From: Streptomyces sp. NBC_01298
GTDB taxonomy: Bacteria; Actinomycetota; Actinomycetes; Streptomycetales; Streptomycetaceae
DNA: 64,000 nt
Assembly (NCBI RefSeq): GCF_035978755.1
Contig: NZ_CP108414.1
Location: 2,232,001-2,296,000 of the forward strand
Direction of reading: 5' to 3'
In this document: positions 1-64,000 of the stretch, one piece after another
How positions within the stretch are numbered: position 1 is the stretch's first letter
Layout of the letters: each line of letters opens with the position of its first letter
Made by a program: the position numbers and the translations under genes
Notes under the pieces: model-generated
Database searches by the model: none
What the model was told of the DNA's origin: nothing
What the model saw: only the letters and a program-made list of their open reading frames with translations

Positions 1-287
1 TCGCCCGGGCGGGCGGGGACGAGGCACGCGCGCTGGTTCGGGCGGCCGTTGACGGTGACGAGGCAGTCGTAGCAACTGCCGATCCCGCAGAACGCTCCGC
101 GGGGGGCGGCGGTCTCGCGGGTCGTGCGCCAGGCGAGGATGCCGGCGGACCAGAGGACGGCGGCGATGCTCTGCCCGGACTGGGCCGGGAGTTCGCGGTC
201 GTCGAAGCGGAGGCTCCACGTCTCGGCGGGGGCGCCGCCCACCAGGTCGCGGGGCGACCTCCGCCGGCCCCTCGTAGCTTCGCTCAT
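1..287 (-). CDS. (2Fe-2S)-binding subunit of an amine/opine-type dehydrogenase, partial
   Basis: The 3' end runs off the window; about 95 N-terminal residues are present. They carry the plant-type 2Fe-2S ligand pattern, GAFCGIGSCYDC followed by a fourth Cys in RACLVP, within a ubiquitin-like fold. Small subunits of this kind (HcnA, SoxA N-terminus, opine or D-hydroxyproline dehydrogenase gamma) pass electrons between two flavoproteins. The gene lies downstream, on the same strand, of a HcnC/DadA-like FAD oxidoreductase, so the two probably form one membrane-associated dehydrogenase with a larger FAD subunit beyond the left edge. The ATG start is preceded by GAGGAGG at 10 nt. The substrate cannot be told from sequence. 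Confidence 0.8.
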   Translation of the reverse strand, partial: MSEATRGRRRSPRDLVGGAPAETWSLRFDDRELPAQSGQSIAAVLWSAGILAWRTTRETAAPRGAFCGIGSCYDCLVTVNGRPNQRACLVPARPG

Positions 288-378
288 CGCTTCCGTTCCT
301 CCTCGGTTCCTCTGCCTAGGCGCGCTTACCGCACCGCGGTTGCCCTGCGGGGCTGTCCCCTACCCGCCCTTCCACCGT

Positions 379-421
379 TCCCCGGGCTCTGCCCGGACCC
401 CGGTCCTCAAACGCCGGACGG
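379..421 (-). terminator. Repeated 3'-end element, minus-oriented copy
   Basis: Read on the minus strand this contains CCGGCGTTTGAGG followed by a GC hairpin (stem 382-387 with 391-396, loop of 3). The same unit occurs at 665-711 and 53626-53660. It looks like a dispersed Streptomyces intergenic element with terminator-like structure but no U-tract. Confidence 0.5.
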
Positions 422-490
422 CTGGAGTGGCGCGGGCGGCCTGGAATGTCCCCCAGCCGGGGTCGGGGGCTGCGTGCTGGGGGCGGGGAC

Positions 491-617
491 GGGGGCGGGG
501 TGGGGTGTTGGCCGGGACGTAAAGCGTGATTTGTGGCGCACTACTCGGAATCACTGTCAACGTAAGGGGCAGGGCGCCTAAATCATGCAGTCCAGGCCAA
601 CACCCCACCCCGCCCCC
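491..617. repeat. Long palindromic (MITE-like) intergenic element
   Basis: A perfect 23-bp inverted repeat (491-513 against 595-617) extends to 28 bp with one mismatch. It continues inwards through a second pairing block (524-532 against 580-588) and a GGCGC/GCGCC block, leaving a loop of about 30 nt. Weaker pairing continues outwards to about 460 and 655. The element lies between two co-directional genes that probably belong to one operon. No reading frame of credible composition is present. Confidence 0.6.
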
Positions 618-664
618 GGCACCGACCCCCCACCCGCAGCCACCCCGCGCCCAGGCCAACCCCA

Positions 665-711
665 GCCCCGCCGGCGCTTGAGGCGCAGGGGCCCGGGGAC
701 AGCGTCCCCGG
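665..711 (+). terminator. Repeated 3'-end element, plus-oriented copy
   Basis: This has the core CCGGCGCTTGAGG at 671-683 followed by a GC hairpin (693-699 with 705-711, loop of 5). It is the inverted partner of the copy at 379-421, so the two copies face each other around the 491-617 palindrome. The rest of the 288-725 gap holds no gene. Confidence 0.5.
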
Positions 712-725
712 CGACACCGCCGCGC

Positions 726-1901
726 TCACCCCGGGGGCTCCGCGCCCGCAAAGCGCGCCGGCGCGAACGGAGCCGGGTCCAGGACGGGGGCCGCCCCCGT
801 CAGCGTCGAGGCGATCAGGACGCCGGTCCCCGGCGCCAGCCCGATGCCCGCCCCCTCGTGCCCACAGGCGTGGAACAGCCCCGGCACCCGCGGGTCCGGC
901 CCGATCGCCGGCAGATGGTCCGGCAGGTACGGCCGGAACCCGTGGTACGTGCGCAGCACCCGCACGTCGGCCAGGACCGGGAAGAGGGCCGCGGCCTGCG
1001 CCGCCAGCCGGCGCAACGCCTCCAACGACAACGAACGGTCGAAGCCGACCCGTTCCCGCGTGGCGCCGATCAGGACCGGCCCCGCCGGAGTGCCCTCGAC
1101 CACCGCCGAGGACTGCAGCGCCGCCGACCCGCTCGCGACGTCCGCGATGTAGTCCGCGGCGTAGACCTTGTGCCGCACCACCCTCGGCAGCGGCTCCGTC
1201 ACCAGGACGAACCCCCGCCGCGGCAGCACCGGAAGGCTGACCCCGGCCAGCGCGGCCACCGCCCCGCCCCAGGTGCCGGCGGCGTTGAGCACCGCCGGGG
1301 CGAGGAGGTCGCGCCGCGCCGTGCGGACCCCGCGGAGCTCGCCCGCGGGCCCGAACAGCAGCTCGGTGACCTCCTCCCCGAGGTGCACCTCCACACCCGG
1401 CGACGTCAGCCCCGCCGCCGCCAGCAGCCGCGCCGCCGCCTGCGCCGGCTGGACCTGGGCGTCCTGCGGGTAGTGGAAGCCGCCCGCCAGGTCCGGCGCG
1501 AGGTGGGGCTCCAGTTCGCGCAGCTCCCCCGGTCCCACCTCGACCGCTTCGACCCCGGCCGCGCGCTGGCCGTCCGCGAAGCCCCGTAGGGCCTTCACGG
1601 TGGCCGCCTCGGCCGCGACGACCAGGCCGCCCTTGGCCTCGTACTCGATCTCCTGCGGGAGTTCGAGCGCGAGCTCGCGCCAGAGCCGCGCCGACAGCAG
1701 CGCGAGGTCCAGCTCGGGACCCGCTTCCTTGTCGGAGACGAGCAGGTTGCCTTCGCCGGCGCCGGTCGTGCCGCCGGCGACCGGGCCGCGGTCGACGACG
1801 GCCACGCGGAGTCCGGCGCGCGCCGCGTAGTACGCGCACGCGGCTCCGACGACGCCGGCGCCGATGATCACGAGGTCCGGGGACGGGGAATGTCTGGGCA
1901 C
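726..1901 (-). CDS. FAD-dependent amino acid/amine oxidoreductase (DadA/HcnC/ThiO-like)
   Basis: A 391-residue DAO-type flavoprotein. The N-terminal dinucleotide-binding motif GAGVVGAACAYYAARAG is followed by VVDR, as expected for FAD binding. The C-terminal FAD closure motif is YHGFRPYLPDHLPAIGP, then GHEGAGIGLAPGTG. Length matches glycine oxidase/DadA and the HcnC or opine oxidase beta subunit. A 2Fe-2S subunit follows on the same strand after a palindromic spacer, which favours a multi-subunit membrane-linked dehydrogenase over a soluble oxidase. The GTG start has no Shine-Dalgarno. A -10-like CATATT at 1908-1913 ends 6 nt before it, with TGTCCA 17 nt further upstream, so the transcript is probably leaderless. 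The substrate is unknown (proline, hydroxyproline, opine and glycine are all possible). Confidence 0.82.
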   Translation of the reverse strand: MPRHSPSPDLVIIGAGVVGAACAYYAARAGLRVAVVDRGPVAGGTTGAGEGNLLVSDKEAGPELDLALLSARLWRELALELPQEIEYEAKGGLVVAAEAATVKALRGFADGQRAAGVEAVEVGPGELRELEPHLAPDLAGGFHYPQDAQVQPAQAAARLLAAAGLTSPGVEVHLGEEVTELLFGPAGELRGVRTARRDLLAPAVLNAAGTWGGAVAALAGVSLPVLPRRGFVLVTEPLPRVVRHKVYAADYIADVASGSAALQSSAVVEGTPAGPVLIGATRERVGFDRSLSLEALRRLAAQAAALFPVLADVRVLRTYHGFRPYLPDHLPAIGPDPRVPGLFHACGHEGAGIGLAPGTGVLIASTLTGAAPVLDPAPFAPARFAGAEPPG

Positions 1902-1908
1902 GGCAGTA

Positions 1909-1921
1909 ATATGTCACATAT
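1909..1921. promoter_or_regulatory. Operator-like perfect palindrome overlapping a -10 region
   Basis: ATATGT-C-ACATAT is a perfect 6+1+6 inverted repeat in an otherwise GC-rich sequence. It sits 7 bases before the GTG start of the flavin oxidoreductase and overlaps its predicted -10 hexamer. The form and position suit a repressor of the GntR or similar type. The cognate regulator is not visible in the window. Confidence 0.5.
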
Positions 1922-1992
1922 CTTTAGAGGTGGACAGAGGTGGCGCCGGAGGCCGCGACGGACGCGTCGGACGCGGCGACGCGCCGCCGGGG

Positions 1993-4395
1993 TCAGCCGC
2001 GCAGCGGGCCCTCGCAGCTGTAACTCGACGTGCCGGCCACCCGATTGGTCCAGATGTCCAGTGCGCCGAAGGAGCAGTTCATGTCGGCCAGGTTGTTCGA
2101 GGCGGCGCCCGCCCGGTCGAGGATGAAGTAGTCGACCGTCTCGGACATGTCCTTGAAGTTCTGGTCCTCGCTGCGCCAGTCCTTCAGGTTCGCCGTGATC
2201 CTGCCGGTACAGGTGAACCGGCGCTTGCCCGGCTCGCCGTTCTCCACGCAGTCCGGGGTGTTGTACGTGGCCGTCGCGAAGGTGGACTTCACGTCCGCGA
2301 GCGCCGCGTCGCGCAGCTGCGCGTTCGGGGTGAAGACGGTGTTCGGGACGTACAGCTGGTCGACCTTGGCGATCTGCGCGTCCAGGAACCGGTCGTAGGC
2401 GCTCTGGACGGCCGCGTCGCGGCCCATCCGGCTGCGCCAGGCGTCGAAGGCCGCCGGGTTGTCGGCGCGCAGGGAGCCGTACATCTCCCGCAGCTTCGAG
2501 GGCTGCTCGTTCCACAGGAACTCGAAGAACGCGCCCGCGTACCCGTAGAAGCGGAAGCCGTCGTTGGCGTACGTGGCGTGCAGGAGCTGGTCCACCGACA
2601 TGCGCGGGCCGCCGCCGGCCGTGTCGGCGATGATGCTCTTGATCAGGGACTTGCGAACCGCGATGCCGTTGTCGCGGGTCGCTCCGTCGAAGAACTCCGC
2701 GGTGCCCTCGTCCATGGCGGTCGTGCGGTCGCCCTCGTACCAGGCGCCCTGCCCGAAGGTGCCGGGGACGGCGAAGCGGCCGTTGAGGTAGTGGGTGTAC
2801 TCGTGACGGAAGAGCTCTTCCAGGGTGAGCTGGGAGTCCTGCGGGACGCGGCGCTGATAGGTGTAGAAGGTGGCGCCGTTCTCGATGTACATGCCGCCGT
2901 TGTTGATCCCGTAGCCGGTGAGCAGCGGCTGGTAGTTCACGTAGTCGGCGCGGGAGGCGTACAGCACGATGTTCAGCGTGGTGTTGACGTCCCCGGCGAT
3001 CGGCTGGTCGGTGCCGACGACCCGGTGGTACTGGGTCTTGACCTGCTTGCTCGCGTAGTAGAGCTGGTCGACGGTGGCCCGGTCGAGGGCGGTGCGGACC
3101 TTGATGGCGCCACTGTCGTACGTGTAGGTGTTCGGGAAGAGCTCCCGCTCGATGTCCTCCTTGCACACCCCGTACGGCTTGCACGCCTGGTAGAAGTTGA
3201 GCCAGGAGACGGCCTTCGCCCACGGCTCGCTCCCGTCGCCGAAGGCGGCCCTGGCCGGGGCGAGGAGCGCACCGAGGTCGGCGGTGATCCCGTCCTTGAG
3301 GCCCGCGATCTGGCCGAATCGACCGAACTCGGCGATGGCGTCGCGCGCCACCCAGGCGTTCGCGGTGCCCTTGAGGTGGGCGTACGTCGCGAAGTCCTTG
3401 AAGGCCGCGCGGTACGGGGCGTCGGCGGCGGCCGCCGCGTGGAACGCGGTGTCGTTGTTGTACACGCCGAGGTAGTTGACGGACAGGGCGGCGAGCGCCG
3501 CGCCCGCCCAGGCGGTGTCCAGGTGCGTCGCGGTGTGCGACGGGTCCATGGTGGCGAGCACGTTCTTGATCAGGCCGAGCTGGTGGTGGCGCAGCCCGGG
3601 GGCGCTGCCGGCATAGAGGGCCTCGCGCAGGGTGCGGGCGTTGGAGCCGGTGGCGTCGAAGGTGCGGGCCGCGCCCGCGAAGGCGGCGATGGCCTGGCGC
3701 ATGGCGTCGACGGTCGGGGCGTCGGTGACGTCGATCTCGGCGCGCGAGTGGTCGTGGTAGGCCACGGCGTGCAGGTAGGTGAACATCTCCTCCAGGTGGG
3801 AGGAGTTCAGGCCGTCATGGGAGGCGGCCAGGCCGGATATCCGGCGGGAGACGGCCTGCACGTGGGCGTCCGACATGACGGGGGCCAGGCGGGCGTCCCA
3901 GGTCCAGATGAGGCCCGCGAGGCAGCCGCCCTTGGCCGCCGTGACGGCCGGGTCGGCGAGGAAGTCGGCGAACTGCTCCGGGGTGAGCCCGGTGATCCCG
4001 TCGAGGGTGCAGGGGACCCCGGTGGCGGTGGCCTGGGCGGAGGCGGCGAGCCTGCCGCTCTTCGTGGCGGGCGCGGCGGCGGGCGCGGTGACGGCGCCGG
4101 GTACCTTGCCCTCGGCGACGGCCTGCCCGCCCGGAAGCTGCGCGCCGGGCGCCGGGGCGGGCGCGGCGGCGGCCTGCCGCGCGTCGGCGAGGTGCTCGAC
4201 CTCGTCGAACGGGTTCGCCCCGGCTTCGGCGCCCGCGGCGCCCGCGGCGAAGGTGCCGGGCGCGGCGGCGCCCGCGACGTCGGCGCGGGCGCCGGTCTCG
4301 GCGGCCCGGGTCACGGCCTGGCCCGCGGTGGCGAGGAGGGTGACCGCGACGGCGGCGGAGAGGAGGGACGTGCGCACGACTCTGTGCTGGGACAC
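1993..4395 (-). CDS. Secreted microbial collagenase, peptidase family M9
   Basis: An 800-residue secreted zinc metalloprotease that degrades collagen-like protein. The N-terminus has RTS followed by a long Ala/Val/Leu segment and an Ala-rich linker, typical of a Sec signal peptide. An M9N-type domain precedes the catalytic core with HEYTH (about residue 533) and the third ligand region DEGTAEFF about 30 residues later. The C-terminal ~120 residues contain four Cys that may form disulphides. I place the start at GTG 4395, because AGGAG lies 6 nt upstream and the signal peptide begins there. An upstream in-frame GTG at 4452 would add 19 residues and lacks a good RBS. It is transcribed away from the aminopeptidase gene. 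Confidence 0.88.
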   Translation of the reverse strand: MSQHRVVRTSLLSAAVAVTLLATAGQAVTRAAETGARADVAGAAAPGTFAAGAAGAEAGANPFDEVEHLADARQAAAAPAPAPGAQLPGGQAVAEGKVPGAVTAPAAAPATKSGRLAASAQATATGVPCTLDGITGLTPEQFADFLADPAVTAAKGGCLAGLIWTWDARLAPVMSDAHVQAVSRRISGLAASHDGLNSSHLEEMFTYLHAVAYHDHSRAEIDVTDAPTVDAMRQAIAAFAGAARTFDATGSNARTLREALYAGSAPGLRHHQLGLIKNVLATMDPSHTATHLDTAWAGAALAALSVNYLGVYNNDTAFHAAAAADAPYRAAFKDFATYAHLKGTANAWVARDAIAEFGRFGQIAGLKDGITADLGALLAPARAAFGDGSEPWAKAVSWLNFYQACKPYGVCKEDIERELFPNTYTYDSGAIKVRTALDRATVDQLYYASKQVKTQYHRVVGTDQPIAGDVNTTLNIVLYASRADYVNYQPLLTGYGINNGGMYIENGATFYTYQRRVPQDSQLTLEELFRHEYTHYLNGRFAVPGTFGQGAWYEGDRTTAMDEGTAEFFDGATRDNGIAVRKSLIKSIIADTAGGGPRMSVDQLLHATYANDGFRFYGYAGAFFEFLWNEQPSKLREMYGSLRADNPAAFDAWRSRMGRDAAVQSAYDRFLDAQIAKVDQLYVPNTVFTPNAQLRDAALADVKSTFATATYNTPDCVENGEPGKRRFTCTGRITANLKDWRSEDQNFKDMSETVDYFILDRAGAASNNLADMNCSFGALDIWTNRVAGTSSYSCEGPLRG

Positions 4396-4493
4396 CAAGA
4401 ACTCCTGGCTGGGAGGGGCGGTGGGGGAAGGTGCGGAACTGCCCTGCTTCACGCGGCGTTTGACGAGGCTTAACGGGGCGCGGTGTGAGCTGT

Positions 4494-4522
4494 AACATAG
4501 TAATGTGAAATTGCACTGACAA
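4494..4522 (-). promoter_or_regulatory. Sigma-70-type promoter for the collagenase gene
   Basis: On the minus strand, TTGTCA (4517-4522) is followed 17 nt later by TATGTT (4494-4499). Both are close to vegetative consensus and unusually AT-rich here. The predicted transcript starts near 4487, giving a leader of about 90 nt. Confidence 0.55.
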
Positions 4523-4565
4523 GACCTGTGCGCCCACCAGTTCGCATCTTCTTGAGGGAGCCCCT

Positions 4566-5957
4566 GTGACCGACACCCCCTCCCGCCCCACCGCCGGGCT
4601 CAACATCGGCAGTCACGACCTGCCCGTATCGGCCGAGTTGTCCCGCTTCATGGCGTCGGACTGGGCGGCCTCCCCCCTTGCCGACTCCAGCCGCGTGCCC
4701 GCGTACGCCGTCACCCCGGCCCGTCGTGCACGCCTGTCGGCCCGCTTCCCCGGCGAGCGGCTGATCATCCCCGCGGGCGAGCTGAAGGTCCGCAGCCACG
4801 ACTGCGACTACCGCTTCCGCCCGCACAGCGCGTACGCCTGGCTGACCGGACTCACCGGCGAGGACCAGGTCGGCCACGTGCTGGTCCTGGAACCGGCCGG
4901 CCCGCACGGGCACGAGGCCGTCCTCTACCTGCGCCCGCGCTCACCGCGCACCGGCGGCAACGAGGAGTTCTACCGCGACCGCCGCTACGGGGAGTTCTGG
5001 GTCGGCCGCCGCCCCGACCTCGCGGAGGCGGAGCGGCTCTCCGGCATCCGCTGCGCCCACCTGGACGCCCTGGGCTCCCCCACGGGGCGCAACGCCGCCG
5101 CGGACCCGGAGCTCGCCGTCGCCCTCTCCGAACTGCGCCTGGTCAAGGACGCCTGGGAGGTGGCCGAGCTACAGCTCGCCGTCGACCACACCACCGCCGG
5201 GTTCGAGGACGTCGTACGGGACCTCCCGCGCGCGCTGGCCCACCCGCGCGGCGAGCGCTGGATCGAGGGGGTCTTCAACCGCCGCGCCCGGGCCGAGGGC
5301 AACGGCACCGGCTACGAGACGATCGCCGCGTCGGGCGCGCACGCCTGCGTGCTGCACTGGATCCGCAACGACGGCCGGCTGAACGCGGGCGACCTGCTCC
5401 TCATGGACGCGGGCGTGGAGACCGACGGCCTCTACACGGCGGACATCACCCGCACCCTCCCCCTGTCGGGCCGGTTCTCCCCCGTCCAGCGACAGGTGTA
5501 CGAGCTGGTCCTCGCCGCACAGGACGCGGGCATGGCGGCGCTGCGACCGGGCGCGAGCTTCCGCGACTTCCACCGGGCCGGGATGCGGGTGATCGCGGAA
5601 GGGCTCGCGGAGTGGGGGGTGCTCAAGAACTCCGAGGGCGATCTGCACCGCCGCTACACCCTGTGCAGCAGCGGGCACATGCTCGGGCTCGACGTGCACG
5701 ACTGCGCCCAGGCGCGCGCCGACACGTACCTGGACGGGGTCCTGGAAGAGGGCCAGGTCCTCACCGTGGAGCCGGGCCTCTACCTCCAGCCCGACGACGA
5801 GACCCTGCCGCCCGAGCTGCGCGGCATCGGCGTCCGCATCGAGGACGACCTCGTGATCACGGCCGAGGGCGCCCGGCTGATGTCGGGCGCCCTGCCGCGC
5901 ACGGTGGCGGGCATCGAGGAATGGATGGGGAACCTGCTGGAGGACGGCGGCCGGTAG
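4566..5957 (+). CDS. Xaa-Pro aminopeptidase (aminopeptidase P family, M24B)
   Basis: A 463-residue cytosolic metallopeptidase that removes N-terminal residues preceding proline. The N-terminal AMP_N-type domain (about residues 45-180) is followed by a pita-bread catalytic domain. The expected di-metal ligands appear: LMDAGVE and YTADITRTLP (two Asp), SSGHMLGLDVHD (His), VLTVEPGLY (Glu) and VRIEDDL (Glu). The start is GTG with GAGGGAG 5 nt upstream. Its divergent neighbour encodes a secreted collagenase, whose proline-rich peptides would suit such an enzyme, but shared regulation is inference. Confidence 0.92.
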   Translation: MTDTPSRPTAGLNIGSHDLPVSAELSRFMASDWAASPLADSSRVPAYAVTPARRARLSARFPGERLIIPAGELKVRSHDCDYRFRPHSAYAWLTGLTGEDQVGHVLVLEPAGPHGHEAVLYLRPRSPRTGGNEEFYRDRRYGEFWVGRRPDLAEAERLSGIRCAHLDALGSPTGRNAAADPELAVALSELRLVKDAWEVAELQLAVDHTTAGFEDVVRDLPRALAHPRGERWIEGVFNRRARAEGNGTGYETIAASGAHACVLHWIRNDGRLNAGDLLLMDAGVETDGLYTADITRTLPLSGRFSPVQRQVYELVLAAQDAGMAALRPGASFRDFHRAGMRVIAEGLAEWGVLKNSEGDLHRRYTLCSSGHMLGLDVHDCAQARADTYLDGVLEEGQVLTVEPGLYLQPDDETLPPELRGIGVRIEDDLVITAEGARLMSGALPRTVAGIEEWMGNLLEDGGR

Positions 5958-6090
5958 CGGGCCATCATGCGGGGCGCGGCCGCGGCAGCGGGGCGACCGC
6001 GGCGGCCGCGCCACGCCCACGAGGCGCGCACCGCCGACGCGACCGGCGCGCGTCCACCACGCGGAGTCACGGCAGTACTACGTTCGGCGC

Positions 6091-9000
6091 ATGCCGATCT
6101 CTCCCGACCGGGCCCCCCGGCACCGGGCACCCCGCTGGGCGGCGTTCCTGTGCGCGGCCGGGCTGCTCTCCGCCGGCGCCCTGTTCATGCGGTACCTGCA
6201 GGACCGTCCGCACGGTCTGGGCCAGCACCGGGAACAGCGACTCCAGTTCGCCGGGCGGCGCGAGGAAGCGTGCCGGGCCGTCTACGAGCTGGGCCGGCGG
6301 TGCGAGACCACCGGTGCGCGCATCGACGCCTTCCAGCACGGCATCAGCGCCGACAGCCACTGGTTGGTCCCCGCGTACTCCCTGGCCCTGCTGTCGCTGT
6401 TCGGGCTGGGCGTCCTCTTCCTGTACCGCCTGGCATCGCGGAGGTTCGCCTTCCGGGCGATGCTCCTCACCCCGGTGGCCGCCGCGGCGGACCTGGCCGA
6501 GAACGCCTTCCTGAGCAGCGCCCTGCGGCACATGGCCGATGGTCCCGACCACAAGTTGACGGCCGCGGCCTCTTTCGCGCTGCTGAAGTGGGCGCTCGTC
6601 GCGCCACTGATCATCTCCGCGTGCTGGGTGCTCCTCACCCTGCTGGCCAGGTGCTTCACGAGGAGGGCGAAACTGCGGCTCGCCCCGAAGCCACCGGTCC
6701 TGCCGGGAACTCCGGGGATCGCGCGCCGGATGGCGCGGACCCGGGCCGGCGAGGGCGTGCGCGAATCGGCGCTCGCGGCGGGCTTCTGGGTGCTGTTGAT
6801 CAGCCGGAGGATCCGGCGGCACGGCCCGCGGCTCCTCGTACGCTTCGCCCACCGGCTCGCCCAAGACCCCGGCAAGCCGCCGGACGATCTGCAGATCGTC
6901 GTGCCGCCGGCGGCGCCGCACCGCTCCTCCCCCTTGGAGGACTGGACCGCGCCGCCGAGCGAGGCGGCGCCGCCGGAGAGTGCGCACCGCCGCTGGCGCA
7001 GCCGCTCCCTCCCCCTGCCCGGCCGCGAGGCGGCGGAGATCGGCATCTGCGTGTCCGGCGGCGGGATCCGCTCCGCGTCGGTCACCCTCGGCGCCCTGCA
7101 GTCCCTGCGCGAGGCGGGGGTGTTGACCAAGGCGCGCTATCTGGTGTCGGTGTCCGGTGGCGGGTTCACAGCCGGGGCCTTCCAACTGGCGCTGACCACA
7201 CGACAGCCACGGAACCGGGGGGCGCAACCTCCGCCCCGGGCCGACCTGGCGACGCCGCAGGACGTGTTCGCGCCCGGCAGCCCCGAGGAGCACCATCTGC
7301 GGCGGCACGCCAAGTACGTGGCCGACAGCCCCCAGGAATTCGTGCGGGCCCTGGGCGCGGCACTGCGCGGGGTACTCGTCTCCCTCACGCTGCTGGCACT
7401 GACGTTCACCGTGGCCGGGATCATGCTCAACGAGTTCTATTCGCTCGTCCCCGTGATCGAGATCGAACGCTTCCGGCCGGGCGGCTTCGACCCCACCTCG
7501 GCCTCGGGCACTGCCACGGGCGTCCGGAACCTATTGCTCCCCCGCTACGCCTGGCTGCCCATCGCGGGCCTGGTCGCGGTCGCCGGCGGGGTGTCCCTGG
7601 CGGCCTCCCTGCTCCGGCCCCGCACCGGGGCCGGGTGGCCGCGCTGGCTGCGGCTCTCGGTGAAGGGCATCGTGTGGATGGCCGTCGGGATCGCGGTGTA
7701 CGCGCTGCTCATCCCCCTCGTGCTGTGGTTCTTCGGCTGGCTGGTCCAGCGTCAGAACCTGTTCCCCGAGGGGACGCAGGGAGTGACGCTCCTCGCCGGC
7801 CTCACGGCGGCCATCACCTGGCTGGGCGCGATGTTCGCCGCGCTGTACGAGCAGGTGAAGAAGATCCGGCCGAACGGCGAGAAGGCGGGATGGCTCTCCG
7901 CGGGCGGCACCTCACTGGCCGCCAAGGTGGGTACGGGATGGCTCCAGTACCTCGTCGTCTGGGTGGTGCTCCTGATCCTCGGCTTCGTCGGCCTCGCCGT
8001 GCTCTCCTGGTCCACCGTGCTGTCCGACCGGTGGCACTGGGGATGGCGGCTGGGTCTGCCCGCCGCCCTGCTCCTCCTGGCCGTGGTGCTCGACCAGACC
8101 ATGTGCAGCCTGCACCCCTTCTACCGGCAGCGGCTGGCCAGCGCCTTCGCGGTGCGGCGCGCGGTGCTGTGGGACGGCTCCGTCGGCGCCCTGCCGTACG
8201 ACTACCACACGGAGCTGACCCTGCTGAGCACGCACGCCCAGCGGGTGAAGCCCTTCCCGCAGGTCATCTTCGCGGCGTCCGCGGCCCTGTCCGGCCGCAA
8301 CCGCACCGCGCCGGGCAGGCCCGCCGTCCCCTTCACCTTCGCCTCCGACTACGTCGGCGGACCCGATGTCGGCTGGGTGAAGACCTCCACGCTGGAGAAG
8401 ACCTCGCACCCCTTGATCCGGCGCGACCTCACCGTCCAGTCCGCCGTCGCGGTCTCGGGCGCGGCGTTCGCGTCCACGATGGGCGCCCAGTCGAAGGCGG
8501 TGCAGCGGCTGCTCGCCCTGTCCAACCTGCGCCTGGGCACCTGGCTGCCCAACCCGCTGTACCTCGCCGAGGTGGCGAAATTCGCCCCGGACTGGACCAT
8601 GCCCCGGCTCCCCCGGATGCGGCGGCTGCGCTACCAGCTCCAGGAGCTGATCGGGCTGTACTCCGACACCAGCCCCATGCTGCTGTGCACGGACGGCGGA
8701 CACATCGACAATCTGGGCCTGGTGGAACTGCTCAGGCTGCGCTGCCGGGAGATCTACGTCATCGACGCCAGCGGGGACGTCCCCCCGCTGGCCACCACGC
8801 TCGCCCAGGCGATCGCGCTGGCGTACGAGGACCTCGGCGTCGAGATCGACTTCGGCCTGCCGGATCAGAACATGCTCACGCTCGTGCCGGGCAGCGCCGA
8901 GAAGCTGAGCCCGGAGGACCCGATGTCGGCCCTCAACGCGCGCTTGTCCGCGCGGTGCGTCGTACGGGGCACCATCCGCTACCCGGAGCCCATCGAGTTC

Positions 9001-9258
9001 ACCCCGGGCGGGGAGCCGACCCGGGAGGGCACGATCGTCTTCGCCAAGGCCGGCCTGACCACCGACATGCCCTACAAGCTGCTGAGCTACGCGGTCACCG
9101 AGAAGGTCTTCCCCCGCCAGAGCACCTTCGACCAGTCGTTCGACCACGACCAGTTCGACGCCTACGTCGCACTCGGGCGCCACCTCGGCGGCGCGGCCGC
9201 GGGCAGCCGGCCCGTCAAGCGCGTCCAGCCGAACCTGCGCCTGCGGCGCGACCACTAG
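6091..9258 (+). CDS. Membrane-embedded patatin-like phospholipase
   Basis: A 1055-residue protein. Residues 1-200 hold four probable transmembrane segments. A patatin core follows: oxyanion loop GGGIRS (about residue 323) and the nucleophile region SVSGGGF (about 355). The catalytic Asp comes only at about 868, in TDGGHIDNLGLVELL. The ~500 residues between nucleophile and Asp include at least four further hydrophobic helices (about residues 425-450, 475-510, 530-560, 615-670). The family hydrolyses acyl esters of lipids; the substrate is unknown. No Shine-Dalgarno is evident before ATG 6091. The TAG stop is placed exactly where an IS630 element begins. Removing the IS and the adjacent MITE still leaves TAG, so the C-terminus LRRDH is probably native. 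Confidence 0.8.
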   Translation: MPISPDRAPRHRAPRWAAFLCAAGLLSAGALFMRYLQDRPHGLGQHREQRLQFAGRREEACRAVYELGRRCETTGARIDAFQHGISADSHWLVPAYSLALLSLFGLGVLFLYRLASRRFAFRAMLLTPVAAAADLAENAFLSSALRHMADGPDHKLTAAASFALLKWALVAPLIISACWVLLTLLARCFTRRAKLRLAPKPPVLPGTPGIARRMARTRAGEGVRESALAAGFWVLLISRRIRRHGPRLLVRFAHRLAQDPGKPPDDLQIVVPPAAPHRSSPLEDWTAPPSEAAPPESAHRRWRSRSLPLPGREAAEIGICVSGGGIRSASVTLGALQSLREAGVLTKARYLVSVSGGGFTAGAFQLALTTRQPRNRGAQPPPRADLATPQDVFAPGSPEEHHLRRHAKYVADSPQEFVRALGAALRGVLVSLTLLALTFTVAGIMLNEFYSLVPVIEIERFRPGGFDPTSASGTATGVRNLLLPRYAWLPIAGLVAVAGGVSLAASLLRPRTGAGWPRWLRLSVKGIVWMAVGIAVYALLIPLVLWFFGWLVQRQNLFPEGTQGVTLLAGLTAAITWLGAMFAALYEQVKKIRPNGEKAGWLSAGGTSLAAKVGTGWLQYLVVWVVLLILGFVGLAVLSWSTVLSDRWHWGWRLGLPAALLLLAVVLDQTMCSLHPFYRQRLASAFAVRRAVLWDGSVGALPYDYHTELTLLSTHAQRVKPFPQVIFAASAALSGRNRTAPGRPAVPFTFASDYVGGPDVGWVKTSTLEKTSHPLIRRDLTVQSAVAVSGAAFASTMGAQSKAVQRLLALSNLRLGTWLPNPLYLAEVAKFAPDWTMPRLPRMRRLRYQLQELIGLYSDTSPMLLCTDGGHIDNLGLVELLRLRCREIYVIDASGDVPPLATTLAQAIALAYEDLGVEIDFGLPDQNMLTLVPGSAEKLSPEDPMSALNARLSARCVVRGTIRYPEPIEFTPGGEPTREGTIVFAKAGLTTDMPYKLLSYAVTEKVFPRQSTFDQSFDHDQFDAYVALGRHLGGAAAGSRPVKRVQPNLRLRRDH

Positions 9259-10442
9259 TGATCTGGGTTTGAGGTCTGGGCTCGCCCCATGAGTCGTGTT
9301 CTGTTTCAGATCTTGGGTTCTGCCTGACGGGGCGGGTTTCGGTCCGGTGTCCTGACGGGATGGGCGATAACAGGCTGCCGCCAGTGGTGCTGTCGGAAGC
9401 TGAGCGACTGACGTTGGAGAGCTGGGCCGGGCGGCGTTCAACTGCGCAGGGCCTGGCCCAGCGAGCGCGGATCGTGCTCGCGTGCGCACGAGGGTGGAAC
9501 AACACCGTGGTCGCCGCGCGGTTGGACACTGAGCGCAAGACGGTAGCCAGATGGCGGTCCCGGTTCCTGCGGGACCGCCTGAACGGCCTGTCGGACGAGC
9601 CGCGGCCCGGGGTGCCGCGGACCATTACCGACGCCCAGGTCGAAGAGGTGGTGGTCCGCACCCTCGAACAGACACCTGCGGGCGGGACACACTGGTCGAA
9701 GCGGGAGCTGGCCAAGGTGGTGGGGATCTCCCCGGCGAGCGTGCTGAGGATCTGGCATGCCTTCGGCCTGCAGCCCTGGCGGACCGAGACCTTCAAGATC
9801 TCCCCGGACCCGTTCCTGATCGACAAGATCCGCGATGTCGTCGGCCTCTACCTCGCCCCGCCGGCGAACGCGGCCGTGTTCGCCGTGGACGAGAAACCGC
9901 AGATCCAGGCCCTGGAGCGGACCGCACCGGTCCTGCCGATGCTGCCCGGAGTCCCCGAACGGCGGAGCTTCGACTACGTCCGGCATGGCACCGTCGACCT
10001 GTTCGCCGCCCTGAACACCGCGACTGGCAGGGTGATCACGAAACTGTCCGCGCAGCACCGGGCTGTGGACTTCCGGGACTTCCTCGACGACATCGACCGC
10101 CAGACCGATCCGGGCCTGGCGGTCCACGTCATCTGCGACAACCTCTCTGCCCACAAGGCGCCGGTCGTGCGCAAGTGGCTCCTTGCGCATCCCCGGTTCC
10201 AGCTCCACTTCACTCCCACGTACTCGTCGTGGATCAACCAGGTCGAGCGGTGGTTTGCCGAGCTGGAACGACGCTGCCTCGAACGCGGAGTGTTCTGCTC
10301 ACTCGACGACCTCAAGGCCGCACTCGAAGGCTGGATCGAGGTCTGGAACGACCAGGCCAGGCCGTTCAAGTGGACCAAGACCGCCGACCAGATCCTCGAC
10401 CGCATCTGCCGCTACTGCGACAGGATCTCCAAACCAGGTCAC
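9258..10442 (+). mobile_element. IS630-family insertion sequence, 1185 bp, TA target
   Basis: Terminal inverted repeats start GTGATCTGGGTTTGAGG on the left and GTGACCTGGTTTGGAGA on the right (15 of the first 20 bases match). The element is bounded by TA dinucleotides at 9256-9257 and 10443-10444, the usual IS630/Tc1 target duplication. It carries one intact DDE transposase. The insertion lies within the TAG stop of the phospholipase gene without changing it. The right TA is shared with the adjoining MITE. Confidence 0.85.
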
Positions 10443-10445
10443 TAG
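9360..10445 (+). CDS. IS630 family transposase
   Basis: A 361-residue full-length transposase. The N-terminus has two helix-turn-helix segments (WNNTVVAARLDTERKTVARW and SKRELAKVVGISPASVLRIW). The DDE catalytic residues are seen as FAVDEKPQIQ, VICDNLSAHK and SSWINQVERWF, with the TYSSW signature of IS630 members. Length and reading frame are intact, so the element may be active. Its TAG stop overlaps the right TA target dinucleotide. Confidence 0.93.
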   Translation: MGDNRLPPVVLSEAERLTLESWAGRRSTAQGLAQRARIVLACARGWNNTVVAARLDTERKTVARWRSRFLRDRLNGLSDEPRPGVPRTITDAQVEEVVVRTLEQTPAGGTHWSKRELAKVVGISPASVLRIWHAFGLQPWRTETFKISPDPFLIDKIRDVVGLYLAPPANAAVFAVDEKPQIQALERTAPVLPMLPGVPERRSFDYVRHGTVDLFAALNTATGRVITKLSAQHRAVDFRDFLDDIDRQTDPGLAVHVICDNLSAHKAPVVRKWLLAHPRFQLHFTPTYSSWINQVERWFAELERRCLERGVFCSLDDLKAALEGWIEVWNDQARPFKWTKTADQILDRICRYCDRISKPGH

Positions 10446-10607
10446 GTCGTCTCTTTCGGATCTTGTCGGCCGAGTCCGCGGCGTCTGGTGCCGTGCCTGG
10501 GCGTGCTGTCGGGGCGCTCGCGTACTGGGTGTACGTGGTCGCCTCGGCAGTGCGGCCAGGCGCGGTGCCAGGCGTCGCGGGCCCGGCAAGATCCGAAAGA
10601 GACGGCC
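10445..10607. mobile_element. MITE: 163-bp non-coding hairpin element with TA duplication
   Basis: Terminal repeats 10445-10465 and 10587-10607 are 21-bp inverted repeats with one mismatch; the outer sequence reads GGTCGTCTCTTTCGG. TA is present on both flanks (10443-10444 and 10608-10609). The interior is also palindromic: about 33 nt next to each end pair with 25 of 33 matches, and most mismatches are G-T compatible. The whole element can fold into one hairpin with a loop of about 40 nt. It has no ORF. Mobilisation by a transposase in trans is inferred from its structure. Confidence 0.7.
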
Positions 10608-10651
10608 TAGGGGGCGTCTTTCGGCCTGGCGGTCCGCCCGACGGGGCGGGC

Positions 10652-10675
10652 CCCGGCGCGATTCACGGCGCCGGG
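10652..10675. terminator. GC hairpin after the Asn/Trp-rich protein gene
   Basis: The stem CCCGGCGC (10652-10659) pairs with GCGCCGGG (10668-10675) around an 8-nt loop. It lies 36 bp beyond the stop of the minus-strand gene and downstream of the transposase, so it could stop transcription from both sides. Confidence 0.5.
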
Positions 10676-10710
10676 ACTCGCGCCCCGCCGTTCAGCCGGT
10701 CGCCGCCAGG

Positions 10711-11145
10711 TCAGTTGCGGTGGCCCCCGCCGCCGCCGTTCCAGCCTCCGCCGTCGCTGCCGCCGCCATCACGCCAGTTGTTGCCGTTGTCGTGGTTCCA
10801 GTTGCCGTTGTCGCGGTCGTGGTTCCAGCTGTCGTTGTCGTTCCAGTTGTCGTGCCGGCTGTCGTTCCAGTTGTCGTTGTGGTTCCAGTTGCTGTTGTCC
10901 CAGTTGCTGTTCCAACTGTCGTTGTCCCAGTTGTTGTTGTCCCAGCACCAACTGGGGCGGTCCGCGCGCGAGGTGTCGCAGCAGTAGCGCCACCAGTCGT
11001 CTCCGCGCCAGTCACTGCCGCGCCAGTTGGAACACCGGTCGTACGTCTGCGGAAGACTCGATGCGAAGGCACTGCTCACGGGCATCAGGCCGAGCGTGAT
11101 CCCGGCGGCCCCCGCCACGGCTGCCGCAACAAACCCACGGCGCAT
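10711..11145 (-). CDS. Secreted Asn/Asp/Trp-rich low-complexity protein
   Basis: About 144 residues. A Sec signal peptide (MRRGF, an Ala/Gly/Val-rich core, SAFAS cleavage site) is followed by a short four-Cys segment (DRC, YCC, WCW). About 70 residues then follow of degenerate NWND/NxNW repeats with roughly 20 Trp, ending in a Gly-rich GGG tail. The mature protein is nearly all Asn, Asp, Trp, Ser, Gly and His. The start is set at the second of two in-frame ATGs (11145), because GGAGG lies 9 nt before it but only 3 nt before ATG 11151. No known domain is recognised. A surface, aggregating or metal-binding role is possible but unproven. Confidence 0.65.
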   Translation of the reverse strand: MRRGFVAAAVAGAAGITLGLMPVSSAFASSLPQTYDRCSNWRGSDWRGDDWWRYCCDTSRADRPSWCWDNNNWDNDSWNSNWDNSNWNHNDNWNDSRHDNWNDNDSWNHDRDNGNWNHDNGNNWRDGGGSDGGGWNGGGGGHRN

Positions 11146-11319
11146 ACTCATACACCTCCGAGCATGAAGGGTTGATTGGTCCGGATTACTCCGTTATGGG
11201 CCATTTCCACCCTCCCCCCTCCCCCGCCCACTGTCAAAGGCACCCGCGCTCACCAGCGGAAAGCCCTGCGGGGGCGCCGCCCCCGGGCCACCTCCGGGCC
11301 ACCTCCTTCGGACCACCGC

Positions 11320-11718
11320 CTACGGGAGCACCGCCAGCCCGTCCAGCTCGACCAGCGCCGCCTCGTCCCACAGCCGGACCACGCCCACGACCGCCATCGC
11401 CGGATAGTCCCGGCCCGCCAACCGCCGCCAGATCCGGCCCAGTTCGGGGGCGCGGTCCCGGTAGTCGGCCACGTCCACGGCGTAGACCGTCACCCGTGCC
11501 AGATCCGCCGGCGAGCCGCCCGCCCCCGCCAGTGCGGCCAGCAGGTTCGTCAGCGCCTGCTCGAACTGCTGCGGCAGCGTCGCTCCCACCACCTTCCCCG
11601 CGCCGTCGAGGGCCGTCTGCCCCGCCAGGAACACCAGCCGGCCCCCGCTCGCGACGACGGCGTGCGAGAAGCCCGTCGCCGGGGACAGCTCCTCCGGGTT
11701 GATCCGCTCCAGGCTCAC
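11320..11718 (-). CDS. RidA family protein (enamine/imine deaminase type)
   Basis: 132 residues with the YjgF/YER057c/UK114 fold: SHAVVASGGRLVFLAGQTALD near the N-terminus and LARVTVYAVDVADYRD in the middle. RidA proteins hydrolyse reactive enamines/imines, or act as ring-cleavage aminoacrylate deaminases in catabolic operons. The GTG start overlaps the TGA stop of the upstream acyl-CoA dehydrogenase (GTGA), so translation is coupled. In this cluster it may remove the amino group after reduction of a 2-aminobenzoyl-CoA intermediate. That role is inferred from neighbours. The 175 bp upstream of the previous minus-strand gene (11146-11319) hold only that gene's promoter region. Confidence 0.82.
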   Translation of the reverse strand: MSLERINPEELSPATGFSHAVVASGGRLVFLAGQTALDGAGKVVGATLPQQFEQALTNLLAALAGAGGSPADLARVTVYAVDVADYRDRAPELGRIWRRLAGRDYPAMAVVGVVRLWDEAALVELDGLAVLP

Positions 11719-12917
11719 GCCTCGCCCACCTTCCGTGCCTCGCCCATGTCCCGCGCCCCGCCCATGTCCCGCGCCTCCCGCGCCTCCCGGTAGAGCTCCT
11801 TCGCGATGATCGTGCGCTGCACCTCGCTCGCCCCCTCGTAGATCCTCGGTGCCCGTACCTCCCGGTACAGGTGTTCCAGCAAGTGCCCCCGGCGCAGCGC
11901 GGCCGCCCCGTGCAGCTGTACCGCGTGGTCGACGACGTACTGGGCCGTCTCCGTGGCCAGCAGCTTCGCCATGGCCGCCCGGCGCGGCACCTGCGGGGAG
12001 GACGCGTCCGCGTCGTAGGCCTCCGCCGCCGCGTACACGAGGAGCCGGGCCGCCTCGGTCCGGGTGGCCATCTCGGCGACCCGGTGCGCCACGGCCTGGA
12101 GGTCGCCCAGCACCCCGCCGAAGGCCGTACGGGCGGCCGTGTGCGCCACCGTGGCGTCCAGGGCGGCCCTGGCCATCCCGACGGCGAAGGCGCCCACGCT
12201 GGGGCGGAAGAGGTTCAGGGTGTCCATGGCCACCCGGAAGCCCCGGCCCGGCTCCCCCAGCAGGTCGGCCGGGCCCACCGGGACCCCGTCGAAGGCGAGC
12301 GCGCCGATCGGGTGCGGGGAGAGCATGTCGAGCGGCTCCCCCGAGAGCCCCGGCCGGTCCGCCGGAACCAGGAAGGCGCTGACGCCCCTGGCCCCCGGGC
12401 CCTCGCCGGTGCGGGCGAAGACGGTGTAGAAATCCGCCTCGGGGGCGTTGGAGATCCAGCACTTCTCCCCGCTGAGCCGCCAGCCCTCACCCTCCCCTCC
12501 GTCGGGGGCCGCGTCGAGCGCCAGCGCCCCCGCGTCCGACCCGGCCCCCGGCTCGCTCAGCGCGAAGGCCGCCACCGTGCGCCCGGCCCGCACCCCGGGC
12601 AGCCAGCGCTCGCGCTGGGCGTCGCTGCCCGAGCGCAGGACCGGGTAGGCGCCCAGCCCCTGGAGGGCGAGGGCCGTCTCCGCCTCCGTACAGCCGTAGG
12701 CGAGGGATTCGCGCAGCAGGCACAGTTCCAGCGCGCCCGAGGTGAACACCCTTTCCAGCAGCCCCTCTTCGCCCAGTGCGGCCAGCAGCGGCCGGTTGAC
12801 CCGGCCCGGTTCCCCCTTCTCCGCCAGCGGCCGCAGCCGCTCCGCCGCCAGTGCGCGCAGCCGCGCGCACCACTCCTCCTGGTCCGCCCCGAGCGCGAAT
12901 CCCGTGAATCGGGTCAT
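11715..12917 (-). CDS. Acyl-CoA dehydrogenase
   Basis: A 400-residue flavoenzyme of the acyl-CoA dehydrogenase family, catalysing alpha,beta-desaturation of an acyl-CoA. The signature FALSEPGAGSDAGA is present, then KCWISNAPEADFY and the C-terminal helical bundle with the usual Q(L)HGAAALRRGHLLEHLYREVRAPRIYEGASEVQ region broken into conserved blocks. The extreme C-terminus carries a short duplicated tail (ARDMGGARDMGEAR) that is probably disordered. The gene is divergent from the aryl-CoA ligase and overlaps the RidA gene. This suggests the beta-oxidation-like phase of aromatic CoA-thioester degradation. Confidence 0.88.
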   Translation of the reverse strand: MTRFTGFALGADQEEWCARLRALAAERLRPLAEKGEPGRVNRPLLAALGEEGLLERVFTSGALELCLLRESLAYGCTEAETALALQGLGAYPVLRSGSDAQRERWLPGVRAGRTVAAFALSEPGAGSDAGALALDAAPDGGEGEGWRLSGEKCWISNAPEADFYTVFARTGEGPGARGVSAFLVPADRPGLSGEPLDMLSPHPIGALAFDGVPVGPADLLGEPGRGFRVAMDTLNLFRPSVGAFAVGMARAALDATVAHTAARTAFGGVLGDLQAVAHRVAEMATRTEAARLLVYAAAEAYDADASSPQVPRRAAMAKLLATETAQYVVDHAVQLHGAAALRRGHLLEHLYREVRAPRIYEGASEVQRTIIAKELYREAREARDMGGARDMGEARKVGEA

Positions 12918-12954
12918 CCGTATGCCCCAGCCTCTATCGCGTCCTGTTGACTCC

Positions 12955-12967
12955 CGTCACCATGACG
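12955..12967. promoter_or_regulatory. Candidate operator in the divergent aromatic-catabolism promoter region
   Basis: CGTCA-CCA-TGACG is an exact 5-bp inverted repeat in the 162-bp gap between the divergent acyl-CoA dehydrogenase and aryl-CoA ligase genes. A PaaX-type repressor gene follows the ligase and would be the natural candidate to bind here. Binding is inferred only. Confidence 0.3.
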
Positions 12968-13079
12968 ATACGCTCGTGCTGCGTTCGTACGGCCCGGCTC
13001 TTCCACTTCGGTCCACAGTCCATACGCAGGGTCCGGCCCCCACCCGGGGCGCGGGCCGTCGCAAGGGGGCGAACCCGCC

Positions 13080-14711
13080 TTGGAGCTCAAGCCTTCCGCT
13101 CATCGAGACACCTTCGCGCGCGATCACCTGCCGCCCGCGCACGCCTGGCCGCGGCTCCACTTCGAACTCCCCGCTCTGGCCTACCCGGACCGCCTGAACT
13201 GCGGCGTGGAGCTGCTCGACGCCACCATCGCCCGGCTGGGGCCCGACCGCCCCGCCTTCCGCGGGGCGGACGGAACGGTGTGGACGTACGGGGAACTGCA
13301 CGCCCGCGTGGACCGGCTCGCGCACGTCCTCACCACCGATCTCGGCGTGGTCCCCGGCAACCGGGTGCTGCTGCGCGGCCCGACCGGCCCCTGGCTCGCC
13401 GCGTGCTGGCTCGCGGTGATGAAGGCGGGCGCGGTGGCCGTCACCGTGCTGGCCCAGCAGCGTCCGCAGGAGCTGGCCACGGTGTGCGCGATGGCCCGGG
13501 TGAGCCACGCCCTGTGCCAGGCGGAGGTCGTGGACGACCTGGTCAAGGCGGGGGTCCCGGGCCTGCGGATCACCGCGTACGGCGGCGCCGAACCGGACGA
13601 CCTGCTGCGCCTGGCGGAGCGGCATCCGCACCCCTTCCCGGCCGTGGAGACCTCCGCCGACGACGTGGCGCTGATCGCCTTCACCTCGGGCACCACCGGG
13701 CGCCCCAAGGGCTGCATGCACTTCCACCGCGATCTGCTCGCCGTGGCCGACACCTTCTCTCAAGAAGTGCTCCGCCCGCGCCCCGAGGACGTCTTCGCGG
13801 GCAGTCCGCCGCTCGGCTTCACCTTCGGCCTGGGCGGGCTGGTGGTCTTCCCGCTGCGGGCCGGGGCCTCGGCGCTGCTCCTGGCGGACGGCTCCCCGCG
13901 CCGGCTGCTGCCCGCGCTGGCCGAGCACCGGGTGTCGGTGCTGTTCACCGCGCCCACCGCGTACCGGTCGATGCTGGACACGCTGGGCCCGTACGACACG
14001 GGCGCCTACGACCTCTCCGCGCTGCGCCGCTGCGTCTCGGCGGGCGAGAACCTGCCGGCCGCCACCTGGCAGGCCTGGTACGAGCGCACGGGCCTGCGGA
14101 TCATCAACGGGATCGGCGCCACCGAGCTGCTCCACATCTTCATCTCGGCGGCCGACGAGGACATCCGGCCCGGTACGACCGGCCGCGCGGTGCCGGGCTG
14201 GGAGGCCCGGGTGGTGGACGGGGCGGGGCTGCCGGTCGCGGACGGGGTGCCGGGGCTGCTGGCCGTACGGGGGCCGGTGGGCTGCCGCTACCTGGCGGAC
14301 CCGCGGCAGGGCGAGTACGTACGGGACGGCTGGAACCTCACGGGCGACACCTACGTCCGGGACGCGGAGGGCTACTTCCGCTACGTGGCCCGGGCCGACG
14401 ACATGATCATCTCGGCGGGGTACAACATCGCGGGCCCGGAAGTCGAGGAGGCCCTGCTGCGCCATCCCGACGTGCTGGAGGCGGCCGTGGTCGGCCTCCC
14501 CGACGAGCGGCGCGGGCAGATCGTGGTCGCGTACGCGGTCCCCCGGGAGGGCGCGGTCCTCACCGAGGACGCCCTGCGCACCTTCATGCGGAACGAGCTC
14601 GCCCCGCACAAGTGCCCGCGCACCTTCGTCTTCCTGCCCGCCCTGCCCCGGACGGCGACGGGCAAGCTCCAGCGCTTCCGGCTGCGCGATCAAGAAGAGC
14701 ACCTAGAGTGA
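13080..14711 (+). CDS. AMP-dependent aryl-CoA ligase (2-aminobenzoate/benzoate-CoA ligase-like)
   Basis: A 543-residue adenylate-forming ligase that activates an aromatic acid to its CoA thioester. The P-loop-like motif AFTSGTTGRPKG lies around residue 205. The A5-type motif NGIGATELLHIF, A7 LTGDTY, A8 YFRYVARADDMIISAGYNI and A10 catalytic Lys in ATGKLQRF are all present. The opening (HRDTFARDHLPP..W..LHFELPALAYPDRLNCGVELLD) resembles 2-aminobenzoate and benzoate CoA ligases. The start is TTG 13080 with AAGGGGG 11 nt upstream, a weak initiation context. A PaaX regulator follows 4 bp later. Substrate specificity cannot be read directly. Confidence 0.85.
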   Translation: MELKPSAHRDTFARDHLPPAHAWPRLHFELPALAYPDRLNCGVELLDATIARLGPDRPAFRGADGTVWTYGELHARVDRLAHVLTTDLGVVPGNRVLLRGPTGPWLAACWLAVMKAGAVAVTVLAQQRPQELATVCAMARVSHALCQAEVVDDLVKAGVPGLRITAYGGAEPDDLLRLAERHPHPFPAVETSADDVALIAFTSGTTGRPKGCMHFHRDLLAVADTFSQEVLRPRPEDVFAGSPPLGFTFGLGGLVVFPLRAGASALLLADGSPRRLLPALAEHRVSVLFTAPTAYRSMLDTLGPYDTGAYDLSALRRCVSAGENLPAATWQAWYERTGLRIINGIGATELLHIFISAADEDIRPGTTGRAVPGWEARVVDGAGLPVADGVPGLLAVRGPVGCRYLADPRQGEYVRDGWNLTGDTYVRDAEGYFRYVARADDMIISAGYNIAGPEVEEALLRHPDVLEAAVVGLPDERRGQIVVAYAVPREGAVLTEDALRTFMRNELAPHKCPRTFVFLPALPRTATGKLQRFRLRDQEEHLE

Positions 14712-14715
14712 AGCC

Positions 14716-15525
14716 GTGGTCGAGCAGCACACCCCGCGATCCCTGATCGTCACGTTCTACGGCGCCTACGGGCGGGCCTTCCCCGGCCCGGTCCCGGTGT
14801 CCGCGCTGGTCCGCCTGCTGGGTGCGGCCGGCGTGGACGCTCCGTCCGTCCGCTCCTCGGTGTCCCGGCTGAAGCGGCGCGGCTTCCTGCTGCCCGCGCG
14901 GACCGGGGACCGCGCGGCGGGGTACGAGCTCTCCGGGGAGGCGCGCCGGCTCCTGGAGGACGGCGACCGGCGGATCTACGGAGCCACCCGCCCGGCGGAG
15001 TCCCAGGAGTGGCTGCTGGCCGTCTTCTCCGTCCCGGAGCAGGAGCGGGCGAAGCGGCACCTGCTGCGTTCCCGGCTGGCCGGGCTCGGCTTCGGCTCGG
15101 TGGCGCCCGGCGTGTGGATCGCCCCGGCGCAGCTGGACGGGGAGACCCGCCGCACCCTGGAGCGGCTGCACCTGACGGCGTACGTGGAGCTCTTCCGCGG
15201 CGCCCACCTGGGCTTCGCCCCGACCACGGAGTCGGTGGCCCGCTGGTGGGACCTGGCGGCGCTGGCCAAGCAGCACGAGGAGTTCCTCGACCTCCACGAG
15301 CCCGTCCTGCGCGCCCTGCAGACGGGGACGGCCGCCCCCACCCCGGAGGCCGCCTACCGCGGCTACCTGCTCGCCCTGGACACCTGGCGCCGGCTCCCGT
15401 ACGCCGACCCGGGCCTGCCGCGCGGGCTGCTCCCCGCGGACTGGCCGGGCGACCGCTCGGCGGCGGTCTTCGCGGAGCTGCACGAGCGACTGCGGGACCT
15501 CGGAGCCGCCTTCGTGGAACCGTAG
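14716..15525 (+). CDS. PaaX family transcriptional regulator
   Basis: 269 residues. The N-terminal winged helix-turn-helix (SLIVTFYGAYGR through VSRLKRRGFLLPA, about residues 9-60) is followed by the PaaX central domain (WLLAVFSVPEQERAKRHLLRSRL) and the C-terminal domain (GYLLALDTWRRLPYADPGLPRGLLP). PaaX proteins repress phenylacetyl-CoA and related aromatic CoA-thioester pathways and are released by the CoA-thioester. It starts with GTG 4 bp after the aryl-CoA ligase gene, which supports a role in controlling this cluster. Confidence 0.9.
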   Translation: MVEQHTPRSLIVTFYGAYGRAFPGPVPVSALVRLLGAAGVDAPSVRSSVSRLKRRGFLLPARTGDRAAGYELSGEARRLLEDGDRRIYGATRPAESQEWLLAVFSVPEQERAKRHLLRSRLAGLGFGSVAPGVWIAPAQLDGETRRTLERLHLTAYVELFRGAHLGFAPTTESVARWWDLAALAKQHEEFLDLHEPVLRALQTGTAAPTPEAAYRGYLLALDTWRRLPYADPGLPRGLLPADWPGDRSAAVFAELHERLRDLGAAFVEP

Positions 15526-15552
15526 CGGCCTCCGGACGCGTCACCTGCTCTC

Positions 15553-15999
15553 GTGACAGGAACCGCACGGCCCCCGCGAGGAGCCGGAGTCCCGCCCCGG
15601 CCCGCGGGCCGGGCCCCGGACCGGCCCCGCACGTGGCCCCACACCCTCTCGCTGACCGCCTCCGGGCTGCTGGGCGCGGCCGCCGGGTGCCTGGCCATCT
15701 CCCTCGCGTCCCACGCGCGCGCCTCCTGCGACGCAGGGGCGGACGCGGGCGGCAGGACCGAGCTGACCCTCCTGCTCCCGGTCCTGGTGGTGGGCTTCGC
15801 CTTCTGCGGGGTGATGGTCGCGATGCTCACGCCGCGCGGGCACCCGCTGCTGCGGATGGTCCCGGTCCTGCTCGCGCTGGGAGCGATGGTGCTCTGGTTC
15901 TTCGCCGTCAGGGGCACCCTGGACGGGTATCCGGGGGACCTGACCCGGTGCGGGCCGGACAACGTGCCGCCGTGGTGGCCTGGGTGGCTGCCGAGCTGA
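15553..15999 (+). CDS. Small membrane protein, function unknown
   Basis: 148 residues: a proline/arginine-rich N-terminus of about 28 residues, then three probable transmembrane segments (about 32-50, 70-90, 97-116). A short outside tail contains CGPDNVPPWWPGWLP. No domain is recognised. It starts at GTG with a weak RBS, 28 bp after paaX. A link to the pathway is not supported by sequence. Confidence 0.6.
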   Translation: MTGTARPPRGAGVPPRPAGRAPDRPRTWPHTLSLTASGLLGAAAGCLAISLASHARASCDAGADAGGRTELTLLLPVLVVGFAFCGVMVAMLTPRGHPLLRMVPVLLALGAMVLWFFAVRGTLDGYPGDLTRCGPDNVPPWWPGWLPS

Positions 16000-16064
16000 C
16001 CCGGCGCGGCGGGGCCGGGGGAAATCCGGCTGCGCTCCGCGCCCGGCACGGGTGACCATGTGCC

Positions 16065-16919
16065 ATGCCTTGGACCTTCACTTCCGACCTGCCGGCCTTT
16101 CTGGCCGCGGCGCGTCCGGCCCTCGCCGCCGACCCCGTCGTCAACACCTCCCTCATGACCGTGGTCGACGCCCTGGAGCGGCGGGGACCTGACGCCTACG
16201 GCTCCGACGCCCCCCTCTTCGGCTGGTGGACCGACCAGCAGGCAATCGACTCCGACGCCGACGCCGCCGGCGTCCTGGTGCACACCCCGCCGTACCCGCT
16301 GCTGACCGGGGCGCTGCCTGCCGGGGCGGTCCGGGAGCTGGGGGCCGCGCTCACGGCCGAGCCGCTGCTCGCCGGGGTCGAGGCGCTCAGCGTCCGCCGC
16401 GAGGACGCGGGCCCGCTGGCCGGCGCCTGGGGCAGGCCCTCGGAGGTCGTGGAGGAGAACCGCCTCTACCGGCTCGCCGGGCTCATCGCCCCCGATCCCG
16501 CCCCGGCCGGCAAGGCCCGCCCCGCCGGGGAGGCCGACCTGCCGCTGCTCCTGGACTGGATCACCGCCTTCAAGCAGGAGTCCGGCGAAGGCGGGGCCGC
16601 CTCCGAGGAGGCCCTGCGCGACCGGTTCTCGTACGGGGGCATGCTGCTCTGGGAGGACGCCGGGAGCCCCGTCTCGCTGGCCGGGTTCTCCCGCCCCCTC
16701 GGCGCGATGTCCCGGATCGGCCCGGTCTACACGCCGCCGGAGCTGCGCGGCCGGGGGTACGCGGCCGGGGTCACCTACGCCGCGACCGGGGCGGCGCACG
16801 CGGCCGGCGCGCACGAGGTGCTCCTCTTCGCGGACCTGAAGAACCCCACCAGCAACGGTGTCTACCGGCGCCTGGGCTACACCCCGGTCGAGGACCGGGT
16901 GGAGGTCGCGCTGAAATGA
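16065..16919 (+). CDS. GNAT family N-acetyltransferase
   Basis: A 284-residue protein with a poorly conserved N-terminal half and a C-terminal acetyltransferase domain. The acetyl-CoA loop is seen as PPELRGRGYAAGVTYAATGAA, preceded by the beta-4 strand SRIGPVYT and followed by VLLFADLKNPTSNGVYRRLGY. The substrate is unknown. Its stop overlaps the start of the next gene (ATGA), indicating translational coupling. Confidence 0.85.
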   Translation: MPWTFTSDLPAFLAAARPALAADPVVNTSLMTVVDALERRGPDAYGSDAPLFGWWTDQQAIDSDADAAGVLVHTPPYPLLTGALPAGAVRELGAALTAEPLLAGVEALSVRREDAGPLAGAWGRPSEVVEENRLYRLAGLIAPDPAPAGKARPAGEADLPLLLDWITAFKQESGEGGAASEEALRDRFSYGGMLLWEDAGSPVSLAGFSRPLGAMSRIGPVYTPPELRGRGYAAGVTYAATGAAHAAGAHEVLLFADLKNPTSNGVYRRLGYTPVEDRVEVALK

Positions 16920-17362
16920 CCGGGCCCCAGGAACGGGACGAGCCGGTCGAACCCTTCTGGATGCTCGCCGCGAACGTGGTCCTGTGGCGCCGCTACGGCG
17001 AGGGCGGCCAGGGCCAGCGCCCGGGCACGAAGATGTTCAAGGGCGGGTCCAAGGTGTACGTCGGCACCACGCACAACGGCGTCCAGGACTGTGAGGTCGT
17101 CGGCCGGCCTCGACACGGCCGCGGGTACCGGTGGTCCTACGTGGCCACCCGCCATCTGTACGGCTTCCGGCCCATCCTCGTTCGCTCTCCCGCCGTACTG
17201 CGGGTCGCCGACGGGGGGTTCTGCGACGAGGCCTACGCGCGGGACCTCTCGGTGCTCCTGGAGCGCCGCGCCTGGGAGCTGCGCTCCGGCGCCTGGCCCG
17301 ACTGGCCGCACCCGGAGCCCTGCCACTGCCACGAGTGCCTGAGCGTGCGGCCGCACCGGTAG
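16916..17362 (+). CDS. Hypothetical protein with C-terminal CHCHEC motif
   Basis: 148 residues, beginning at an ATG that overlaps the GNAT stop. The centre contains GTKMFKGGSKVYVG and YRWSYVATRHLYGFRPILVRSPAVLRVADGGF in order, resembling a beta-rich fold. The tail has PEPCHCHECLSVRPHR, a clustered Cys/His motif that could bind a metal. No family is recognised. Coupled translation suggests it works with the acetyltransferase. Confidence 0.65.
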   Translation: MTGPQERDEPVEPFWMLAANVVLWRRYGEGGQGQRPGTKMFKGGSKVYVGTTHNGVQDCEVVGRPRHGRGYRWSYVATRHLYGFRPILVRSPAVLRVADGGFCDEAYARDLSVLLERRAWELRSGAWPDWPHPEPCHCHECLSVRPHR

Positions 17363-17379
17363 GCGGGGCGGCTGGAGTC

Positions 17380-19734
17380 CTACCCCCGGCCCGTCGGCGG
17401 CTTGCGGCTGCCGGCGAGGTAGGGGGCGGGCCAGGGCGCCGCCGGGCCGGTGTAGGACTGGTCGGCGGCCGCGTGCAGGGTCCAGTGCGGGTCGTAGAGG
17501 TGGGGGCGGCCGAGCGCGCAGAGGTCCGCCCGGCCCGCCAGCAGCAGGGAGTTGACGTCGTCCCAGGAGGAGATCGCCCCGACCGCGATCACCGGGACGT
17601 TCAGGGCGCCCCGGATCCGGTCGGCGTACGGGGTCTGGTACGCGCGTCCGTACTCGGGGGTCTCCTCCGCGACCACCTGGCCCGTGGAGACGTCGATGGC
17701 GTCCGCGCCGTGCGCCGCGAAGGCCCCGGCGATGGCCACCGCCTCCTCGGCCGAGGTGCCGCCGGGCGCCCAGTCGGTGGCGGAGAGGCGCACCGTCATC
17801 GGCCGGTCCTCGGGCCAGACGGCGCGGACCGCGTCGAAGACCTCCAGCGGGAACCGGAGCCGGTTCTCCAGCGAACCGCCGTAGGCGTCGGTGCGGTGGT
17901 TGGTCAGCGGGGAGAGGAAGCCGGAGAGCAGGTAGCCGTGCGCGCAGTGCAGTTCGAGGAGGTCGAAGCCGCTCGCGGCGGCCCGGACGGCGGCGGCGGC
18001 GAACTCGGAGCGGACGGCGGCGAGGTCGGCGGCGCCCATGGCCCGGGGCACGGCGGAGACCCCGGGGCGGTAGGGCAGTGCGGAGGCGGCCATCAGGGGC
18101 CAGTTCCCCTCGGGCAGCGGGGCGTCCATGCCCTCCCACATCACCCGGGTCGAGCCCTTGCGGCCCGAGTGGCCGAGCTGGACGCCCAGCGCGGTGCCGG
18201 GCGCCGAGGTGTGCACGAACTCGGCGATCCGGGCCCAGGCGGCCGCCTGGGCGGCGGTGTAGAGGCCCGTGCAGCCCGGGGTGATCCGGCCCTCGGGGCT
18301 GACGCAGACCATCTCGGTCATCACCAGGGCGGCCCCGCCCAGGGCGCGCGCGCCGAGGTGCACCAGGTGGAAGTCCCCGGGCACGCCTTCGCCGGCCGGA
18401 GCCGAGGTCCCTGCGCCTGCGCCTGCGCGAGCGCCAGCGCCTGCCGAGTACATGTCCATCGGGGACACCACGACCCGGTTGCGCAGGGTCAGCCCCCGCA
18501 GGGTGAACGGCGTGAACATCGGCGGGGTTCCCGGCTCCTGCGGGCCGCCCTCAGGAGCCTCCGGGCAGCCGAAGTCGCGTTCCACGGCCCGGGTGAAGCG
18601 CGGATCGCGCAGCCGCAGGTTGCCGTGGGTGACCCGCAGGCTGCGGGTGAGGAGGTTGAAGGCGAACTGCCGGGCGGGCTGCTCCACGTACCCGGCGAGC
18701 TCCTCGAACCACCGCATGCTGGCGGCCGCCGCCCGCTGGGTGGAGGCCACGGCGGGCCGCCGCGCGGCCTCGTACGCGGCCAGCGCGGCCGGGACGTCCG
18801 CCTCGGACTCCACCGCCCGGGCCAGCGCGAGCGCGTCCTCCACGGCCAGCTTGGTGCCGGAGCCGATCGAGAAGTGCGCGGTGTGCGCGGCGTCGCCGAT
18901 GAGCACCGTGTTGCCGTGCGACCAGCGCGCGTTGACCACCGTACGGAACCGCGTCCAGGCCGAGCCGTTGCCCCGCAGCGGCCGTCCCCGCAGGGCCTCG
19001 CCGAAGATCTTCGCGCAGCGCGCCGCGGATTCCGCCTCGTCGCAGAGGTCGAATCCGGCGGCCAGCCAGACCTCCTCGCGCATCTCGACGATCACGGTGG
19101 AGGAGTCCGCCGCGTAGGGGTAGGCGTGCAGCTGCACCACCCCGTGCTCGGTCTCCGCGATCTCGAAGCGGAAGGCTTCGAAGGCGAAGTCGGCGGCCAG
19201 CCAGATGTACCGGCACCGCCCGCCCGTCAGCGTGGGCCCGTAGTGCTCCGCCGCGGACTCCCGGATCCGGCTGTGCACCCCGTCGGCCGCGACCACCAGG
19301 TCGTACGAGGCGGCGAGCACCGCGGGGTCGGGGGCCGGGGTGCGGAAGCGGAGCCGGACCCCGAGGCCCGCGCAGCGCTCGTGCAGGATCTCCAGGAGCC
19401 GGCGCCGCCCGAGCGCGGCGAACCCGTGGCCGCCCGAGGTGAGCAGTCGGCCCCGGTGCACGATGTCGATGTCGTCCCAGCGGACGAACTCGGCGCCCAG
19501 GGCCGCGTAGACCACGGCGTCGGCCGCTTCGATGCCGCCGAGGGTCTCGTCGGAGAGGACCACCCCGAAGCCGAAGGTGTCGTCGGGGGCGTTCTTCTCC
19601 CACACGTCCACCGCGTGCCCCTGCCGGGCCAGCAGGGCGGCGGCGTACAGCCCGCCCGGGCCCCCGCCGACCACGGCGACCCGCAGGGCGGCGCTCTCCC
19701 GGCCGGTGCTCGTCGCGCTGCCTGCCCCGCTCAT
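17380..19734 (-). CDS. Fused FAD monooxygenase/old-yellow-enzyme (2-aminobenzoyl-CoA or salicylyl-CoA 5-hydroxylase/reductase)
   Basis: A 784-residue two-domain flavoprotein. Residues ~10-380 form a class A FAD monooxygenase: GGGPGGLYAAALLARQG, then VVAADGVHSRIR and GDAAHTAHFSIGSG. Residues ~405-770 form an FMN old-yellow-enzyme/NADH:flavin oxidoreductase: TLRNRVVVSPMDMYS, HCAHGYLLSGFLSP, NHRTDAYGGSLENR and ALGRPHLYDP. This fusion is the hallmark of 2-aminobenzoyl-CoA monooxygenase/reductase (Azoarcus evansii) and of proteins annotated salicylyl-CoA 5-hydroxylase/oxidoreductase. A low-complexity Ala/Gly insert (GAGARAGAGAGTS) follows the first OYE strand. It lies 4 bp after the enoyl-CoA hydratase gene, so it is co-transcribed with it. 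Confidence 0.88.
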   Translation of the reverse strand: MSGAGSATSTGRESAALRVAVVGGGPGGLYAAALLARQGHAVDVWEKNAPDDTFGFGVVLSDETLGGIEAADAVVYAALGAEFVRWDDIDIVHRGRLLTSGGHGFAALGRRRLLEILHERCAGLGVRLRFRTPAPDPAVLAASYDLVVAADGVHSRIRESAAEHYGPTLTGGRCRYIWLAADFAFEAFRFEIAETEHGVVQLHAYPYAADSSTVIVEMREEVWLAAGFDLCDEAESAARCAKIFGEALRGRPLRGNGSAWTRFRTVVNARWSHGNTVLIGDAAHTAHFSIGSGTKLAVEDALALARAVESEADVPAALAAYEAARRPAVASTQRAAAASMRWFEELAGYVEQPARQFAFNLLTRSLRVTHGNLRLRDPRFTRAVERDFGCPEAPEGGPQEPGTPPMFTPFTLRGLTLRNRVVVSPMDMYSAGAGARAGAGAGTSAPAGEGVPGDFHLVHLGARALGGAALVMTEMVCVSPEGRITPGCTGLYTAAQAAAWARIAEFVHTSAPGTALGVQLGHSGRKGSTRVMWEGMDAPLPEGNWPLMAASALPYRPGVSAVPRAMGAADLAAVRSEFAAAAVRAAASGFDLLELHCAHGYLLSGFLSPLTNHRTDAYGGSLENRLRFPLEVFDAVRAVWPEDRPMTVRLSATDWAPGGTSAEEAVAIAGAFAAHGADAIDVSTGQVVAEETPEYGRAYQTPYADRIRGALNVPVIAVGAISSWDDVNSLLLAGRADLCALGRPHLYDPHWTLHAAADQSYTGPAAPWPAPYLAGSRKPPTGRG

Positions 19735-19738
19735 CGCG

Positions 19739-20566
19739 CTACCTGCCCTTCCACTGGGGCGGCCGCTTCCCGGTGAAGGCCGCGTGGAACTCCCGGTAGT
19801 CCTCGCCGTTCATCAGCAGGGCCTGGGTGTTCGCGTCGAGTTCCACCGAGGCGGCGAGCGGCATGTCCAGCTCGGCGGTCAGCAGTGCCTTGGTCTGCGC
19901 GTACGCGAGGGCCGGACCGGCGGCGAGGTGCGCGGCGAGCTCCGCCGCGCGTACGGAGGCCTTGCCCTCCTCGGTGACCTCGCTGAGCAGCCCGATCCGC
20001 TCGGCCTCCGGCGCCCTGACCTGCTCCCCCAGCATCAGCAGCCGGGTCGCGTGCCCGAGCCCGACGACCCGGGGCAGCAGGTAGGCGGCGCCCATGTCCC
20101 CGCCGGAAAGGCCGACCCGCGTGAAGAGGAAAGCGAAGCGGGCGGTCGGGTCGGCGATGCGGAAGTCGGCGGCCAGGGCGATGACGGCCCCGGCGCCGGC
20201 GGCGACCCCGTGGACGGCGGCGATGACCGGGAAGGGGCACTCGCGCAGGGCGCGCACGACCTGTCCGGTCATCCGGTTGAAGTCGAGGAGCTGGGCGGTG
20301 TCCATCGCGAGGGTGGCGCCGATGATCTCGTCGACGTCGCCCCCGGAGCAGAAGCCGCGGCCTTCGCCGCCGAGCACGAGGGCGCGTACGGACCGCTCCC
20401 TGGACAGTTCGGCGAGCAGGTCGCGCAGGTCGGCGTAGGCGCCGAAGGTGAGCGCGTTGAGCTTCTCGGGGCGGTCGAGGGTGACGGTGGCGACCCCGTC
20501 GCGCCGGTCCACCCGGAGGTGGTTCCAGCGTTCGGTCGCGGGTGTGGAACCGAGGAAGGGACTCAC
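19739..20566 (-). CDS. Enoyl-CoA hydratase/isomerase family protein
   Basis: A 275-residue crotonase-fold enzyme. The oxyanion-hole motif GRGFCSGGDVDE occurs at about residue 96, and VHGVAAGAGAVIALAADFRIAD forms the second half of the site. The family hydrates or isomerises acyl-CoAs. It is the first gene of a two-gene minus-strand operon with the fused hydroxylase/reductase and probably acts on its non-aromatic CoA product. The start is GTG 20566. In the 249 bp between this start and the next plus-strand gene I see only promoter sequence. Confidence 0.88.
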   Translation of the reverse strand: MSPFLGSTPATERWNHLRVDRRDGVATVTLDRPEKLNALTFGAYADLRDLLAELSRERSVRALVLGGEGRGFCSGGDVDEIIGATLAMDTAQLLDFNRMTGQVVRALRECPFPVIAAVHGVAAGAGAVIALAADFRIADPTARFAFLFTRVGLSGGDMGAAYLLPRVVGLGHATRLLMLGEQVRAPEAERIGLLSEVTEEGKASVRAAELAAHLAAGPALAYAQTKALLTAELDMPLAASVELDANTQALLMNGEDYREFHAAFTGKRPPQWKGR

Positions 20567-20815
20567 GCTCCCGAAGGTATCACCGGTCCATGACTGTCGT
20601 CAGGGAAGCGCGATAAACGGGGGGTCGTGCCCGGCCCCGGGCGCCACACGCACCGAACGTCCCGAGCCCATGTGCCCGACGTCCCTTGCGATCACGTCGG
20701 GGTGCCCTACGGCAGGACATTTCCACTTCGTATCGTTGAAAGCAGGATTTCCCCCGCCGCACCCCGTACGACCCCACCGCGGCCCCTGCGATCCCACGGA
20801 ACGGACGGTCCTGCC

Positions 20816-21235
20816 TTGCCCGACGCCTCCGCCTGGCGGATAGCCCTGCCGCACACGACAGCGGCCGTACCCATCGCCCGCGCCCTCGTCCGTACGGCCC
20901 TCGCCGACATCGACGCACCCGCCGACAGCGACACCGCCGAACTCCTCACCGCCGAACTGGTCGCCAACGCCGTGGAGCACACCCCCGGCGACGCCCCCAT
21001 CGAGCTCGTCGTGGAGCTACTGGCGAACGGCTGCCAGGTCGAGGTCCACGACGGGGATCCGCAGCCCCCCGCCGATCTGACCGCGCCCGGCCGGGACGAC
21101 GCCCACCCCGACCCCTGGCAGGAGCACGGCCGCGGCCTGCTGCTGATCCGGACCCTGAGCTCGGCCTGCGGACACCGCGCCACCCCGCACGGCAAGGCCG
21201 TGTGGTTCACCCTGCCGTCCCGGCCGCCGCTCTAG
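20816..21235 (+). CDS. ATP-binding regulatory protein (RsbW/SpoIIAB-like histidine kinase ATPase)
   Basis: About 139 residues of a stand-alone GHKL ATPase, common in many copies in Streptomyces as anti-sigma-factor or partner-switch kinases. Visible motifs are ELLTAELVANAVEHTPG (N box), DGDPQ (G1) and GRGLLLIRTLSSACG (G2). The start is uncertain: TTG 20816 fits the family's N-terminus (WRIALPHTTAAVPIARALVR), while an in-frame GTG at 20627 would add 63 unrelated residues. No partner sigma factor is nearby. Confidence 0.78.
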   Translation: MPDASAWRIALPHTTAAVPIARALVRTALADIDAPADSDTAELLTAELVANAVEHTPGDAPIELVVELLANGCQVEVHDGDPQPPADLTAPGRDDAHPDPWQEHGRGLLLIRTLSSACGHRATPHGKAVWFTLPSRPPL

Positions 21236-21310
21236 CCGGCGCTCGAGTCGGTGCTCAGTCGGTGCTCTGTCCGGTCGGGCACCTAGGGGGCATCCCGCCC
21301 CGCCGCATGA

Positions 21311-22321
21311 CTATGCGGCCGGCCCCGCGAGGGTCGCGACGAGCACGGCCTTGATGGTGTGCAGCCGGTTCTCCGCCTCGTCGAAGACGACGGAGTGCCT
21401 GGACTCGAACACCTCGTCCGTCACCTCCAGCGAGTCCAGCCCGTGCCGCTCGTGGATCTCCCGGGCCACCTTGGTGCCGAGATCGTGGAACGCCGGCAGG
21501 CAGTGCATGAACTTCACGTCCGGGTTCCCGGTGGCGCGCAGCACGTCCATGGTGACGGCGTACGGGCTCAGCGCCTCGATCCGCTCGTCCCAGACCTCCT
21601 TGGGCTCCCCCATGGACACCCAGATGTCGGTCACCACGAAGTCGGCCTGCCCGACGCCCCGCGCGAGGTCCTCGGTGAGGGTGATCCGGGCGCCGCTGGC
21701 GGCCGCCAGCTCGCGCGCCGCGGCCACCACCGGGGCGGCCGGCCAGTAGTGCTCCGGCGCCACGATCCGTACGTCCATGCCCAGCAGCGCGCCCGTCACC
21801 AGGTACGAGTTGCCCATGTTGAAGCGGGCGTCGCCGAGGTAGGCGAAGGCGATCCGCTCCAGCGGCTTGGCGCAGTGCTCGGTCATCGTGAGCACGTCGG
21901 CCAGCATCTGGGTGGGGTGCCAGTCGTCGGTGAGGCCGTTGAACACGGGCACGCCGGCGTGGGCGGCGAGCTGATCGACGGTGTCCTGGGCGTCGCCCCG
22001 GTACTGGATGCCGTCGAACATCCGGCCCAGCACCCGCGCCGTGTCCCGGACCGATTCCTTGTGGCCCATCTGGGAGCCGGCGGGATCGAGGTACGTGGTG
22101 TGGGCGCCCTGGTCGGCGGCGGCGACCTCGAAGGCGCAGCGGGTGCGCGTGGAGGTCTTCTCGAAGATCAGGGCGATGTTCTTGCCCACGAGGCGGCGCC
22201 GCTCGGCCCCGGCCTTCTTGTCCGCCTTGAGTTCGGCGGCGAGCTCGACCAGGCCGCGGAACTCGGCGGCGGTGAAGTCGAGCTCCTTGAGGAAACTGCG
22301 GCCGACAAGATCGGTGGCCAT
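21311..22321 (-). CDS. arcB: Catabolic ornithine carbamoyltransferase
   Basis: 336 residues. The carbamoyl-phosphate site [11 protein letters not shown] (about residue 57), [11 protein letters not shown], and the ornithine loop region [17 protein letters not shown] are all conserved. In the arginine deiminase pathway it converts citrulline and phosphate to ornithine and carbamoyl phosphate. Its length and the nearby arginine deiminase gene point to the catabolic ArcB type rather than biosynthetic ArgF. An ARG-box-like operator lies 53 bp upstream. No carbamate kinase or antiporter gene is visible next to it. Confidence 0.9.
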
Positions 22322-22373
22322 GGGGGCGCTCCAGAGTCACGGTGACAGGGGATGCTGGAAGTCTATACGACGG

Positions 22374-22391
22374 CATGCATTGATATACAGA
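22374..22391. promoter_or_regulatory. ARG box (ArgR operator) upstream of arcB
   Basis: CATGCAT-TGAT-ATACAGA fits the ARG-box form TNTGNAT-WWWW-ATNCANA with one mismatch in the first half. It is strikingly AT-rich. A minus-strand -10-like TATAGA lies at 22362-22367, so ArgR would cover the -18 to -35 region of the arcB promoter. Confidence 0.6.
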
Positions 22392-22483
22392 GCCTTCGTG
22401 TACCGGCCCGGGCCCCGGCCTCCGGGCACCCGCTTCCCCTGTCCCGCCCCCGGACGCCACCCCCGCGCCCGCGCTCCGCCCGG

Positions 22484-23722
22484 CTAGGCCACCGCGTCCC
22501 GCTCGACCGGGCAGCTCATACAGCGCGGCCCGCCCCGCCCCCGCCCCAGCTCGCTGCCCGGGATCTCGATCACCTCGATGCCTTGCTTGCGCAGGTGGGT
22601 GTTGGTCGTGACGTTCCGCTCGTACGCGACGACCACGCCCGGCTCCACGGCCAGCACGTTGCAGCCGTCGTCCCACTGCTCCCGTTCGGCGGCGTGCACG
22701 TCCTGGGTCGCCGTGAGCACCCGGATCGCGTCCAGCCCGAGGGCGGCGGCGATGGCCCGGTGCATGTGCTCGGGCGGGTGGTCGGTCACCTTCAGCTCGC
22801 TCGCACCGGCGCCCGGCTCGATCGTGTAGGAGCGCAGCATGCCCAGGCCCGCGTACTGGGTGAACGTGTCCGCGTCGACCATCGTCATCACCGTGTCCAG
22901 GTGCATGAACGCCCGCCGCTTGGGCATGTCGAGCGCCACGATCGTCGTCGCCGACCCCGCGGCGAACAGCCCGCGCGCCAGCATCTCCACCGCCTGCGGG
23001 GTGGTCCGCTCGCTCATCCCGATCAGCACGGCGCCGTTGCCGATGACCAGGACGTCGCCGCCCTCGATGGTGGAGGGGTAGTCGGCCTGCCCCTGGGACC
23101 AGGTGTGGAAGGGCCCGGAGCCGGTGAAGAGCGGGTGGTGCTTGTAGATGGCCTCGAAGTGCACGGTCTCGCGCTGCCGGGCCGGCCAGCGCATCGCGTT
23201 GATGGACACCCCGTCGTAGATCCAGGCGGAGGTGTCGCGGGTGAAGAGGTGGTTGGGCAGCGGCCCCAGCAGGAAGCCGTCCAGGTCCAGGGCGTGGAAG
23301 CGGACCGACACCGGCTCCGCGTGCCGCTCCAGGAACTCCCGCTTGGTCATCCCCCCGATCAATGACTCGGCCAGGTCCGCCGAGGCCAGCCCGTCGAAGA
23401 CCGCCCGCAGGTGGTCGGTGGCGAGCGGGCCGTACTCCTTCTCGTCGAAGACCCGGTCCAGGACGAGGTGTCTCGCCTCCGGGATGTCCAGGGCCTCGAT
23501 CAGCAGGTCACCGAAGAGGTGGACCTCCACGCCCCGGTCGCGCAGTACGTCGGCGAAGCCGTCGTGCTCCTGGCGGGCCCGGCGCACCCACAGCACGTCG
23601 TCGAAGAGCAACGCGTCCTTGTTGCTCGGTGTGAGCCGCTTCAGCTCCAGGTCGGGCCGGTGGAGGATGACGCGGCGCAGCCGCCCGGTCTCGGAATCGA
23701 CATGGAATCCCATGCCGTACAC
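22484..23722 (-). CDS. arcA: Arginine deiminase
   Basis: A 412-residue guanidino-group-modifying enzyme, hydrolysing L-arginine to citrulline and ammonia in the cytosol. Conserved blocks include [31 protein letters not shown], the catalytic [10 protein letters not shown], and the nucleophilic Cys in [10 protein letters not shown] near the C-terminus. It is separated from arcB by 162 bp containing the ARG box, so arcB may have its own promoter. The start is GTG 23722; an in-frame ATG 9 nt downstream (MGFHVDSE) matches the usual family start and may be the real one. Neither has a clear RBS. Confidence 0.93.
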
Positions 23723-23819
23723 GTTCGCAGACCGGGCGGCTTTTTGACGTGGCGTCGGCCCAGGGCGTCTCCAGCGGGTCCGTTCCGCCGGATCCGACGG
23801 CGGGCGCGGGGCCGGTGGT

Positions 23820-24323
23820 TCAGCGCAGGCCGAGCAGGGCCTCCGGGGTGCCGGTGAGGTCCGGGGCGATGACGCCCAGCGCGGGGGCGGTCACGTTCGG
23901 CAGCCCGTAGTTGGACGCGTCGGGCATGGTCAGCGGGGAGCCGACCAGCAGGCCCGGGGTCCGGGTGCGCATGGTGGTCGCGGGGGCGTCCAGCGAGCCC
24001 TCGCCGTCCGTCTCGGGCTTTCCGGCCAGGTTGGGCACCGGGGAGGTGAGGAGGGTGTTCCCGAGCTCGGTGCCGATCGGCACCGCCGGCAGCAGCGGGG
24101 TCGGCAGCATGTCGCCCTTGTGGAAGCGGGGCGCCTCGGGCGCTCCGACCACGGGCACCGGCACTCCGGTGGCCAGATGCGGGACGTCCACGCCGAGCGT
24201 GGTCCGCACCGCGTCCAGAGGGACTCCCACCGGCACCGCGTCGGCCATGGCCGGGGTGGCCGCGCCTGCCGCGGCCATACAGGTCATGAGTGCCGCAATG
24301 CTTCCGCGCGCGGTCATCTTCAT
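23820..24323 (-). CDS. Secreted protein of unknown function
   Basis: 167 residues. A Sec signal peptide (MKMTARG, Ala-rich core, PAMADA cleavage site) is followed by a Pro/Val/Leu-rich mature region without Cys or a recognisable domain. Several short LP/VP motifs recur ([31 protein letters not shown]). A GGAAGGA sequence lies 13 nt before ATG 24323. The 164 bp upstream contain only probable promoter sequence and the end of pnkp. Confidence 0.65.
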
Positions 24324-24487
24324 AGGTGACGTTCCGTCCTTCCAGGGTCGCGGACATTCCGCTGCCCTGGATGAACGATCCCGCCGGTGGTTTTCCCGGA
24401 GTTCTCCGCGAAAGTTCCCCCATACGACCTAATGCGCGGCCGTACGGGGGTCCTTCCTTGACGCCGTCAGCACCCCGGGGTGGTGCT

Positions 24488-27094
24488 TCAGAGCCGCGGG
24501 TCCACCGGCTCCGACTCCAGCGCGAGGACGGCGAAGACCGCCTCGTGGATCCGCCACAGCGGCTCCCCGGCCGCCAGCCGGTCCACGGCCTCCAGGCCGA
24601 GCGCGTACTCGCGCAGGGCGAGCGAGCGCTTGTGCCCGAGGTGGCGTCCGCGCAGCCGCTCCAGATGGTCCGCACGCGTGTACTCGGGACCGTAGATGAT
24701 CCGCAGGTACTCCCGTCCGCGCACCTTCACGCCCGGCTGTACGAGCCGGCCCTTGCCGTCCTTGGCGTACGCCTGGAGCGGTTTGACGACCATGCCCTCG
24801 CCGCCGGCGGCCGTCAGCTCCAGCCACCAGTCGGTGCCCGCCCGTACCGAGGCCTCGTCGGCGGTGTCCACCAGGATCCGGCCGGTGCGGCGCAGCAGTC
24901 CGGTGCCGGAGGCCTCGTCGGCGGCGACCAGCCGGTCCAGCCAGAACAGCTGCTCGTCGTGGGGTACGGCCGCCAGCGAGCGGCCGGCCGCCGCCAGCAG
25001 CTGGAACGGGGCGAACCGTACGCCGTCCAGCCCGTCGGTGCTCCAGCAGTAACGCCGGTACTCCTCGGTGAACTTCGCCGCGTCGGCGGCCCGTCCGCGC
25101 TGGCGCCCCAGCAGCTCCCCGGTGTCGACACCCCGGGCCGAGGCCGCCTCCAGAGCGGCGATGGCCTCGGGGAACACGGCGCCGGAGGCCGCGCCCACGG
25201 CCGCGTACTGGTTGCGCAGCAGCCCGCCGGACTTCAGCGACCAGGGCAGCAGTTCGCCGTCGACGAGCAGCCAGTCCGTGTCGAGCTCCTCCCACAGCCC
25301 CGCGTCGGTGACCGCCGAGCGGAGCCGGGCGAGGACCTCCTCGGTGACCTCGGGGTCCTTGAAGAAGGGCCGTCCGGTGCGCGTGTACACGGACCCGGTG
25401 GGTCCTCCCCGACGGCCTTCGGCGTGGGAGGTGCCCCCGACCCCGAACCGCTCGCGGGCCACCTCGGCGTCCTTGCAGATCAGCACGGTGGCGCGGGAGC
25501 CCATGTGCTTCTCCTCGCAGACGACCTGGGCGATGCCGTCCTTGCGGTACTGCGCGAAGGCCTCGGCGGGGTGCTCCAGGTAGCCGTCGATCTGCGAAGT
25601 GGCCGTCGGCGCCATGGTCGGCGGGAGGTACGGCACCAGGCGCGGGTCCACGGCGAAGCGGCTCATCACCTCCAGGGCGGCGGCCGCGTTCTCCTCGCGG
25701 ACGTTGACGTTGCCCAGGTGCCGGGTCTCGACGATCCGGCGGCCCTGGACGTCGGCCAGGTCGAGCGGACGGCCGTCATGGCCACCCGGCACCTCGGTGA
25801 CGAGCGGTTTGACGGGCTCGTACCAGACCTTCTCGGCCGGTACGTCGACCAGTTCGCGCTCGGGCCAGCGCAGGGCGGTCATCCGGCCGCCGAAGACGGC
25901 TCCGGTGTCGAGGCAGATGGTGTTGTTGATCCAGGTGGTGTCCGGGACCGGCGTGTGGCCGTAGACCACGACGGCCTTGCCCCGGTAGTCCTCGGCCCAC
26001 GGGTAGCGCACGGGCAGCCCGAACTCGTCCGTCTCGCCCGTGGTTTCCCCGTACAGGGCGTGCGAGCGGACCCGGCCGGAGGTGCGGCCGTGGTACTTCT
26101 CGGGCAGCCCGGCGTGACAGACCACGAGCTTGCCGCCGTCCAGGACGTAGTGGCTGACCAGGCCCCGGATGAAGGCGCGGACCTCCTGGACGAACTCCTC
26201 CGGCTCCCCTTCGAGCTGCTCGATGGTCTCGGCGAGGCCGTGGGTCCGCTGGACCTTGGAGCCCTTGAGATAACGGCCGAGCTTGTTCTCGTGGTTCCCG
26301 GGCACGCACAGGGCGTTGCCGGAGCCGACCATGCCCATCACCCGGCGCAGGACGCCCGGACTGTCCGGGCCGCGGTCGACGAGGTCGCCGACGAACACGG
26401 CGGTACGGCCCTCGGGGTGCGCCCCGTCCCGGTAGCCGAGCTTGGCGAGCAGGGTCTCCAGCTCGGAGGCGCAGCCGTGGATGTCGCCGATGATGTCGAA
26501 GGGGCCGGTGAGGTGGGTGAGGTCGTTGAAACGCTTCTCCAGGACCACCTCGGCCGACTCCACCTCCTCGGGCGTGCGCAGCACGTGCACCTTGCGGAAG
26601 CCCTCGCGCTCCAGGCCGCGCAGGGAGCGCCGCAGGTCGCGGCGGTGGCGCTGGATGACGGCGCGCGGCAGCTTCGCCCGCTCGGGGCGGGCCGCGTTGC
26701 GCTCCGCGCAGACCTCTTCGGGCAGGTCGAGGACGATCGCGATGGGCAGCACGTCGTACTCGCGGGCGAGCTGGACCAGCTGCCGGCGGGACTCCGCCTG
26801 GACGCTGGTGGCGTCGACCACGGTGAGGCGGCCGGCGGCGAGCCGCTTGCCCGCGATGTAGTGCAGGACTTCGAAGGCGTCCTTGCTGGCGCCCTGGTCG
26901 TTCTCGTCGTCGGCGACCAAGCCCCGGCAGTAGTCGGAGGAGATCACCTCGGTGGGCTTGAAGTGCGTGCGGGCGAAGGTGGACTTGCCCGAACCGGTGG
27001 CGCCGATCAGGACGACGAGGGACAGGTCGGTGACGGGAAGTACGCGCTTGCGGTGGGTGGTGGCCCTGGTATCGGTATCGGTATCGGTGGTCAT
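24488..27094 (-). CDS. Polynucleotide kinase-phosphatase (bacterial Pnkp), RNA repair
   Basis: An 868-residue three-domain RNA end-healing and sealing enzyme. The N-terminal 5'-OH kinase has the P-loop GATGSGKST (about residue 31). The central metallophosphatase (about 190-400) has GDIHG, GDLVDRGPDS, GNHE and GHTPV. The C-terminal ligase-like adenylyltransferase has the nucleotidyl lysine in EEKHMGSRAT (about 510) and VDGELLPW. Bacterial Pnkp acts with Hen1 to repair RNAs cut by ribotoxins, the 3'-methylated end preventing re-cleavage. The ATG overlaps the hen1 stop by 4 bp, so the pair is translationally coupled. Confidence 0.93.
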   Translation of the reverse strand: MTTDTDTDTRATTHRKRVLPVTDLSLVVLIGATGSGKSTFARTHFKPTEVISSDYCRGLVADDENDQGASKDAFEVLHYIAGKRLAAGRLTVVDATSVQAESRRQLVQLAREYDVLPIAIVLDLPEEVCAERNAARPERAKLPRAVIQRHRRDLRRSLRGLEREGFRKVHVLRTPEEVESAEVVLEKRFNDLTHLTGPFDIIGDIHGCASELETLLAKLGYRDGAHPEGRTAVFVGDLVDRGPDSPGVLRRVMGMVGSGNALCVPGNHENKLGRYLKGSKVQRTHGLAETIEQLEGEPEEFVQEVRAFIRGLVSHYVLDGGKLVVCHAGLPEKYHGRTSGRVRSHALYGETTGETDEFGLPVRYPWAEDYRGKAVVVYGHTPVPDTTWINNTICLDTGAVFGGRMTALRWPERELVDVPAEKVWYEPVKPLVTEVPGGHDGRPLDLADVQGRRIVETRHLGNVNVREENAAAALEVMSRFAVDPRLVPYLPPTMAPTATSQIDGYLEHPAEAFAQYRKDGIAQVVCEEKHMGSRATVLICKDAEVARERFGVGGTSHAEGRRGGPTGSVYTRTGRPFFKDPEVTEEVLARLRSAVTDAGLWEELDTDWLLVDGELLPWSLKSGGLLRNQYAAVGAASGAVFPEAIAALEAASARGVDTGELLGRQRGRAADAAKFTEEYRRYCWSTDGLDGVRFAPFQLLAAAGRSLAAVPHDEQLFWLDRLVAADEASGTGLLRRTGRILVDTADEASVRAGTDWWLELTAAGGEGMVVKPLQAYAKDGKGRLVQPGVKVRGREYLRIIYGPEYTRADHLERLRGRHLGHKRSLALREYALGLEAVDRLAAGEPLWRIHEAVFAVLALESEPVDPRL

Positions 27095-28590
27095 GCTGCC
27101 TCGCCCTCCTTCGGGGTGTCGGTGTCGGTGCGGGTGCTGGTGGCGGTGGCGGTGTTCAGGGTGAAGACGGCCATCTGGGTCGGCGGGCCCACCTCGGGGT
27201 CGTCGTCCCCGACGGGCAGGTACGCGACGGTGTAGCCGTGCCGTGCGGCGACGTCCCCGGCCCAGGCCCGGAACTCCTCGCGGGTCCACTCGAAGCGGTG
27301 GTCGCCGTGCCGGACGTGCCCGGCGGGCAGCGTCTCCCAGCGGACGTTGTACTCGACGTTCGGAGTGGTCACGAGGACCGTGCGGGGGCGGGCCGAGCCG
27401 AAGACCGCGTACTCCAGGGCGGGCAGCCGCTCCGGATCCAAGTGCTCGATGACCTCGCTGAGCACGGCCGCGTCGTAGCCCACGAGCCGCTTGTCGGTGT
27501 ACGCGAGCGAACCCTGCGTCAGGCGGACGCGGGAGCTCTGCCGCTCCCCCAGCCGCTCCAGCCGCAGCCGCCTGGCGGCGATGTTCAGCGCCCGGACGGA
27601 CACGTCCACACCGACTATCTCGGTGTACGCCGGGTCCTTCAGCAGCGCCTGCACCAACTGGCCCTGGCCGCAGCCCAGATCGAGGACGCGGGCCGCACCG
27701 GCCGCCCCCAGCGCGGCGAGGATCGCCTCGCGGCGCAGCACGGCGAGCGGTACGGGCTTCTCCTCGGTGTCGCTGGACTCGTCCACGGCGTTGTCGAGCT
27801 CCTCGACCTCGCTGCCGTCCGCCTCGGCGAGGCGGACCAGCTCCAGGCGTTCCAGGGCGTCCTGGGTCAGCCGCTTGTGGCGGGCCAGGTAGCGGGAGGT
27901 GATCAGCCCGCTCTCCGGGTGCTCGGCGAGCCAGCCGTCCCCGGCGCGCAGCAGCTTGTCCACCTCGTCGGAGGCGATCCAGTAGTGCTTGGAGTCGTCG
28001 AGCACGGGCAGCAGGACGTACAGGCCGCGCAGGGCGTCGGAAAGGCGCAGCTCGCCCTCCAGGACGAGGCGTACGTACCGGGAGTCGCCCCACTCCGGGA
28101 AGGTCTCGTCGAGCACCACCGGGGTGGCCGTGACCGACTCCCAGCCGAGCGGGCCGAACAGCCGGCGCACGAGGTCCGCGCCGCCCCGGGCGGGCAGGAC
28201 CGGGATCTCGATGCGCAGCGGGCGCACCTCGTCGGGCAGCTCGGGGCGGGCCGCGCACTGCCCCTTGAGCGCGCTGCGGAACACGCCGCTCAGGGCGACG
28301 GCCAGCAGCGAGGAGGCGGCGTAGGGGCGGTCGTTGACGTACTGCGCGAGCGCGGCGTCCGGGGTGCCGCCCTGGCCCTTGCCCTGACCGCGCCGCACGA
28401 GCGCGACGGGATCCACCTCCAGGAGCAGGCCCGCGGTGCACCGCTCGTCCGTGGCTTCGGGGTAGAAGACGTGGGCGGTGCCGTGGGAGGTGGAGAACGC
28501 CTGCGTTCTGCCGGGATGCTTGTGCAGCAGGAAGCCCAGGTCGGTGGCGGGTCGCTCAGGAGAACCGGTGGTGGAGATCGTCAGGAACAC
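27091..28590 (-). CDS. 3' terminal RNA ribose 2'-O-methyltransferase Hen1
   Basis: 499 residues. The N-terminal half is the Pnkp-interacting and ligase-activating domain (LTISTTG, DLGFLLHKHPGR). The C-terminal SAM-dependent methyltransferase (about 290-480) has VLDLGCGQGQLVQALL and metal-binding EVIEHLDPERL with HRFEWTREEF. It methylates the 2'-OH of the 3' end at the RNA break before Pnkp seals it. The GTG start at 28590 has no strong RBS. A low-complexity Thr/Ser/Asp tail ends the protein, and the start of Pnkp is equally Thr/Asp-rich. In the 108-bp gap upstream, GGTGGGCGC and GCGCCCACC form a hairpin that probably terminates the preceding gene. Confidence 0.92.
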   Translation of the reverse strand: MFLTISTTGSPERPATDLGFLLHKHPGRTQAFSTSHGTAHVFYPEATDERCTAGLLLEVDPVALVRRGQGKGQGGTPDAALAQYVNDRPYAASSLLAVALSGVFRSALKGQCAARPELPDEVRPLRIEIPVLPARGGADLVRRLFGPLGWESVTATPVVLDETFPEWGDSRYVRLVLEGELRLSDALRGLYVLLPVLDDSKHYWIASDEVDKLLRAGDGWLAEHPESGLITSRYLARHKRLTQDALERLELVRLAEADGSEVEELDNAVDESSDTEEKPVPLAVLRREAILAALGAAGAARVLDLGCGQGQLVQALLKDPAYTEIVGVDVSVRALNIAARRLRLERLGERQSSRVRLTQGSLAYTDKRLVGYDAAVLSEVIEHLDPERLPALEYAVFGSARPRTVLVTTPNVEYNVRWETLPAGHVRHGDHRFEWTREEFRAWAGDVAARHGYTVAYLPVGDDDPEVGPPTQMAVFTLNTATATSTRTDTDTPKEGEAA

Positions 28591-28698
28591 ACGAGCGATT
28601 GTTGCTGGTCACCGGTGGTGGGCGCGCCCCATTTTTACGGCGGCGCCCACCGCCGGAACCCGAGCGGCACCGTCGTTGCCAGCCGGTGTTGGTCGGTG

Positions 28699-29829
28699 TC
28701 AGTCGGTGTCCGTGGCCGCCAGGACGGCGAGGCGGAGGCCGTCCGGGGAGAGGGCCGCGATGGCGTAGTCATCGCCGTCGTGGTGGAAGAACGCGGAGTC
28801 GGCCCGGAAGTGGAACCAGCTGTACTGCTCGGCGAGGCGTTCCACCTCGTCCGCGCTCGCGTCGAACGGGAGGCCGCACAGGCCCATCAGCGAGCGCCAC
28901 GCCTGATGCCGGCCCCAGGCCCCGTACCTGCCGGGGTTGTAGTAGCCCCCCATGGAAGCGGTGGCGAAGAGCAGGGACCAGATGTCGCCCACCGGGCGGG
29001 CCGCTATCTCGAAACGGCCGGTGGGGCCGAGGTCCGAGACGCACTCCATGGGCAGGGTGGGGAGCAGGGCGGGCACCTGGGCGGGGGTGAGGGGCCGGTC
29101 GGTCCGGAAGACCCAGGCCTCGGCGTGGCCCCAGTTGTCCTCGGCGGCGGTGACGATGAGGTCGCGCTCGTCCACCGTCACGGAGTTGCACAGCGGTGAC
29201 GGCCCGGTCGGCCGGGGGGTCGGCGGATCCAGCCGGCCGCGCCCGGGCAGGCCGCTCTTCACACCGCCGGACGAGCCGTTCACGGAATGGTGCGTGAACG
29301 CGGGTTCGGTCTCCAGAGCGCGGCGGCGGTCGGGGAGCCAGGCCAGGGGGTAGTACGCCTCCGAGCCGGGGCGCAGGGCCGGAAACTCGTCCGGGTCCAC
29401 CCCGCGCAGCAGCAACTCGTGGAACAGGAACCCCTGCAGCGCGCGGAGCCAGCGGGCCTCGGCGGTGCCGGCGAAGACCGTCCGGGCGAGCACCTCGGCC
29501 GACTGGTGCTGGGCGAGCATCGTCGCCATGAGCGGCAGTTCGGCCGACATGGATCCGGCGGCGGCTTCCTGTTCGCCGAGCAGCCGGAGCAGCAGCTCGA
29601 CGCTGTCGCGGCCCGGGGTCGTGGCGAGGAGCCGCCGGAGGTAGGAGAGGTTGGTTTCGTGGATCCGGGCGGCCTTGGAGGCGGCCGCGTAGCGGGTGCT
29701 GAGGTCCGACCCCAGTCGCCGCAGATGGGCGATGTCACCGGCCAGGGCGTGCTGGAGGGCCTCGTCCCGCGAGATGTACTCGGGCTCGCCGTTGATGATC
29801 GTCAGGCCGTTCGCCGCGTCGTCTTTCAC
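28699..29829 (-). CDS. Hypothetical protein (Streptomyces family, possibly DUF6183)
   Basis: A 376-residue, probably cytosolic protein with no signal peptide or membrane helix. The N-terminal half is helical (IAHLRRLGSDLSTRYAAASKAARIHETNL split among helices). The C-terminal half has conserved-looking blocks such as MECVSDLG, MGGYYNPGRYGAWGR and FFHHDGDDYAIAALSPDG. A low-complexity linker near residue 190-215 separates them. It resembles uncharacterised actinomycete proteins; the DUF name is from memory and unverified. No link to RNA repair is visible beyond adjacency. Confidence 0.65.
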   Translation of the reverse strand: MKDDAANGLTIINGEPEYISRDEALQHALAGDIAHLRRLGSDLSTRYAAASKAARIHETNLSYLRRLLATTPGRDSVELLLRLLGEQEAAAGSMSAELPLMATMLAQHQSAEVLARTVFAGTAEARWLRALQGFLFHELLLRGVDPDEFPALRPGSEAYYPLAWLPDRRRALETEPAFTHHSVNGSSGGVKSGLPGRGRLDPPTPRPTGPSPLCNSVTVDERDLIVTAAEDNWGHAEAWVFRTDRPLTPAQVPALLPTLPMECVSDLGPTGRFEIAARPVGDIWSLLFATASMGGYYNPGRYGAWGRHQAWRSLMGLCGLPFDASADEVERLAEQYSWFHFRADSAFFHHDGDDYAIAALSPDGLRLAVLAATDTD

Positions 29830-29879
29830 GGTGCGCCAGCCTAGCCACGCGGCGGATCGGCACGTCTGGCGGATCCGGT

Positions 29880-29965
29880 CGGTCGGGGCGGGCCGGCCGC
29901 GCCGGGGCGGGCCGGGTCGGGCCGGGTCGGGTCGGGGCGGGGCGGGTCGGGCCGGGGCGGGTATG
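29880..29965. repeat. G-rich tandem microrepeat
   Basis: About 85 bp of degenerate GGGCCGGGTC / GGTCGGGGCG units on the plus strand, with almost no A. It lies directly before the SDR gene remnant and may mark the junction of a deletion or slippage event. Confidence 0.6.
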
Positions 29966-29987
29966 GCGCAGCCGAGCGGGCGGCTGG

Positions 29988-30353
29988 GGGATCACGGGCA
30001 ACCTCGCACACCCCGGCGTCGCCCCGACCAGACTGCTCGCCGTGCGCCCCGAGCTCGGTCGCGCCAAGGACGCTGTGGGCATCAAGTTGATCCGCGCCCT
30101 GTCCGCCCGCGGCATCCCGCTCGGGACCGTCGAGACCGCGCAGCTCCCGGGCCTGTTCGCGGCGGCGGCGGACGCGGCGCGGGGATCCCGCTTCTACGGA
30201 CCGAGCAGCCCGGGACACCTCGGCAGCCCCCCTGCCGAGCAGGAGCTCTGCTCGCGCCTTCGCGGCACCGAGGACGCGCGGCGCATGTGGAACGCCTCCG
30301 AGGAACTGACGAAGGTCTCGTTTCCCGCCGCCCGAAGGGGTGTTGAAGGGTGA
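29988..30353 (+). pseudogene. 3' remnant of a short-chain dehydrogenase/reductase gene
   Basis: In frame from about 29988 the translation reads GITGNLAHPGVAPTRLLA, then RPELGRAKDAVGIKLIRALS, GTVETAQLPGLFAAA, SRFYGPSSPGHL and MWNASEELTKVSFPA. This is the conserved C-terminal third of SDR oxidoreductases of the retinol/protochlorophyllide-reductase-like type. The Rossmann half, with TGxxxGIG and YxxxK, is absent. Upstream the frame dissolves into the G-rich repeat. An internal GTG at 30042 could start a 103-aa ORF, but it would lack the active site. I therefore call a truncated pseudogene. Confidence 0.7.
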
Positions 30354-30454
30354 TGACGTCTCCATCATGACAGGTCAGAGGCCGTTTTCGTAGGACGGAC
30401 GGCACAGTCGATCTTCCTTGTCCAGAGCCCTGCGCGGCTCACAGAATCTCCCTC

Positions 30455-30871
30455 ATGAATCCCACGGAGAACATCAATCACGACGCCGTGCTGCGCGCCC
30501 GGGTGGCTCTCCTCGGATCGGGCACGCTGCCCGTCCGGGAGCGGGTGGCCGCCTACCGCGTCCTCGTCCGGGTGAGTCCGTTGGCCTATCTGCCGCTGCT
30601 GGCCGTCGCGTTGTACGCGTACAGCCGTCAGGAGTTTGCCCATCGGCCCGGCATCGCGCTCGCCCTGCGCGCCGAGTCCGTCGACGCCGCGCGCCACATG
30701 TGCGTGCTGGAACCCGGGGAGACCCAACTGCTGCTCAGCTCGCTGGTGCACTACCGCGAACAGCTGCTCCTGACGGAGCGGCCGGAGGAACTGGCCGCGG
30801 TGGAAGCCGAGATGAGCGCGCTCGTGGCCTCGGGCGGTGGATCGCCGGGCGTGCGCTGGGACCTCAGCTGA
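30455..30871 (+). CDS. Hypothetical protein, helical
   Basis: 138 residues, mostly amphipathic helix (RARVALLGSGTLPVRERVAAYRVL in pieces, SPLAYLPLLAVALYAYS), with no signal peptide or Cys-rich motif. The opening (HDAVLRARVALLGSG) is a pattern recurrent in small Streptomyces proteins of unknown function. The 3' end overlaps the convergent homocysteine methyltransferase gene by 8 bp. Confidence 0.6.
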   Translation: MNPTENINHDAVLRARVALLGSGTLPVRERVAAYRVLVRVSPLAYLPLLAVALYAYSRQEFAHRPGIALALRAESVDAARHMCVLEPGETQLLLSSLVHYREQLLLTERPEELAAVEAEMSALVASGGGSPGVRWDLS

Positions 30872-31775
30872 GTGTGGCGGCCAGCTCGGCGATCCGGTCG
30901 GGGCCGATGCGGCAGCAGCCTCCGACGAGGCGGGCGCCGGCCCGGTGCCAGGCGGCCGTGGGCCAGCGGGCGGAGGTGGCCGGGGCCCGCCAAGTGGCGG
31001 TGTCGGGCTCCCAGACCGAGCCGTCGTTGGGGTAGGCCAGCAGCGGTTTGGCGGTGACGCTGGCGGCCGCCTCGAGGGCGGGCAGCACCTCCGCCGGGTC
31101 GCAGCAGTTCACGCCGACGGCGATGACCTGCGGTGACCCGGCGGCGAGGGCGAAGGCCTCGGGCAGGGGCTGCCCGGCCCGGGTGCGGCCGCCCTCCACC
31201 GTGTAGCTCAGCCAGGCGCGGGCGCCGGTCTCCGCGAGCACGGTGAGCAGGGCTTCGGCCTCGGTGGCGTCCGGGACCGTCTCCAGGGCCAGGACGTCGG
31301 GGCCCCCGGCCAGCAGCGCCTCGATCCGGGGCCGGTGGAAGTCGGCCAGCTCCCGCACGCCCAGGCCGTACCGGCCCCGGTACTCGGAGCCGTCCGCCAG
31401 CACCGCCCCGTACGGACCCACGGACGCGGCGACCCACACCGCGTGCTCCGCCGCCCGGGCCGCCTCGTCGGCCAGCCGCACGCTGCGCCGCAGTAGGGCC
31501 GTCGTGCGCTCCGGGCCGTATCCGCGCCCGGCGAAGGCGGCGTACCCCACCTGGTAGCTCGCGGTGATCAACACCTCGGCGCCGGCCCGCGCGTAGGCGG
31601 TGTGGGCGGCCGTCACCTGTTCCGGGCGCTCGGCGAGGACCCGGCCGGTCCAGAGGCCGCCGGACAGGTCGCAGCCCTGGTCGGCGAGCTGGTTGCTCAG
31701 TCCGCCGTCCAGGAGGACGGTGCGCCCGCCGGGGCCGGCCAGGGCCTCGGCGAGCGGTCGCGGTGCGCGGGGCAC
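30864..31775 (-). CDS. mmuM: Homocysteine S-methyltransferase
   Basis: A 303-residue zinc-dependent methyltransferase that makes methionine from homocysteine using S-methylmethionine or SAM. The Zn ligands are seen in GVNCC (about residue 220) and GGCCR (about 287), with the family opening LLDGGLSNQLADQG and the block EVLITASYQVGY. The start is GTG 31775, 13 bp after the stop of the upstream LLM oxidoreductase gene, so the two probably form an operon. Confidence 0.92.
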   Translation of the reverse strand: MPRAPRPLAEALAGPGGRTVLLDGGLSNQLADQGCDLSGGLWTGRVLAERPEQVTAAHTAYARAGAEVLITASYQVGYAAFAGRGYGPERTTALLRRSVRLADEAARAAEHAVWVAASVGPYGAVLADGSEYRGRYGLGVRELADFHRPRIEALLAGGPDVLALETVPDATEAEALLTVLAETGARAWLSYTVEGGRTRAGQPLPEAFALAAGSPQVIAVGVNCCDPAEVLPALEAAASVTAKPLLAYPNDGSVWEPDTATWRAPATSARWPTAAWHRAGARLVGGCCRIGPDRIAELAATLS

Positions 31776-31788
31776 GGTCGTCTCCCCG

Positions 31789-32712
31789 TCAGCCGAGCTG
31801 GGTCTGGACCCGGGAGGAGATCAGCTCCAGGTGCTCCAGATCGCCGAGGTCGAGCAGCTGGAGGTAGAGGCGGGAGGAACCCACGGCCTCGTAGGCCGCG
31901 ATCCGCTCCACCACCTCGTCCGGGGAGCCGGCGAGGCCGTTGGCCTTGAGCTCCGCCACGTCCCGGCCGATGGCGGCGGCCCGCCGGGCCACCTCGGCGT
32001 CGTCCTTGCCCACGCACACGACGAGGGCGTTGGAGTAGACGAGGTCGCCGGGCGCACGGCCGGCCTCCGTGGCTGCCGCGCGGACCCGGCCGAACTGCCG
32101 CTCGCTGTCGGCGATCGAGGCGAAGGGCATGTTGAACTCGTCCGCGTACCGGGCGGCGAGCCGCGGGGTGCGCTTCGCCCCGTGGCCGCCGATCAGGACC
32201 GGGATCTTCTCCTGGACCGGCTTGGGCAGCGCCGGGGAGTTCTCCACCTGGTAGTGGACGCCCGCGTAGTCGAAGGTGGCGCCGGGCTTGGTGGCCCACA
32301 GGCCGGTGACGATCGCCAGCTGCTCCTCCAGCCGGGCGAGGCGCTCGGCCGGGAAGGGAATGCCGTACGCCTTGTGCTCCTCCTCGAACCAGCCTGCCCC
32401 CAGGCCCAGTTCGATCCGGCCGCCCGACATCTGGTCGACCTGCGCGACCTGGATGGCGAGCACGCCGGGGAGCCGGAAGGTGCCGGCCGTCATCAGCGTG
32501 CCCAGCCGGATCCGCTTCGTCTCACGGGCCAGACCGGCCAGGGTGATCCAGGCGTCGGTGGGACCGGGCAGACCGTCGGCCCCGCCCATGCGCAGGTAGT
32601 GGTCCGAACGGAAGAAGGCGTCGAAGCCCAGGTCCTCGGTGGCCTTGGCGACGCGCAGGAGGGTGTCGTAGCTCGCGCCCTGCTGGGGCTCGGTGAAGAT
32701 ACGGAGATCCAT
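31789..32712 (-). CDS. LLM class F420-dependent oxidoreductase
   Basis: A 307-residue luciferase-like TIM-barrel protein. Typical motifs are DLGFDAFFRSDHYL, RLGTLMTAGTFRLPGVLAIQVAQVDQ in blocks, SGGRIELGLGAGWFEEEHKAYGIPFP and VPVLIGGHG-like IPVLIGGHGAKRTPRLAARYADEFN. These fit F420-dependent members of the family common in actinomycetes. The substrate is unknown. It heads a two-gene operon with mmuM. Confidence 0.88.
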   Translation of the reverse strand: MDLRIFTEPQQGASYDTLLRVAKATEDLGFDAFFRSDHYLRMGGADGLPGPTDAWITLAGLARETKRIRLGTLMTAGTFRLPGVLAIQVAQVDQMSGGRIELGLGAGWFEEEHKAYGIPFPAERLARLEEQLAIVTGLWATKPGATFDYAGVHYQVENSPALPKPVQEKIPVLIGGHGAKRTPRLAARYADEFNMPFASIADSERQFGRVRAAATEAGRAPGDLVYSNALVVCVGKDDAEVARRAAAIGRDVAELKANGLAGSPDEVVERIAAYEAVGSSRLYLQLLDLGDLEHLELISSRVQTQLG

Positions 32713-32914
32713 GCCTCCATCCTGCCCTTTCGGCCCCGGCCGGGTGAATCTGAGTCAACCGGGCACTCCCCGCCGCCCGCGCCAGTGACCAGCCCGGATG
32801 GGGATCGTTGGCTCGGACGGAGCCGGACCGCCCGGCCCGCGCGCCGGCGGAGTTCGCCGGTGCGTCCACCGCCCCCTTCCGCCTCCCGGAAGGGCCAGGG
32901 CCGAGGAGGCCGCC

Positions 32915-33202
32915 ATGTCCCAGGAGTCCGCGCCGGAGACCCCCCGGCAATCGGGTCAGGACTGTCAGACCGGGCAGGCAGCGCACGACCACGCACGCCA
33001 GGAACCCGCCGTACCCGCCCAGGGCGGTGCACCGAAGGGCCTGCTGCAGCAGATGGAAGAGCTGATGGCGGCGCTGAACGCCGACCTCTCGCAGCTCGAC
33101 GCCGACCTCCAGTCCTCCACCCCCCGCACCCCCGCCGCTCCACTGCTCCAGGGCAGCCGCACCCCGGAGAGCGAACCCCGCCCGTCCTACCGGCCCGCCT
33201 GA
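32915..33202 (+). CDS. Small hypothetical protein with amphipathic helix
   Basis: 95 residues. AGGAGG lies 5 nt before ATG 32915, a strong RBS that decides the start. The N-terminus is Gln/Glu/Ala-rich and probably disordered. It is followed by an amphipathic heptad-like helix (GLLQQMEELMAALNADLSQL) and a Pro/Ser-rich tail. The product is unknown. The 202 bp upstream (32713-32914) contain no other gene. A GC hairpin terminator follows 6 bp after the stop. Confidence 0.55.
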   Translation: MSQESAPETPRQSGQDCQTGQAAHDHARQEPAVPAQGGAPKGLLQQMEELMAALNADLSQLDADLQSSTPRTPAAPLLQGSRTPESEPRPSYRPA

Positions 33203-33208
33203 CCACCC

Positions 33209-33235
33209 GGGTCCCGCCGCCACACGGCGGGACCC
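33209..33235. terminator. Bidirectional hairpin terminator
   Basis: A perfect 11-bp stem (GGGTCCCGCCG at 33209-33219 with 33225-33235) around the 5-nt loop CCACA. It sits in the 42-bp gap between two convergent genes. Confidence 0.75.
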
Positions 33236-33244
33236 CACCCCGGC

Positions 33245-33730
33245 TCAGGCCACGCCGGAGGCGGATCCTCGCTCGCGCACGGTCAGCCGGCGCAGGATCG
33301 CCCGGACCCGGTCGCTCGACTCGTCGGCCGCGTCTATGGACTCTATGCACTGCCAGTACAGACTCTCGTCGTCCGTCCCGCAGGCCACCCCGACCAGCGC
33401 TATGCCCACTTCTCCGAGCAGCGCCTGGAGCCCGAGCAACGCCTGCCGGGTCTCCGTCACCTCGGTCAACTGCGCAGCCCTGGGCGGGAGATCGGGCGCA
33501 TAGCCCTCTCCACGCAGAGCCGCCCGGTCGAGTACCCCGCAGCCCCTGCCTCCCGCTTCACCCAGCCCCCGCGCCTCCGATCTCAGCTCCGGCGGCCCGG
33601 TGACCGCCAACCAGCTCCCGATGCCCTGCGCGAGGGCCTGTGCCTGCCAGGCCTCGCCCACGATGTCCCATGCAGCCCCGCTCTGCGCCAGCGCGTGCCG
33701 GCCGGCTGCGATGAGCCGTACCGCGTCCAT
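33245..33730 (-). CDS. Hypothetical protein (possibly DUF6099 family)
   Basis: 161 residues, mainly helical: MDAVRLIAAGRHALAQSG, then WDIVGEAWQAQALAQGIG and PPELRSEARGLGEAGGRG. It resembles a small Streptomyces family that I recall as DUF6099; this is not verified. The start is set at ATG 33730, with GGGGGA 6 nt upstream; an extended start at 33790 would add 20 residues unlike the family. No function is known. Confidence 0.65.
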   Translation of the reverse strand: MDAVRLIAAGRHALAQSGAAWDIVGEAWQAQALAQGIGSWLAVTGPPELRSEARGLGEAGGRGCGVLDRAALRGEGYAPDLPPRAAQLTEVTETRQALLGLQALLGEVGIALVGVACGTDDESLYWQCIESIDAADESSDRVRAILRRLTVRERGSASGVA

Positions 33731-33854
33731 ATGCCGTCCCCCGTCCGCACGACATCTCGCCGTTCTCTCCACTACCCAGAGTGAGGGCAACGGGCCGGTA
33801 AAGCCAGGGGTATTCGGAAATTGTGGACACCGAAGATGGTTGTGGATATCGCCA

Positions 33855-34292
33855 TCACTCCGAAGAGTGACAATCTGCCCCCGAAGTGCCCGGTACGGGG
33901 AACCTCAGCTCGTTCCGCTCGATCTTCGCGGCGAGCGCATCCAGCACATCGACCCCGAGCACCTCACAGAACTGCAGCAGGTAGGCGAGCACGTCGGCCA
34001 CCTCATCGGCCACTCTGTGCGCGGTCTCCGGCTTCTCCATGACCGCTGCGGACTGTTCCGGTGTCAGCCACTGGAAGATCTCCACCAGTTCGGACGCCTC
34101 GACGCTCAGCGCGACCGCCAGGTTCTTCGGCGTGTGGAAGGGCTCCCACCCGCGCGCCGCCGCGAACTCGGCGAGCCGCCGCTGGAGCCGGTCGATCCGC
34201 TCGCCGCCCCCCTCGCCCTCTCCTGTCACTCCACGCTCCCCAGCCACTCCGCTCTCTCCACTCTCTCCGCCCGTGCGCCGCTCTTCGCTCAT
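33855..34292 (-). CDS. MazG-like nucleotide pyrophosphohydrolase
   Basis: 145 residues. The all-alpha NTP-PPase core is clear: HTPKNLAVALSVEASELVEIFQWL carries the metal-binding ExxE, and DEVADVLAYLLQFCEVLGVD carries the second ExxD. Such proteins hydrolyse non-canonical (d)NTPs. The N-terminal 30 residues are Gly/Glu/Ser-rich and disordered. ATG 34292 overlaps the stop of the upstream ATPase gene (ATGA), so the two proteins are produced together. Confidence 0.85.
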   Translation of the reverse strand: MSEERRTGGESGESGVAGERGVTGEGEGGGERIDRLQRRLAEFAAARGWEPFHTPKNLAVALSVEASELVEIFQWLTPEQSAAVMEKPETAHRVADEVADVLAYLLQFCEVLGVDVLDALAAKIERNELRFPVPGTSGADCHSSE

Positions 34293-35938
34293 GCGCCCAG
34301 GTCTACCACCGAGATGCCCGGCACTCCCCGGGCGGCCGTCGCGCAGGCCTCACCCGCCGAGGCCGCCAGCCTGACCTGCCCGCGCGCGCAGGCCAGTACG
34401 GCCAGCCGCAGCAGTTCGGCGGTCTGCCGGCCGTCCAGGTCCCGGTCGAATCCGTCCGCGAGCACCGTCAGCGCCTGACGCGCGGTGGGCAGTTCGGCCG
34501 CCGGATCCACGTCCAGGACCCCCGGCCCGGTCAACAGCACCAGCGCGAGGGCGAGGAAGCGCAGCTCGCCCGCGCCCAGCCGGGCCAGCTCGGTGGCGGG
34601 CCTGTCGGGGCCCCGGTCCAGCAAGCCGGTGACCGGGCCGCCCTCGGGAGCCCGTACGTCCAGGCCGGCCACCCACCCCGCGCAGCCGGTACGGGCGGCC
34701 CCGGTCAGCAACCCGTACCGGGTGCCGCACTCCAGGCGGGTCCGGCGCAGTACGTCGGCCAGGTTCGCGCAGTCGCCCAGCAACCGCCCCTCCCCCGGCC
34801 GGGCCGGCTCCCGCATCCGCTCCGGGCGGGGGTCACAGGGGAACACCGAGCGCAGCGCGACCACGACCTGCTCGGCGGCGGCCAGCACCTGCCGCTGCCC
34901 CTCGGTGGACCCGGCCACGCGCAGCGGGAGCAGCGCGGTCCCGAGCCGGTCGTCGGGCAGCGGGGCCCGGGTGACCCCGGTGGCCCCACCGGTCAGCCAG
35001 GCCGCCTGGACGGACCGTCGCCCGGGATCGCGCAGCGCGGTGGCGAGGAGCACCTGCCCGTCCACGGAGAGCCGTTCACCGACGATCCGCAGCTCGGGCT
35101 CCGCCTGGACGGCGAGGTCGAGCCGGACCGGACCGGCGGGGCCGTCGACCGTGCAGCCGATCCGGAACCCCCTGCGCCGCTCGGCGTCGGGCACCGCCCC
35201 GTCGGGGATCCGGGCCCGCGCGTCGGGGAACACCTCGCCGAGGGTGGCCCCGGCACCCAGAGCGGCCAGGGCCCCGTAGGCCTCCAGCGCCTGGGACTTG
35301 CCGCTCCCGCTCGGCCCGGCGAAGAGGGTGACGGGCCCGAGGGCGAACCGGGCCCCACGGTGCGCCCCGTAGGCGGAGAGCCGCAACTCGGTGACGGCGG
35401 GCCGCAAATGCGTGGCGCCTGCGGCGGGCGAAGCCGTGCCCCGCGCCCGAGCGGAGCCCCGCGCCACCCCCTGAACCCCGTTTGGCCCCGAACCCTGAGC
35501 CGGGACCTGCCCCGAGGCCGGAGCCGGAGCCGAGGCCTGAGCCGGAGCCGAGGCCTGAGCAGCGGCAGGAGCCGGAACCCGGCCCGCGCCTAACCCCGGT
35601 GCGGCGAACACGGAGGGAGCCGCAGGAACTGCGGGGCCGGCGGAGGTGACGGATCCGGGCAACACCTCGGCGGACACTGCGCAGGTCGCGGGGACGGCGG
35701 GCCCGGCGGAAGCCGCAGATGCGGTGGGAACGGCCAACACGACGGCGGAAGCGGCGGAGGCGGCGGGTACGGCCGGCACGGCGGCGGGTACGGCGGAAGC
35801 GGCGGAGGCCGCAGGCCCGGCCAGCCCAGCGGAGGCCGCAGGCCCGGACGGCGAGGCGGTGGGCGTGGGCGCGGACGGCGCCGCGGGAGCCGTGGCGGTG
35901 GGCGTGGGGGCGGCGGGAGCCGTGGGGGGTGAGGTCAT
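34289..35938 (-). CDS. AAA-type ATPase with Ala/Pro-rich N-terminal extension
   Basis: 549 residues. Residues ~1-180 are Ala/Pro/Ser/Val low complexity with imperfect repeats (SAASAV, PAVPAA, QASAPA) and no predicted fold. From ~185 an SMC/RecF-like ATPase begins: LRLSAYGAHRGARFALGPVTLFAGPSGSGKS in order, with a Walker A P-loop. Towards the end, ARLGAGELRFLALALVLLTGPGVLDVD resembles the signature/Walker B region. No ATG or GTG lies close to the conserved start; a TTG in ATHLRPAVTEL is possible but lacks an RBS, so I keep the long form. It overlaps the MazG-like gene. Confidence 0.75.
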   Translation of the reverse strand: MTSPPTAPAAPTPTATAPAAPSAPTPTASPSGPAASAGLAGPAASAASAVPAAVPAVPAASAASAVVLAVPTASAASAGPAVPATCAVSAEVLPGSVTSAGPAVPAAPSVFAAPGLGAGRVPAPAAAQASAPAQASAPAPASGQVPAQGSGPNGVQGVARGSARARGTASPAAGATHLRPAVTELRLSAYGAHRGARFALGPVTLFAGPSGSGKSQALEAYGALAALGAGATLGEVFPDARARIPDGAVPDAERRRGFRIGCTVDGPAGPVRLDLAVQAEPELRIVGERLSVDGQVLLATALRDPGRRSVQAAWLTGGATGVTRAPLPDDRLGTALLPLRVAGSTEGQRQVLAAAEQVVVALRSVFPCDPRPERMREPARPGEGRLLGDCANLADVLRRTRLECGTRYGLLTGAARTGCAGWVAGLDVRAPEGGPVTGLLDRGPDRPATELARLGAGELRFLALALVLLTGPGVLDVDPAAELPTARQALTVLADGFDRDLDGRQTAELLRLAVLACARGQVRLAASAGEACATAARGVPGISVVDLGA

Positions 35939-36005
35939 GCGCGGGACGGTACGGGCCGCCGGACCCCCCGTGGGTGCGGCGAACCGTTCCGTCCGCGGGA
36001 CCTTC

Positions 36006-36401
36006 CTACGATCGGGGGACGGCCGCGGCCGCGATCCCCTCCACCTCGGTCCCGACGGGCGCCAGCAGGAAGACGTTCCGGTCGACCCGGTGCATCCCGC
36101 TGCCCAGCCCGAAGACCACGCCGCTGCTGAAGTCCAGGATGCGCTTGGCCACTTCGCCGTCCGCGCCCGTGAGGTCCAGCAGCACCGGGATCTGCGCGAT
36201 CAGGTACTCCGCCACCTCCCGCGCGTCCGCGAATACCTGGACCCGGATCACCACGAAGCGCCGCTGCTCCGCCGCGGACGCCCCGGGAACCGTGGGGATC
36301 GTGCGGTGATCCACCCGGGAGGGCCACTCGTTGCGACTCCGCAGGGGGACCACCTGCGCGAGCCCCTCCCACTGTTCGTCGGTGACGTCGTACCTGCTCA
36401 C
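36006..36401 (-). CDS. SepF-type cell division protein (paralogue)
   Basis: 131 residues. The C-terminal ~85 residues match the SepF fold: VVIRVQVFADAREVAEYLIAQIPVLLDL, then AKRILDFSSGVVFGLGSGMHRV and NVFLLAPVGTEV. SepF anchors FtsZ to the membrane, and Streptomyces carry several homologues. This one lies away from the ftsZ cluster, so it is more likely SepF2 or SepF3. The N-terminus lacks an obvious amphipathic membrane helix. The start is GTG 36401. Confidence 0.82.
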   Translation of the reverse strand: MSRYDVTDEQWEGLAQVVPLRSRNEWPSRVDHRTIPTVPGASAAEQRRFVVIRVQVFADAREVAEYLIAQIPVLLDLTGADGEVAKRILDFSSGVVFGLGSGMHRVDRNVFLLAPVGTEVEGIAAAAVPRS

Positions 36402-36548
36402 CAGGCCGCCTCGGCCTTGCGCTTCATGTGCATCCCCCCATCCTCTCGCGTTTCACCCGTTCAGCCCAACACCGACACGAGGCAGCTGAGACACCCCCGG
36501 CGACCGACGCCGGCCGCGAGCCCGACCATCCCCCGCCCGCCCTGTAGG

Positions 36549-36567
36549 TTAGGTTAGGCATACCTAA
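36549..36567. promoter_or_regulatory. Iron box (DmdR/IdeR operator)
   Basis: TTAGGTTAGGCATACCTAA differs little from the actinomycete Iron-box consensus TTAGGTTAGGCTAACCTAA. It lies 39 bp before the ATG of the DUF2470 gene, so that gene should be repressed in iron-replete cells. Confidence 0.85.
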
Positions 36568-36606
36568 GTACGTGCCATCTCGCCACTCGGGACGACGGAG
36601 ATCCAC

Positions 36607-37317
36607 ATGCACCTGCCCCTGCCGCTGCCCACCGACGCCGAGCGGGTCCGGTCCATCCTGGCCGCCGCGCACTCCATGACCGTCGTCACCGACGGGCAGC
36701 GCACGGAGATCCGCCACCTCGACGGCACCGATCCCCTGGGCCGCCTGCACCTGCACCCCGCCGAGCCGGGCGGTCGCGCCGAGCACCGCCCCGCGATCCG
36801 GATGGAGTTCACGGACATCGCACCGACCCCGGTACGGGACCGCGTGCGCACCCGGGTCACCCTCGTCGGCCGCCTGCTCACCCCGTTCGACGAGGAGGGG
36901 GCCGACTCCACCTGCGTGGAGTTCGAGCGCGCCGTTCTCGAAACCGCCGACGGCGCCCGCTCGTACGTCGGGCTCGACGAGCTGGACGCGGCCCACCCCG
37001 ACCCGCTCGCCTCCTACGAGGCCGGGATGCTCACCCACCTCCTCGACGACCACGCCGAACTCGTCACCCTCCTGCTGCGCCTGGTCCGGCCGCGGCCGGC
37101 GGGGGAGGCGGGCGCCGGGTCCGCCGTCCTGCGCGCACTGCCCCTCGCCATGGACCGGTACGGGATCATCCTGCGCCTGGAGGAGCGGCGCGGCCACCGC
37201 GACGTACGGATCCCCTTCCCCTCCCCGCTCGACGACGTGGAGCAGTCCGGGGCGCAGATCCAGGCCCTGTTCAGCGCGGCCCGGCGCAGCTCGCACCGCA
37301 ACACCCTGCCCGCCTGA
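36607..37317 (+). CDS. DUF2470 domain-containing protein, iron-regulated
   Basis: 236 residues. The N-terminal part resembles a split-barrel flavin/haem-binding (HugZ-like) region. The C-terminal ~90 residues carry the DUF2470 pattern: DPLASYEAGMLTHLLDDHAEL, MDRYGIILRLE and DVRIPFPSPLDDVEQ. HugZ-like proteins bind or degrade haem, so a role in haem-iron use under iron starvation is plausible. GGAG lies 6 nt before the ATG, and an Iron box lies upstream. The reaction is not proven. Confidence 0.82.
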   Translation: MHLPLPLPTDAERVRSILAAAHSMTVVTDGQRTEIRHLDGTDPLGRLHLHPAEPGGRAEHRPAIRMEFTDIAPTPVRDRVRTRVTLVGRLLTPFDEEGADSTCVEFERAVLETADGARSYVGLDELDAAHPDPLASYEAGMLTHLLDDHAELVTLLLRLVRPRPAGEAGAGSAVLRALPLAMDRYGIILRLEERRGHRDVRIPFPSPLDDVEQSGAQIQALFSAARRSSHRNTLPA

Positions 37318-37407
37318 GGGAAGGCCGCCCCGGAGCGGGTCATTCCACAACAGGACGTCAAATGAGCGCCGAAACCCGGAACAACGATCCCCCGGCGACC
37401 TGTTGGG

Positions 37408-38334
37408 ATGATCATGAAGGCAATCACATACACCGCATACGGAACGCCTGACATCCTCGCCCTCACCGAGGTTCCGGAGCCCAAGGTCGCGCCGGGCGAG
37501 GTCCTCGTCCGCGTCAGGGCCGCCGGGGTGAACCCGGTGGACTGGAAGCTCGCCGCCGGATACCTCGATTCGATCCTCGAAGTCCGCTACCCGGTCATAC
37601 CCGGCTGGGACGTCGCGGGCGTCGTCGAGGCGGTCGGCGAGGACACCTTCGACTACGCCGTCGGCGACGAGGTGTACGGATACGTCCGCAAGGAGTGGGT
37701 GGAGCTGGGCACTTACGCCGAGCTGGTCTCCGCTCCCGTCCGCACCCTCGCCCGCAAGCCGCGCGAGCTGACCTTCGAGCAGGCCGCCGGCATCCCGCTG
37801 GCCGGGCTCACCGCCTACCAGTCGCTGACCCGCGTGGGGCTCCGGGCCGGCGAGACCGTGCTCATCCACTCCGCCGCGGGCGGCACCGGCTCCTTCGGCG
37901 TGCAGATAGCCGTCGCGCTCGGCCTGCGCGTCATCGGCACGGCCGGCGCGCACAACCACGACTACCTGCGCTCGCTGGGCGCCGAACCGGTCCTGTACGG
38001 CGAGGGCTTCGCCGACCGGGTCCGCGAGCTGGCGCCCGAAGGGGTGGACGCCGCCCTGGACTTCTTCGGCGACGACGTCGTCCCGGTGCTCCAGTCCCTG
38101 GTCAAGGAGCGGCACCGGGTGGTGTCGATCGCCGACTACACCGCGGCCGCCCAGGGCGCGCACCAGCTGTGGGTCCGCCCGGACACCGCCGACCTGACCT
38201 TCCTGGCCGAACTCGCGGACAAGGGCGGGCTCACGGTCAACGTGGAGCACGCCCTGCCGCTGGCCGAGGCGGCGAAGGCCTGGGAGCTGAACGCCACGGG
38301 CCGCACCCGCGGCAAGATCGTCCTCACGGTCTGA
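37408..38334 (+). CDS. NADP-dependent quinone oxidoreductase-like (MDR superfamily)
   Basis: A 308-residue medium-chain dehydrogenase/reductase without zinc ligands. Conserved features are KAITYTAYGTPDILALTEVPEP, GVNPVDWKLAAGYLD, PGWDVAGVVEAVG, and the nucleotide loop HSAAGGTGSFGVQIA, ending in GRTRGKIVLTV. It probably reduces quinones or enones. The second in-frame ATG (37414, MKAITYTAYG) is the more usual family start, and no RBS separates the two. The 90 bp before it hold no gene. Confidence 0.88.
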   Translation: MIMKAITYTAYGTPDILALTEVPEPKVAPGEVLVRVRAAGVNPVDWKLAAGYLDSILEVRYPVIPGWDVAGVVEAVGEDTFDYAVGDEVYGYVRKEWVELGTYAELVSAPVRTLARKPRELTFEQAAGIPLAGLTAYQSLTRVGLRAGETVLIHSAAGGTGSFGVQIAVALGLRVIGTAGAHNHDYLRSLGAEPVLYGEGFADRVRELAPEGVDAALDFFGDDVVPVLQSLVKERHRVVSIADYTAAAQGAHQLWVRPDTADLTFLAELADKGGLTVNVEHALPLAEAAKAWELNATGRTRGKIVLTV

Positions 38335-38396
38335 GGTGATACCCGGGGAACGGCGAACGGGGAACGGGGCCCGGGCAACGGCCCCCGCACGCGGAC

Positions 38397-38427
38397 GTGC
38401 CGCCGGAGCGTCTCGCTCCGGCGGCAC
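38397..38427. terminator. Strong bidirectional hairpin terminator
   Basis: A perfect 14-bp stem (38397-38410 with 38414-38427) and a TCT loop, between the convergent oxidoreductase and ferredoxin genes. Confidence 0.85.
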
Positions 38428-38450
38428 GGGGTCGGTCCCTTGGGCGACAC

Positions 38451-38828
38451 TCAGGACGTGATCGGCGGCGCCGTCCCGCCGCCGGTCCCGCCGCCCGCCG
38501 CGCCGAGCGAGGGGCCGACCGCGCGCAGGGCGCCCGGTGTGCGCCCCTCGCCCCAGCCGATCTCCCGCCGGTAGCTGCCGAGCAGGCCGCGGCCGGCGAG
38601 GGCGGCCTCGTCCCGTACGGCCGGGTCCTCGGGGACCGGCCGGGTCAGCGGGGACACGAACAGCGCGTCCACCGGGCAGTTGGCCTCGCACAGGAAGCAG
38701 GTCTGGCAGTCCTCCTGCCGGGCGAGCAGCGGGATCCCCTCCGGCCCCCGCTCGAAGACGTCGGTCGGGCAGACCTCCACGCACTTGTCGCAGGCAATGC
38801 ACCGCTCGGCCGAAACCAGCTCGATCAT
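38451..38828 (-). CDS. Two-[4Fe-4S] ferredoxin, AprB-like
   Basis: 125 residues. Two cluster motifs of CxxCxxCxxxCP form are seen: CIACDKCVEVCP (about residue 10) and CQTCFLCEANCP (about 43). A C-terminal extension of ~70 residues ends in a Gly-rich tail, a layout like the beta subunit of APS reductase. The ATG overlaps the stop of the flavoprotein gene, so the two are a complex. It is the last gene of the eight-gene sulfur operon. Electron transfer to or from the flavoprotein is inferred. Confidence 0.85.
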   Translation of the reverse strand: MIELVSAERCIACDKCVEVCPTDVFERGPEGIPLLARQEDCQTCFLCEANCPVDALFVSPLTRPVPEDPAVRDEAALAGRGLLGSYRREIGWGEGRTPGALRAVGPSLGAAGGGTGGGTAPPITS

Positions 38829-40405
38829 GCGACCAGCTCCGCCGGCCGCGTCCACACCCGGTCGAGCCCGCCCGTGACGATCCGGTGGTGCTGCGCCGGG
38901 TCCTGCCCCGGGTGGTCGAGCCGGCGGGCCATCCCGCGGCTCTCCGTACGGGCCAGCGCCGAGGCGTACATCCAGCGGGCGTGCGCCGTCATGGCCGCCG
39001 CCTGCCGGACCTTGACCAGCCCGGCGCCCTCCCCGCGGAGGGAGCGCACCTGCGCCCAAAGCTCGTCGAGGGCGCCGAGCGCGCCGGTGAGGACGGGGCC
39101 GCGCCGCAGGTAGTTCTTGTCGTACGGCAGCACCTCCTCCTGTACGAGCCGTACGAGTTCCCGTGCCTCCCCGGGCCCGGCCGCTGACCCGGCGCCCCCG
39201 GTCGGCCGCAGGCCCGCCCCGCCGGCCCCGGTGACCGGCCGGAAGGCGGCCCGGACCGAGCCCAGCGCGCGGGCGTACCGGGCCGCGCCGGCCCCCGCCC
39301 AACTGCCCGAGGACATCGCCCAGGCGGCGTTGTGGCTGCCGCCTCCGGTGAAGCCCCCGCAGATCTCCTCGCGGGTGGCCGCGTCCCCGGCGGCGTACAA
39401 CCCGGGGACCGAGGTGGCGCAGTCGTCCCCCGTGATCCGGATGCCGCCGGTGCCGCGGACGGTGCCCTCGGCCAGCAGCGTGACGGAGAAGCGGTCGGTG
39501 AAGGGGTCGATGCCGAGCCGGTCGAAGGTGAGGAAGAAGTTCGGCTGCGCGAGCCGCATCGCGGCCTGCGCGGTGGTGTCGGCCCGGTCGAGGCGGGCGA
39601 AGACCCGGGCTCCGGTGAGGAGTTCACCGGCGATGGCGGAGCGCCCGCCTTGGCTGGCGGCGCCCTCCAGGACCTCGCCGTCCTCCCGGTAGAAGGTGGC
39701 GAAGGAGTAGAAGGCCGTCTTGGTGACGGAGGTGCCCTCGGGGGCGATCCCGTAGGAGTTGGAGAACTCCATGCCGGACAGTTCGGCCCCGGTCTCGGCG
39801 GCGAACAGCGCGCCGTCCCCGGTGTTGGTGTTGGTGCCGAGCGCGCCGCTGAGGAAGGCGCAGCCCCCGGTGGCCAGGACGACGGCGCCGGCCCGGACCC
39901 GGTAGGGCTCGCCGGCCTGGCGCCGGTATCCGGCGGCGCCCGCGACCGCTCCGTCCGCGTCGGTCAGCAGCTCGGCGACCGGGCTGTGGTCGAGGATCCG
40001 GACCCCGGCGCGGCGGATCCGGATGCGCATCCGCCGCATGTACTCCGGCCCCTGGAGGCCGTTTCGGAGCGGACTGCCGTCGGGGCCGGTCGGGAAGGGG
40101 TAGCGCCCCTCGTCGGCCAGCTCGTTCATCCGGGCGTACGTCTCGTCGAGCACCCGGGACATCCACCGCCGGTCGGCGAGGTACCCGCCGAGCCCCTCGC
40201 GGCTCGCCATCGCGGCCTCACGGGCCGCCGGCTCCGGCGGGACGTACCAGACGCCGGTGCCGCCGGCGGCCGTCGCCCCGCTGGTGCCGCAGTAGCCCTT
40301 GTCGGCGAGGACGACGGAGGCCCCGGCCCCGGCCGCCTTGAGGGCGGCCCAGGTGGCGGCGGGGCCCCCGCCGACCACGAGCACGTCGGCGACGTGCTCG
40401 CTCAC
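38825..40405 (-). CDS. FAD-dependent oxidoreductase, AprA/fumarate reductase-like flavoprotein
   Basis: 526 residues. The FAD-binding motif VLVVGGGPAATWAALKAAG is at the N-terminus, with GTSGATAAGG after it. VVLATGGCAFLSGALGTNTNTGDG and GLYAAGDAATREEICGGFTGGGSHNAAWAM are diagnostic of the succinate dehydrogenase/fumarate reductase/APS reductase flavoprotein superfamily. It is paired with a double-cluster ferredoxin as in AprBA, and lies in an operon for organosulfur scavenging. It may reduce a sulfur oxyanion or an oxidised organosulfur product. The GTG start at 40405 overlaps the monooxygenase stop. A Gly/Ala insert near residue 410 is low complexity. Confidence 0.82.
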   Translation of the reverse strand: MSEHVADVLVVGGGPAATWAALKAAGAGASVVLADKGYCGTSGATAAGGTGVWYVPPEPAAREAAMASREGLGGYLADRRWMSRVLDETYARMNELADEGRYPFPTGPDGSPLRNGLQGPEYMRRMRIRIRRAGVRILDHSPVAELLTDADGAVAGAAGYRRQAGEPYRVRAGAVVLATGGCAFLSGALGTNTNTGDGALFAAETGAELSGMEFSNSYGIAPEGTSVTKTAFYSFATFYREDGEVLEGAASQGGRSAIAGELLTGARVFARLDRADTTAQAAMRLAQPNFFLTFDRLGIDPFTDRFSVTLLAEGTVRGTGGIRITGDDCATSVPGLYAAGDAATREEICGGFTGGGSHNAAWAMSSGSWAGAGAARYARALGSVRAAFRPVTGAGGAGLRPTGGAGSAAGPGEARELVRLVQEEVLPYDKNYLRRGPVLTGALGALDELWAQVRSLRGEGAGLVKVRQAAAMTAHARWMYASALARTESRGMARRLDHPGQDPAQHHRIVTGGLDRVWTRPAELVA

Positions 40406-41775
40406 GCCCCGGCTCCGTGGCCGGCCGCCACTGCCGGCGCCGCTGCCGACGCTGCCGTCGTGTAGCGGTTGGCGGGGCGGGCCAGGCCGTAGTTCTCGCG
40501 CAGGGTCCGGCCCGTGTACTCGGTGCGGAAGAGCCCGCGGCGCTGCAGGATCGGCACGACCTGGTCGACGAAGTCGGTGAGCCCGGTGGGGAGTACGGGA
40601 GCCATGATGTTGAAGCCGTCGGCGGCCCCCTGGGTGAACCACTCCTCCAGCTGGTCGGCGATCTGCTCGGGCGTCCCCGCGAAGACGCGGTGGCCGCGGC
40701 CCGCGCCCAGGCGGGCGATCAGCTCGCGCAGGGTGAGGCCCTCGCGGCGGGCGAGCTCGGCGACGAGCGTGAAGCGGCTCTTGTTGCCGTTGACGTCCCG
40801 CTCCTCGGGCAGGTCGGGCAGCCCGCCGTCGAGCGGCAGCCCGGTGAGGTCCACGTTCAGCATGTTGGAGAGCTGCGCGAGGCCGTACTCCGGGATCTGG
40901 AGCTCGGTGAGCTCCTGCTCCAGGGCCCTGGCCTCGGCCTCGGTGGAACCGATGACGGGGGCGATGCCGGGCAGCACGAGCAGCTGGTCCTCGGAGCGGC
41001 CGTACTTGGCGAGGCGCGACTTGAGGTCCTTGTAGAAGGTCTGCCCGTCGGCGAGGGTCTGCTGCGCGGTGAAGACGGCCTCGGCGTACTGGGCGGCGAA
41101 CTCCTTGCCGTCCTCGGAGGACCCGGCCTGCACGAGCAGCGGGTGGCCCTGCGGGGAGCGGGGCACGTTGAGCGGTCCGGCGACGCCGAAGTACTCGCCC
41201 TTGTGCGCGGCGGGGTGGAGCTTGTCGGTGTCGGCGTAGACGCCGCCCTCCTTGTCGAGGACGATCGCGTCGTCCTCCCAGCTGTCCCAGAGCTTGGTGG
41301 CCACGTTGAGGAACTCGCGGGCCCGCTCGTAGCGGAGGTTGTGCTCGAGGTGCTCGTCGCGGTTGAAGTTGCGGGCCTCGTCGGCGCTGCCGGAGGTGAC
41401 GATGTTCCAGCCGGCCCGGCCGCCGCTGATGTGGTCGAGGGAGGCGAACTTCCGGGCCAGGTTGTAGGGCTCGTTGAAGGTGGTGGAGACGGTGGCGATG
41501 AGCCCGATGTGCTCGGTGACGGCGGCGATCGCGGAGAGCAGGGTGAGCGGCTCGAAGCCGCCGACGGCGTTGTATCGGGCCTTGCCCCAGAGGGCGACCC
41601 CGTCGGCGAAGAAGATCGAGTCGAGCCGCCCGCGCTCGGCGGTACGGGCCAGTTCCTGGAAGTAGCGCAGATCGGTGATCCGCTCGGGGCTGCTGGAGGG
41701 GTGGCGCCAGGCGGCGTCGTGGTGGCCCGCGTTCATGAGGAAGGCGTTGAGGTGGAGGGTCCGGGGTGCGGTCAT
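40402..41775 (-). CDS. NtaA/SnaA/DszA family FMN-dependent monooxygenase
   Basis: A 457-residue luciferase-like monooxygenase. Typical motifs: LNAFLMNAGHHDAAWRHP, STTFNEPYNLARKFASLDHISGGRAGWN in blocks, GPLNVPRSPQGHPLLVQAGSSEDGKEFAAQ in blocks, and a C-terminal GTPEQIADQLEEWFTQGAADGFNI. This subfamily uses FMNH2 to cleave C-S or C-N bonds (sulfones, nitrilotriacetate, dimethyl sulfide). The operon supplies an FMN reductase and a sulfonate-type transporter, so C-S cleavage for sulfur supply is the best inference. The 139-bp gap before it contains a duplicated 15-bp sequence (41867-41881 and 41892-41906). Confidence 0.88.
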   Translation of the reverse strand: MTAPRTLHLNAFLMNAGHHDAAWRHPSSSPERITDLRYFQELARTAERGRLDSIFFADGVALWGKARYNAVGGFEPLTLLSAIAAVTEHIGLIATVSTTFNEPYNLARKFASLDHISGGRAGWNIVTSGSADEARNFNRDEHLEHNLRYERAREFLNVATKLWDSWEDDAIVLDKEGGVYADTDKLHPAAHKGEYFGVAGPLNVPRSPQGHPLLVQAGSSEDGKEFAAQYAEAVFTAQQTLADGQTFYKDLKSRLAKYGRSEDQLLVLPGIAPVIGSTEAEARALEQELTELQIPEYGLAQLSNMLNVDLTGLPLDGGLPDLPEERDVNGNKSRFTLVAELARREGLTLRELIARLGAGRGHRVFAGTPEQIADQLEEWFTQGAADGFNIMAPVLPTGLTDFVDQVVPILQRRGLFRTEYTGRTLRENYGLARPANRYTTAASAAAPAVAAGHGAGA

Positions 41776-41914
41776 GTCGTGTCCTCGGTGGGGATGTGGG
41801 CGCGCGGCGCCCGCAAGGGTGTGGTCGTGGCGGGCCGGGCGGCCCGAGCGGCCGGGGGCCGGGAGGTCAGGGACGGCCGGCGGCCGAGGGTTCAGGGACG
41901 GCCGGCTCAGCGCC

Positions 41915-42874
41915 TCAGGACGGGACGCGCCATGTGCTCAGGCGGCGTTCGATCGTGACGAGGATCTGGTTGAAGGCGAGGCCGATCGCGGAGATCGTGA
42001 CGATGCCCGCGTACATCTGCGGGATCGCGAAGTTGAACTGCGAGGCGTTGATCAGGTAGCCGAGGCCCGCCTTCGCGCCGATCATCTCGGCCGCGACCAG
42101 GACCAGGATGGAGACGGCCCCGGCCAGCCGGATGCCCGTGAAGATGACCGGCACCGACGCCGGCAAGATCACCTTCTGGAAGAGCTTCGGCGTGGACAGG
42201 TCCATCGAGCGCGCCAGTTTCACCAGGGTCGGATCGGCGTTGCCCACGGCGCTGATGGTGTTCAGCAGGATCGGCCAGACGCAGGCGTAGACGACGATCG
42301 AGACCTTCGAGGTCTCCCCGATGCCCAGCAGCAGGACGAACACCGGCAGCAGCGCGAGCGCCGCCGTGTTGCGGAACACCTCCAGCAGCGGCCCCAGCAG
42401 CGCCGCCACCGGCCGGTACCAGCCGATCAGCAGCCCGAGCGGGACCGCGACGGCCACCGCGATGCCGAATCCGCCGAAGGAGCGGGCCAGGCTCGCCTTG
42501 CTGTGCTCCGCGAGCTGCCCGTTGCCCAGCAGCTCCCACCAGGCCTTGGCGACCTCGCTCACCGGAGGCAGGAACGTCGCGTCGACCAGTCCCAGCCGCG
42601 GCGCCGCCTCCCACAGTCCCAGCAGCGCCAGGATCGCCGCCGACCGCAGGGCCACCGCCCGCAGCACCCGCAGGCCGCGCAGGGCCACGGCCGCGGCCGG
42701 CGACCGTACGGGGGCCCGCGCGGGGGTCCGTACCGCCGCGGGCGCGAGGTCCCGTACGGCTGTCGCCGCCGCTTCCGCCTCGACGCCCGTCTCGACGTCC
42801 GTCTTGACGTCCGTCTTGACGTCCGTCTTGACGCCCGGTTCCGCCTCTACCGCTGCTTCCACCGTCGTGCTCAT
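41915..42874 (-). CDS. ssuC: ABC transporter permease, sulfonate/taurine type
   Basis: 319 residues. About 80 residues of disordered N-terminus (including three VKTD repeats encoded by a 12-bp tandem repeat near 42794-42831) precede six transmembrane segments. The EAA-like loop of BPD permeases is seen as NTISAVGNADPTLVKLARSMDLS. The sequence matches SsuC/TauC-type permeases that import alkanesulfonates. The ATG overlaps the stop of the ATPase gene. Confidence 0.86.
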   Translation of the reverse strand: MSTTVEAAVEAEPGVKTDVKTDVKTDVETGVEAEAAATAVRDLAPAAVRTPARAPVRSPAAAVALRGLRVLRAVALRSAAILALLGLWEAAPRLGLVDATFLPPVSEVAKAWWELLGNGQLAEHSKASLARSFGGFGIAVAVAVPLGLLIGWYRPVAALLGPLLEVFRNTAALALLPVFVLLLGIGETSKVSIVVYACVWPILLNTISAVGNADPTLVKLARSMDLSTPKLFQKVILPASVPVIFTGIRLAGAVSILVLVAAEMIGAKAGLGYLINASQFNFAIPQMYAGIVTISAIGLAFNQILVTIERRLSTWRVPS

Positions 42875-43701
42875 ACGGCGACCTCCTCCTTCTCCAGTTG
42901 CTGGGCGCGGGCCACCTCGTCGTGGAGCAGGGTCCAGATCTCGTGGCGGTAGCGGGCGAACTCCGGGCTGGAGCGCAGGTCTTCACCCGTGGCCCCGGTG
43001 GCCCGGTCGCCGAACGACACCGGGACGACCTGCTTGACCCGGCCGGGGCGGGAGGTGATGACCGCCACCCGCTGCCCGAGGTACACGGCCTCCTCGATGC
43101 CGTGCGTGATGAACACGATCGTCTTGCCGGTGCTCTGCCAGATCCGCCGCAGTTCGTCCTGGAGGGACTCGCGGGTCTGCGCGTCGAGCGCGGCGAACGG
43201 CTCGTCCATCAGGAGCACGTCCGGGTCGTACGCGAGCGAGCGCGCGATGGCGACCCGCTGGCGCATGCCGCCGGACAGTTCGTGCGGATGCCGGTCCTCG
43301 AAGCCGGTGAGGCCGACCAGGTCCAGGAACTCGCGTGCCTTCGCCGTCCGTTGGCGGCGCGGGACGCCGGTGGCCTCCAGGCCGAACTCGATGTTGCCCA
43401 GCGCGGTGCGCCACGGCAGCAGCGCGTACTGCTGGAAGACGATGCCCCGGTCGAGCCCCGGCCCGGTGACCGGCTTGCCGTCGAGCAGGATCCGGCCGGA
43501 GGTGGGCGGGGTCAGGCCGCCGAGCAGATCCAGGAGGGTGGACTTGCCGCAGCCGCTGGGGCCCACGACGACCACGAACTCCCCCGACCCGATCTCCAGG
43601 TCGATGCCGTCGAGGGCGGTGAACTCCTCCTTGGCCCCGTTCTTGTTCTTGCCCTTCGTCGGGAAGGTCTTCGTCACGGACTCGAACACGATCTTCGCCA
43701 T
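42871..43701 (-). CDS. ssuB: ABC transporter ATP-binding protein, sulfonate/taurine type
   Basis: 276 residues. Walker A is GPSGCGKSTLL, the Q-loop region is VFQQYALLPWRTALGNI, the signature is LSGGMRQRVAIARSLA, Walker B is VLLMDEPFAALD, and the switch His is in IVFITHGIEEAV. It energises the adjacent permease. It lies 6 bp after the binding-protein gene and overlaps the permease gene. Confidence 0.92.
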   Translation of the reverse strand: MAKIVFESVTKTFPTKGKNKNGAKEEFTALDGIDLEIGSGEFVVVVGPSGCGKSTLLDLLGGLTPPTSGRILLDGKPVTGPGLDRGIVFQQYALLPWRTALGNIEFGLEATGVPRRQRTAKAREFLDLVGLTGFEDRHPHELSGGMRQRVAIARSLAYDPDVLLMDEPFAALDAQTRESLQDELRRIWQSTGKTIVFITHGIEEAVYLGQRVAVITSRPGRVKQVVPVSFGDRATGATGEDLRSSPEFARYRHEIWTLLHDEVARAQQLEKEEVAV

Positions 43702-43707
43702 GCCGGA

Positions 43708-44742
43708 TCAGCCCTTCCCGTATCCGTTGAACTCGTTGGTGTAGAGGTCGGCCGCCTTGAGCTGGTCCTTCTTGATCTCGCCGCGGTCGCCGAGCCAGTC
43801 GAGCCAGAGCTGGAACGACTTGTCCTCGACCCGGCCGCCCGTCTCGGCGACTCCGTAGGAGCGCCAGAACTGCAGGGTCGCCGTGTCCTCGTTGCGGCCG
43901 CGCTTCTTGACGATCTCCGTCATCCGCGCGATGACCTGCTCGCGCGGAGTGGTGCGGGACCACTCGATGGCCTTGGCCACGCCGGTCACGAAGGTCCGTA
44001 CGGTGTCCGGGTTCTGCTTGATGAAGCGCTCGGTCATGATGTACGTCCCGGCGCTGAACGGACCGAGCAGTTCCACATCGGTGAACAGCGGGCGGATGCC
44101 GCCGGCCGCCAGGGCCTTGTCGCGCAGGACTCCGGTGAGGACACCGACCTCGATCTGCTTCGCCCGCAGCGCCTGTTCGGTGTTGACGGGCGGAACCACG
44201 AGGGGCTCGACCTTGGCCGCGTCCGCCTTGGAGAGGCCGCCCCGGCTCAGGTAGATGTCGAGCAGGGCCTGGTAGTGGGCGCCCAGGGTGTTCATGCCGA
44301 CCTTCTTGCCGATCAGGTCGCGGGCGGAGCGGAGCGGGCTGTCCTCCAGGACGTAGTAGCCGCCGTAGGAGTACTGGTCGGAGCCGTAGGAGGAGATGAC
44401 GGCCTTGATCGGGGCCTTGGTGGCGGCGAGCTTGATGACGGCGCCGTTGAAGGCGCTGCCGAAGTGCGTCTGGCCGGTGGCCGCGGACTGGATGTCCTGG
44501 GGGCCGCTGATGGTGTTGCCGACCCAGTCCAGGGTCACGTTCCCGAGGTAGCCGAGGTCGGCGGCGAGCTCGGGGAGCGTGACCCCGCCGACGTTGCCCT
44601 GGTACTTCAGTGAGGTGATCTGCTCGCCGCCGGAGCCGCCGGTGGCGGTCGCCGTCCCGCAGCTCACCGCGGCCGCCGAGATGCCGAGCAGGGTGAGGAA
44701 CTGGCGTCGGGAGGTACGGGTGGTGGTGAAAGCTGCGGACAT
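43708..44742 (-). CDS. ssuA: ABC transporter substrate-binding lipoprotein, sulfonate type
   Basis: 344 residues. The N-terminus TSRRQFLTLLGISAAAVSCG combines a twin-arginine motif with a lipobox (AVSC), so the mature protein is probably a Tat-exported lipoprotein. The body is an NMT1/SsuA-like periplasmic-binding fold (YLGNVTLDWVGNTISGPQDIQSA, GKKVGMNTLGAHYQALLDIYL in blocks). It captures the organosulfur substrate for the SsuBC transporter. Confidence 0.87.
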   Translation of the reverse strand: MSAAFTTTRTSRRQFLTLLGISAAAVSCGTATATGGSGGEQITSLKYQGNVGGVTLPELAADLGYLGNVTLDWVGNTISGPQDIQSAATGQTHFGSAFNGAVIKLAATKAPIKAVISSYGSDQYSYGGYYVLEDSPLRSARDLIGKKVGMNTLGAHYQALLDIYLSRGGLSKADAAKVEPLVVPPVNTEQALRAKQIEVGVLTGVLRDKALAAGGIRPLFTDVELLGPFSAGTYIMTERFIKQNPDTVRTFVTGVAKAIEWSRTTPREQVIARMTEIVKKRGRNEDTATLQFWRSYGVAETGGRVEDKSFQLWLDWLGDRGEIKKDQLKAADLYTNEFNGYGKG

Positions 44743-44807
44743 CGCGATTCCTTGTCGATCCGGGTCGGGCGGGTGGGGCGGGTCGGGCGGGCGGTTCCGT
44801 ACGAAGG

Positions 44808-45365
44808 TCAGCGCGCGGTGGCGAGCGCGGCGGCCTGGGCGGCGCGCAGGGCGTCGGCGAACTCGTCGACGGCCTGGTACAGGTCCAGCTCCGCCTCGGG
44901 CCGCAGCCGGTCCGGGCCGGCCCCGCGCTCGACGGAGGAGTCCAGGACGAAGCGGCCGGCGGTGACGTGCCGGGCGCCGAGCGCGGCGAGGACCGGGCGC
45001 AGGGCGTAGTCGATGGTCAGGACATGGGCGAGGCTGCCGCCGGTGGCCAGCGGGAAGACCGTCTTCCCGGCCAGCCCGTCCTGCGGGAGCAGGTCGAGGA
45101 AGGCCTTGAGGAGTCCGGTGTACGAGGCCTTGTAGACGGGCGTCGCGATGACGATCCCGTCGGCTTCGGCGACGGCTTCGAGGGCCCGGCGGATCTCCGG
45201 CTCGCCGCGGCGTGCGGCGAGCAGATCGGCGGCGGGGAGTTCCCGGACGGCGAGCTGCGCGGTCTCGAACCCGGCGTGGTTCAGGCGGCGCAGGATGTGG
45301 TCGGCGACCACGTCGGTACGGGAGTGGACGGACGGACTGCCGGTGAGGGCGAGCAGCTTGGGCAC
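44808..45365 (-). CDS. ssuE: NADPH-dependent FMN reductase (SsuE/MsuE family)
   Basis: A 185-residue flavodoxin-fold reductase: LLALTGSPSVHSRTDVVADHIL at the N-terminus, VIATPVYKASYTGLLKAFLDLLPQ in the centre, and VFPLATGGSLAHVLTIDYALRPVLAALGA in blocks. It supplies FMNH2 to the downstream monooxygenase. The flanking gaps are G-rich with short repeats (GGGCGGGGCC type) but have no gene. Confidence 0.87.
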   Translation of the reverse strand: MPKLLALTGSPSVHSRTDVVADHILRRLNHAGFETAQLAVRELPAADLLAARRGEPEIRRALEAVAEADGIVIATPVYKASYTGLLKAFLDLLPQDGLAGKTVFPLATGGSLAHVLTIDYALRPVLAALGARHVTAGRFVLDSSVERGAGPDRLRPEAELDLYQAVDEFADALRAAQAAALATAR

Positions 45366-45472
45366 GGAGCGCTCCTTGGCTGACGGGGAGGGGCGGTGGG
45401 GTGGGACGGGTGGTTCGGGGCCGGGCGGGGCCGGGCGGGGCCGGACCGGGCCTGCCCGGCGCCGGCGCAGGC

Positions 45473-46411
45473 TCAGGCTTCGGAGGCGGAGGCTCCGGAC
45501 GCGATGCCGAAGGCCGGGTCCGGCACGGTCTCCGGGCTGATCAGCCGGGACGGGACCCCGTCGGGGCCGACCGGGACGTCTCCGTCGACCGTCACGCGGC
45601 GCAGGGTGCGCTCGTGGTCGTCGGAGTCGTCGACGCCGTAGTGCTGGGTGGCGCGGTTGTCCCAGATCGCGACCTCACCGGCCTGCCACTGCCAGCGGAC
45701 GGTGTTCTCGGGGAGCTCGATGTGGGCCTGGAAGAGGTCCTGGAGGAGGCGCGAGTCACGGCCGGTGAGCCCGTTGATCCGCTGGACGAAGTTGCCGAGC
45801 AGCAGGGTGCGTTCGCCTGTCTCGGGGTGGACCCGGACCACCGGGTGCTCGGTGAGGAACTTGGTCGAGGTGAACACCTCGCGGTACTGGGCCAGGGCCT
45901 CGGGCAGGGCGTCGGGCTTCAGGGCCGCGTAGTCGTACTCGTTGGTGTGCACGGCGCGGAGGCTGTCGGCGAGGACGCGCAGCGGCTCGGGCAGGCCGGC
46001 GTAGGCGGTGGCCGTGTTGGCCCACAGGGTGTTGCCCCCGTACGGCGGGATGGTGACGGCGCGCAGGATGGAGAAGGCGGGGTAGGCGGGGACGAAGGTG
46101 ACGTCCGTGTGCCACTGGTTGGCGCGGGCTCCGTGGTGGGAGTCGATGCCGAGCGCGTAACGCCCGTCGGCGGAGGGCACGGTGGGGTGGGCGACGGGCG
46201 CGCCGAGCAGCTCGGCGAAGGCCTCGTGCCCGTCCTCGTCGAGGTGGTCCTGACCGCGGAAGAAGACGACCTTGTGGGCGAGCAGCGCGGCCCGGATCCC
46301 GGCGACGGCCTCGGCTTCGAGCTCGCCGCCGAGGCGGACCCCACCGATCTCGGCGCCTATGCGGCCGCCGATCTTGGTGACGGTGAGGTCGGTGCGGGTG
46401 GCAGTGGACAT
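45473..46411 (-). CDS. tauD: TauD/TfdA family alpha-ketoglutarate-dependent dioxygenase
   Basis: 312 residues. The Fe(II) facial triad appears as WHTDVTF and the distal His in [10 protein letters not shown]; the 2-oxoglutarate Arg is probably in HERTLRRVT. The family releases sulfite from taurine and other sulfonates or hydrolyses sulfate esters. It is the first gene of the operon. AAGGAG lies 6 nt before ATG 46411. A longer upstream in-frame extension has no RBS and poor composition, so I reject it. Confidence 0.88.
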
Positions 46412-46759
46412 GAGAGGCTCCTTGTTTATTTCCGCAGGGGAAGAAATGAGGCAAGCGAGGACGCCGGGATCCGGCCGGGGCAAAGGGACGGAGGTGGCGT
46501 GTTCGACGGGGTGACGAGGTTCGGCGGGGCGACGAGGTTCGGCGGGCGGCGAGTTCCAACGGGCAACGGGCGGGGCCGGCGGCGGGTCAGCGACGTTCAG
46601 CCGGCAGAGTGCGCGGGTCGACGGGCAGCCGCCGTCGGCCGGCGACGGGGCGAGCGGGCAGGTAGGCGGTACTCGGATCCGATCGGCCTGAACCCGCGGC
46701 CTTGGCCACCAGCACTCCGCCGGCGGCTCGGCGCGAGTCCGTACGACCACCCGGACGAC

Positions 46760-46814
46760 GGGGCACGAGGGCCCGGCCACTCGGCAAGTCAGTGCCCCCG
46801 GAGCCCCGTGCCCC
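46760..46814 (-). promoter_or_regulatory. Candidate attenuator hairpin in the sulfur-operon leader
   Basis: A 17-bp stem (46760-46776 with 46798-46814, three mismatches, the outer 8 bp perfect) and a loop of about 21 nt. It lies between the Cys-codon-rich leader ORF and tauD. Immediately downstream of the leader stop, a run of ACTCAGGG/AAGGACTC-like repeats (46815-46868) could give alternative pairings. Confidence 0.4.
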
Positions 46815-46868
46815 AAGGACTCAGGGAGTCAAGGACCCAAGGGCTCAGGGACTCAAGGGCGCAGACGC

Positions 46869-46973
46869 TCAGGAACAGCGCGGGGCCGTACAGCGACGGC
46901 CCTGACACTCGCCCGGCGCGGTACAGAGGCCGGGGGTGTGGAGCCGCGGGGCGAGGAACTCGGTCGCGGTCAT
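46869..46973 (-). CDS. 34-codon cysteine-rich leader peptide of the sulfur operon
   Basis: The ORF encodes MTATEFLAPRLHTPGL followed by CTAPGECQGRRCTAPRCS. All four Cys codons are TGT, a codon strongly disfavoured in this genome relative to TGC. A promoter (TTGACC, 17-nt spacer, CAGTCT) ends 7 nt before the ATG, so the message is leaderless and needs no Shine-Dalgarno. The RLH element and clustered Cys resemble cysteine leader peptides upstream of actinobacterial sulfur genes. Ribosome stalling at low Cys-tRNA would be the sensing step. tauD begins 457 bp downstream. The rest of 46412-47239 holds no other credible gene. Translation is predicted, not shown. Confidence 0.55.
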   Translation of the reverse strand: MTATEFLAPRLHTPGLCTAPGECQGRRCTAPRCS

Positions 46974-46980
46974 GTCCCGG

Positions 46981-47009
46981 AGACTGCCAGCGCCCCCAGC
47001 CCCGGTCAA
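46981..47009 (-). promoter_or_regulatory. Promoter of the leader ORF and probably the sulfur operon
   Basis: On the minus strand, TTGACC at 47004-47009 and CAGTCT at 46981-46986 are separated by exactly 17 nt. The predicted start coincides with the A of the leader ATG at 46973. Confidence 0.5.
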
Positions 47010-47239
47010 CCCCGACGAGCACCCCCCACCCGCACTCCTGGCCCCCGGCACATACACACTGCGACCTGCGCTTTCACCATTTCCCCCCACTCCCGGAACG
47101 GCCGAAACCCATGGCCTGATTTCACGCCCCCGCAACGCACCCGCCACGCAGCCCCTGCCGCCATCAGCTCGCCCGCCCGCGCCGAGCGCGGCGACACGGC
47201 ATGATCGGGACCACACCCCACCCTCCGAGGAGCCCGCCC

Positions 47240-48478
47240 GTGTCCTCCACCCCCGGTGACAGCCGGGCCGTCGCCAATGCCGCCGCCGTGCTCCGTGCCG
47301 TCCTGAGCCACGGCCCCCTCGCGCGGAGCGACATCCCGCAGCTCTGCGGTCTCAGCCCGGCCGCCGTGTCCCGGCAGACCACGGCCCTGCTCCGCGCCGG
47401 CCTGCTGTGCGAACGCCCCGGACCGGAGCAGCCGCCCGCGGCAAGCGGCCCCGGGTCCGGAACCGGTGCCGGACCCGGCACCGCCACCCCCGGCACCACC
47501 CCCGGCCCCGGCCGCCCCCGCATTCCCCTCGACCTGCACACCGGACCCCTCGGCGGCCCCCTCGCCGCCGGACTGCACATCGGTGTGCCCGCCTCCACCT
47601 TCAGCCTCGTCGACCTCCGCGGCCGCGTCCTGGCCCGCCGGGCCTTCCCGCACGCGGGCCTCTCCTGCGACCGCCTGCCCGCGGCCATCGCCGCCGAGCT
47701 CGGCCGGTTCCTCCGGGACTCCCATCCCGCCGGCCGCCCCCTGCTCGGCGTCGGCGCGGCGCTCGGCGGCTGGGTCCGCCCCGCCGACGGGACCGTCGTG
47801 CGCCACGACGCCCTCGGCTGGCGCGAGCTCCCGCTCGCCGCCGAGCTCTCCGACCGCCTCGGGCTGCCCGTCTCCGTGGACAACCACGCCCGCGCCATCG
47901 CCCACGCCGAGATCCTCTTCGGCCGCCCCGAAGCCCGCTCCAGCCTCCTCCACCTCTTCATCGGCAACGTCGTCGACGCCGCCTTCGGCATCGAGGGCAC
48001 CGTGCACCAGGGCCCGGGCGCAGCCGCCGGGGACGTCGCGCACCTCCCCGTGCCCGGTTCGCGGACCCCCTGCGCGTGCGGCCGTACGGGTTGTCTCCAG
48101 GCGAGCGCCTCCGACGGAGTCATCGGCGCCGAGGCCGTGCGCCGCGGCATCGTCCCGGAGCCCTCCATCAACCTCCTGGTCGACGCCGCCGCCACCGGCG
48201 ACCCCCGCGCCGACCGGCTGCTGCGCGAACGCGCCCGTACCGTCGGCAGGGCCGCGGCCCTGCTCCTCGACGTGTTCAACCCGGCCGTCATGGTGGTCTC
48301 GGAGCTGGCCGGCATCCTCCACGAGGGCTACCTCGACGAGATCCGGGACGCGGCCGGCGCCCAGGACCGCTACGGGCGCCGGATCGTCGCCCCGCACGCG
48401 GGTCCGGCCGTACTCCCGGTAGCCTCCGCGACCGTGCTCCTCGCCCCGCTCTTTCGTGATCCCTCCCGACTCACATGA
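47240..48478 (+). CDS. ROK family transcriptional regulator/sugar kinase
   Basis: 412 residues. An N-terminal winged helix-turn-helix (AAAVLRAVLSHGPLARSDI, LSPAAVSRQTTALLRAGLL) is joined by a Gly/Pro/Thr-rich linker to a ROK domain. The ROK zinc motif is seen as PCACGRTGCLQA (about residue 277), with RPLLGVGAALGGWV before it. ROK repressors respond to sugars; the target is unknown. The start is GTG 47240 with GAGGAG 7 nt upstream. It is divergent from the sulfur operon but far from it, so a link is not assumed. Confidence 0.87.
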   Translation: MSSTPGDSRAVANAAAVLRAVLSHGPLARSDIPQLCGLSPAAVSRQTTALLRAGLLCERPGPEQPPAASGPGSGTGAGPGTATPGTTPGPGRPRIPLDLHTGPLGGPLAAGLHIGVPASTFSLVDLRGRVLARRAFPHAGLSCDRLPAAIAAELGRFLRDSHPAGRPLLGVGAALGGWVRPADGTVVRHDALGWRELPLAAELSDRLGLPVSVDNHARAIAHAEILFGRPEARSSLLHLFIGNVVDAAFGIEGTVHQGPGAAAGDVAHLPVPGSRTPCACGRTGCLQASASDGVIGAEAVRRGIVPEPSINLLVDAAATGDPRADRLLRERARTVGRAAALLLDVFNPAVMVVSELAGILHEGYLDEIRDAAGAQDRYGRRIVAPHAGPAVLPVASATVLLAPLFRDPSRLT

Positions 48479-48540
48479 GAGGGGGAGATCACATCCGGTG
48501 GTTATAGGTCGTTCACAAGGACCCCCCTACCATTCGAGCC

Positions 48541-50393
48541 ATGACGGTCCTGCCTGATGACGGGCTCTCCTTGGCCGCCGAATTCCCTGACGCGACGCAT
48601 GAGCAGTGGCAGCGCCTGGTAGAGGGCGTGCTGCGCAAGTCGGGCAAGGAAGTTTCCGGCGAGGCAGCGGAAGACGCGTTGTCCACGAAGCTCGAGGACG
48701 GGCTCACCACCCGCCCGCTGTACACCGCGCCCGAAGCCGCGCCCGACACCGGTTTTCCGGGGTTCGCGCCCTTCGTACGGGGCGGGCGCGCCGAAGGCGG
48801 CGCCGCCTCGGGCTGGGACGTGCGCCAGCGGATCGCGGGCAGTGACCCCGTACGGGTGAACGACGCGGCCCTGGCCGACCTGGAGAACGGGACCACCTCG
48901 CTGTGGCTGGCCGTCGGCGACGCCGGCCTCCCCGCCGAGGGCCTGGGCCGGGCGCTGGAGGGGGTCTACCTCGACCTCGCGCCCGTCTCCCTGGACCCCG
49001 GGGCCCAGTTCGCCGAGGCCGCCCGCGCCCTGCTCGCGCTGTACGCCGAGCGCGGGGTGGCCCCCGAGGCGGCCCACGCGTCCCTGGGCGCCGACCCGCT
49101 GGGCCACGAGGCCCGGACGGGCGAGGCGCTCGACCTGGCCGAGGCCGCCGCGCTCGCCGCGCGGACGGCCGCCTGGCCCCACGTGCGCGCCCTGACCGTC
49201 GACGCCCTGCCCTACCACGAGGCGGGCGGCAGCGCCGCCGAGGAGCTGGGGCTGTCCCTGGCCACCGGGGTCGCCTACCTGCGCGCCCTCACCGAAGCCG
49301 GTCTGAGCACCGAAGCGGCCCTCGGCGAGCTGGAGTTCCGCTACGCCGCCACCGCCGACCAGTTCCTCACCATCGCCAAGCTGCGCGCCGCCCGCCGGCT
49401 GTGGGCCCGGATCGCCGAGGCCTGCGGGGCCCCGGCGGCCGGAGCCCAGCGCCAGCACGCCGTGACCTCGCCGGTGATGATGACCCGCCGCGACCCGTGG
49501 GTGAACATGCTGCGCACCACCGTCGCCTGCATGGCGGCGGGCGTGGGCGGCGCGGACTCGGTCACCGTGCTCCCCTTCGACCAAGAGCTCGGCCTGCCCG
49601 ACGCGTTCGCGCGCCGCATCTCCCGCAACACCTCCACGATCCTGCTGGAGGAATCCCACCTGGCCCGCGTGATCGACCCGGCCGGCGGCTCGTACTACGT
49701 CGAGCGGCTCACGGACGAACTCGCCCACGCCGCCTGGGAGTTCTTCCAGACCATCGAGAAGGCGGGCGGCCAGGCCGCCGCCCTGCGCTCCGGCCTGGTG
49801 GCCGACCGCCTCGCCGCCACCTGGGCGACGCGTTCGAAGAAGCTGGCCACACGCCGCGAACCCGTCACCGGAGTCAGCGAGTTCCCGCACCTGTCCGAGA
49901 AGCCGGTCGTACGGGAGCCCGCGCCGGCCCCGCTCACCGGCGGACTGCCGCGCGTGCGGCGGGGCGAAGCGTACGAGGCCCTGCGCGCGCGCAGCGACGT
50001 ACACCTGGAGGCGACCGGGGCCCGGCCCACCGTCTTCCTGGCGGCCCTGGGCCCGGCGGCCGCGCACACCGCCCGCGCCACCTTCGCCTCGAACCTGTTC
50101 CAGGCGGGCGGCATCACCCCGGTCCACGACCCGGTGTCGGTGACCCCGGAGACGGCGGCCGCGGCCTACGCGGCGAGCGGCGCCGACGGCATGGCCGTGC
50201 TGTGCTCCAGCGACGCGCTGTACGAGGAGCAGGCCGAGGCGGTGGCCGCGGCCCTGCGCTCGGCGGGCGCGACGACCGTGTTCCTCGCGGGCAGGCCCGG
50301 CACCGCCGAGACGGCCGTGGACGAGTACGTCTTCGCCGGCTGCGACGCGATCGCCGTGCTGTCCTCCGTACTCGACCGGATGGGAGTCGCGTC

Positions 50394-50397
<4 letters not shown>
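48541..50397 (+). CDS. mutA: Methylmalonyl-CoA mutase small subunit
   Basis: A 618-residue MutA. The TIM-barrel mutase domain (about 50-430) includes [24 protein letters not shown] in blocks and [26 protein letters not shown] in blocks. The C-terminal B12-binding-like domain lacks the DxHxxG motif, as expected for the non-catalytic subunit. There is no RBS. TACCAT at 48528-48533 lies 7 nt before ATG 48541, hinting at a leaderless transcript. It works as a heterodimer with MutB in propionate/succinyl-CoA metabolism. Confidence 0.93.
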
Positions 50398-52598
<2,201 letters not shown>

Positions 52599-52606
52599 GC
52601 GCCGCC

Positions 52607-53593
52607 GTGCCGCCCCGGATCGACATCCCCGCCTACACGAAGGGCGTACTCGACGGGAAGCGCGCGTTCATCGCGCGCGCCATCACCCTCGTCGAGTCCA
52701 CCCTGCCCGCGCACCGGGCCCTGGCCCAGAGCCTGTTGACGGAACTCCTGCCCCACGCGGGGCGGGCGCGCCGGATCGGCATCAGCGGGGTCCCGGGCGT
52801 CGGGAAGTCCACCTTCATCGACGCCTTCGGCACGCTGCTGACAGGCCTCGGCCACCGGGTGGCGGTCCTGGCCGTCGACCCGTCCTCCACCCGTACGGGC
52901 GGCTCCATCCTGGGCGACAAGACCCGCATGGAACGCCTCTCCGTGGACCCCGCGGCCTTCGTCCGCCCGTCGCCCTCGGCGGGCACGCTCGGCGGGGTGG
53001 CGAAGGCGACGCGGGAATCGATCATCGTGATGGAGGCGGCGGGCTACGACGTGGTCCTGGTCGAGACGGTGGGCGTCGGCCAGTCGGAGACCACGGTCGC
53101 CGGCATGGTCGACTCCTTCCTCCTGCTCTCCCTCGCCCGCACGGGCGACGGCCTCCAGGGCATCAAGAAGGGCGTCCTGGAACTGGCCGACGTCCTCGCC
53201 GTCAACAAGGCGGACGGCCCGCACGAGCGCGACGCGAAGTCGGCGGCGCGCGAACTCTCCAGCGCCCTGCGCCTGATGCACCCGGCCGACGCCGCGTGGA
53301 CCCCGCCGGTCCTGACGTGCAGCGCCCGGGAATCCACGGGCCTGGAGGAGGTCTGGAACCGCCTGGAACAACACCGCCGACTCCTGGAAGCGGGCGGCCG
53401 CCTGGCGTCGAAGCGCGCGGCCCAGCAGGTGGAGTGGACCTGGTCGATGGTCCGCGACGAACTCCTCGAACGCCTCCGCTCGAACCCGGCGGTACGGGAC
53501 CTGGCCCCGGCCCTGGAATCAGAGGTCCGGGCGGGCACCCTGACCCCCACCCTGGCGGCGGACCGGCTGTTGGCGGCGTTCACGGACTCCTGA
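52607..53593 (+). CDS. meaB: Methylmalonyl-CoA mutase-associated GTPase MeaB
   Basis: A 328-residue G3E-type P-loop GTPase that protects and reactivates the mutase. Walker A is SGVPGVGKSTFID, then AVDPSSTRTGGSILGDKTRM, VLVETVGVGQSE and the base-specificity motif VNKADGP. It starts at GTG 8 bp after mutB. The three genes form one operon ending at the repeat/terminator region near 53.63 kb. Confidence 0.93.
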   Translation: MPPRIDIPAYTKGVLDGKRAFIARAITLVESTLPAHRALAQSLLTELLPHAGRARRIGISGVPGVGKSTFIDAFGTLLTGLGHRVAVLAVDPSSTRTGGSILGDKTRMERLSVDPAAFVRPSPSAGTLGGVAKATRESIIVMEAAGYDVVLVETVGVGQSETTVAGMVDSFLLLSLARTGDGLQGIKKGVLELADVLAVNKADGPHERDAKSAARELSSALRLMHPADAAWTPPVLTCSARESTGLEEVWNRLEQHRRLLEAGGRLASKRAAQQVEWTWSMVRDELLERLRSNPAVRDLAPALESEVRAGTLTPTLAADRLLAAFTDS

Positions 53594-53625
53594 GAGAGCA
53601 CTTGCAGCCTCGCCGGCGCTATTTT

Positions 53626-53700
53626 TAGCCCCGTCGGCGTTTGAGGCGCGGGGTCCGGGGCGGAGCCCCGGGAAACGGAGAAAGGGCGGGGCGGGGAGCA
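53626..53700 (+). terminator. Repeated 3'-end element with two hairpins
   Basis: GTCGGCGTTTGAGG at 53633-53646 is followed by the hairpin CCGGGGC-GGA-GCCCCGG and then a second one (GCGGGG, loop AGCAAG, CCCCGC). This is the third copy of the dispersed unit also found at 379-421 and 665-711, here between convergent meaB and asparaginase. Confidence 0.6.
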
Positions 53701-53766
53701 AGCCCCGCGCAGCGGCACCCCCGACCCCGCCCCGGAATCACGCACCCCGAGCCCGACCCGCCAGGG

Positions 53767-54777
53767 TCAGGCGGCAACCAGCACAGGGCCACCGGTGGCC
53801 AGCACCCGCCGGAGCACCCGTACCCGCTCCTCCGCCTCTTCCTCGGCGAGCAACGCAGCCAGCACCGCGACCCGCGCCTGCGGCGCCCGCAGCGTCCCCG
53901 TCGGCACGGCCCCGGCCGCGACCAGGTCCACCGCACCCCCGTGGGTGTAGATCTCCGTCACCGGCCCGGCCGCGACCCGCGTGGTCAGCGCCACCAGCAC
54001 GCCGTCCGCGACGGCCGCCTTCACCGCGTCGACGACCTCCGGCGTCGCGTTCCCCGCGCCGGTCCCGACCAGCACGATCCCCCGCGCCCCCGCCGCCACC
54101 GCGGCGTTCAGCAGCACCGCGTCACCACTCACGTGGTGCACCACGACATCTACCCGCGGCGGCCCTGCCGGGTCCTGCGGCATCGCCGGCAACGGCAGCG
54201 GCTCCGGCCGCACCGGCGTCCGCAGCACGGTGACCTTGCCGAATCCGACCTTGCCCAACAGTTCCTTCGACGGGTCGGCGAACGCGTCGAGCGCCACCGC
54301 CTGCGCCTTCACGGTCCCCCGGGCCGCGTGCACCCGCCCCGCGAACGTGATCAGGACGCCGAGCCCGCGCGTCTTCGACGCGGTCAGCAGGGCATCGTAG
54401 AGATTCCCCGGACCGTCCCCGTCCGCCGCCCCCATGGGCCGCTGCGAGCCGGTGAAGACCACGGACCGCGCATCATGATGATGAAGATCCACCAGGAACG
54501 CCGACTCCTCCAGCGTGTCCGTGCCGTGCGTGACCACGACCCCGTCCACACCCGGGTCGGCGAGCACCTCGTGCACGGTCCGCAGCAGGGTCAGCTGGTG
54601 CGCGGTGGTCAGCCGGGGACTGTTCACACTGAACAGATCGACGACCTCGACGCTCACGCCCTCGGGCAGCGGCGCGGTGGCCATGACCTCCGCCCCGTCG
54701 GCATCGGCCGCGAAACCGGAACCCTGCCAGCGGCTGGCTATCGTCCCGCCCGTACTAATGACGACGATGCGTCCCAT
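53767..54777 (-). CDS. Asparaginase
   Basis: 336 residues. The two threonine-containing signatures of type I/II L-asparaginases are present: VVISTGGTIAS at the N-terminus and GVVVTHGTDTLEES (about residue 88). GIVLVGTGAGNA lies in the C-terminal domain. It hydrolyses asparagine to aspartate and ammonia. There is no signal peptide, so it is probably cytosolic. An AsnC-type regulator is divergent from it. AAGGG lies 8 nt before the ATG. Confidence 0.92.
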   Translation of the reverse strand: MGRIVVISTGGTIASRWQGSGFAADADGAEVMATAPLPEGVSVEVVDLFSVNSPRLTTAHQLTLLRTVHEVLADPGVDGVVVTHGTDTLEESAFLVDLHHHDARSVVFTGSQRPMGAADGDGPGNLYDALLTASKTRGLGVLITFAGRVHAARGTVKAQAVALDAFADPSKELLGKVGFGKVTVLRTPVRPEPLPLPAMPQDPAGPPRVDVVVHHVSGDAVLLNAAVAAGARGIVLVGTGAGNATPEVVDAVKAAVADGVLVALTTRVAAGPVTEIYTHGGAVDLVAAGAVPTGTLRAPQARVAVLAALLAEEEAEERVRVLRRVLATGGPVLVAA

Positions 54778-54856
54778 GACCCCGACCCTTCCCTCACACA
54801 GTCCGAAACGGCCCGTACAGATTTTCTACAAACGGCAATGGTAGGCCGATCTACGC

Positions 54857-54914
54857 GCAACGCGATTGCTATCTCACCCACCCTTGCAATAAAACATGCG
54901 TGATAATTGCGCAA
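54857..54914. promoter_or_regulatory. AsnC/Lrp-type operator region with repeated GCAA/TTGC half-sites
   Basis: In the 136-bp divergent gap, GCAA (54857-54860) faces TTGC (54866-54869), TTGCAAT lies at 54884-54890, and the exact palindrome TTGCGCAA at 54907-54914 touches the regulator's ATG. GATAAT (54902-54907) is a good -10 six nt before that ATG. Autoregulation and control of asparaginase are inferred. Confidence 0.45.
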
Positions 54915-55363
54915 TGGACGCGATCGACAAAGAAATCTTGCGCGAGCTTCAGGCGGACGGCCGGCTCAGCAACCAGGAGCTGGCCCAGCGCGTGGGCCTC
55001 ACCCCCTCCCCCTGCATGCGGCGGGTCCGCCAGCTCGAAGAGGAAGGGATCATCCAGGGCTACCGCGCGGTGATCTCCCCCGAAGCCGTGGGCCGCGGCT
55101 TCGAGGTCCTGGTCTCCGTGGAGGTCCGCCGCGACCGCGAGGCCGTGGAAGCCTTCGAAGCCGCCCTCCAGGACATCCCCGACATCATCGAGGCCTACCG
55201 CCTCTTCGGCAGCCCCGGCTGCCTCCTGCGCATCGCGGTGGCGGACCTCCGCGCGTACGAACGCCTCTGGATCGAAAAACTCACGGCCCTCTCGGGCGTC
55301 ACGGAGGTCAACTCCCAGATCATCATGAAACGCATCAAGGAACCCACGGGCCTGCCGGTCTGA
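54914..55363 (+). CDS. Lrp/AsnC family transcriptional regulator
   Basis: 149 residues. The N-terminal HTH (MDAIDKEILRELQADGRLSN, LAQRVGLTPSPCMRRVRQLE) is followed by a RAM ligand-binding domain (VLVSVEVRRDREAVEAFEAAL, CLLRIAVADLRAYERLW in blocks). The start at 54914 gives the normal family length and fits a leaderless transcript; ATG 54896 would add six residues. Its divergent position suggests it senses an amino acid and controls the asparaginase gene. Confidence 0.9.
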   Translation: MDAIDKEILRELQADGRLSNQELAQRVGLTPSPCMRRVRQLEEEGIIQGYRAVISPEAVGRGFEVLVSVEVRRDREAVEAFEAALQDIPDIIEAYRLFGSPGCLLRIAVADLRAYERLWIEKLTALSGVTEVNSQIIMKRIKEPTGLPV

Positions 55364-55378
55364 GGACCGGGACAGGGA

Positions 55379-56968
55379 TCAGTCGCCCTTCGGCAGGCTG
55401 GCGTACGAGAAGGTGCACGTGACCGTCCCGTCGGCCACGGGCACGAGGCGCACCTGCTCGGCCGGCATCTGTACGGACTTCCCCGCGGCCTCGTCCCACA
55501 ACGAGACCGTCCCGCCGGCCTCCCCGAAGGAGACGTACGGGCGCTCGGGGCGCAGGACACCGCCCCGGGTCCCGAGCTTCGCCGCGGGAACGGTGGGCTC
55601 GACGCAGGTCCACTCCGGCTCCACCCCGAAGTACGCGGGCAGCTCCGCCCTTCGGGCCACCGCAGCGCGGAAGTCCTTCACCGCGTCGCCCACCGATCCC
55701 AGCACCACGCCGGCGCAGAACACCACCACCAACGCCTGCGTGCCGACGTACAACGGGACCCTGAACCGGTCGGCGGGACCGACACCCGGCACGTGGACGT
55801 GCTTCGCGATGCCCCACAGGGCCGGCACGATCAGGACGGAGCTCAGCAGGATCATGAGCTTGGCCGCCGACACGGCCTGCCAGATCACGGGCACGTCGAG
55901 GTCCGGGGGCACCAGGTCGAGGTGGTCCGCATACATCGCGTGAAGCACCGATCCGGAAGACACCACGAGCGACGCCGCGGCCGCGAAGACCAGCGGCACG
56001 GCCCAGGTGAGCCATTCGCCCCACGTCCACTGCCGGACCAGGAGCCACATGCCTGCGGCCGTCGCCCATACGGTGACGGCCAGCAGGATCTCCCCCGGGG
56101 TCCAGCTCCGGTTCTCCCCGGCGCCGAGGAAGATCGCGAGGATGTACGCGGCGGCCATGCCCCAGGCGGCGAGGCCCTCCCCGCGGCCTCCGGCCGCGAA
56201 CAGGCCGTACACCAGCACGACTCCCGCGAGGAAGCACAGGACCGCCGCACCGGCCCACACCCACGCCCACGCTCCGCTCTGCTGCCGGGCGACCACGGCC
56301 CAGAAGGTCAGGGCAACGAGCCAGGCGCCGAGACGGTACGACCTGCGGCGCATGTCGTCCGCGCGGCGGGGCACGAAGTGGCTGCCCACCGCCCGGTGGG
56401 CCACCCGCACGTCCGTGGCGGACCCGGGAGCGGCACCACCGGACGGCTCCATGCGCGAGAGCCGGCGGGCCTCGGAGGCCGTACCCGTCACCACCGTGCC
56501 GGTGTCGTGGTGTCCGCGCCACTCCGTGACGCCCGCGCGCGCCAGCGCCGCCGCGCGCCGCAGCTTCGCCATCGGCGTCAGGGACCTCGGGACAGGCGCG
56601 CGGAGCGGCCGGTGGGCCGTGGTGTGCGCCCACCAGGCGATCAGCATCTCCCGGTCGCGGTCCATCGGCTCGCAGCGCCGGGCGTACATCTCCAAGCGCC
56701 TCGCCCGCGCCAGGCGCTCGACCTGCCAGACCGCGGCCCGGGCGGTACGCCGGTTGCTGGCTCCGAAGAACCGCACTTCGACGGAGTACATCCGCGCCGA
56801 GGCATCGACCCTCAGCACGCCTCGTGACGCTCCCTCACCCCGTGCGAACGAGGTGACGACCGGCCAGTCCCGTTCGCCGAAGGCCCGTTCCGCCTCGTCC
56901 CAGTCGCGCTGCCCGCCCCGCACCTCGATCAGCACCAGTACCCGCTGGTCGTACCGCTTCCCCTGCAC
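55379..56968 (-). CDS. Integral membrane protein of unknown function
   Basis: 529 residues. An N-terminal soluble region of ~215 residues (VLVLIEVRGGQRDWDEAERAFGERDW in blocks) is followed by about eight transmembrane segments (about 218-420). A C-terminal outside domain of ~100 residues has two Cys (EWTCVEP, TVTCTFSY) that may pair. No family is recognised. The start is GTG 56968. It ends 15 bp from the convergent regulator gene. Confidence 0.7.
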   Translation of the reverse strand: MQGKRYDQRVLVLIEVRGGQRDWDEAERAFGERDWPVVTSFARGEGASRGVLRVDASARMYSVEVRFFGASNRRTARAAVWQVERLARARRLEMYARRCEPMDRDREMLIAWWAHTTAHRPLRAPVPRSLTPMAKLRRAAALARAGVTEWRGHHDTGTVVTGTASEARRLSRMEPSGGAAPGSATDVRVAHRAVGSHFVPRRADDMRRRSYRLGAWLVALTFWAVVARQQSGAWAWVWAGAAVLCFLAGVVLVYGLFAAGGRGEGLAAWGMAAAYILAIFLGAGENRSWTPGEILLAVTVWATAAGMWLLVRQWTWGEWLTWAVPLVFAAAASLVVSSGSVLHAMYADHLDLVPPDLDVPVIWQAVSAAKLMILLSSVLIVPALWGIAKHVHVPGVGPADRFRVPLYVGTQALVVVFCAGVVLGSVGDAVKDFRAAVARRAELPAYFGVEPEWTCVEPTVPAAKLGTRGGVLRPERPYVSFGEAGGTVSLWDEAAGKSVQMPAEQVRLVPVADGTVTCTFSYASLPKGD

Positions 56969-57011
56969 AGGCCCGCCCCCTCACCCCGCATTGACCGGTC
57001 GGCGCATGCAC

Positions 57012-57028
57012 GGTTAGGCTTACCTAAG
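57012..57028. promoter_or_regulatory. Iron box upstream of the amidohydrolase operon
   Basis: GGTTAGGCTTACCTAAG contains the core TTAGGCTTACCTAA of the DmdR/IdeR consensus. It lies 78 bp before the amidohydrolase ATG in a 138-bp gap. Confidence 0.75.
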
Positions 57029-57106
57029 TCAGCTGTGGTGCGACTCCTGGCCACCTGCTTTGCCCCCTGTACATGCGCGTTGCCCTCAACGGGAGTTGTA
57101 CTACCC

Positions 57107-58690
57107 ATGCTGTGTACGAGGCTGACGAACGCGAACATCCTCACCATGGACCCGGACCGGCCCTTCGCCCGGGAGCTGGGGATCTGGCGGGGGCGGATCG
57201 TGGGGTTCGACGAGGAGGTCGCCTCGTTGCCCGCCCGGGAGGTCGTCGATCTGCAGGGGGCCACCGTGCTGCCCGGGTTCATCGACAGTCATGTGCACCT
57301 CGCCTGGGCCGGGCTGAAGCAGAGCACCCCGAGCGTCGCCCCGTGCGAACGGGTCGAGGACGTGCTGGCGGTGGTGGCCGGGGCCGTGGCGCGCTCGGTG
57401 GGTGGGGACGGGGCCTGGGTCGATGTCATGGGGTACGACCAGCGGGCGCTCGGGCGGCATCTGACCGCCGCCGAGCTGGATGCGGTCAGCCACGGGCGCA
57501 AGGTGTTCCTGATGCACGACTCGGGACACGCGTGTGTGGTCAACAGTGCGGTGCTGCGCATGCTGCCCGACGGGGTTCCGCATCAGGACGGCTTCCTCGC
57601 CGAGGCGGCCATGACCGCCGCGCGGCGGCTGCGGCTGCCGTACGGGCAGGACGAGATCGCCGATGCCGTCGAGCGTGCGGCACGGACCTGCCTCGCCGAG
57701 GGCGTGACGGCCGTCGCCGAGGCGGGCATCGGGGGCGGGCTGCTCGGGCACAGCCCGGTGGAGCTCGGCGCCTACCAACTGCTGCGGGACCAGGGGAGGC
57801 TGCCCCTGCGGGTGCAGCTCATGCCCGCCGGGGACGTGTTGCGGCCGCGCGAGGTGCACCGGGAGGACGGCATTCCCCGGGCTCTGGACCTGGGGATGCG
57901 CACCGGGTTCGGGGACGACTGGCTGTCGCTGGGCGCGCTCAAGATCTACACCGACGGCGGGATGATGGCCCGTACGGCCGCGCTCACGGCCCCGTACGCG
58001 GGCACGGACCACACCGGCCAGCTCCAGGACGATCCCGAGCGCCTCACCCGGCTGATCGTCGACGGCCACCTCGGCGGCTGGCAGCTCGCCGTCCACGCCA
58101 TCGGGGACCGCGCCGCCGACCTCGCGCTCGACGCGCTGGAAGAGGCCCAGCGGCTGAGGCCCCGGCCGGACGCGCGGCACCGGATCGAGCACGCCGGGCT
58201 GATCCGCCCCGACCAGCTCCCGCGCTTCGCGCGCCTGGGCGTCAGCGCGGTCGTCCAGCCGGCCTTCCTCCACTCCTTCGGGGACGACTACGCGGACGTG
58301 ATGGGTGAGGAGCGGGCTCCCTGGATGTACCGGGGGCGCGGGTTCCTGGACCACGGGGTGACCCTCGTGGGGAGTTCCGACCGGCCGGTCACGGACGGGG
58401 CCCCGCTGCGGGCGATCCAGTTCATGGTCGAGCGCGCCTCCGCCTCCGGCCGGCCGATCGGGCCGGACGAGGCGATCACCGTCGAGGAGGCGCTGCGCGC
58501 CTACACGGTCGCCGGTGCGTACGCCTGCCGGTGGGACGACCGCGCCGGCAGCCTCACCCCGGGGAAGCGGGCCGACCTGGTCGTCCTGGGCGACGACCCG
58601 CGATCCGTCGATCCCTCCCGGATCAGCGGCATCGAGGTCGTGGCGACGTGGGTCGACGGAAACGAAGCTACGGACAAAGGAAAGTTGTGA
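57107..58690 (+). CDS. Amidohydrolase (YtcJ-like), iron-regulated
   Basis: A 527-residue metal-dependent hydrolase of the amidohydrolase superfamily. The metal site HxH is seen in GFIDSHVHLAWAG, a Lys in LGALKIYTDGGMM, then HAIGDRAADLALDA and HRIEHAGLI, and a C-terminal Asp in SSDRPVTDGAPL. ATG 57107 is chosen because GGGAG lies 11 nt upstream; a longer in-frame start at 57035 would overlap the promoter. It opens an overlapping three-gene operon with an 80-aa protein and a phosphopantetheinyl transferase behind an Iron box. The substrate is unknown; siderophore processing is a guess. Confidence 0.85.
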   Translation: MLCTRLTNANILTMDPDRPFARELGIWRGRIVGFDEEVASLPAREVVDLQGATVLPGFIDSHVHLAWAGLKQSTPSVAPCERVEDVLAVVAGAVARSVGGDGAWVDVMGYDQRALGRHLTAAELDAVSHGRKVFLMHDSGHACVVNSAVLRMLPDGVPHQDGFLAEAAMTAARRLRLPYGQDEIADAVERAARTCLAEGVTAVAEAGIGGGLLGHSPVELGAYQLLRDQGRLPLRVQLMPAGDVLRPREVHREDGIPRALDLGMRTGFGDDWLSLGALKIYTDGGMMARTAALTAPYAGTDHTGQLQDDPERLTRLIVDGHLGGWQLAVHAIGDRAADLALDALEEAQRLRPRPDARHRIEHAGLIRPDQLPRFARLGVSAVVQPAFLHSFGDDYADVMGEERAPWMYRGRGFLDHGVTLVGSSDRPVTDGAPLRAIQFMVERASASGRPIGPDEAITVEEALRAYTVAGAYACRWDDRAGSLTPGKRADLVVLGDDPRSVDPSRISGIEVVATWVDGNEATDKGKL

Positions 58691-58929
58691 TCAGTGCTGT
58701 GATCGGTCAAGCGAACGTCCTGGAACGGTTCTCCCCCCTGTGGGAGGTGCCCGAGATGCCGCCGCGCTGGGTGATCTGGCACGCGGGCGCGGGTGACTCC
58801 TTCGTGTTCGACCGGGAGTTCAACATGCCCGTCGACGTGGACGACGTCCTTCTCGGGGAGGTCCTGTGCCGGATGCGCGAGGCCGGAGCCCCGGAGGGCG
58901 AGGACTACCCCGGCCGCCCGTGCGGATGA
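58687..58929 (+). CDS. Small protein of unknown function in the iron-regulated operon
   Basis: 80 residues. GTG 58687 overlaps the amidohydrolase stop, and its own stop overlaps the next ATG, so it is translationally coupled on both sides. The sequence (FSPLWEVPEMPPRWVIWHAG, FDREFNMPVDVDDVLLGEVL) is acidic and Trp/Pro-rich. It is not MbtH: the NPF and SLWP motifs are missing. No family is recognised. Its position suggests a carrier- or PPTase-associated accessory. Confidence 0.65.
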   Translation: MISAVIGQANVLERFSPLWEVPEMPPRWVIWHAGAGDSFVFDREFNMPVDVDDVLLGEVLCRMREAGAPEGEDYPGRPCG

Positions 58930-59648
58930 CGGCCCCGGCCGACCTGCCCCTGGACACCGAAGCTCCGGGCCGGCACTGGCTCAGCTCTCCCGGACCGGGG
59001 CTGTGGGCCGTGCGCGTGAGCCTGTACGCGGATCGGGCGCGGGAGTGGGAGGGGATGCTCGACGACGGCGAGCGGGCCCGGCTCCAGGGGCTCAGGCGCG
59101 CCGGCGACCGTGACCAGTACCGGGTCGCCCACGTCGTGCTGCGGCAGTTGCTCGGCGACCGGCTCGGACGGGATCCGGCGCGGGTGCGGTTCTTCCGCGA
59201 GCCGTGCCCCGGCTGCGGCGGGCCGCACGGCCGGCCCGCGGTGGTCGGCGTACCGCTGCACTTCTCGCTGTCCCACGCGGGGGACGCCGTGCTGCTGGCC
59301 TTCGCGGACGACCCGGTCGGCGTGGACGTCGAGCGGCGGCCGGCCCCCGCGCTGGCGGCCCAGGTCGCCTCCGAACTGACGGAGGTACTCCATCCCGCCG
59401 AGCGCGCCGAGCTGTCGGCGCTGCCGGCCGGCGAGCGCCCCGCCGCGGTGGCCCGCTGCTGGTCCCGGAAGGAGGCCTACCTCAAGGGAGTCGGGATCGG
59501 CCTCGGCGGGAACCCGGCCCTGACCTACGTGGGGACCGGCCCCGCCCCCTCGGATCCGCCGGGATGGACCGTCGCCGACGTGCCCGCCTTTCCCGGATAC
59601 GTGGCCGCACGCGCGGTCCGTACGGGGCGACTTGGCCCCGATGGCTAG
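58926..59648 (+). CDS. 4'-phosphopantetheinyl transferase, Sfp type
   Basis: 240 residues. The Sfp signatures are present: PLHFSLSHAGDAVLLAFADDPVGVDVE in blocks, with Mg-binding Asp/Glu in VGVDVE, and RCWSRKEAYLKGVGIGL. It transfers phosphopantetheine from CoA to carrier domains of NRPS/PKS enzymes. Iron-box control of the operon suggests activation of a siderophore NRPS. The ATG overlaps the previous stop (ATGA). Confidence 0.92.
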   Translation: MTAPADLPLDTEAPGRHWLSSPGPGLWAVRVSLYADRAREWEGMLDDGERARLQGLRRAGDRDQYRVAHVVLRQLLGDRLGRDPARVRFFREPCPGCGGPHGRPAVVGVPLHFSLSHAGDAVLLAFADDPVGVDVERRPAPALAAQVASELTEVLHPAERAELSALPAGERPAAVARCWSRKEAYLKGVGIGLGGNPALTYVGTGPAPSDPPGWTVADVPAFPGYVAARAVRTGRLGPDG

Positions 59649-59666
59649 GTAAGGCTAACCTTACCT
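59647..59666. promoter_or_regulatory. Iron box upstream of the short NAGS-like gene
   Basis: AGGTAAGGCTAACCTTACCT is a near-perfect palindrome around the GGCTAACC core of the Iron box. It overlaps the end of the PPTase gene and lies 64 bp before the TTG start of the next gene. Confidence 0.85.
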
Positions 59667-59730
59667 CGATCGTTCCGCCGGGAGGCCCCGCCCCCGTACC
59701 CGCACACGGCGGAACCGAGGAAGGAACACC

Positions 59731-60279
59731 TTGACCACGGCCACGCTGCCCCCTGCCGCCGCGCACGCCACTTCGACGCCCCGCGCCCACACCCACGCGC
59801 ACGCACCCGCCCCCCGGTGGCACGAGGTCCCCGAGTTCACGGTGCGCCCGGCCCGCCGGGACGATGGTCCGGCGCTCGCCGCCCTCTCCCGGCCGTTCGC
59901 CCGGGCCGGGGCGCTGCGCGAGCGCCCGCTCTCGCTCTACCTCTCCCGCGCGTCCGACTTCCTCGTCGCGCAGGCGCCCGACGGAACCCTCGAAGGCTGT
60001 CTCGGCCTGCGCGAACACCCCGTCGCCGCCGGCGTGCTGTACAACTTCTGCGTCGCGGCCCACCGGCAGGGCACGGGGATGGGCGCCCGCCTGCTGCACG
60101 CGGCCTTCGCCAGGGCCCGTACGCGCTCCCTGGCCACGCTGTTCACGGCCACGACCGGCAGCGGCCGCCTCTTCCTCGGCCACGGGTTCCGCCCGGCCTC
60201 CCCGAGCCTGGCACCGGCCGACTGGGCGCAGTCCCTGGACCCCGCCCGGGGAGCACGGGTCCTGGCCCGCGCCCTGTAG
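59731..60279 (+). CDS. GNAT acetyltransferase, short N-acetylglutamate synthase-like
   Basis: 182 residues. A His/Ala/Pro-rich N-terminus (HTHAHAPAPRWH) precedes a GNAT domain. PLSLYLSRASDFLVAQ, LEGCLGLREH, YNFCVAAHRQGTGMGARLLHAA and FLGHGF parallel the stand-alone short NAGS proteins of actinobacteria, which acetylate glutamate with acetyl-CoA as the first arginine/ornithine step. The start is TTG 59731 with GAGGAAGG 5 nt upstream. An Iron box lies upstream, and an argCJBD cluster converges on it. NAGS function is inferred; another amine substrate is possible. Confidence 0.75.
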   Translation: MTTATLPPAAAHATSTPRAHTHAHAPAPRWHEVPEFTVRPARRDDGPALAALSRPFARAGALRERPLSLYLSRASDFLVAQAPDGTLEGCLGLREHPVAAGVLYNFCVAAHRQGTGMGARLLHAAFARARTRSLATLFTATTGSGRLFLGHGFRPASPSLAPADWAQSLDPARGARVLARAL

Positions 60280-60297
60280 ACGGCCGCGGACGACAGA

Positions 60298-60325
60298 GGG
60301 GCGGGTCCCTTGTGGGACCCGCCCC
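60298..60325. terminator. Bidirectional hairpin terminator
   Basis: A perfect 12-bp stem (GGGGCGGGTCCC, 60298-60309, with 60314-60325) and a TTGT loop, between the convergent GNAT and argD genes. Confidence 0.85.
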
Positions 60326-60346
60326 ATGTCGTACCGCCGACCGGGC

Positions 60347-61582
60347 CTACGCGGCTTCGAGGATCGCGGGCAGCGCCGCCAGCAGGGCGTCGGCACGCTC
60401 CTGCGGCAGTGTCAGTGCCGGAGCCAGCCGTACGACGTCCGCACCCGCCGCGTTCACGAGGAACCCGGCGTCCTGCGCGGCCCGCTGGACCCGCGCGGCG
60501 ACCGGCTCGGCGAGGGCGATGCCCAGGAGCAGACCGGCGCCCCGCACTTCACGGACCAGGGGGTGGTGCAGGGCCTCGACGCCGAGCCGCAGCCGCTCCC
60601 CCACCCGCGCGGCGTGGGCCAGCAGCCCTTCCTTCTCGATGGTCTCCAGGACCGCGAGCCCGGCCGCGCACGCGACCGGGTTCCCGCCGAAGGTGGAGCC
60701 GTGCTGACCGGGGGTCAGCAGTCCGGCGGCCGCGCCGAAGGCGACCGTGGCGCCGATCGGCAGGCCGCCGCCCAGCCCCTTGGCCAGGGTGATCACGTCG
60801 GGCTCGGCTCCGGGCTCCGCCTGGTGCGCGAACCAGTGGCCGGTGCGCCCGATCCCGGTCTGCACCTCGTCCAGGACGAGCAGGGTTCCGGTGGCGCGGG
60901 TGATCTCGCGGGCCGCCCGCAGGTAGCCCGGCGGCGCCGGGACCACTCCGGCCTCGCCCTGCAGGGGTTCCAGCACGACCGCGGCCGTCTGTTCGGTGAC
61001 GGCCGCGCGGAGCGCCTCCGTGTCCCCGTAGGGCACGTGCGTGACCTCCCCGGGCAGGGGCAGGAAGGGGGCTCGCTTGGGCGGCTGGCCGGTGAGGGCC
61101 AGGGCCCCCATGGTGCGCCCGTGGAACCCGCCCTCCGTCGCGACGAGGTGCGGGCGGCCGGTCCGGCGGGCGATCTTGAAGGCGGCCTCGACCGCCTCCG
61201 CGCCCGAGTTGGCGAAGAACACCCGGCCCGGCCTGTCCAGCAGGGCCAGGAGCCGTTCCGCCAGCGCGACGGCCGGCTCCGAGACGAACAGGTTCGACAC
61301 GTGGCCGAGCCGGGCGACCTGCTCCCGCACGGCCGCGACCAGGGCCGGGTGGGCGTGCCCGAGGGCGTTGACGGCGATCCCGCCGGTGAAGTCCGTGTAC
61401 GCGCGGCCGTCCTCGTCCCAGACCGTGCTCCCCTCGCCCCTGACCAGGGCCAGGGCGGGGGTGCCGTAGGTGTCCATCATCACCGCGCGCCAACGGTCGG
61501 CGAGCGGGGCCGTCGTGGTGCGGTCGGCGAGCGCGGCCGTCGTGGTGCGCCCGTCGGGCGTCGTCGTACGGTCGGTGGTCAC
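60347..61582 (-). CDS. argD: Acetylornithine aminotransferase
   Basis: A 411-residue class III PLP aminotransferase. The PLP lysine is in [17 protein letters not shown], with [18 protein letters not shown] and [14 protein letters not shown] before it. It converts N-acetylglutamate semialdehyde to N-acetylornithine. The N-terminus has a degenerate double repeat rich in Thr/Ala ([20 protein letters not shown]). GTG 61582 overlaps the argB stop. No argR follows it, unlike the usual Streptomyces argCJBDR order; the next feature is a terminator. Confidence 0.93.
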
Positions 61583-62520
61583 GCGCCGCCCCCCTCGCCG
61601 CCCGGGCCCCGCGGGCCGGGCTCGTCGTCCGGCACCACCGTGGTGCCGGGTCCGTCCTCGGTGAGGACTCCGCGCAGCAGCGCGTGCGGCGCCCGGCCGT
61701 CGATGACCTGCGCCCGGGCGACGCCGGCCCGTACGGCGCGCAGGCAGCCCTCCATCTTGGGGAGCATGCCGCTGGCGAGCTCTGGGAGCAGGGCGTCCAG
61801 TTGGCCGGCCGTGAGGCGCTCGATCACCTCGGTGCTGTGCGGCCAGTCCGCGTACAGTCCCTCGACGTCGGTCATCACCACCAGCCGGTCGGCCCCGAGG
61901 GCGACGGCCAGGGCCGAGGCCGCGAGGTCGGCGTTGACGTTGTAGACCTGGCCGTCCTCGCCGCGCGCGACGGGCGAGACGACGGGGATGCGGCCCTGTT
62001 CCAGCAGTGCGGCGATCGCGCTGCCGTCCACGCCGACGATGTCGCCGACCTGGCCGATGTCCACCGGCCGGCCGTCCACCCAGGCCGGGCGCCGTACCGC
62101 GGTCATCGTGTGGGCGTCCTCGCCCGACAGGCCCACGGCGAACGGCCCGTGGGCGTTGATGGCCCCGACCAGTTCGCGCTGGACCTGACCGGTGAGCACC
62201 ATGCGCACGACGTCCATCGTCTCCGGCGTGGTCACCCGCAGCCCGGCCTCGAAGCGGACCTCCAGGCCGAGCCGGTCGAGCAGTGCGCTGATCTGGGGCC
62301 CGCCGCCGTGGACGACGACGGGCCGCAGGCCCGCGTGCCACAGCTCCACGACGTCCTGGGCGAACGTCCGCTGCGTGGACGGGTCCACCATGGCGTTGCC
62401 GCCGAACTTGACGACGACCGTCCGCCCTTGGAGCTGCTCCAGCCAGGGCAGGTCCCGGGGGGCCGGCACGGTGGCCGGCGTCCGCGCCGACGTCCGTGCC
62501 CGCGTCGTCTCCCTCGTCAT
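61579..62520 (-). CDS. argB: Acetylglutamate kinase
   Basis: A 313-residue amino-acid kinase: [53 protein letters not shown] and [19 protein letters not shown] are conserved. It phosphorylates N-acetylglutamate. The N-terminal 24 residues are Thr/Arg/Ala-rich, and the C-terminal tail is Gly/Pro-rich. It begins 11 bp after argJ. Confidence 0.94.
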
Positions 62521-62531
62521 CTCGGCCCCGT

Positions 62532-63683
62532 TCACGAGCTGTAGGCGCTGTTCTCGTGCACGTACTCGGCCGTCAGGTCGTTGGTCCAGATCACGGCCGA
62601 GGAGTCGCCGGAGCGCAGGTCCACGGTGATGGCGATGCGGCGGCCGGACAGATCGGCCTTGTCCCGCGACTCTCCCCCGGCGCCGTCCCGGCACACCCAG
62701 ACGCCGTTGATCGCCACGTCCAGCCGATCCGGGTCGAAGACGGCCGAGGTCGTGCCGATCGCCGACAGCACCCGGCCCCAGTTCGGGTCCTCGCCGTGCA
62801 GCGCGCACTTGAGGAGGTTGTTGCGGGCCACCGAGCGGCCCACCTCCACGGCGTCCGCCTCGGAGGCCGCGCCGACCACGGACACCTCGATCTCCTTGGA
62901 GGCGCCCTCGGCGTCCGCCACCAACTGGAGCGCCAGATCCCGGCACACGGCGTGGACGGCCGCGGTGAGTTCCGCGTGCTCGGGCGTGATGCCCGAGCTG
63001 CCCGAGGCGAGCAGCAGCACGGTGTCGTTGGTGGACATGCAGCCGTCCGAGTCCACCCGGTCGAAGGTGGTGTTCACCGCCTCGCGCAGCGCCGCGTCGA
63101 GCACGTCGGCGCTCGCGTCGGCGTCGGTGGTCAGGACCACCAGCATGGTGGCGAGGCCCGGGGCGAGCATCCCGGCGCCCTTGGCCATGCCTCCCACCGT
63201 CCAGCCGGGGCCGGTTGCCACCGCCGTCTTGTGGACGGAGTCCGTCGTCTTGATCGCGACGGCGGCCTCCTCGCCGCCCTCGGGCGACAGCCGGTCCGCG
63301 GCGGCGGCGATACCGGCCGTCACCCGGTCCATCGGCAGCCGGACACCGATGAGGCCGGTGGAGCACACCGCGACCTCGTCGGCGGCGGTGTCCACGGCCA
63401 GCGCGGTGCGCTCCGCCATCGCCCGGGTGTCCTCCGCGCCTCCGGGGCCCGTACAGGCGTTCGCGCCACCGGAGTTGAGGACGACGGCGGAGATCCGGCC
63501 GTCGGCGAGCACGCGGCGGGACCAGCGTACGGGCGCGGCCTGTACGCGGTTCGAGGTGAAGACACCGGCGGCGGCGCGCGACGGCCCCCGGTTCACCACC
63601 AGGGCCAGGTCCGGGTCACCGGACTCCTTGATGCCGGCGCGCACGGCGCCGGCAAGGAATCCGCGGGCGGCGGTCACACTCAC
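62532..63683 (-). CDS. argJ: Bifunctional glutamate N-acetyltransferase/ornithine acetyltransferase
   Basis: A 383-residue ArgJ that recycles the acetyl group from acetylornithine to glutamate. The self-cleavage site and Thr nucleophile are in [13 protein letters not shown] (cleavage before the T of TML). [20 protein letters not shown] opens the protein, and [14 protein letters not shown] lies in the beta half. GTG 63683 overlaps the argC stop. Confidence 0.94.
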
Positions 63684-64000
63684 GGAGCCACTCCATTCAT
63701 GGGCAGGCCCAGCCGTTCCGGCAGGCCGAGGGCTATGTTCATGCTCTGCACCGCGCCACCGGCGGTGCCCTTCGTCAGGTTGTCGATGGCGCTCACGCAG
63801 ATCAGCCTGCGGGCGTCCGGGTCCACGGCGATCTGCACCTGGGCGGCGTTCGAGCCGAGGACGGCCGCGGTGGTGGGCCACCGGCCGGGCGGCAGCAGCC
63901 GTACGAACGGCTGGTCGGCGTAAGCGGCTTCGAACACGGCGCGCACCTCCTCCTCCGCGAGCGTCTCGGCCGCCGGGCTCAGACGGGCCGAGCAGGTGGC
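63680..64000 (-). CDS. argC: N-acetyl-gamma-glutamyl-phosphate reductase, partial (C-terminal part)
   Basis: The 5' part lies beyond the right edge. The visible ~106 residues carry the ArgC C-terminus: [20 protein letters not shown], then [30 protein letters not shown]. It reduces acetylglutamyl phosphate to the semialdehyde. As first gene of argCJBD it should carry the operon promoter outside the window, where the presence of an ARG box or Iron box would be decisive. Confidence 0.93.

Follow-up and report, generated by a model that had tools for sequence, protein, structure and literature searches.

Mycobacterial polycysteine ORFs, attributed to Canestrari et al. 2020, are reportedly leaderless and Cys-rich and lie ahead of sulfur genes. 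The leader described here, which lies in the window (the whole 64,000-nt stretch of DNA that was analysed), is like the mycobacterial polycysteine leaders (NF042936, leader_Ms4527A) in being a Cys-rich ORF, here predicted to be leaderless, before sulfur genes; its Cys codons, however, are spaced (17, 23, 28 and 33) rather than contiguous and a long spacer follows, so that it has the downstream sulfur genes of a polycysteine attenuator and not the run of Cys codons. Cys-codon leaders without a conserved terminator, with Rho proposed, weakly, for mycobacteria, are described for cys/cbs operons in passages of Seliverstov et al. (2005; PMC1262725) that deal with Mycobacterium, P. acnes and B. longum and contain no Streptomyces cysteine leader; the window leader shares with them the Cys leader, the absence of a conserved terminator and the Rho idea, but differs in host genus. 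The uORFC-8-2 motif before cysS of Rhodobacterales is an upstream ORF with regulatory Cys codons in which, according to the sections describing it, UGC dominates and an intrinsic terminator forms part of the motif (PMC8632094), unlike the window leader. The leu-operon leader, as discussed in part of PMC1183508, resembles the present case in using rare codons as regulatory codons, its bias being put down to isoacceptors, unlike tRNA-Cys here. RNA-seq of S. lividans revealed leaderless leader peptides, one of which precedes metNIQ, has three Cys and is classed by the authors, in the sections concerned, as a methionine leader (PMC8079986); this 'metL' leader (Table 4 of that paper) carries three Cys plus Met, may sense cysteine, and matched no NCBIfam model. 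The class to which we relate the window leader was known before this work and is already an NCBI family, NF042934 ('putative leader peptide', cis_reg_atten), whose members are likewise short Actinobacterial leaders before sulfur genes and have a sensor TGT; the window peptide differs in lacking the HxDLxRxxSAxC core and in having four Cys codons. That TGT is the rule at the sensor emerged from this analysis and is no curated NF042934 criterion, and in the open-licence literature we found no paper that assigns the sensor role in Actinobacterial leaders to UGU.

The leader ORF and its promoter-like boxes are as follows, relatives with an ORF of the same type being called window-type.

46869..46973, minus strand: leader ORF MTATEFLAPRLHTPGLCTAPGECQGRRCTAPRCS, 34 codons from ATG 46973 to TGA 46869
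47004..47009, minus strand: -35 box TTGACC, assigned by sequence and by the conserved TTGAC spacing in relatives
46981..46986, minus strand: -10-like box CAGTCT, after a 17-nt gap from TTGACC and separated by 7 nt from the leader ATG
46923..46925, minus strand: Cys codon 17 (TGT); in 30 aligned leaders TGT 24, TGC 4, Arg 2
46905..46907, minus strand: Cys codon 23 (TGT); TGT in 30/30 aligned window-type leaders and in register with the NF042934 sensor Cys
46890..46892, minus strand: Cys codon 28 (TGT), within the leader-hairpin loop; TGT 31, TGC 1 (rows with a GRC motif among 34, L097 included)
46875..46877, minus strand: Cys codon 33 (TGT), present in only some relatives

Coordinates and codons agree with the first-pass annotation, which had reported a 34-codon ORF with four TGT Cys codons in its last 18 codons and a distance of 457 nt to tauD, whose ATG is at 46411. 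TGT at 4/4 Cys codons is improbable given the window background of 10 TGT in 123 Cys codons (p ~4e-5). The 17-nt-spaced boxes claimed upstream were also found and their position is conserved: TTGAC lies 35-37 nt before the ATG in 33/33 window-type ORFs (exactly 36 nt in 31), and the -10 place holds CAGGCT, CACGCT or CAGTCT in 31/33. A generic sigma-70 scan called no promoter at the window leader, in keeping with CAGTCT being a poor -10 and the promoter being weak by consensus. From the arrangement of TTGACC, 17-nt gap, CAGTCT and 7 nt, the transcript would begin on the leader ATG and is thus predicted to be leaderless. In 400 kb of the same genome, searched on both strands, only 12 ATGs lie 35-37 nt behind TTGAC; two of these open ORFs of 8-50 codons, one of them with two Cys codons, and no short ATG ORF with three Cys codons was found at this spacing.

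The eight-gene operon of the earlier annotation is present as eight same-strand ORFs from tauD to a ferredoxin, 8/8 with Pfam matches, and has a divergent neighbour.

45473..46411, minus strand: tauD-like dioxygenase, first structural gene (PF02668)
44808..45365, minus strand: SsuE-type FMN reductase (TIGR03567, above cut-off)
43708..44742, minus strand: SsuA/NMT1-like substrate-binding protein (PF09084; SsuA_fam below cut-off)
42871..43701, minus strand: ABC ATPase (closest NCBIfam model of taurine type, below cut-off)
41915..42874, minus strand: ABC permease, SaoP/TauC/SsuC-like (matches below cut-offs)
40402..41775, minus strand: NtaA/DmoA-family FMN monooxygenase (TIGR03860, above cut-off)
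38825..40558, minus strand: FAD-binding subunit, start approximate (PF00890)
38451..38828, minus strand: 4Fe-4S ferredoxin-like protein (PF00037, PF13237)
47201..48478, plus strand: divergent ROK-family regulator (PF00480)

The predicted content of this operon is compatible with sulfonate scavenging. The claim of a leaderless-type Cys leader in front of it is backed by comparison with 80 related tauD loci, 79 from Streptomyces and one (L049) labelled only Actinobacteria, in which up to 2 kb upstream was searched for short ORFs that contain one or more Cys codons and whose ATG follows a TTGAC-like box at a distance of 31-41 nt. Including the window, the 81 loci comprise 33 with window-type, 10 with canonical, 13 with minimal, 9 with related longer and 4 with other leaders, L097 being window-type by the first pattern and then reassigned to canonical, and the four others (L084, L090, L099, L109) being retained by eye from 11 such ORFs, the remaining seven of which were dropped as chance-like. 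By this box-ATG-ORF search, a second look included, 12/81 loci have no Cys leader. A window-type ORF is therefore found at 32 of the 80 orthologous loci, and 36 more have other Cys leaders at such spacing. The minimal leader (MFATSSCPA..., 13-19 residues) stands in place of the long leader at tauD loci L062-L067, L070-L073, L078, L081 and L091 and has TGT at codon 7 in 13/13 rows. On the tauD tree the 33 window-type rows need 2 changes, and the canonical leaders are scattered (8 changes for 10 rows); since the tree is rooted at its midpoint, it does not give the order of descent.

Alignment of orthologs, proposed earlier as a check on ORF, Cys count and TGT bias, bears out the first and the last, with 33/33 window-type ORFs open and TGT at codon 23 in 30/30 aligned leaders (L045, L060 and L108 being excluded from the codon-position table); the Cys count holds in part, as codon 23 is Cys in all 30 and codon 33 in only some. 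Frame-disrupting changes in relatives, named in advance as evidence against the ORF, are limited to a one-base gap in L043, positioned after the third aligned Cys; all other gaps within window-type ORFs come in threes. Over codons 2-23 dN/dS is 1.3 (pS 0.129, pN 0.165; 31 of the 33 window-type rows, two being excluded), so that no purifying selection on the leader peptide was found by this test, and synonymous sites have hardly changed along the ORF. By this ratio the ORF is conserved at the nucleotide level and not like a classical protein.

Kinship with the known Actinobacterial class is indicated by NF042934 members at the same tauD locus. The leader of L082 (MTATTVLVPRLHIDLGRLASAAC...) scores 28.3 bits against the family cut-off of 27 bits, which is also passed by the leaders of L092, L101, L103, L104 and L105; the canonical-looking leaders of L093, L097 and L107 score below it, and that of L110 gave no NF042934 match despite its canonical look. 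The window peptide matched no NCBIfam family at E up to 1 and does not reach the 27 bits of NF042934. It aligns by eye without gaps to the L082 leader over the region that the two share, however, with codon 23 on the sensor Cys, the last position of the NF042934 profile, which makes it a divergent variant rather than a member by the curated test. The putative window leader is thus a divergent variant of a known leader class, akin to the mycobacterial polycysteine leaders. In the window's own genome seven NF042934 matches exceed the cut-off, and for six of these (L114 left out) the next gene was typed by Pfam as a sulfatase (L111), a PLP enzyme of the cysteine-synthase superfamily (L112), a cysteine dioxygenase (L113), a sulfite/nitrite reductase (L115), a luciferase-like monooxygenase (L116) or a rhodanese (L117). 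NF042934 is found in 41/41 searched genomes of the genus and in 5/119 genomes of an even draw across the phylum; because that draw held few genomes of the class, a class-level search was added, giving 137/246 genomes and 55/95 genera. NF042936 (the Ms4527A leader) has matches in 90/246 class genomes at E 1e-4, and 15 exceed its cut-off. Among canonical leaders 61/128 carry a TTGAC-like box (any of seven pentamers) at leaderless spacing, compared to 6 at a control offset, and leaderless starts therefore look common among canonical leaders, about half having the predicted box. In three genomic regions (G002:C151:70733, G004:C1:462100 and G023:C1:4714043) an NF042934 leader sits ~2 kb from tauD, on the other strand and oriented away from it.

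Among the best matches listed, and with leaders registered on the conserved Arg and duplicate sequences counted once, TGT is the sensor codon in 171/174 Actinomycetes leaders that have Cys there: 12/12 in the own genome (rows covering 13 of its 23 NF042934 matches, including six that score under the family cut-off), 113/116 in the same genus (the best 129 of the matches listed, by E-value save one; Streptomyces, judged by the nearest named tauD relatives) and 46/46 in other Actinomycetes (best-match loci). This count does not include L142, L289 and L319, which were unmatched, L119 and L325, which have no Cys at the sensor position, or L202, L231 and L241, which were registered on the wrong motif and have TGT in the first count. 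At the non-sensor Cys codons of the same leaders TGT accounts for 6/15 in the own genome, 18/118 in the genus and 58/132 in other Actinomycetes (31% overall), and the genomic background is 68/702 Cys codons (9.7%) in 234 predicted genes of this genome. The first count, which kept duplicates and used 128 oriented same-genus leaders (129 loci less L146, which was mis-oriented), gave 125 TGT and 3 TGC at the sensor codon, with TGC in 120/131 non-sensor Cys codons between match start and stop of the same leaders. In the YAGCxC subtype (24 distinct sequences) the Cys two codons earlier is TGC in 24/24 and the sensor TGT in 24/24. Outside the genus the contrast is weaker, as polycysteine runs mix TGT and TGC and the register position is TGT. 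These counts, like those for spacer composition below, span related sequences, and Fisher values overrate how independent they are; neighbouring Cys codons share that relatedness yet, in the genus, trend the opposite way. Nor is TGT a product of general AT drift, since 922/974 non-Cys codons of window-type leaders (L097 included) end in G or C. The codon-specific TGT sensor suggested for the window is hence supported by the contrast of 171/174 with 31%, and TGT at the putative sensor is not special to this operon. Across a widespread bacterial leader family the putative sensor is nearly always the less common of the two Cys codons: leaders from many genera keep a single synonymous codon at this position, while this genome's genes mostly use the other. 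The TGT rule also helps to spot diverged leaders missed by profile models, the window leader being a case.

Between the leader and tauD the following elements were considered.

46412..46868, minus strand: untranslated spacer, 457 nt, C-rich and G-poor, of non-conserved length; candidate Rho-loading/termination zone
46760..46814, no strand assigned: inverted repeat with 17-nt arms (46760-46776 and 46798-46814), 82% complementary
46883..46902, minus strand: in-ORF hairpin GGGCCGU-CGCUGU-ACGGCCC, consensus columns 75-94, little covariation

The window spacer has C 0.42 and G 0.31 (C 0.45 and G 0.21 in its final 150 nt). Over the first 100 nt past the leader stop C averages 0.46 and G 0.27, with C above G in 115/117 leaders; the median C-G is 0.20 after leaders versus 0.02 in 114 control upstream regions of the window genome (Mann-Whitney p 3e-25, computed on related leaders with 100-nt windows that partly extend into downstream genes). 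At the tauD locus C exceeds G in 65/65 spacers of 80 to 1542 nt, lengths that end at the TauD match start, up to 12 codons inside the protein; those of the window and L031 carry tandem or inverted repeats. No intrinsic terminator (G+C-rich hairpin plus U run) was found in 46000-47300, nothing was found across the window by Rfam at gathering thresholds, and the predicted fold of the window leader RNA is no more stable than those of shuffled sequences (z +1.3). Rho is encoded, and together with C-rich, G-poor RNA after the leader, as in Rho attenuators, the missing terminator and the ordinary RNA stability this favours Rho. Of the two switches offered by the first-pass annotation, Rho access is consequently the more likely one, and leader refolding finds no support in the terminator search and the folding score. 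Its '17-bp hairpin' survives only as 17-nt arms in the window: the repeat was rejected as a part of the switch, both arms occurring at 13/17 or better identity in 0/32 window-type relatives. A GGGCC-type stem of 5-7 pairs around codon 27/28, with a loop of 5-8 nt usually holding UGU, is present in 31/33 window-type leaders (exceptions L043 and L061). The RNAalifold consensus of 33 leaders has an energy of -21.3 kcal/mol, a covariation term of -0.1 and no predicted pair 3' of the ORF (70 nt examined). Given this covariation term, only the codon-28 hairpin was retained, as a minor part that might pause polymerase or ribosome.

We consider it probable that the window leader is a cysteine-responsive leader-peptide attenuator with UGU sensing and a Rho switch. 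The comparisons point this way through the ORF with its promoter spacing, the NF042934 kinship, the fixed UGU, the C-over-G spacer and the terminator not found; from these we infer the transcript start, the stalling, the role of Rho, the direction of the response and the reason for UGU. A ribosome would load on the leaderless 5' end of a transcript starting at the ATG, and the UGU Cys codons would test the supply of charged tRNA-Cys. When cysteine is plentiful the ribosome would clear the ORF, leaving bare the C-rich spacer on which Rho could load and terminate transcription before tauD. When cysteine is scarce it would linger on UGU, chiefly at codon 23 and perhaps aided by the hairpin just ahead, shielding or refolding the RNA near the stop codon so that polymerase could reach the sulfonate genes. 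The direction is assumed, as stalling could also uncover Rho sites instead of masking them. Translation attenuation, by which stalling in the leader would unpair the downstream ribosome-binding site without Rho, is an unlikely alternative; passages of a 2026 paper place cysteine genes of M. smegmatis/mycobacteria under such control, and a short imperfect inverted repeat precedes the tauD ribosome-binding site in the window and L086, but the distance from leader stop to TauD match start ranges between 80 and 1542 nt at the window-type loci, RNAalifold predicted no partner 3' of the ORF within the 70 nt examined, and the leader RNA is no more stable than its shuffles.

Under the Rho-dependent attenuator, UGU might be retained for its G-U wobble, by which tRNA-Cys(GCA) would read it more slowly, and hence more sensitively, than the other Cys codon. 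A pattern search of the own genome found two tRNA-Cys genes, both with anticodon GCA, and none with anticodon ACA, by patterns that may miss genes. The two (G000:C1:5722560, L352, and G000:C1:7261940, L353) are quite different, one lying alone in a 3-kb locus and the other in a tRNA cluster. In E. coli, leader codon bias is attributed, in the part of PMC1183508 concerned, to isoacceptors losing charge to different degrees; with both tRNA-Cys genes sharing one anticodon, isoacceptor charging offers no obvious answer for UGU. UGU is presumed here to be slower and more sensitive than UGC for tRNA-Cys(GCA) through its G-U wobble. Wobble reading of UGU may depend on the sulfur-containing ms2i6A37 of tRNA-Cys, and miaB is encoded. 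Whether Actinomycetes sulfur leaders sense specifically UGU, such that a swap to UGC would blunt or abolish regulation, we regard as evenly balanced. Were regulation to need UGU, the speed of wobble decoding or the modification of the tRNA would itself be a regulatory signal, and in the stronger form that involves ms2i6A37, if true, the leader would gauge sulfur status by how tRNA-Cys is modified in addition to how it is charged.

It is distinctly improbable that TGT is instead kept for an RNA or DNA reason (structure or a protein site) and not for decoding. The nearly frozen synonymous sites and the position of the last shared UGU of window-type leaders in a conserved hairpin loop would fit such a reason, as would the flanks of the sensor TGT in 114 canonical leaders, where the following base is C in 82/114 and the preceding base always C or G. 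In these leaders, however, the sensor TGT has nine different codons before it and nineteen after it, making a longer shared motif around it unlikely. A structural reason was tried and found no support, as C for T at the sensor shifts the predicted ensemble energy less than it does at 224 control codons (mean -0.32 vs -0.78 kcal/mol, p 0.006).

Control of the operon by the ROK regulator or another protein, with the leader incidental, is suggested by the divergent ROK-family gene adjoining the operon, but is very unlikely given that leaders with the same sensor rule sit before several unrelated sulfur-related genes of this genome. That the ORF is a chance one inside a conserved promoter region is scarcely credible, for although dN/dS is not below 1, all 33 frames are open, the only frame-breaking gap (L043) follows the third aligned Cys, and the TGT bias and the NF042934 members at the same locus speak against it. 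The repeat before the tauD ribosome-binding site (imperfect, ATTTC..GGAAAT, window 46420-46450, spotted by eye) also occurs in L045, L083 and L086, and is a possible operator or RNA hairpin. Beyond the ROK gene, adjacent plus-strand ORFs at 48541-52598 of the window resemble, judged from their translation, two methylmalonyl-CoA mutase subunits.
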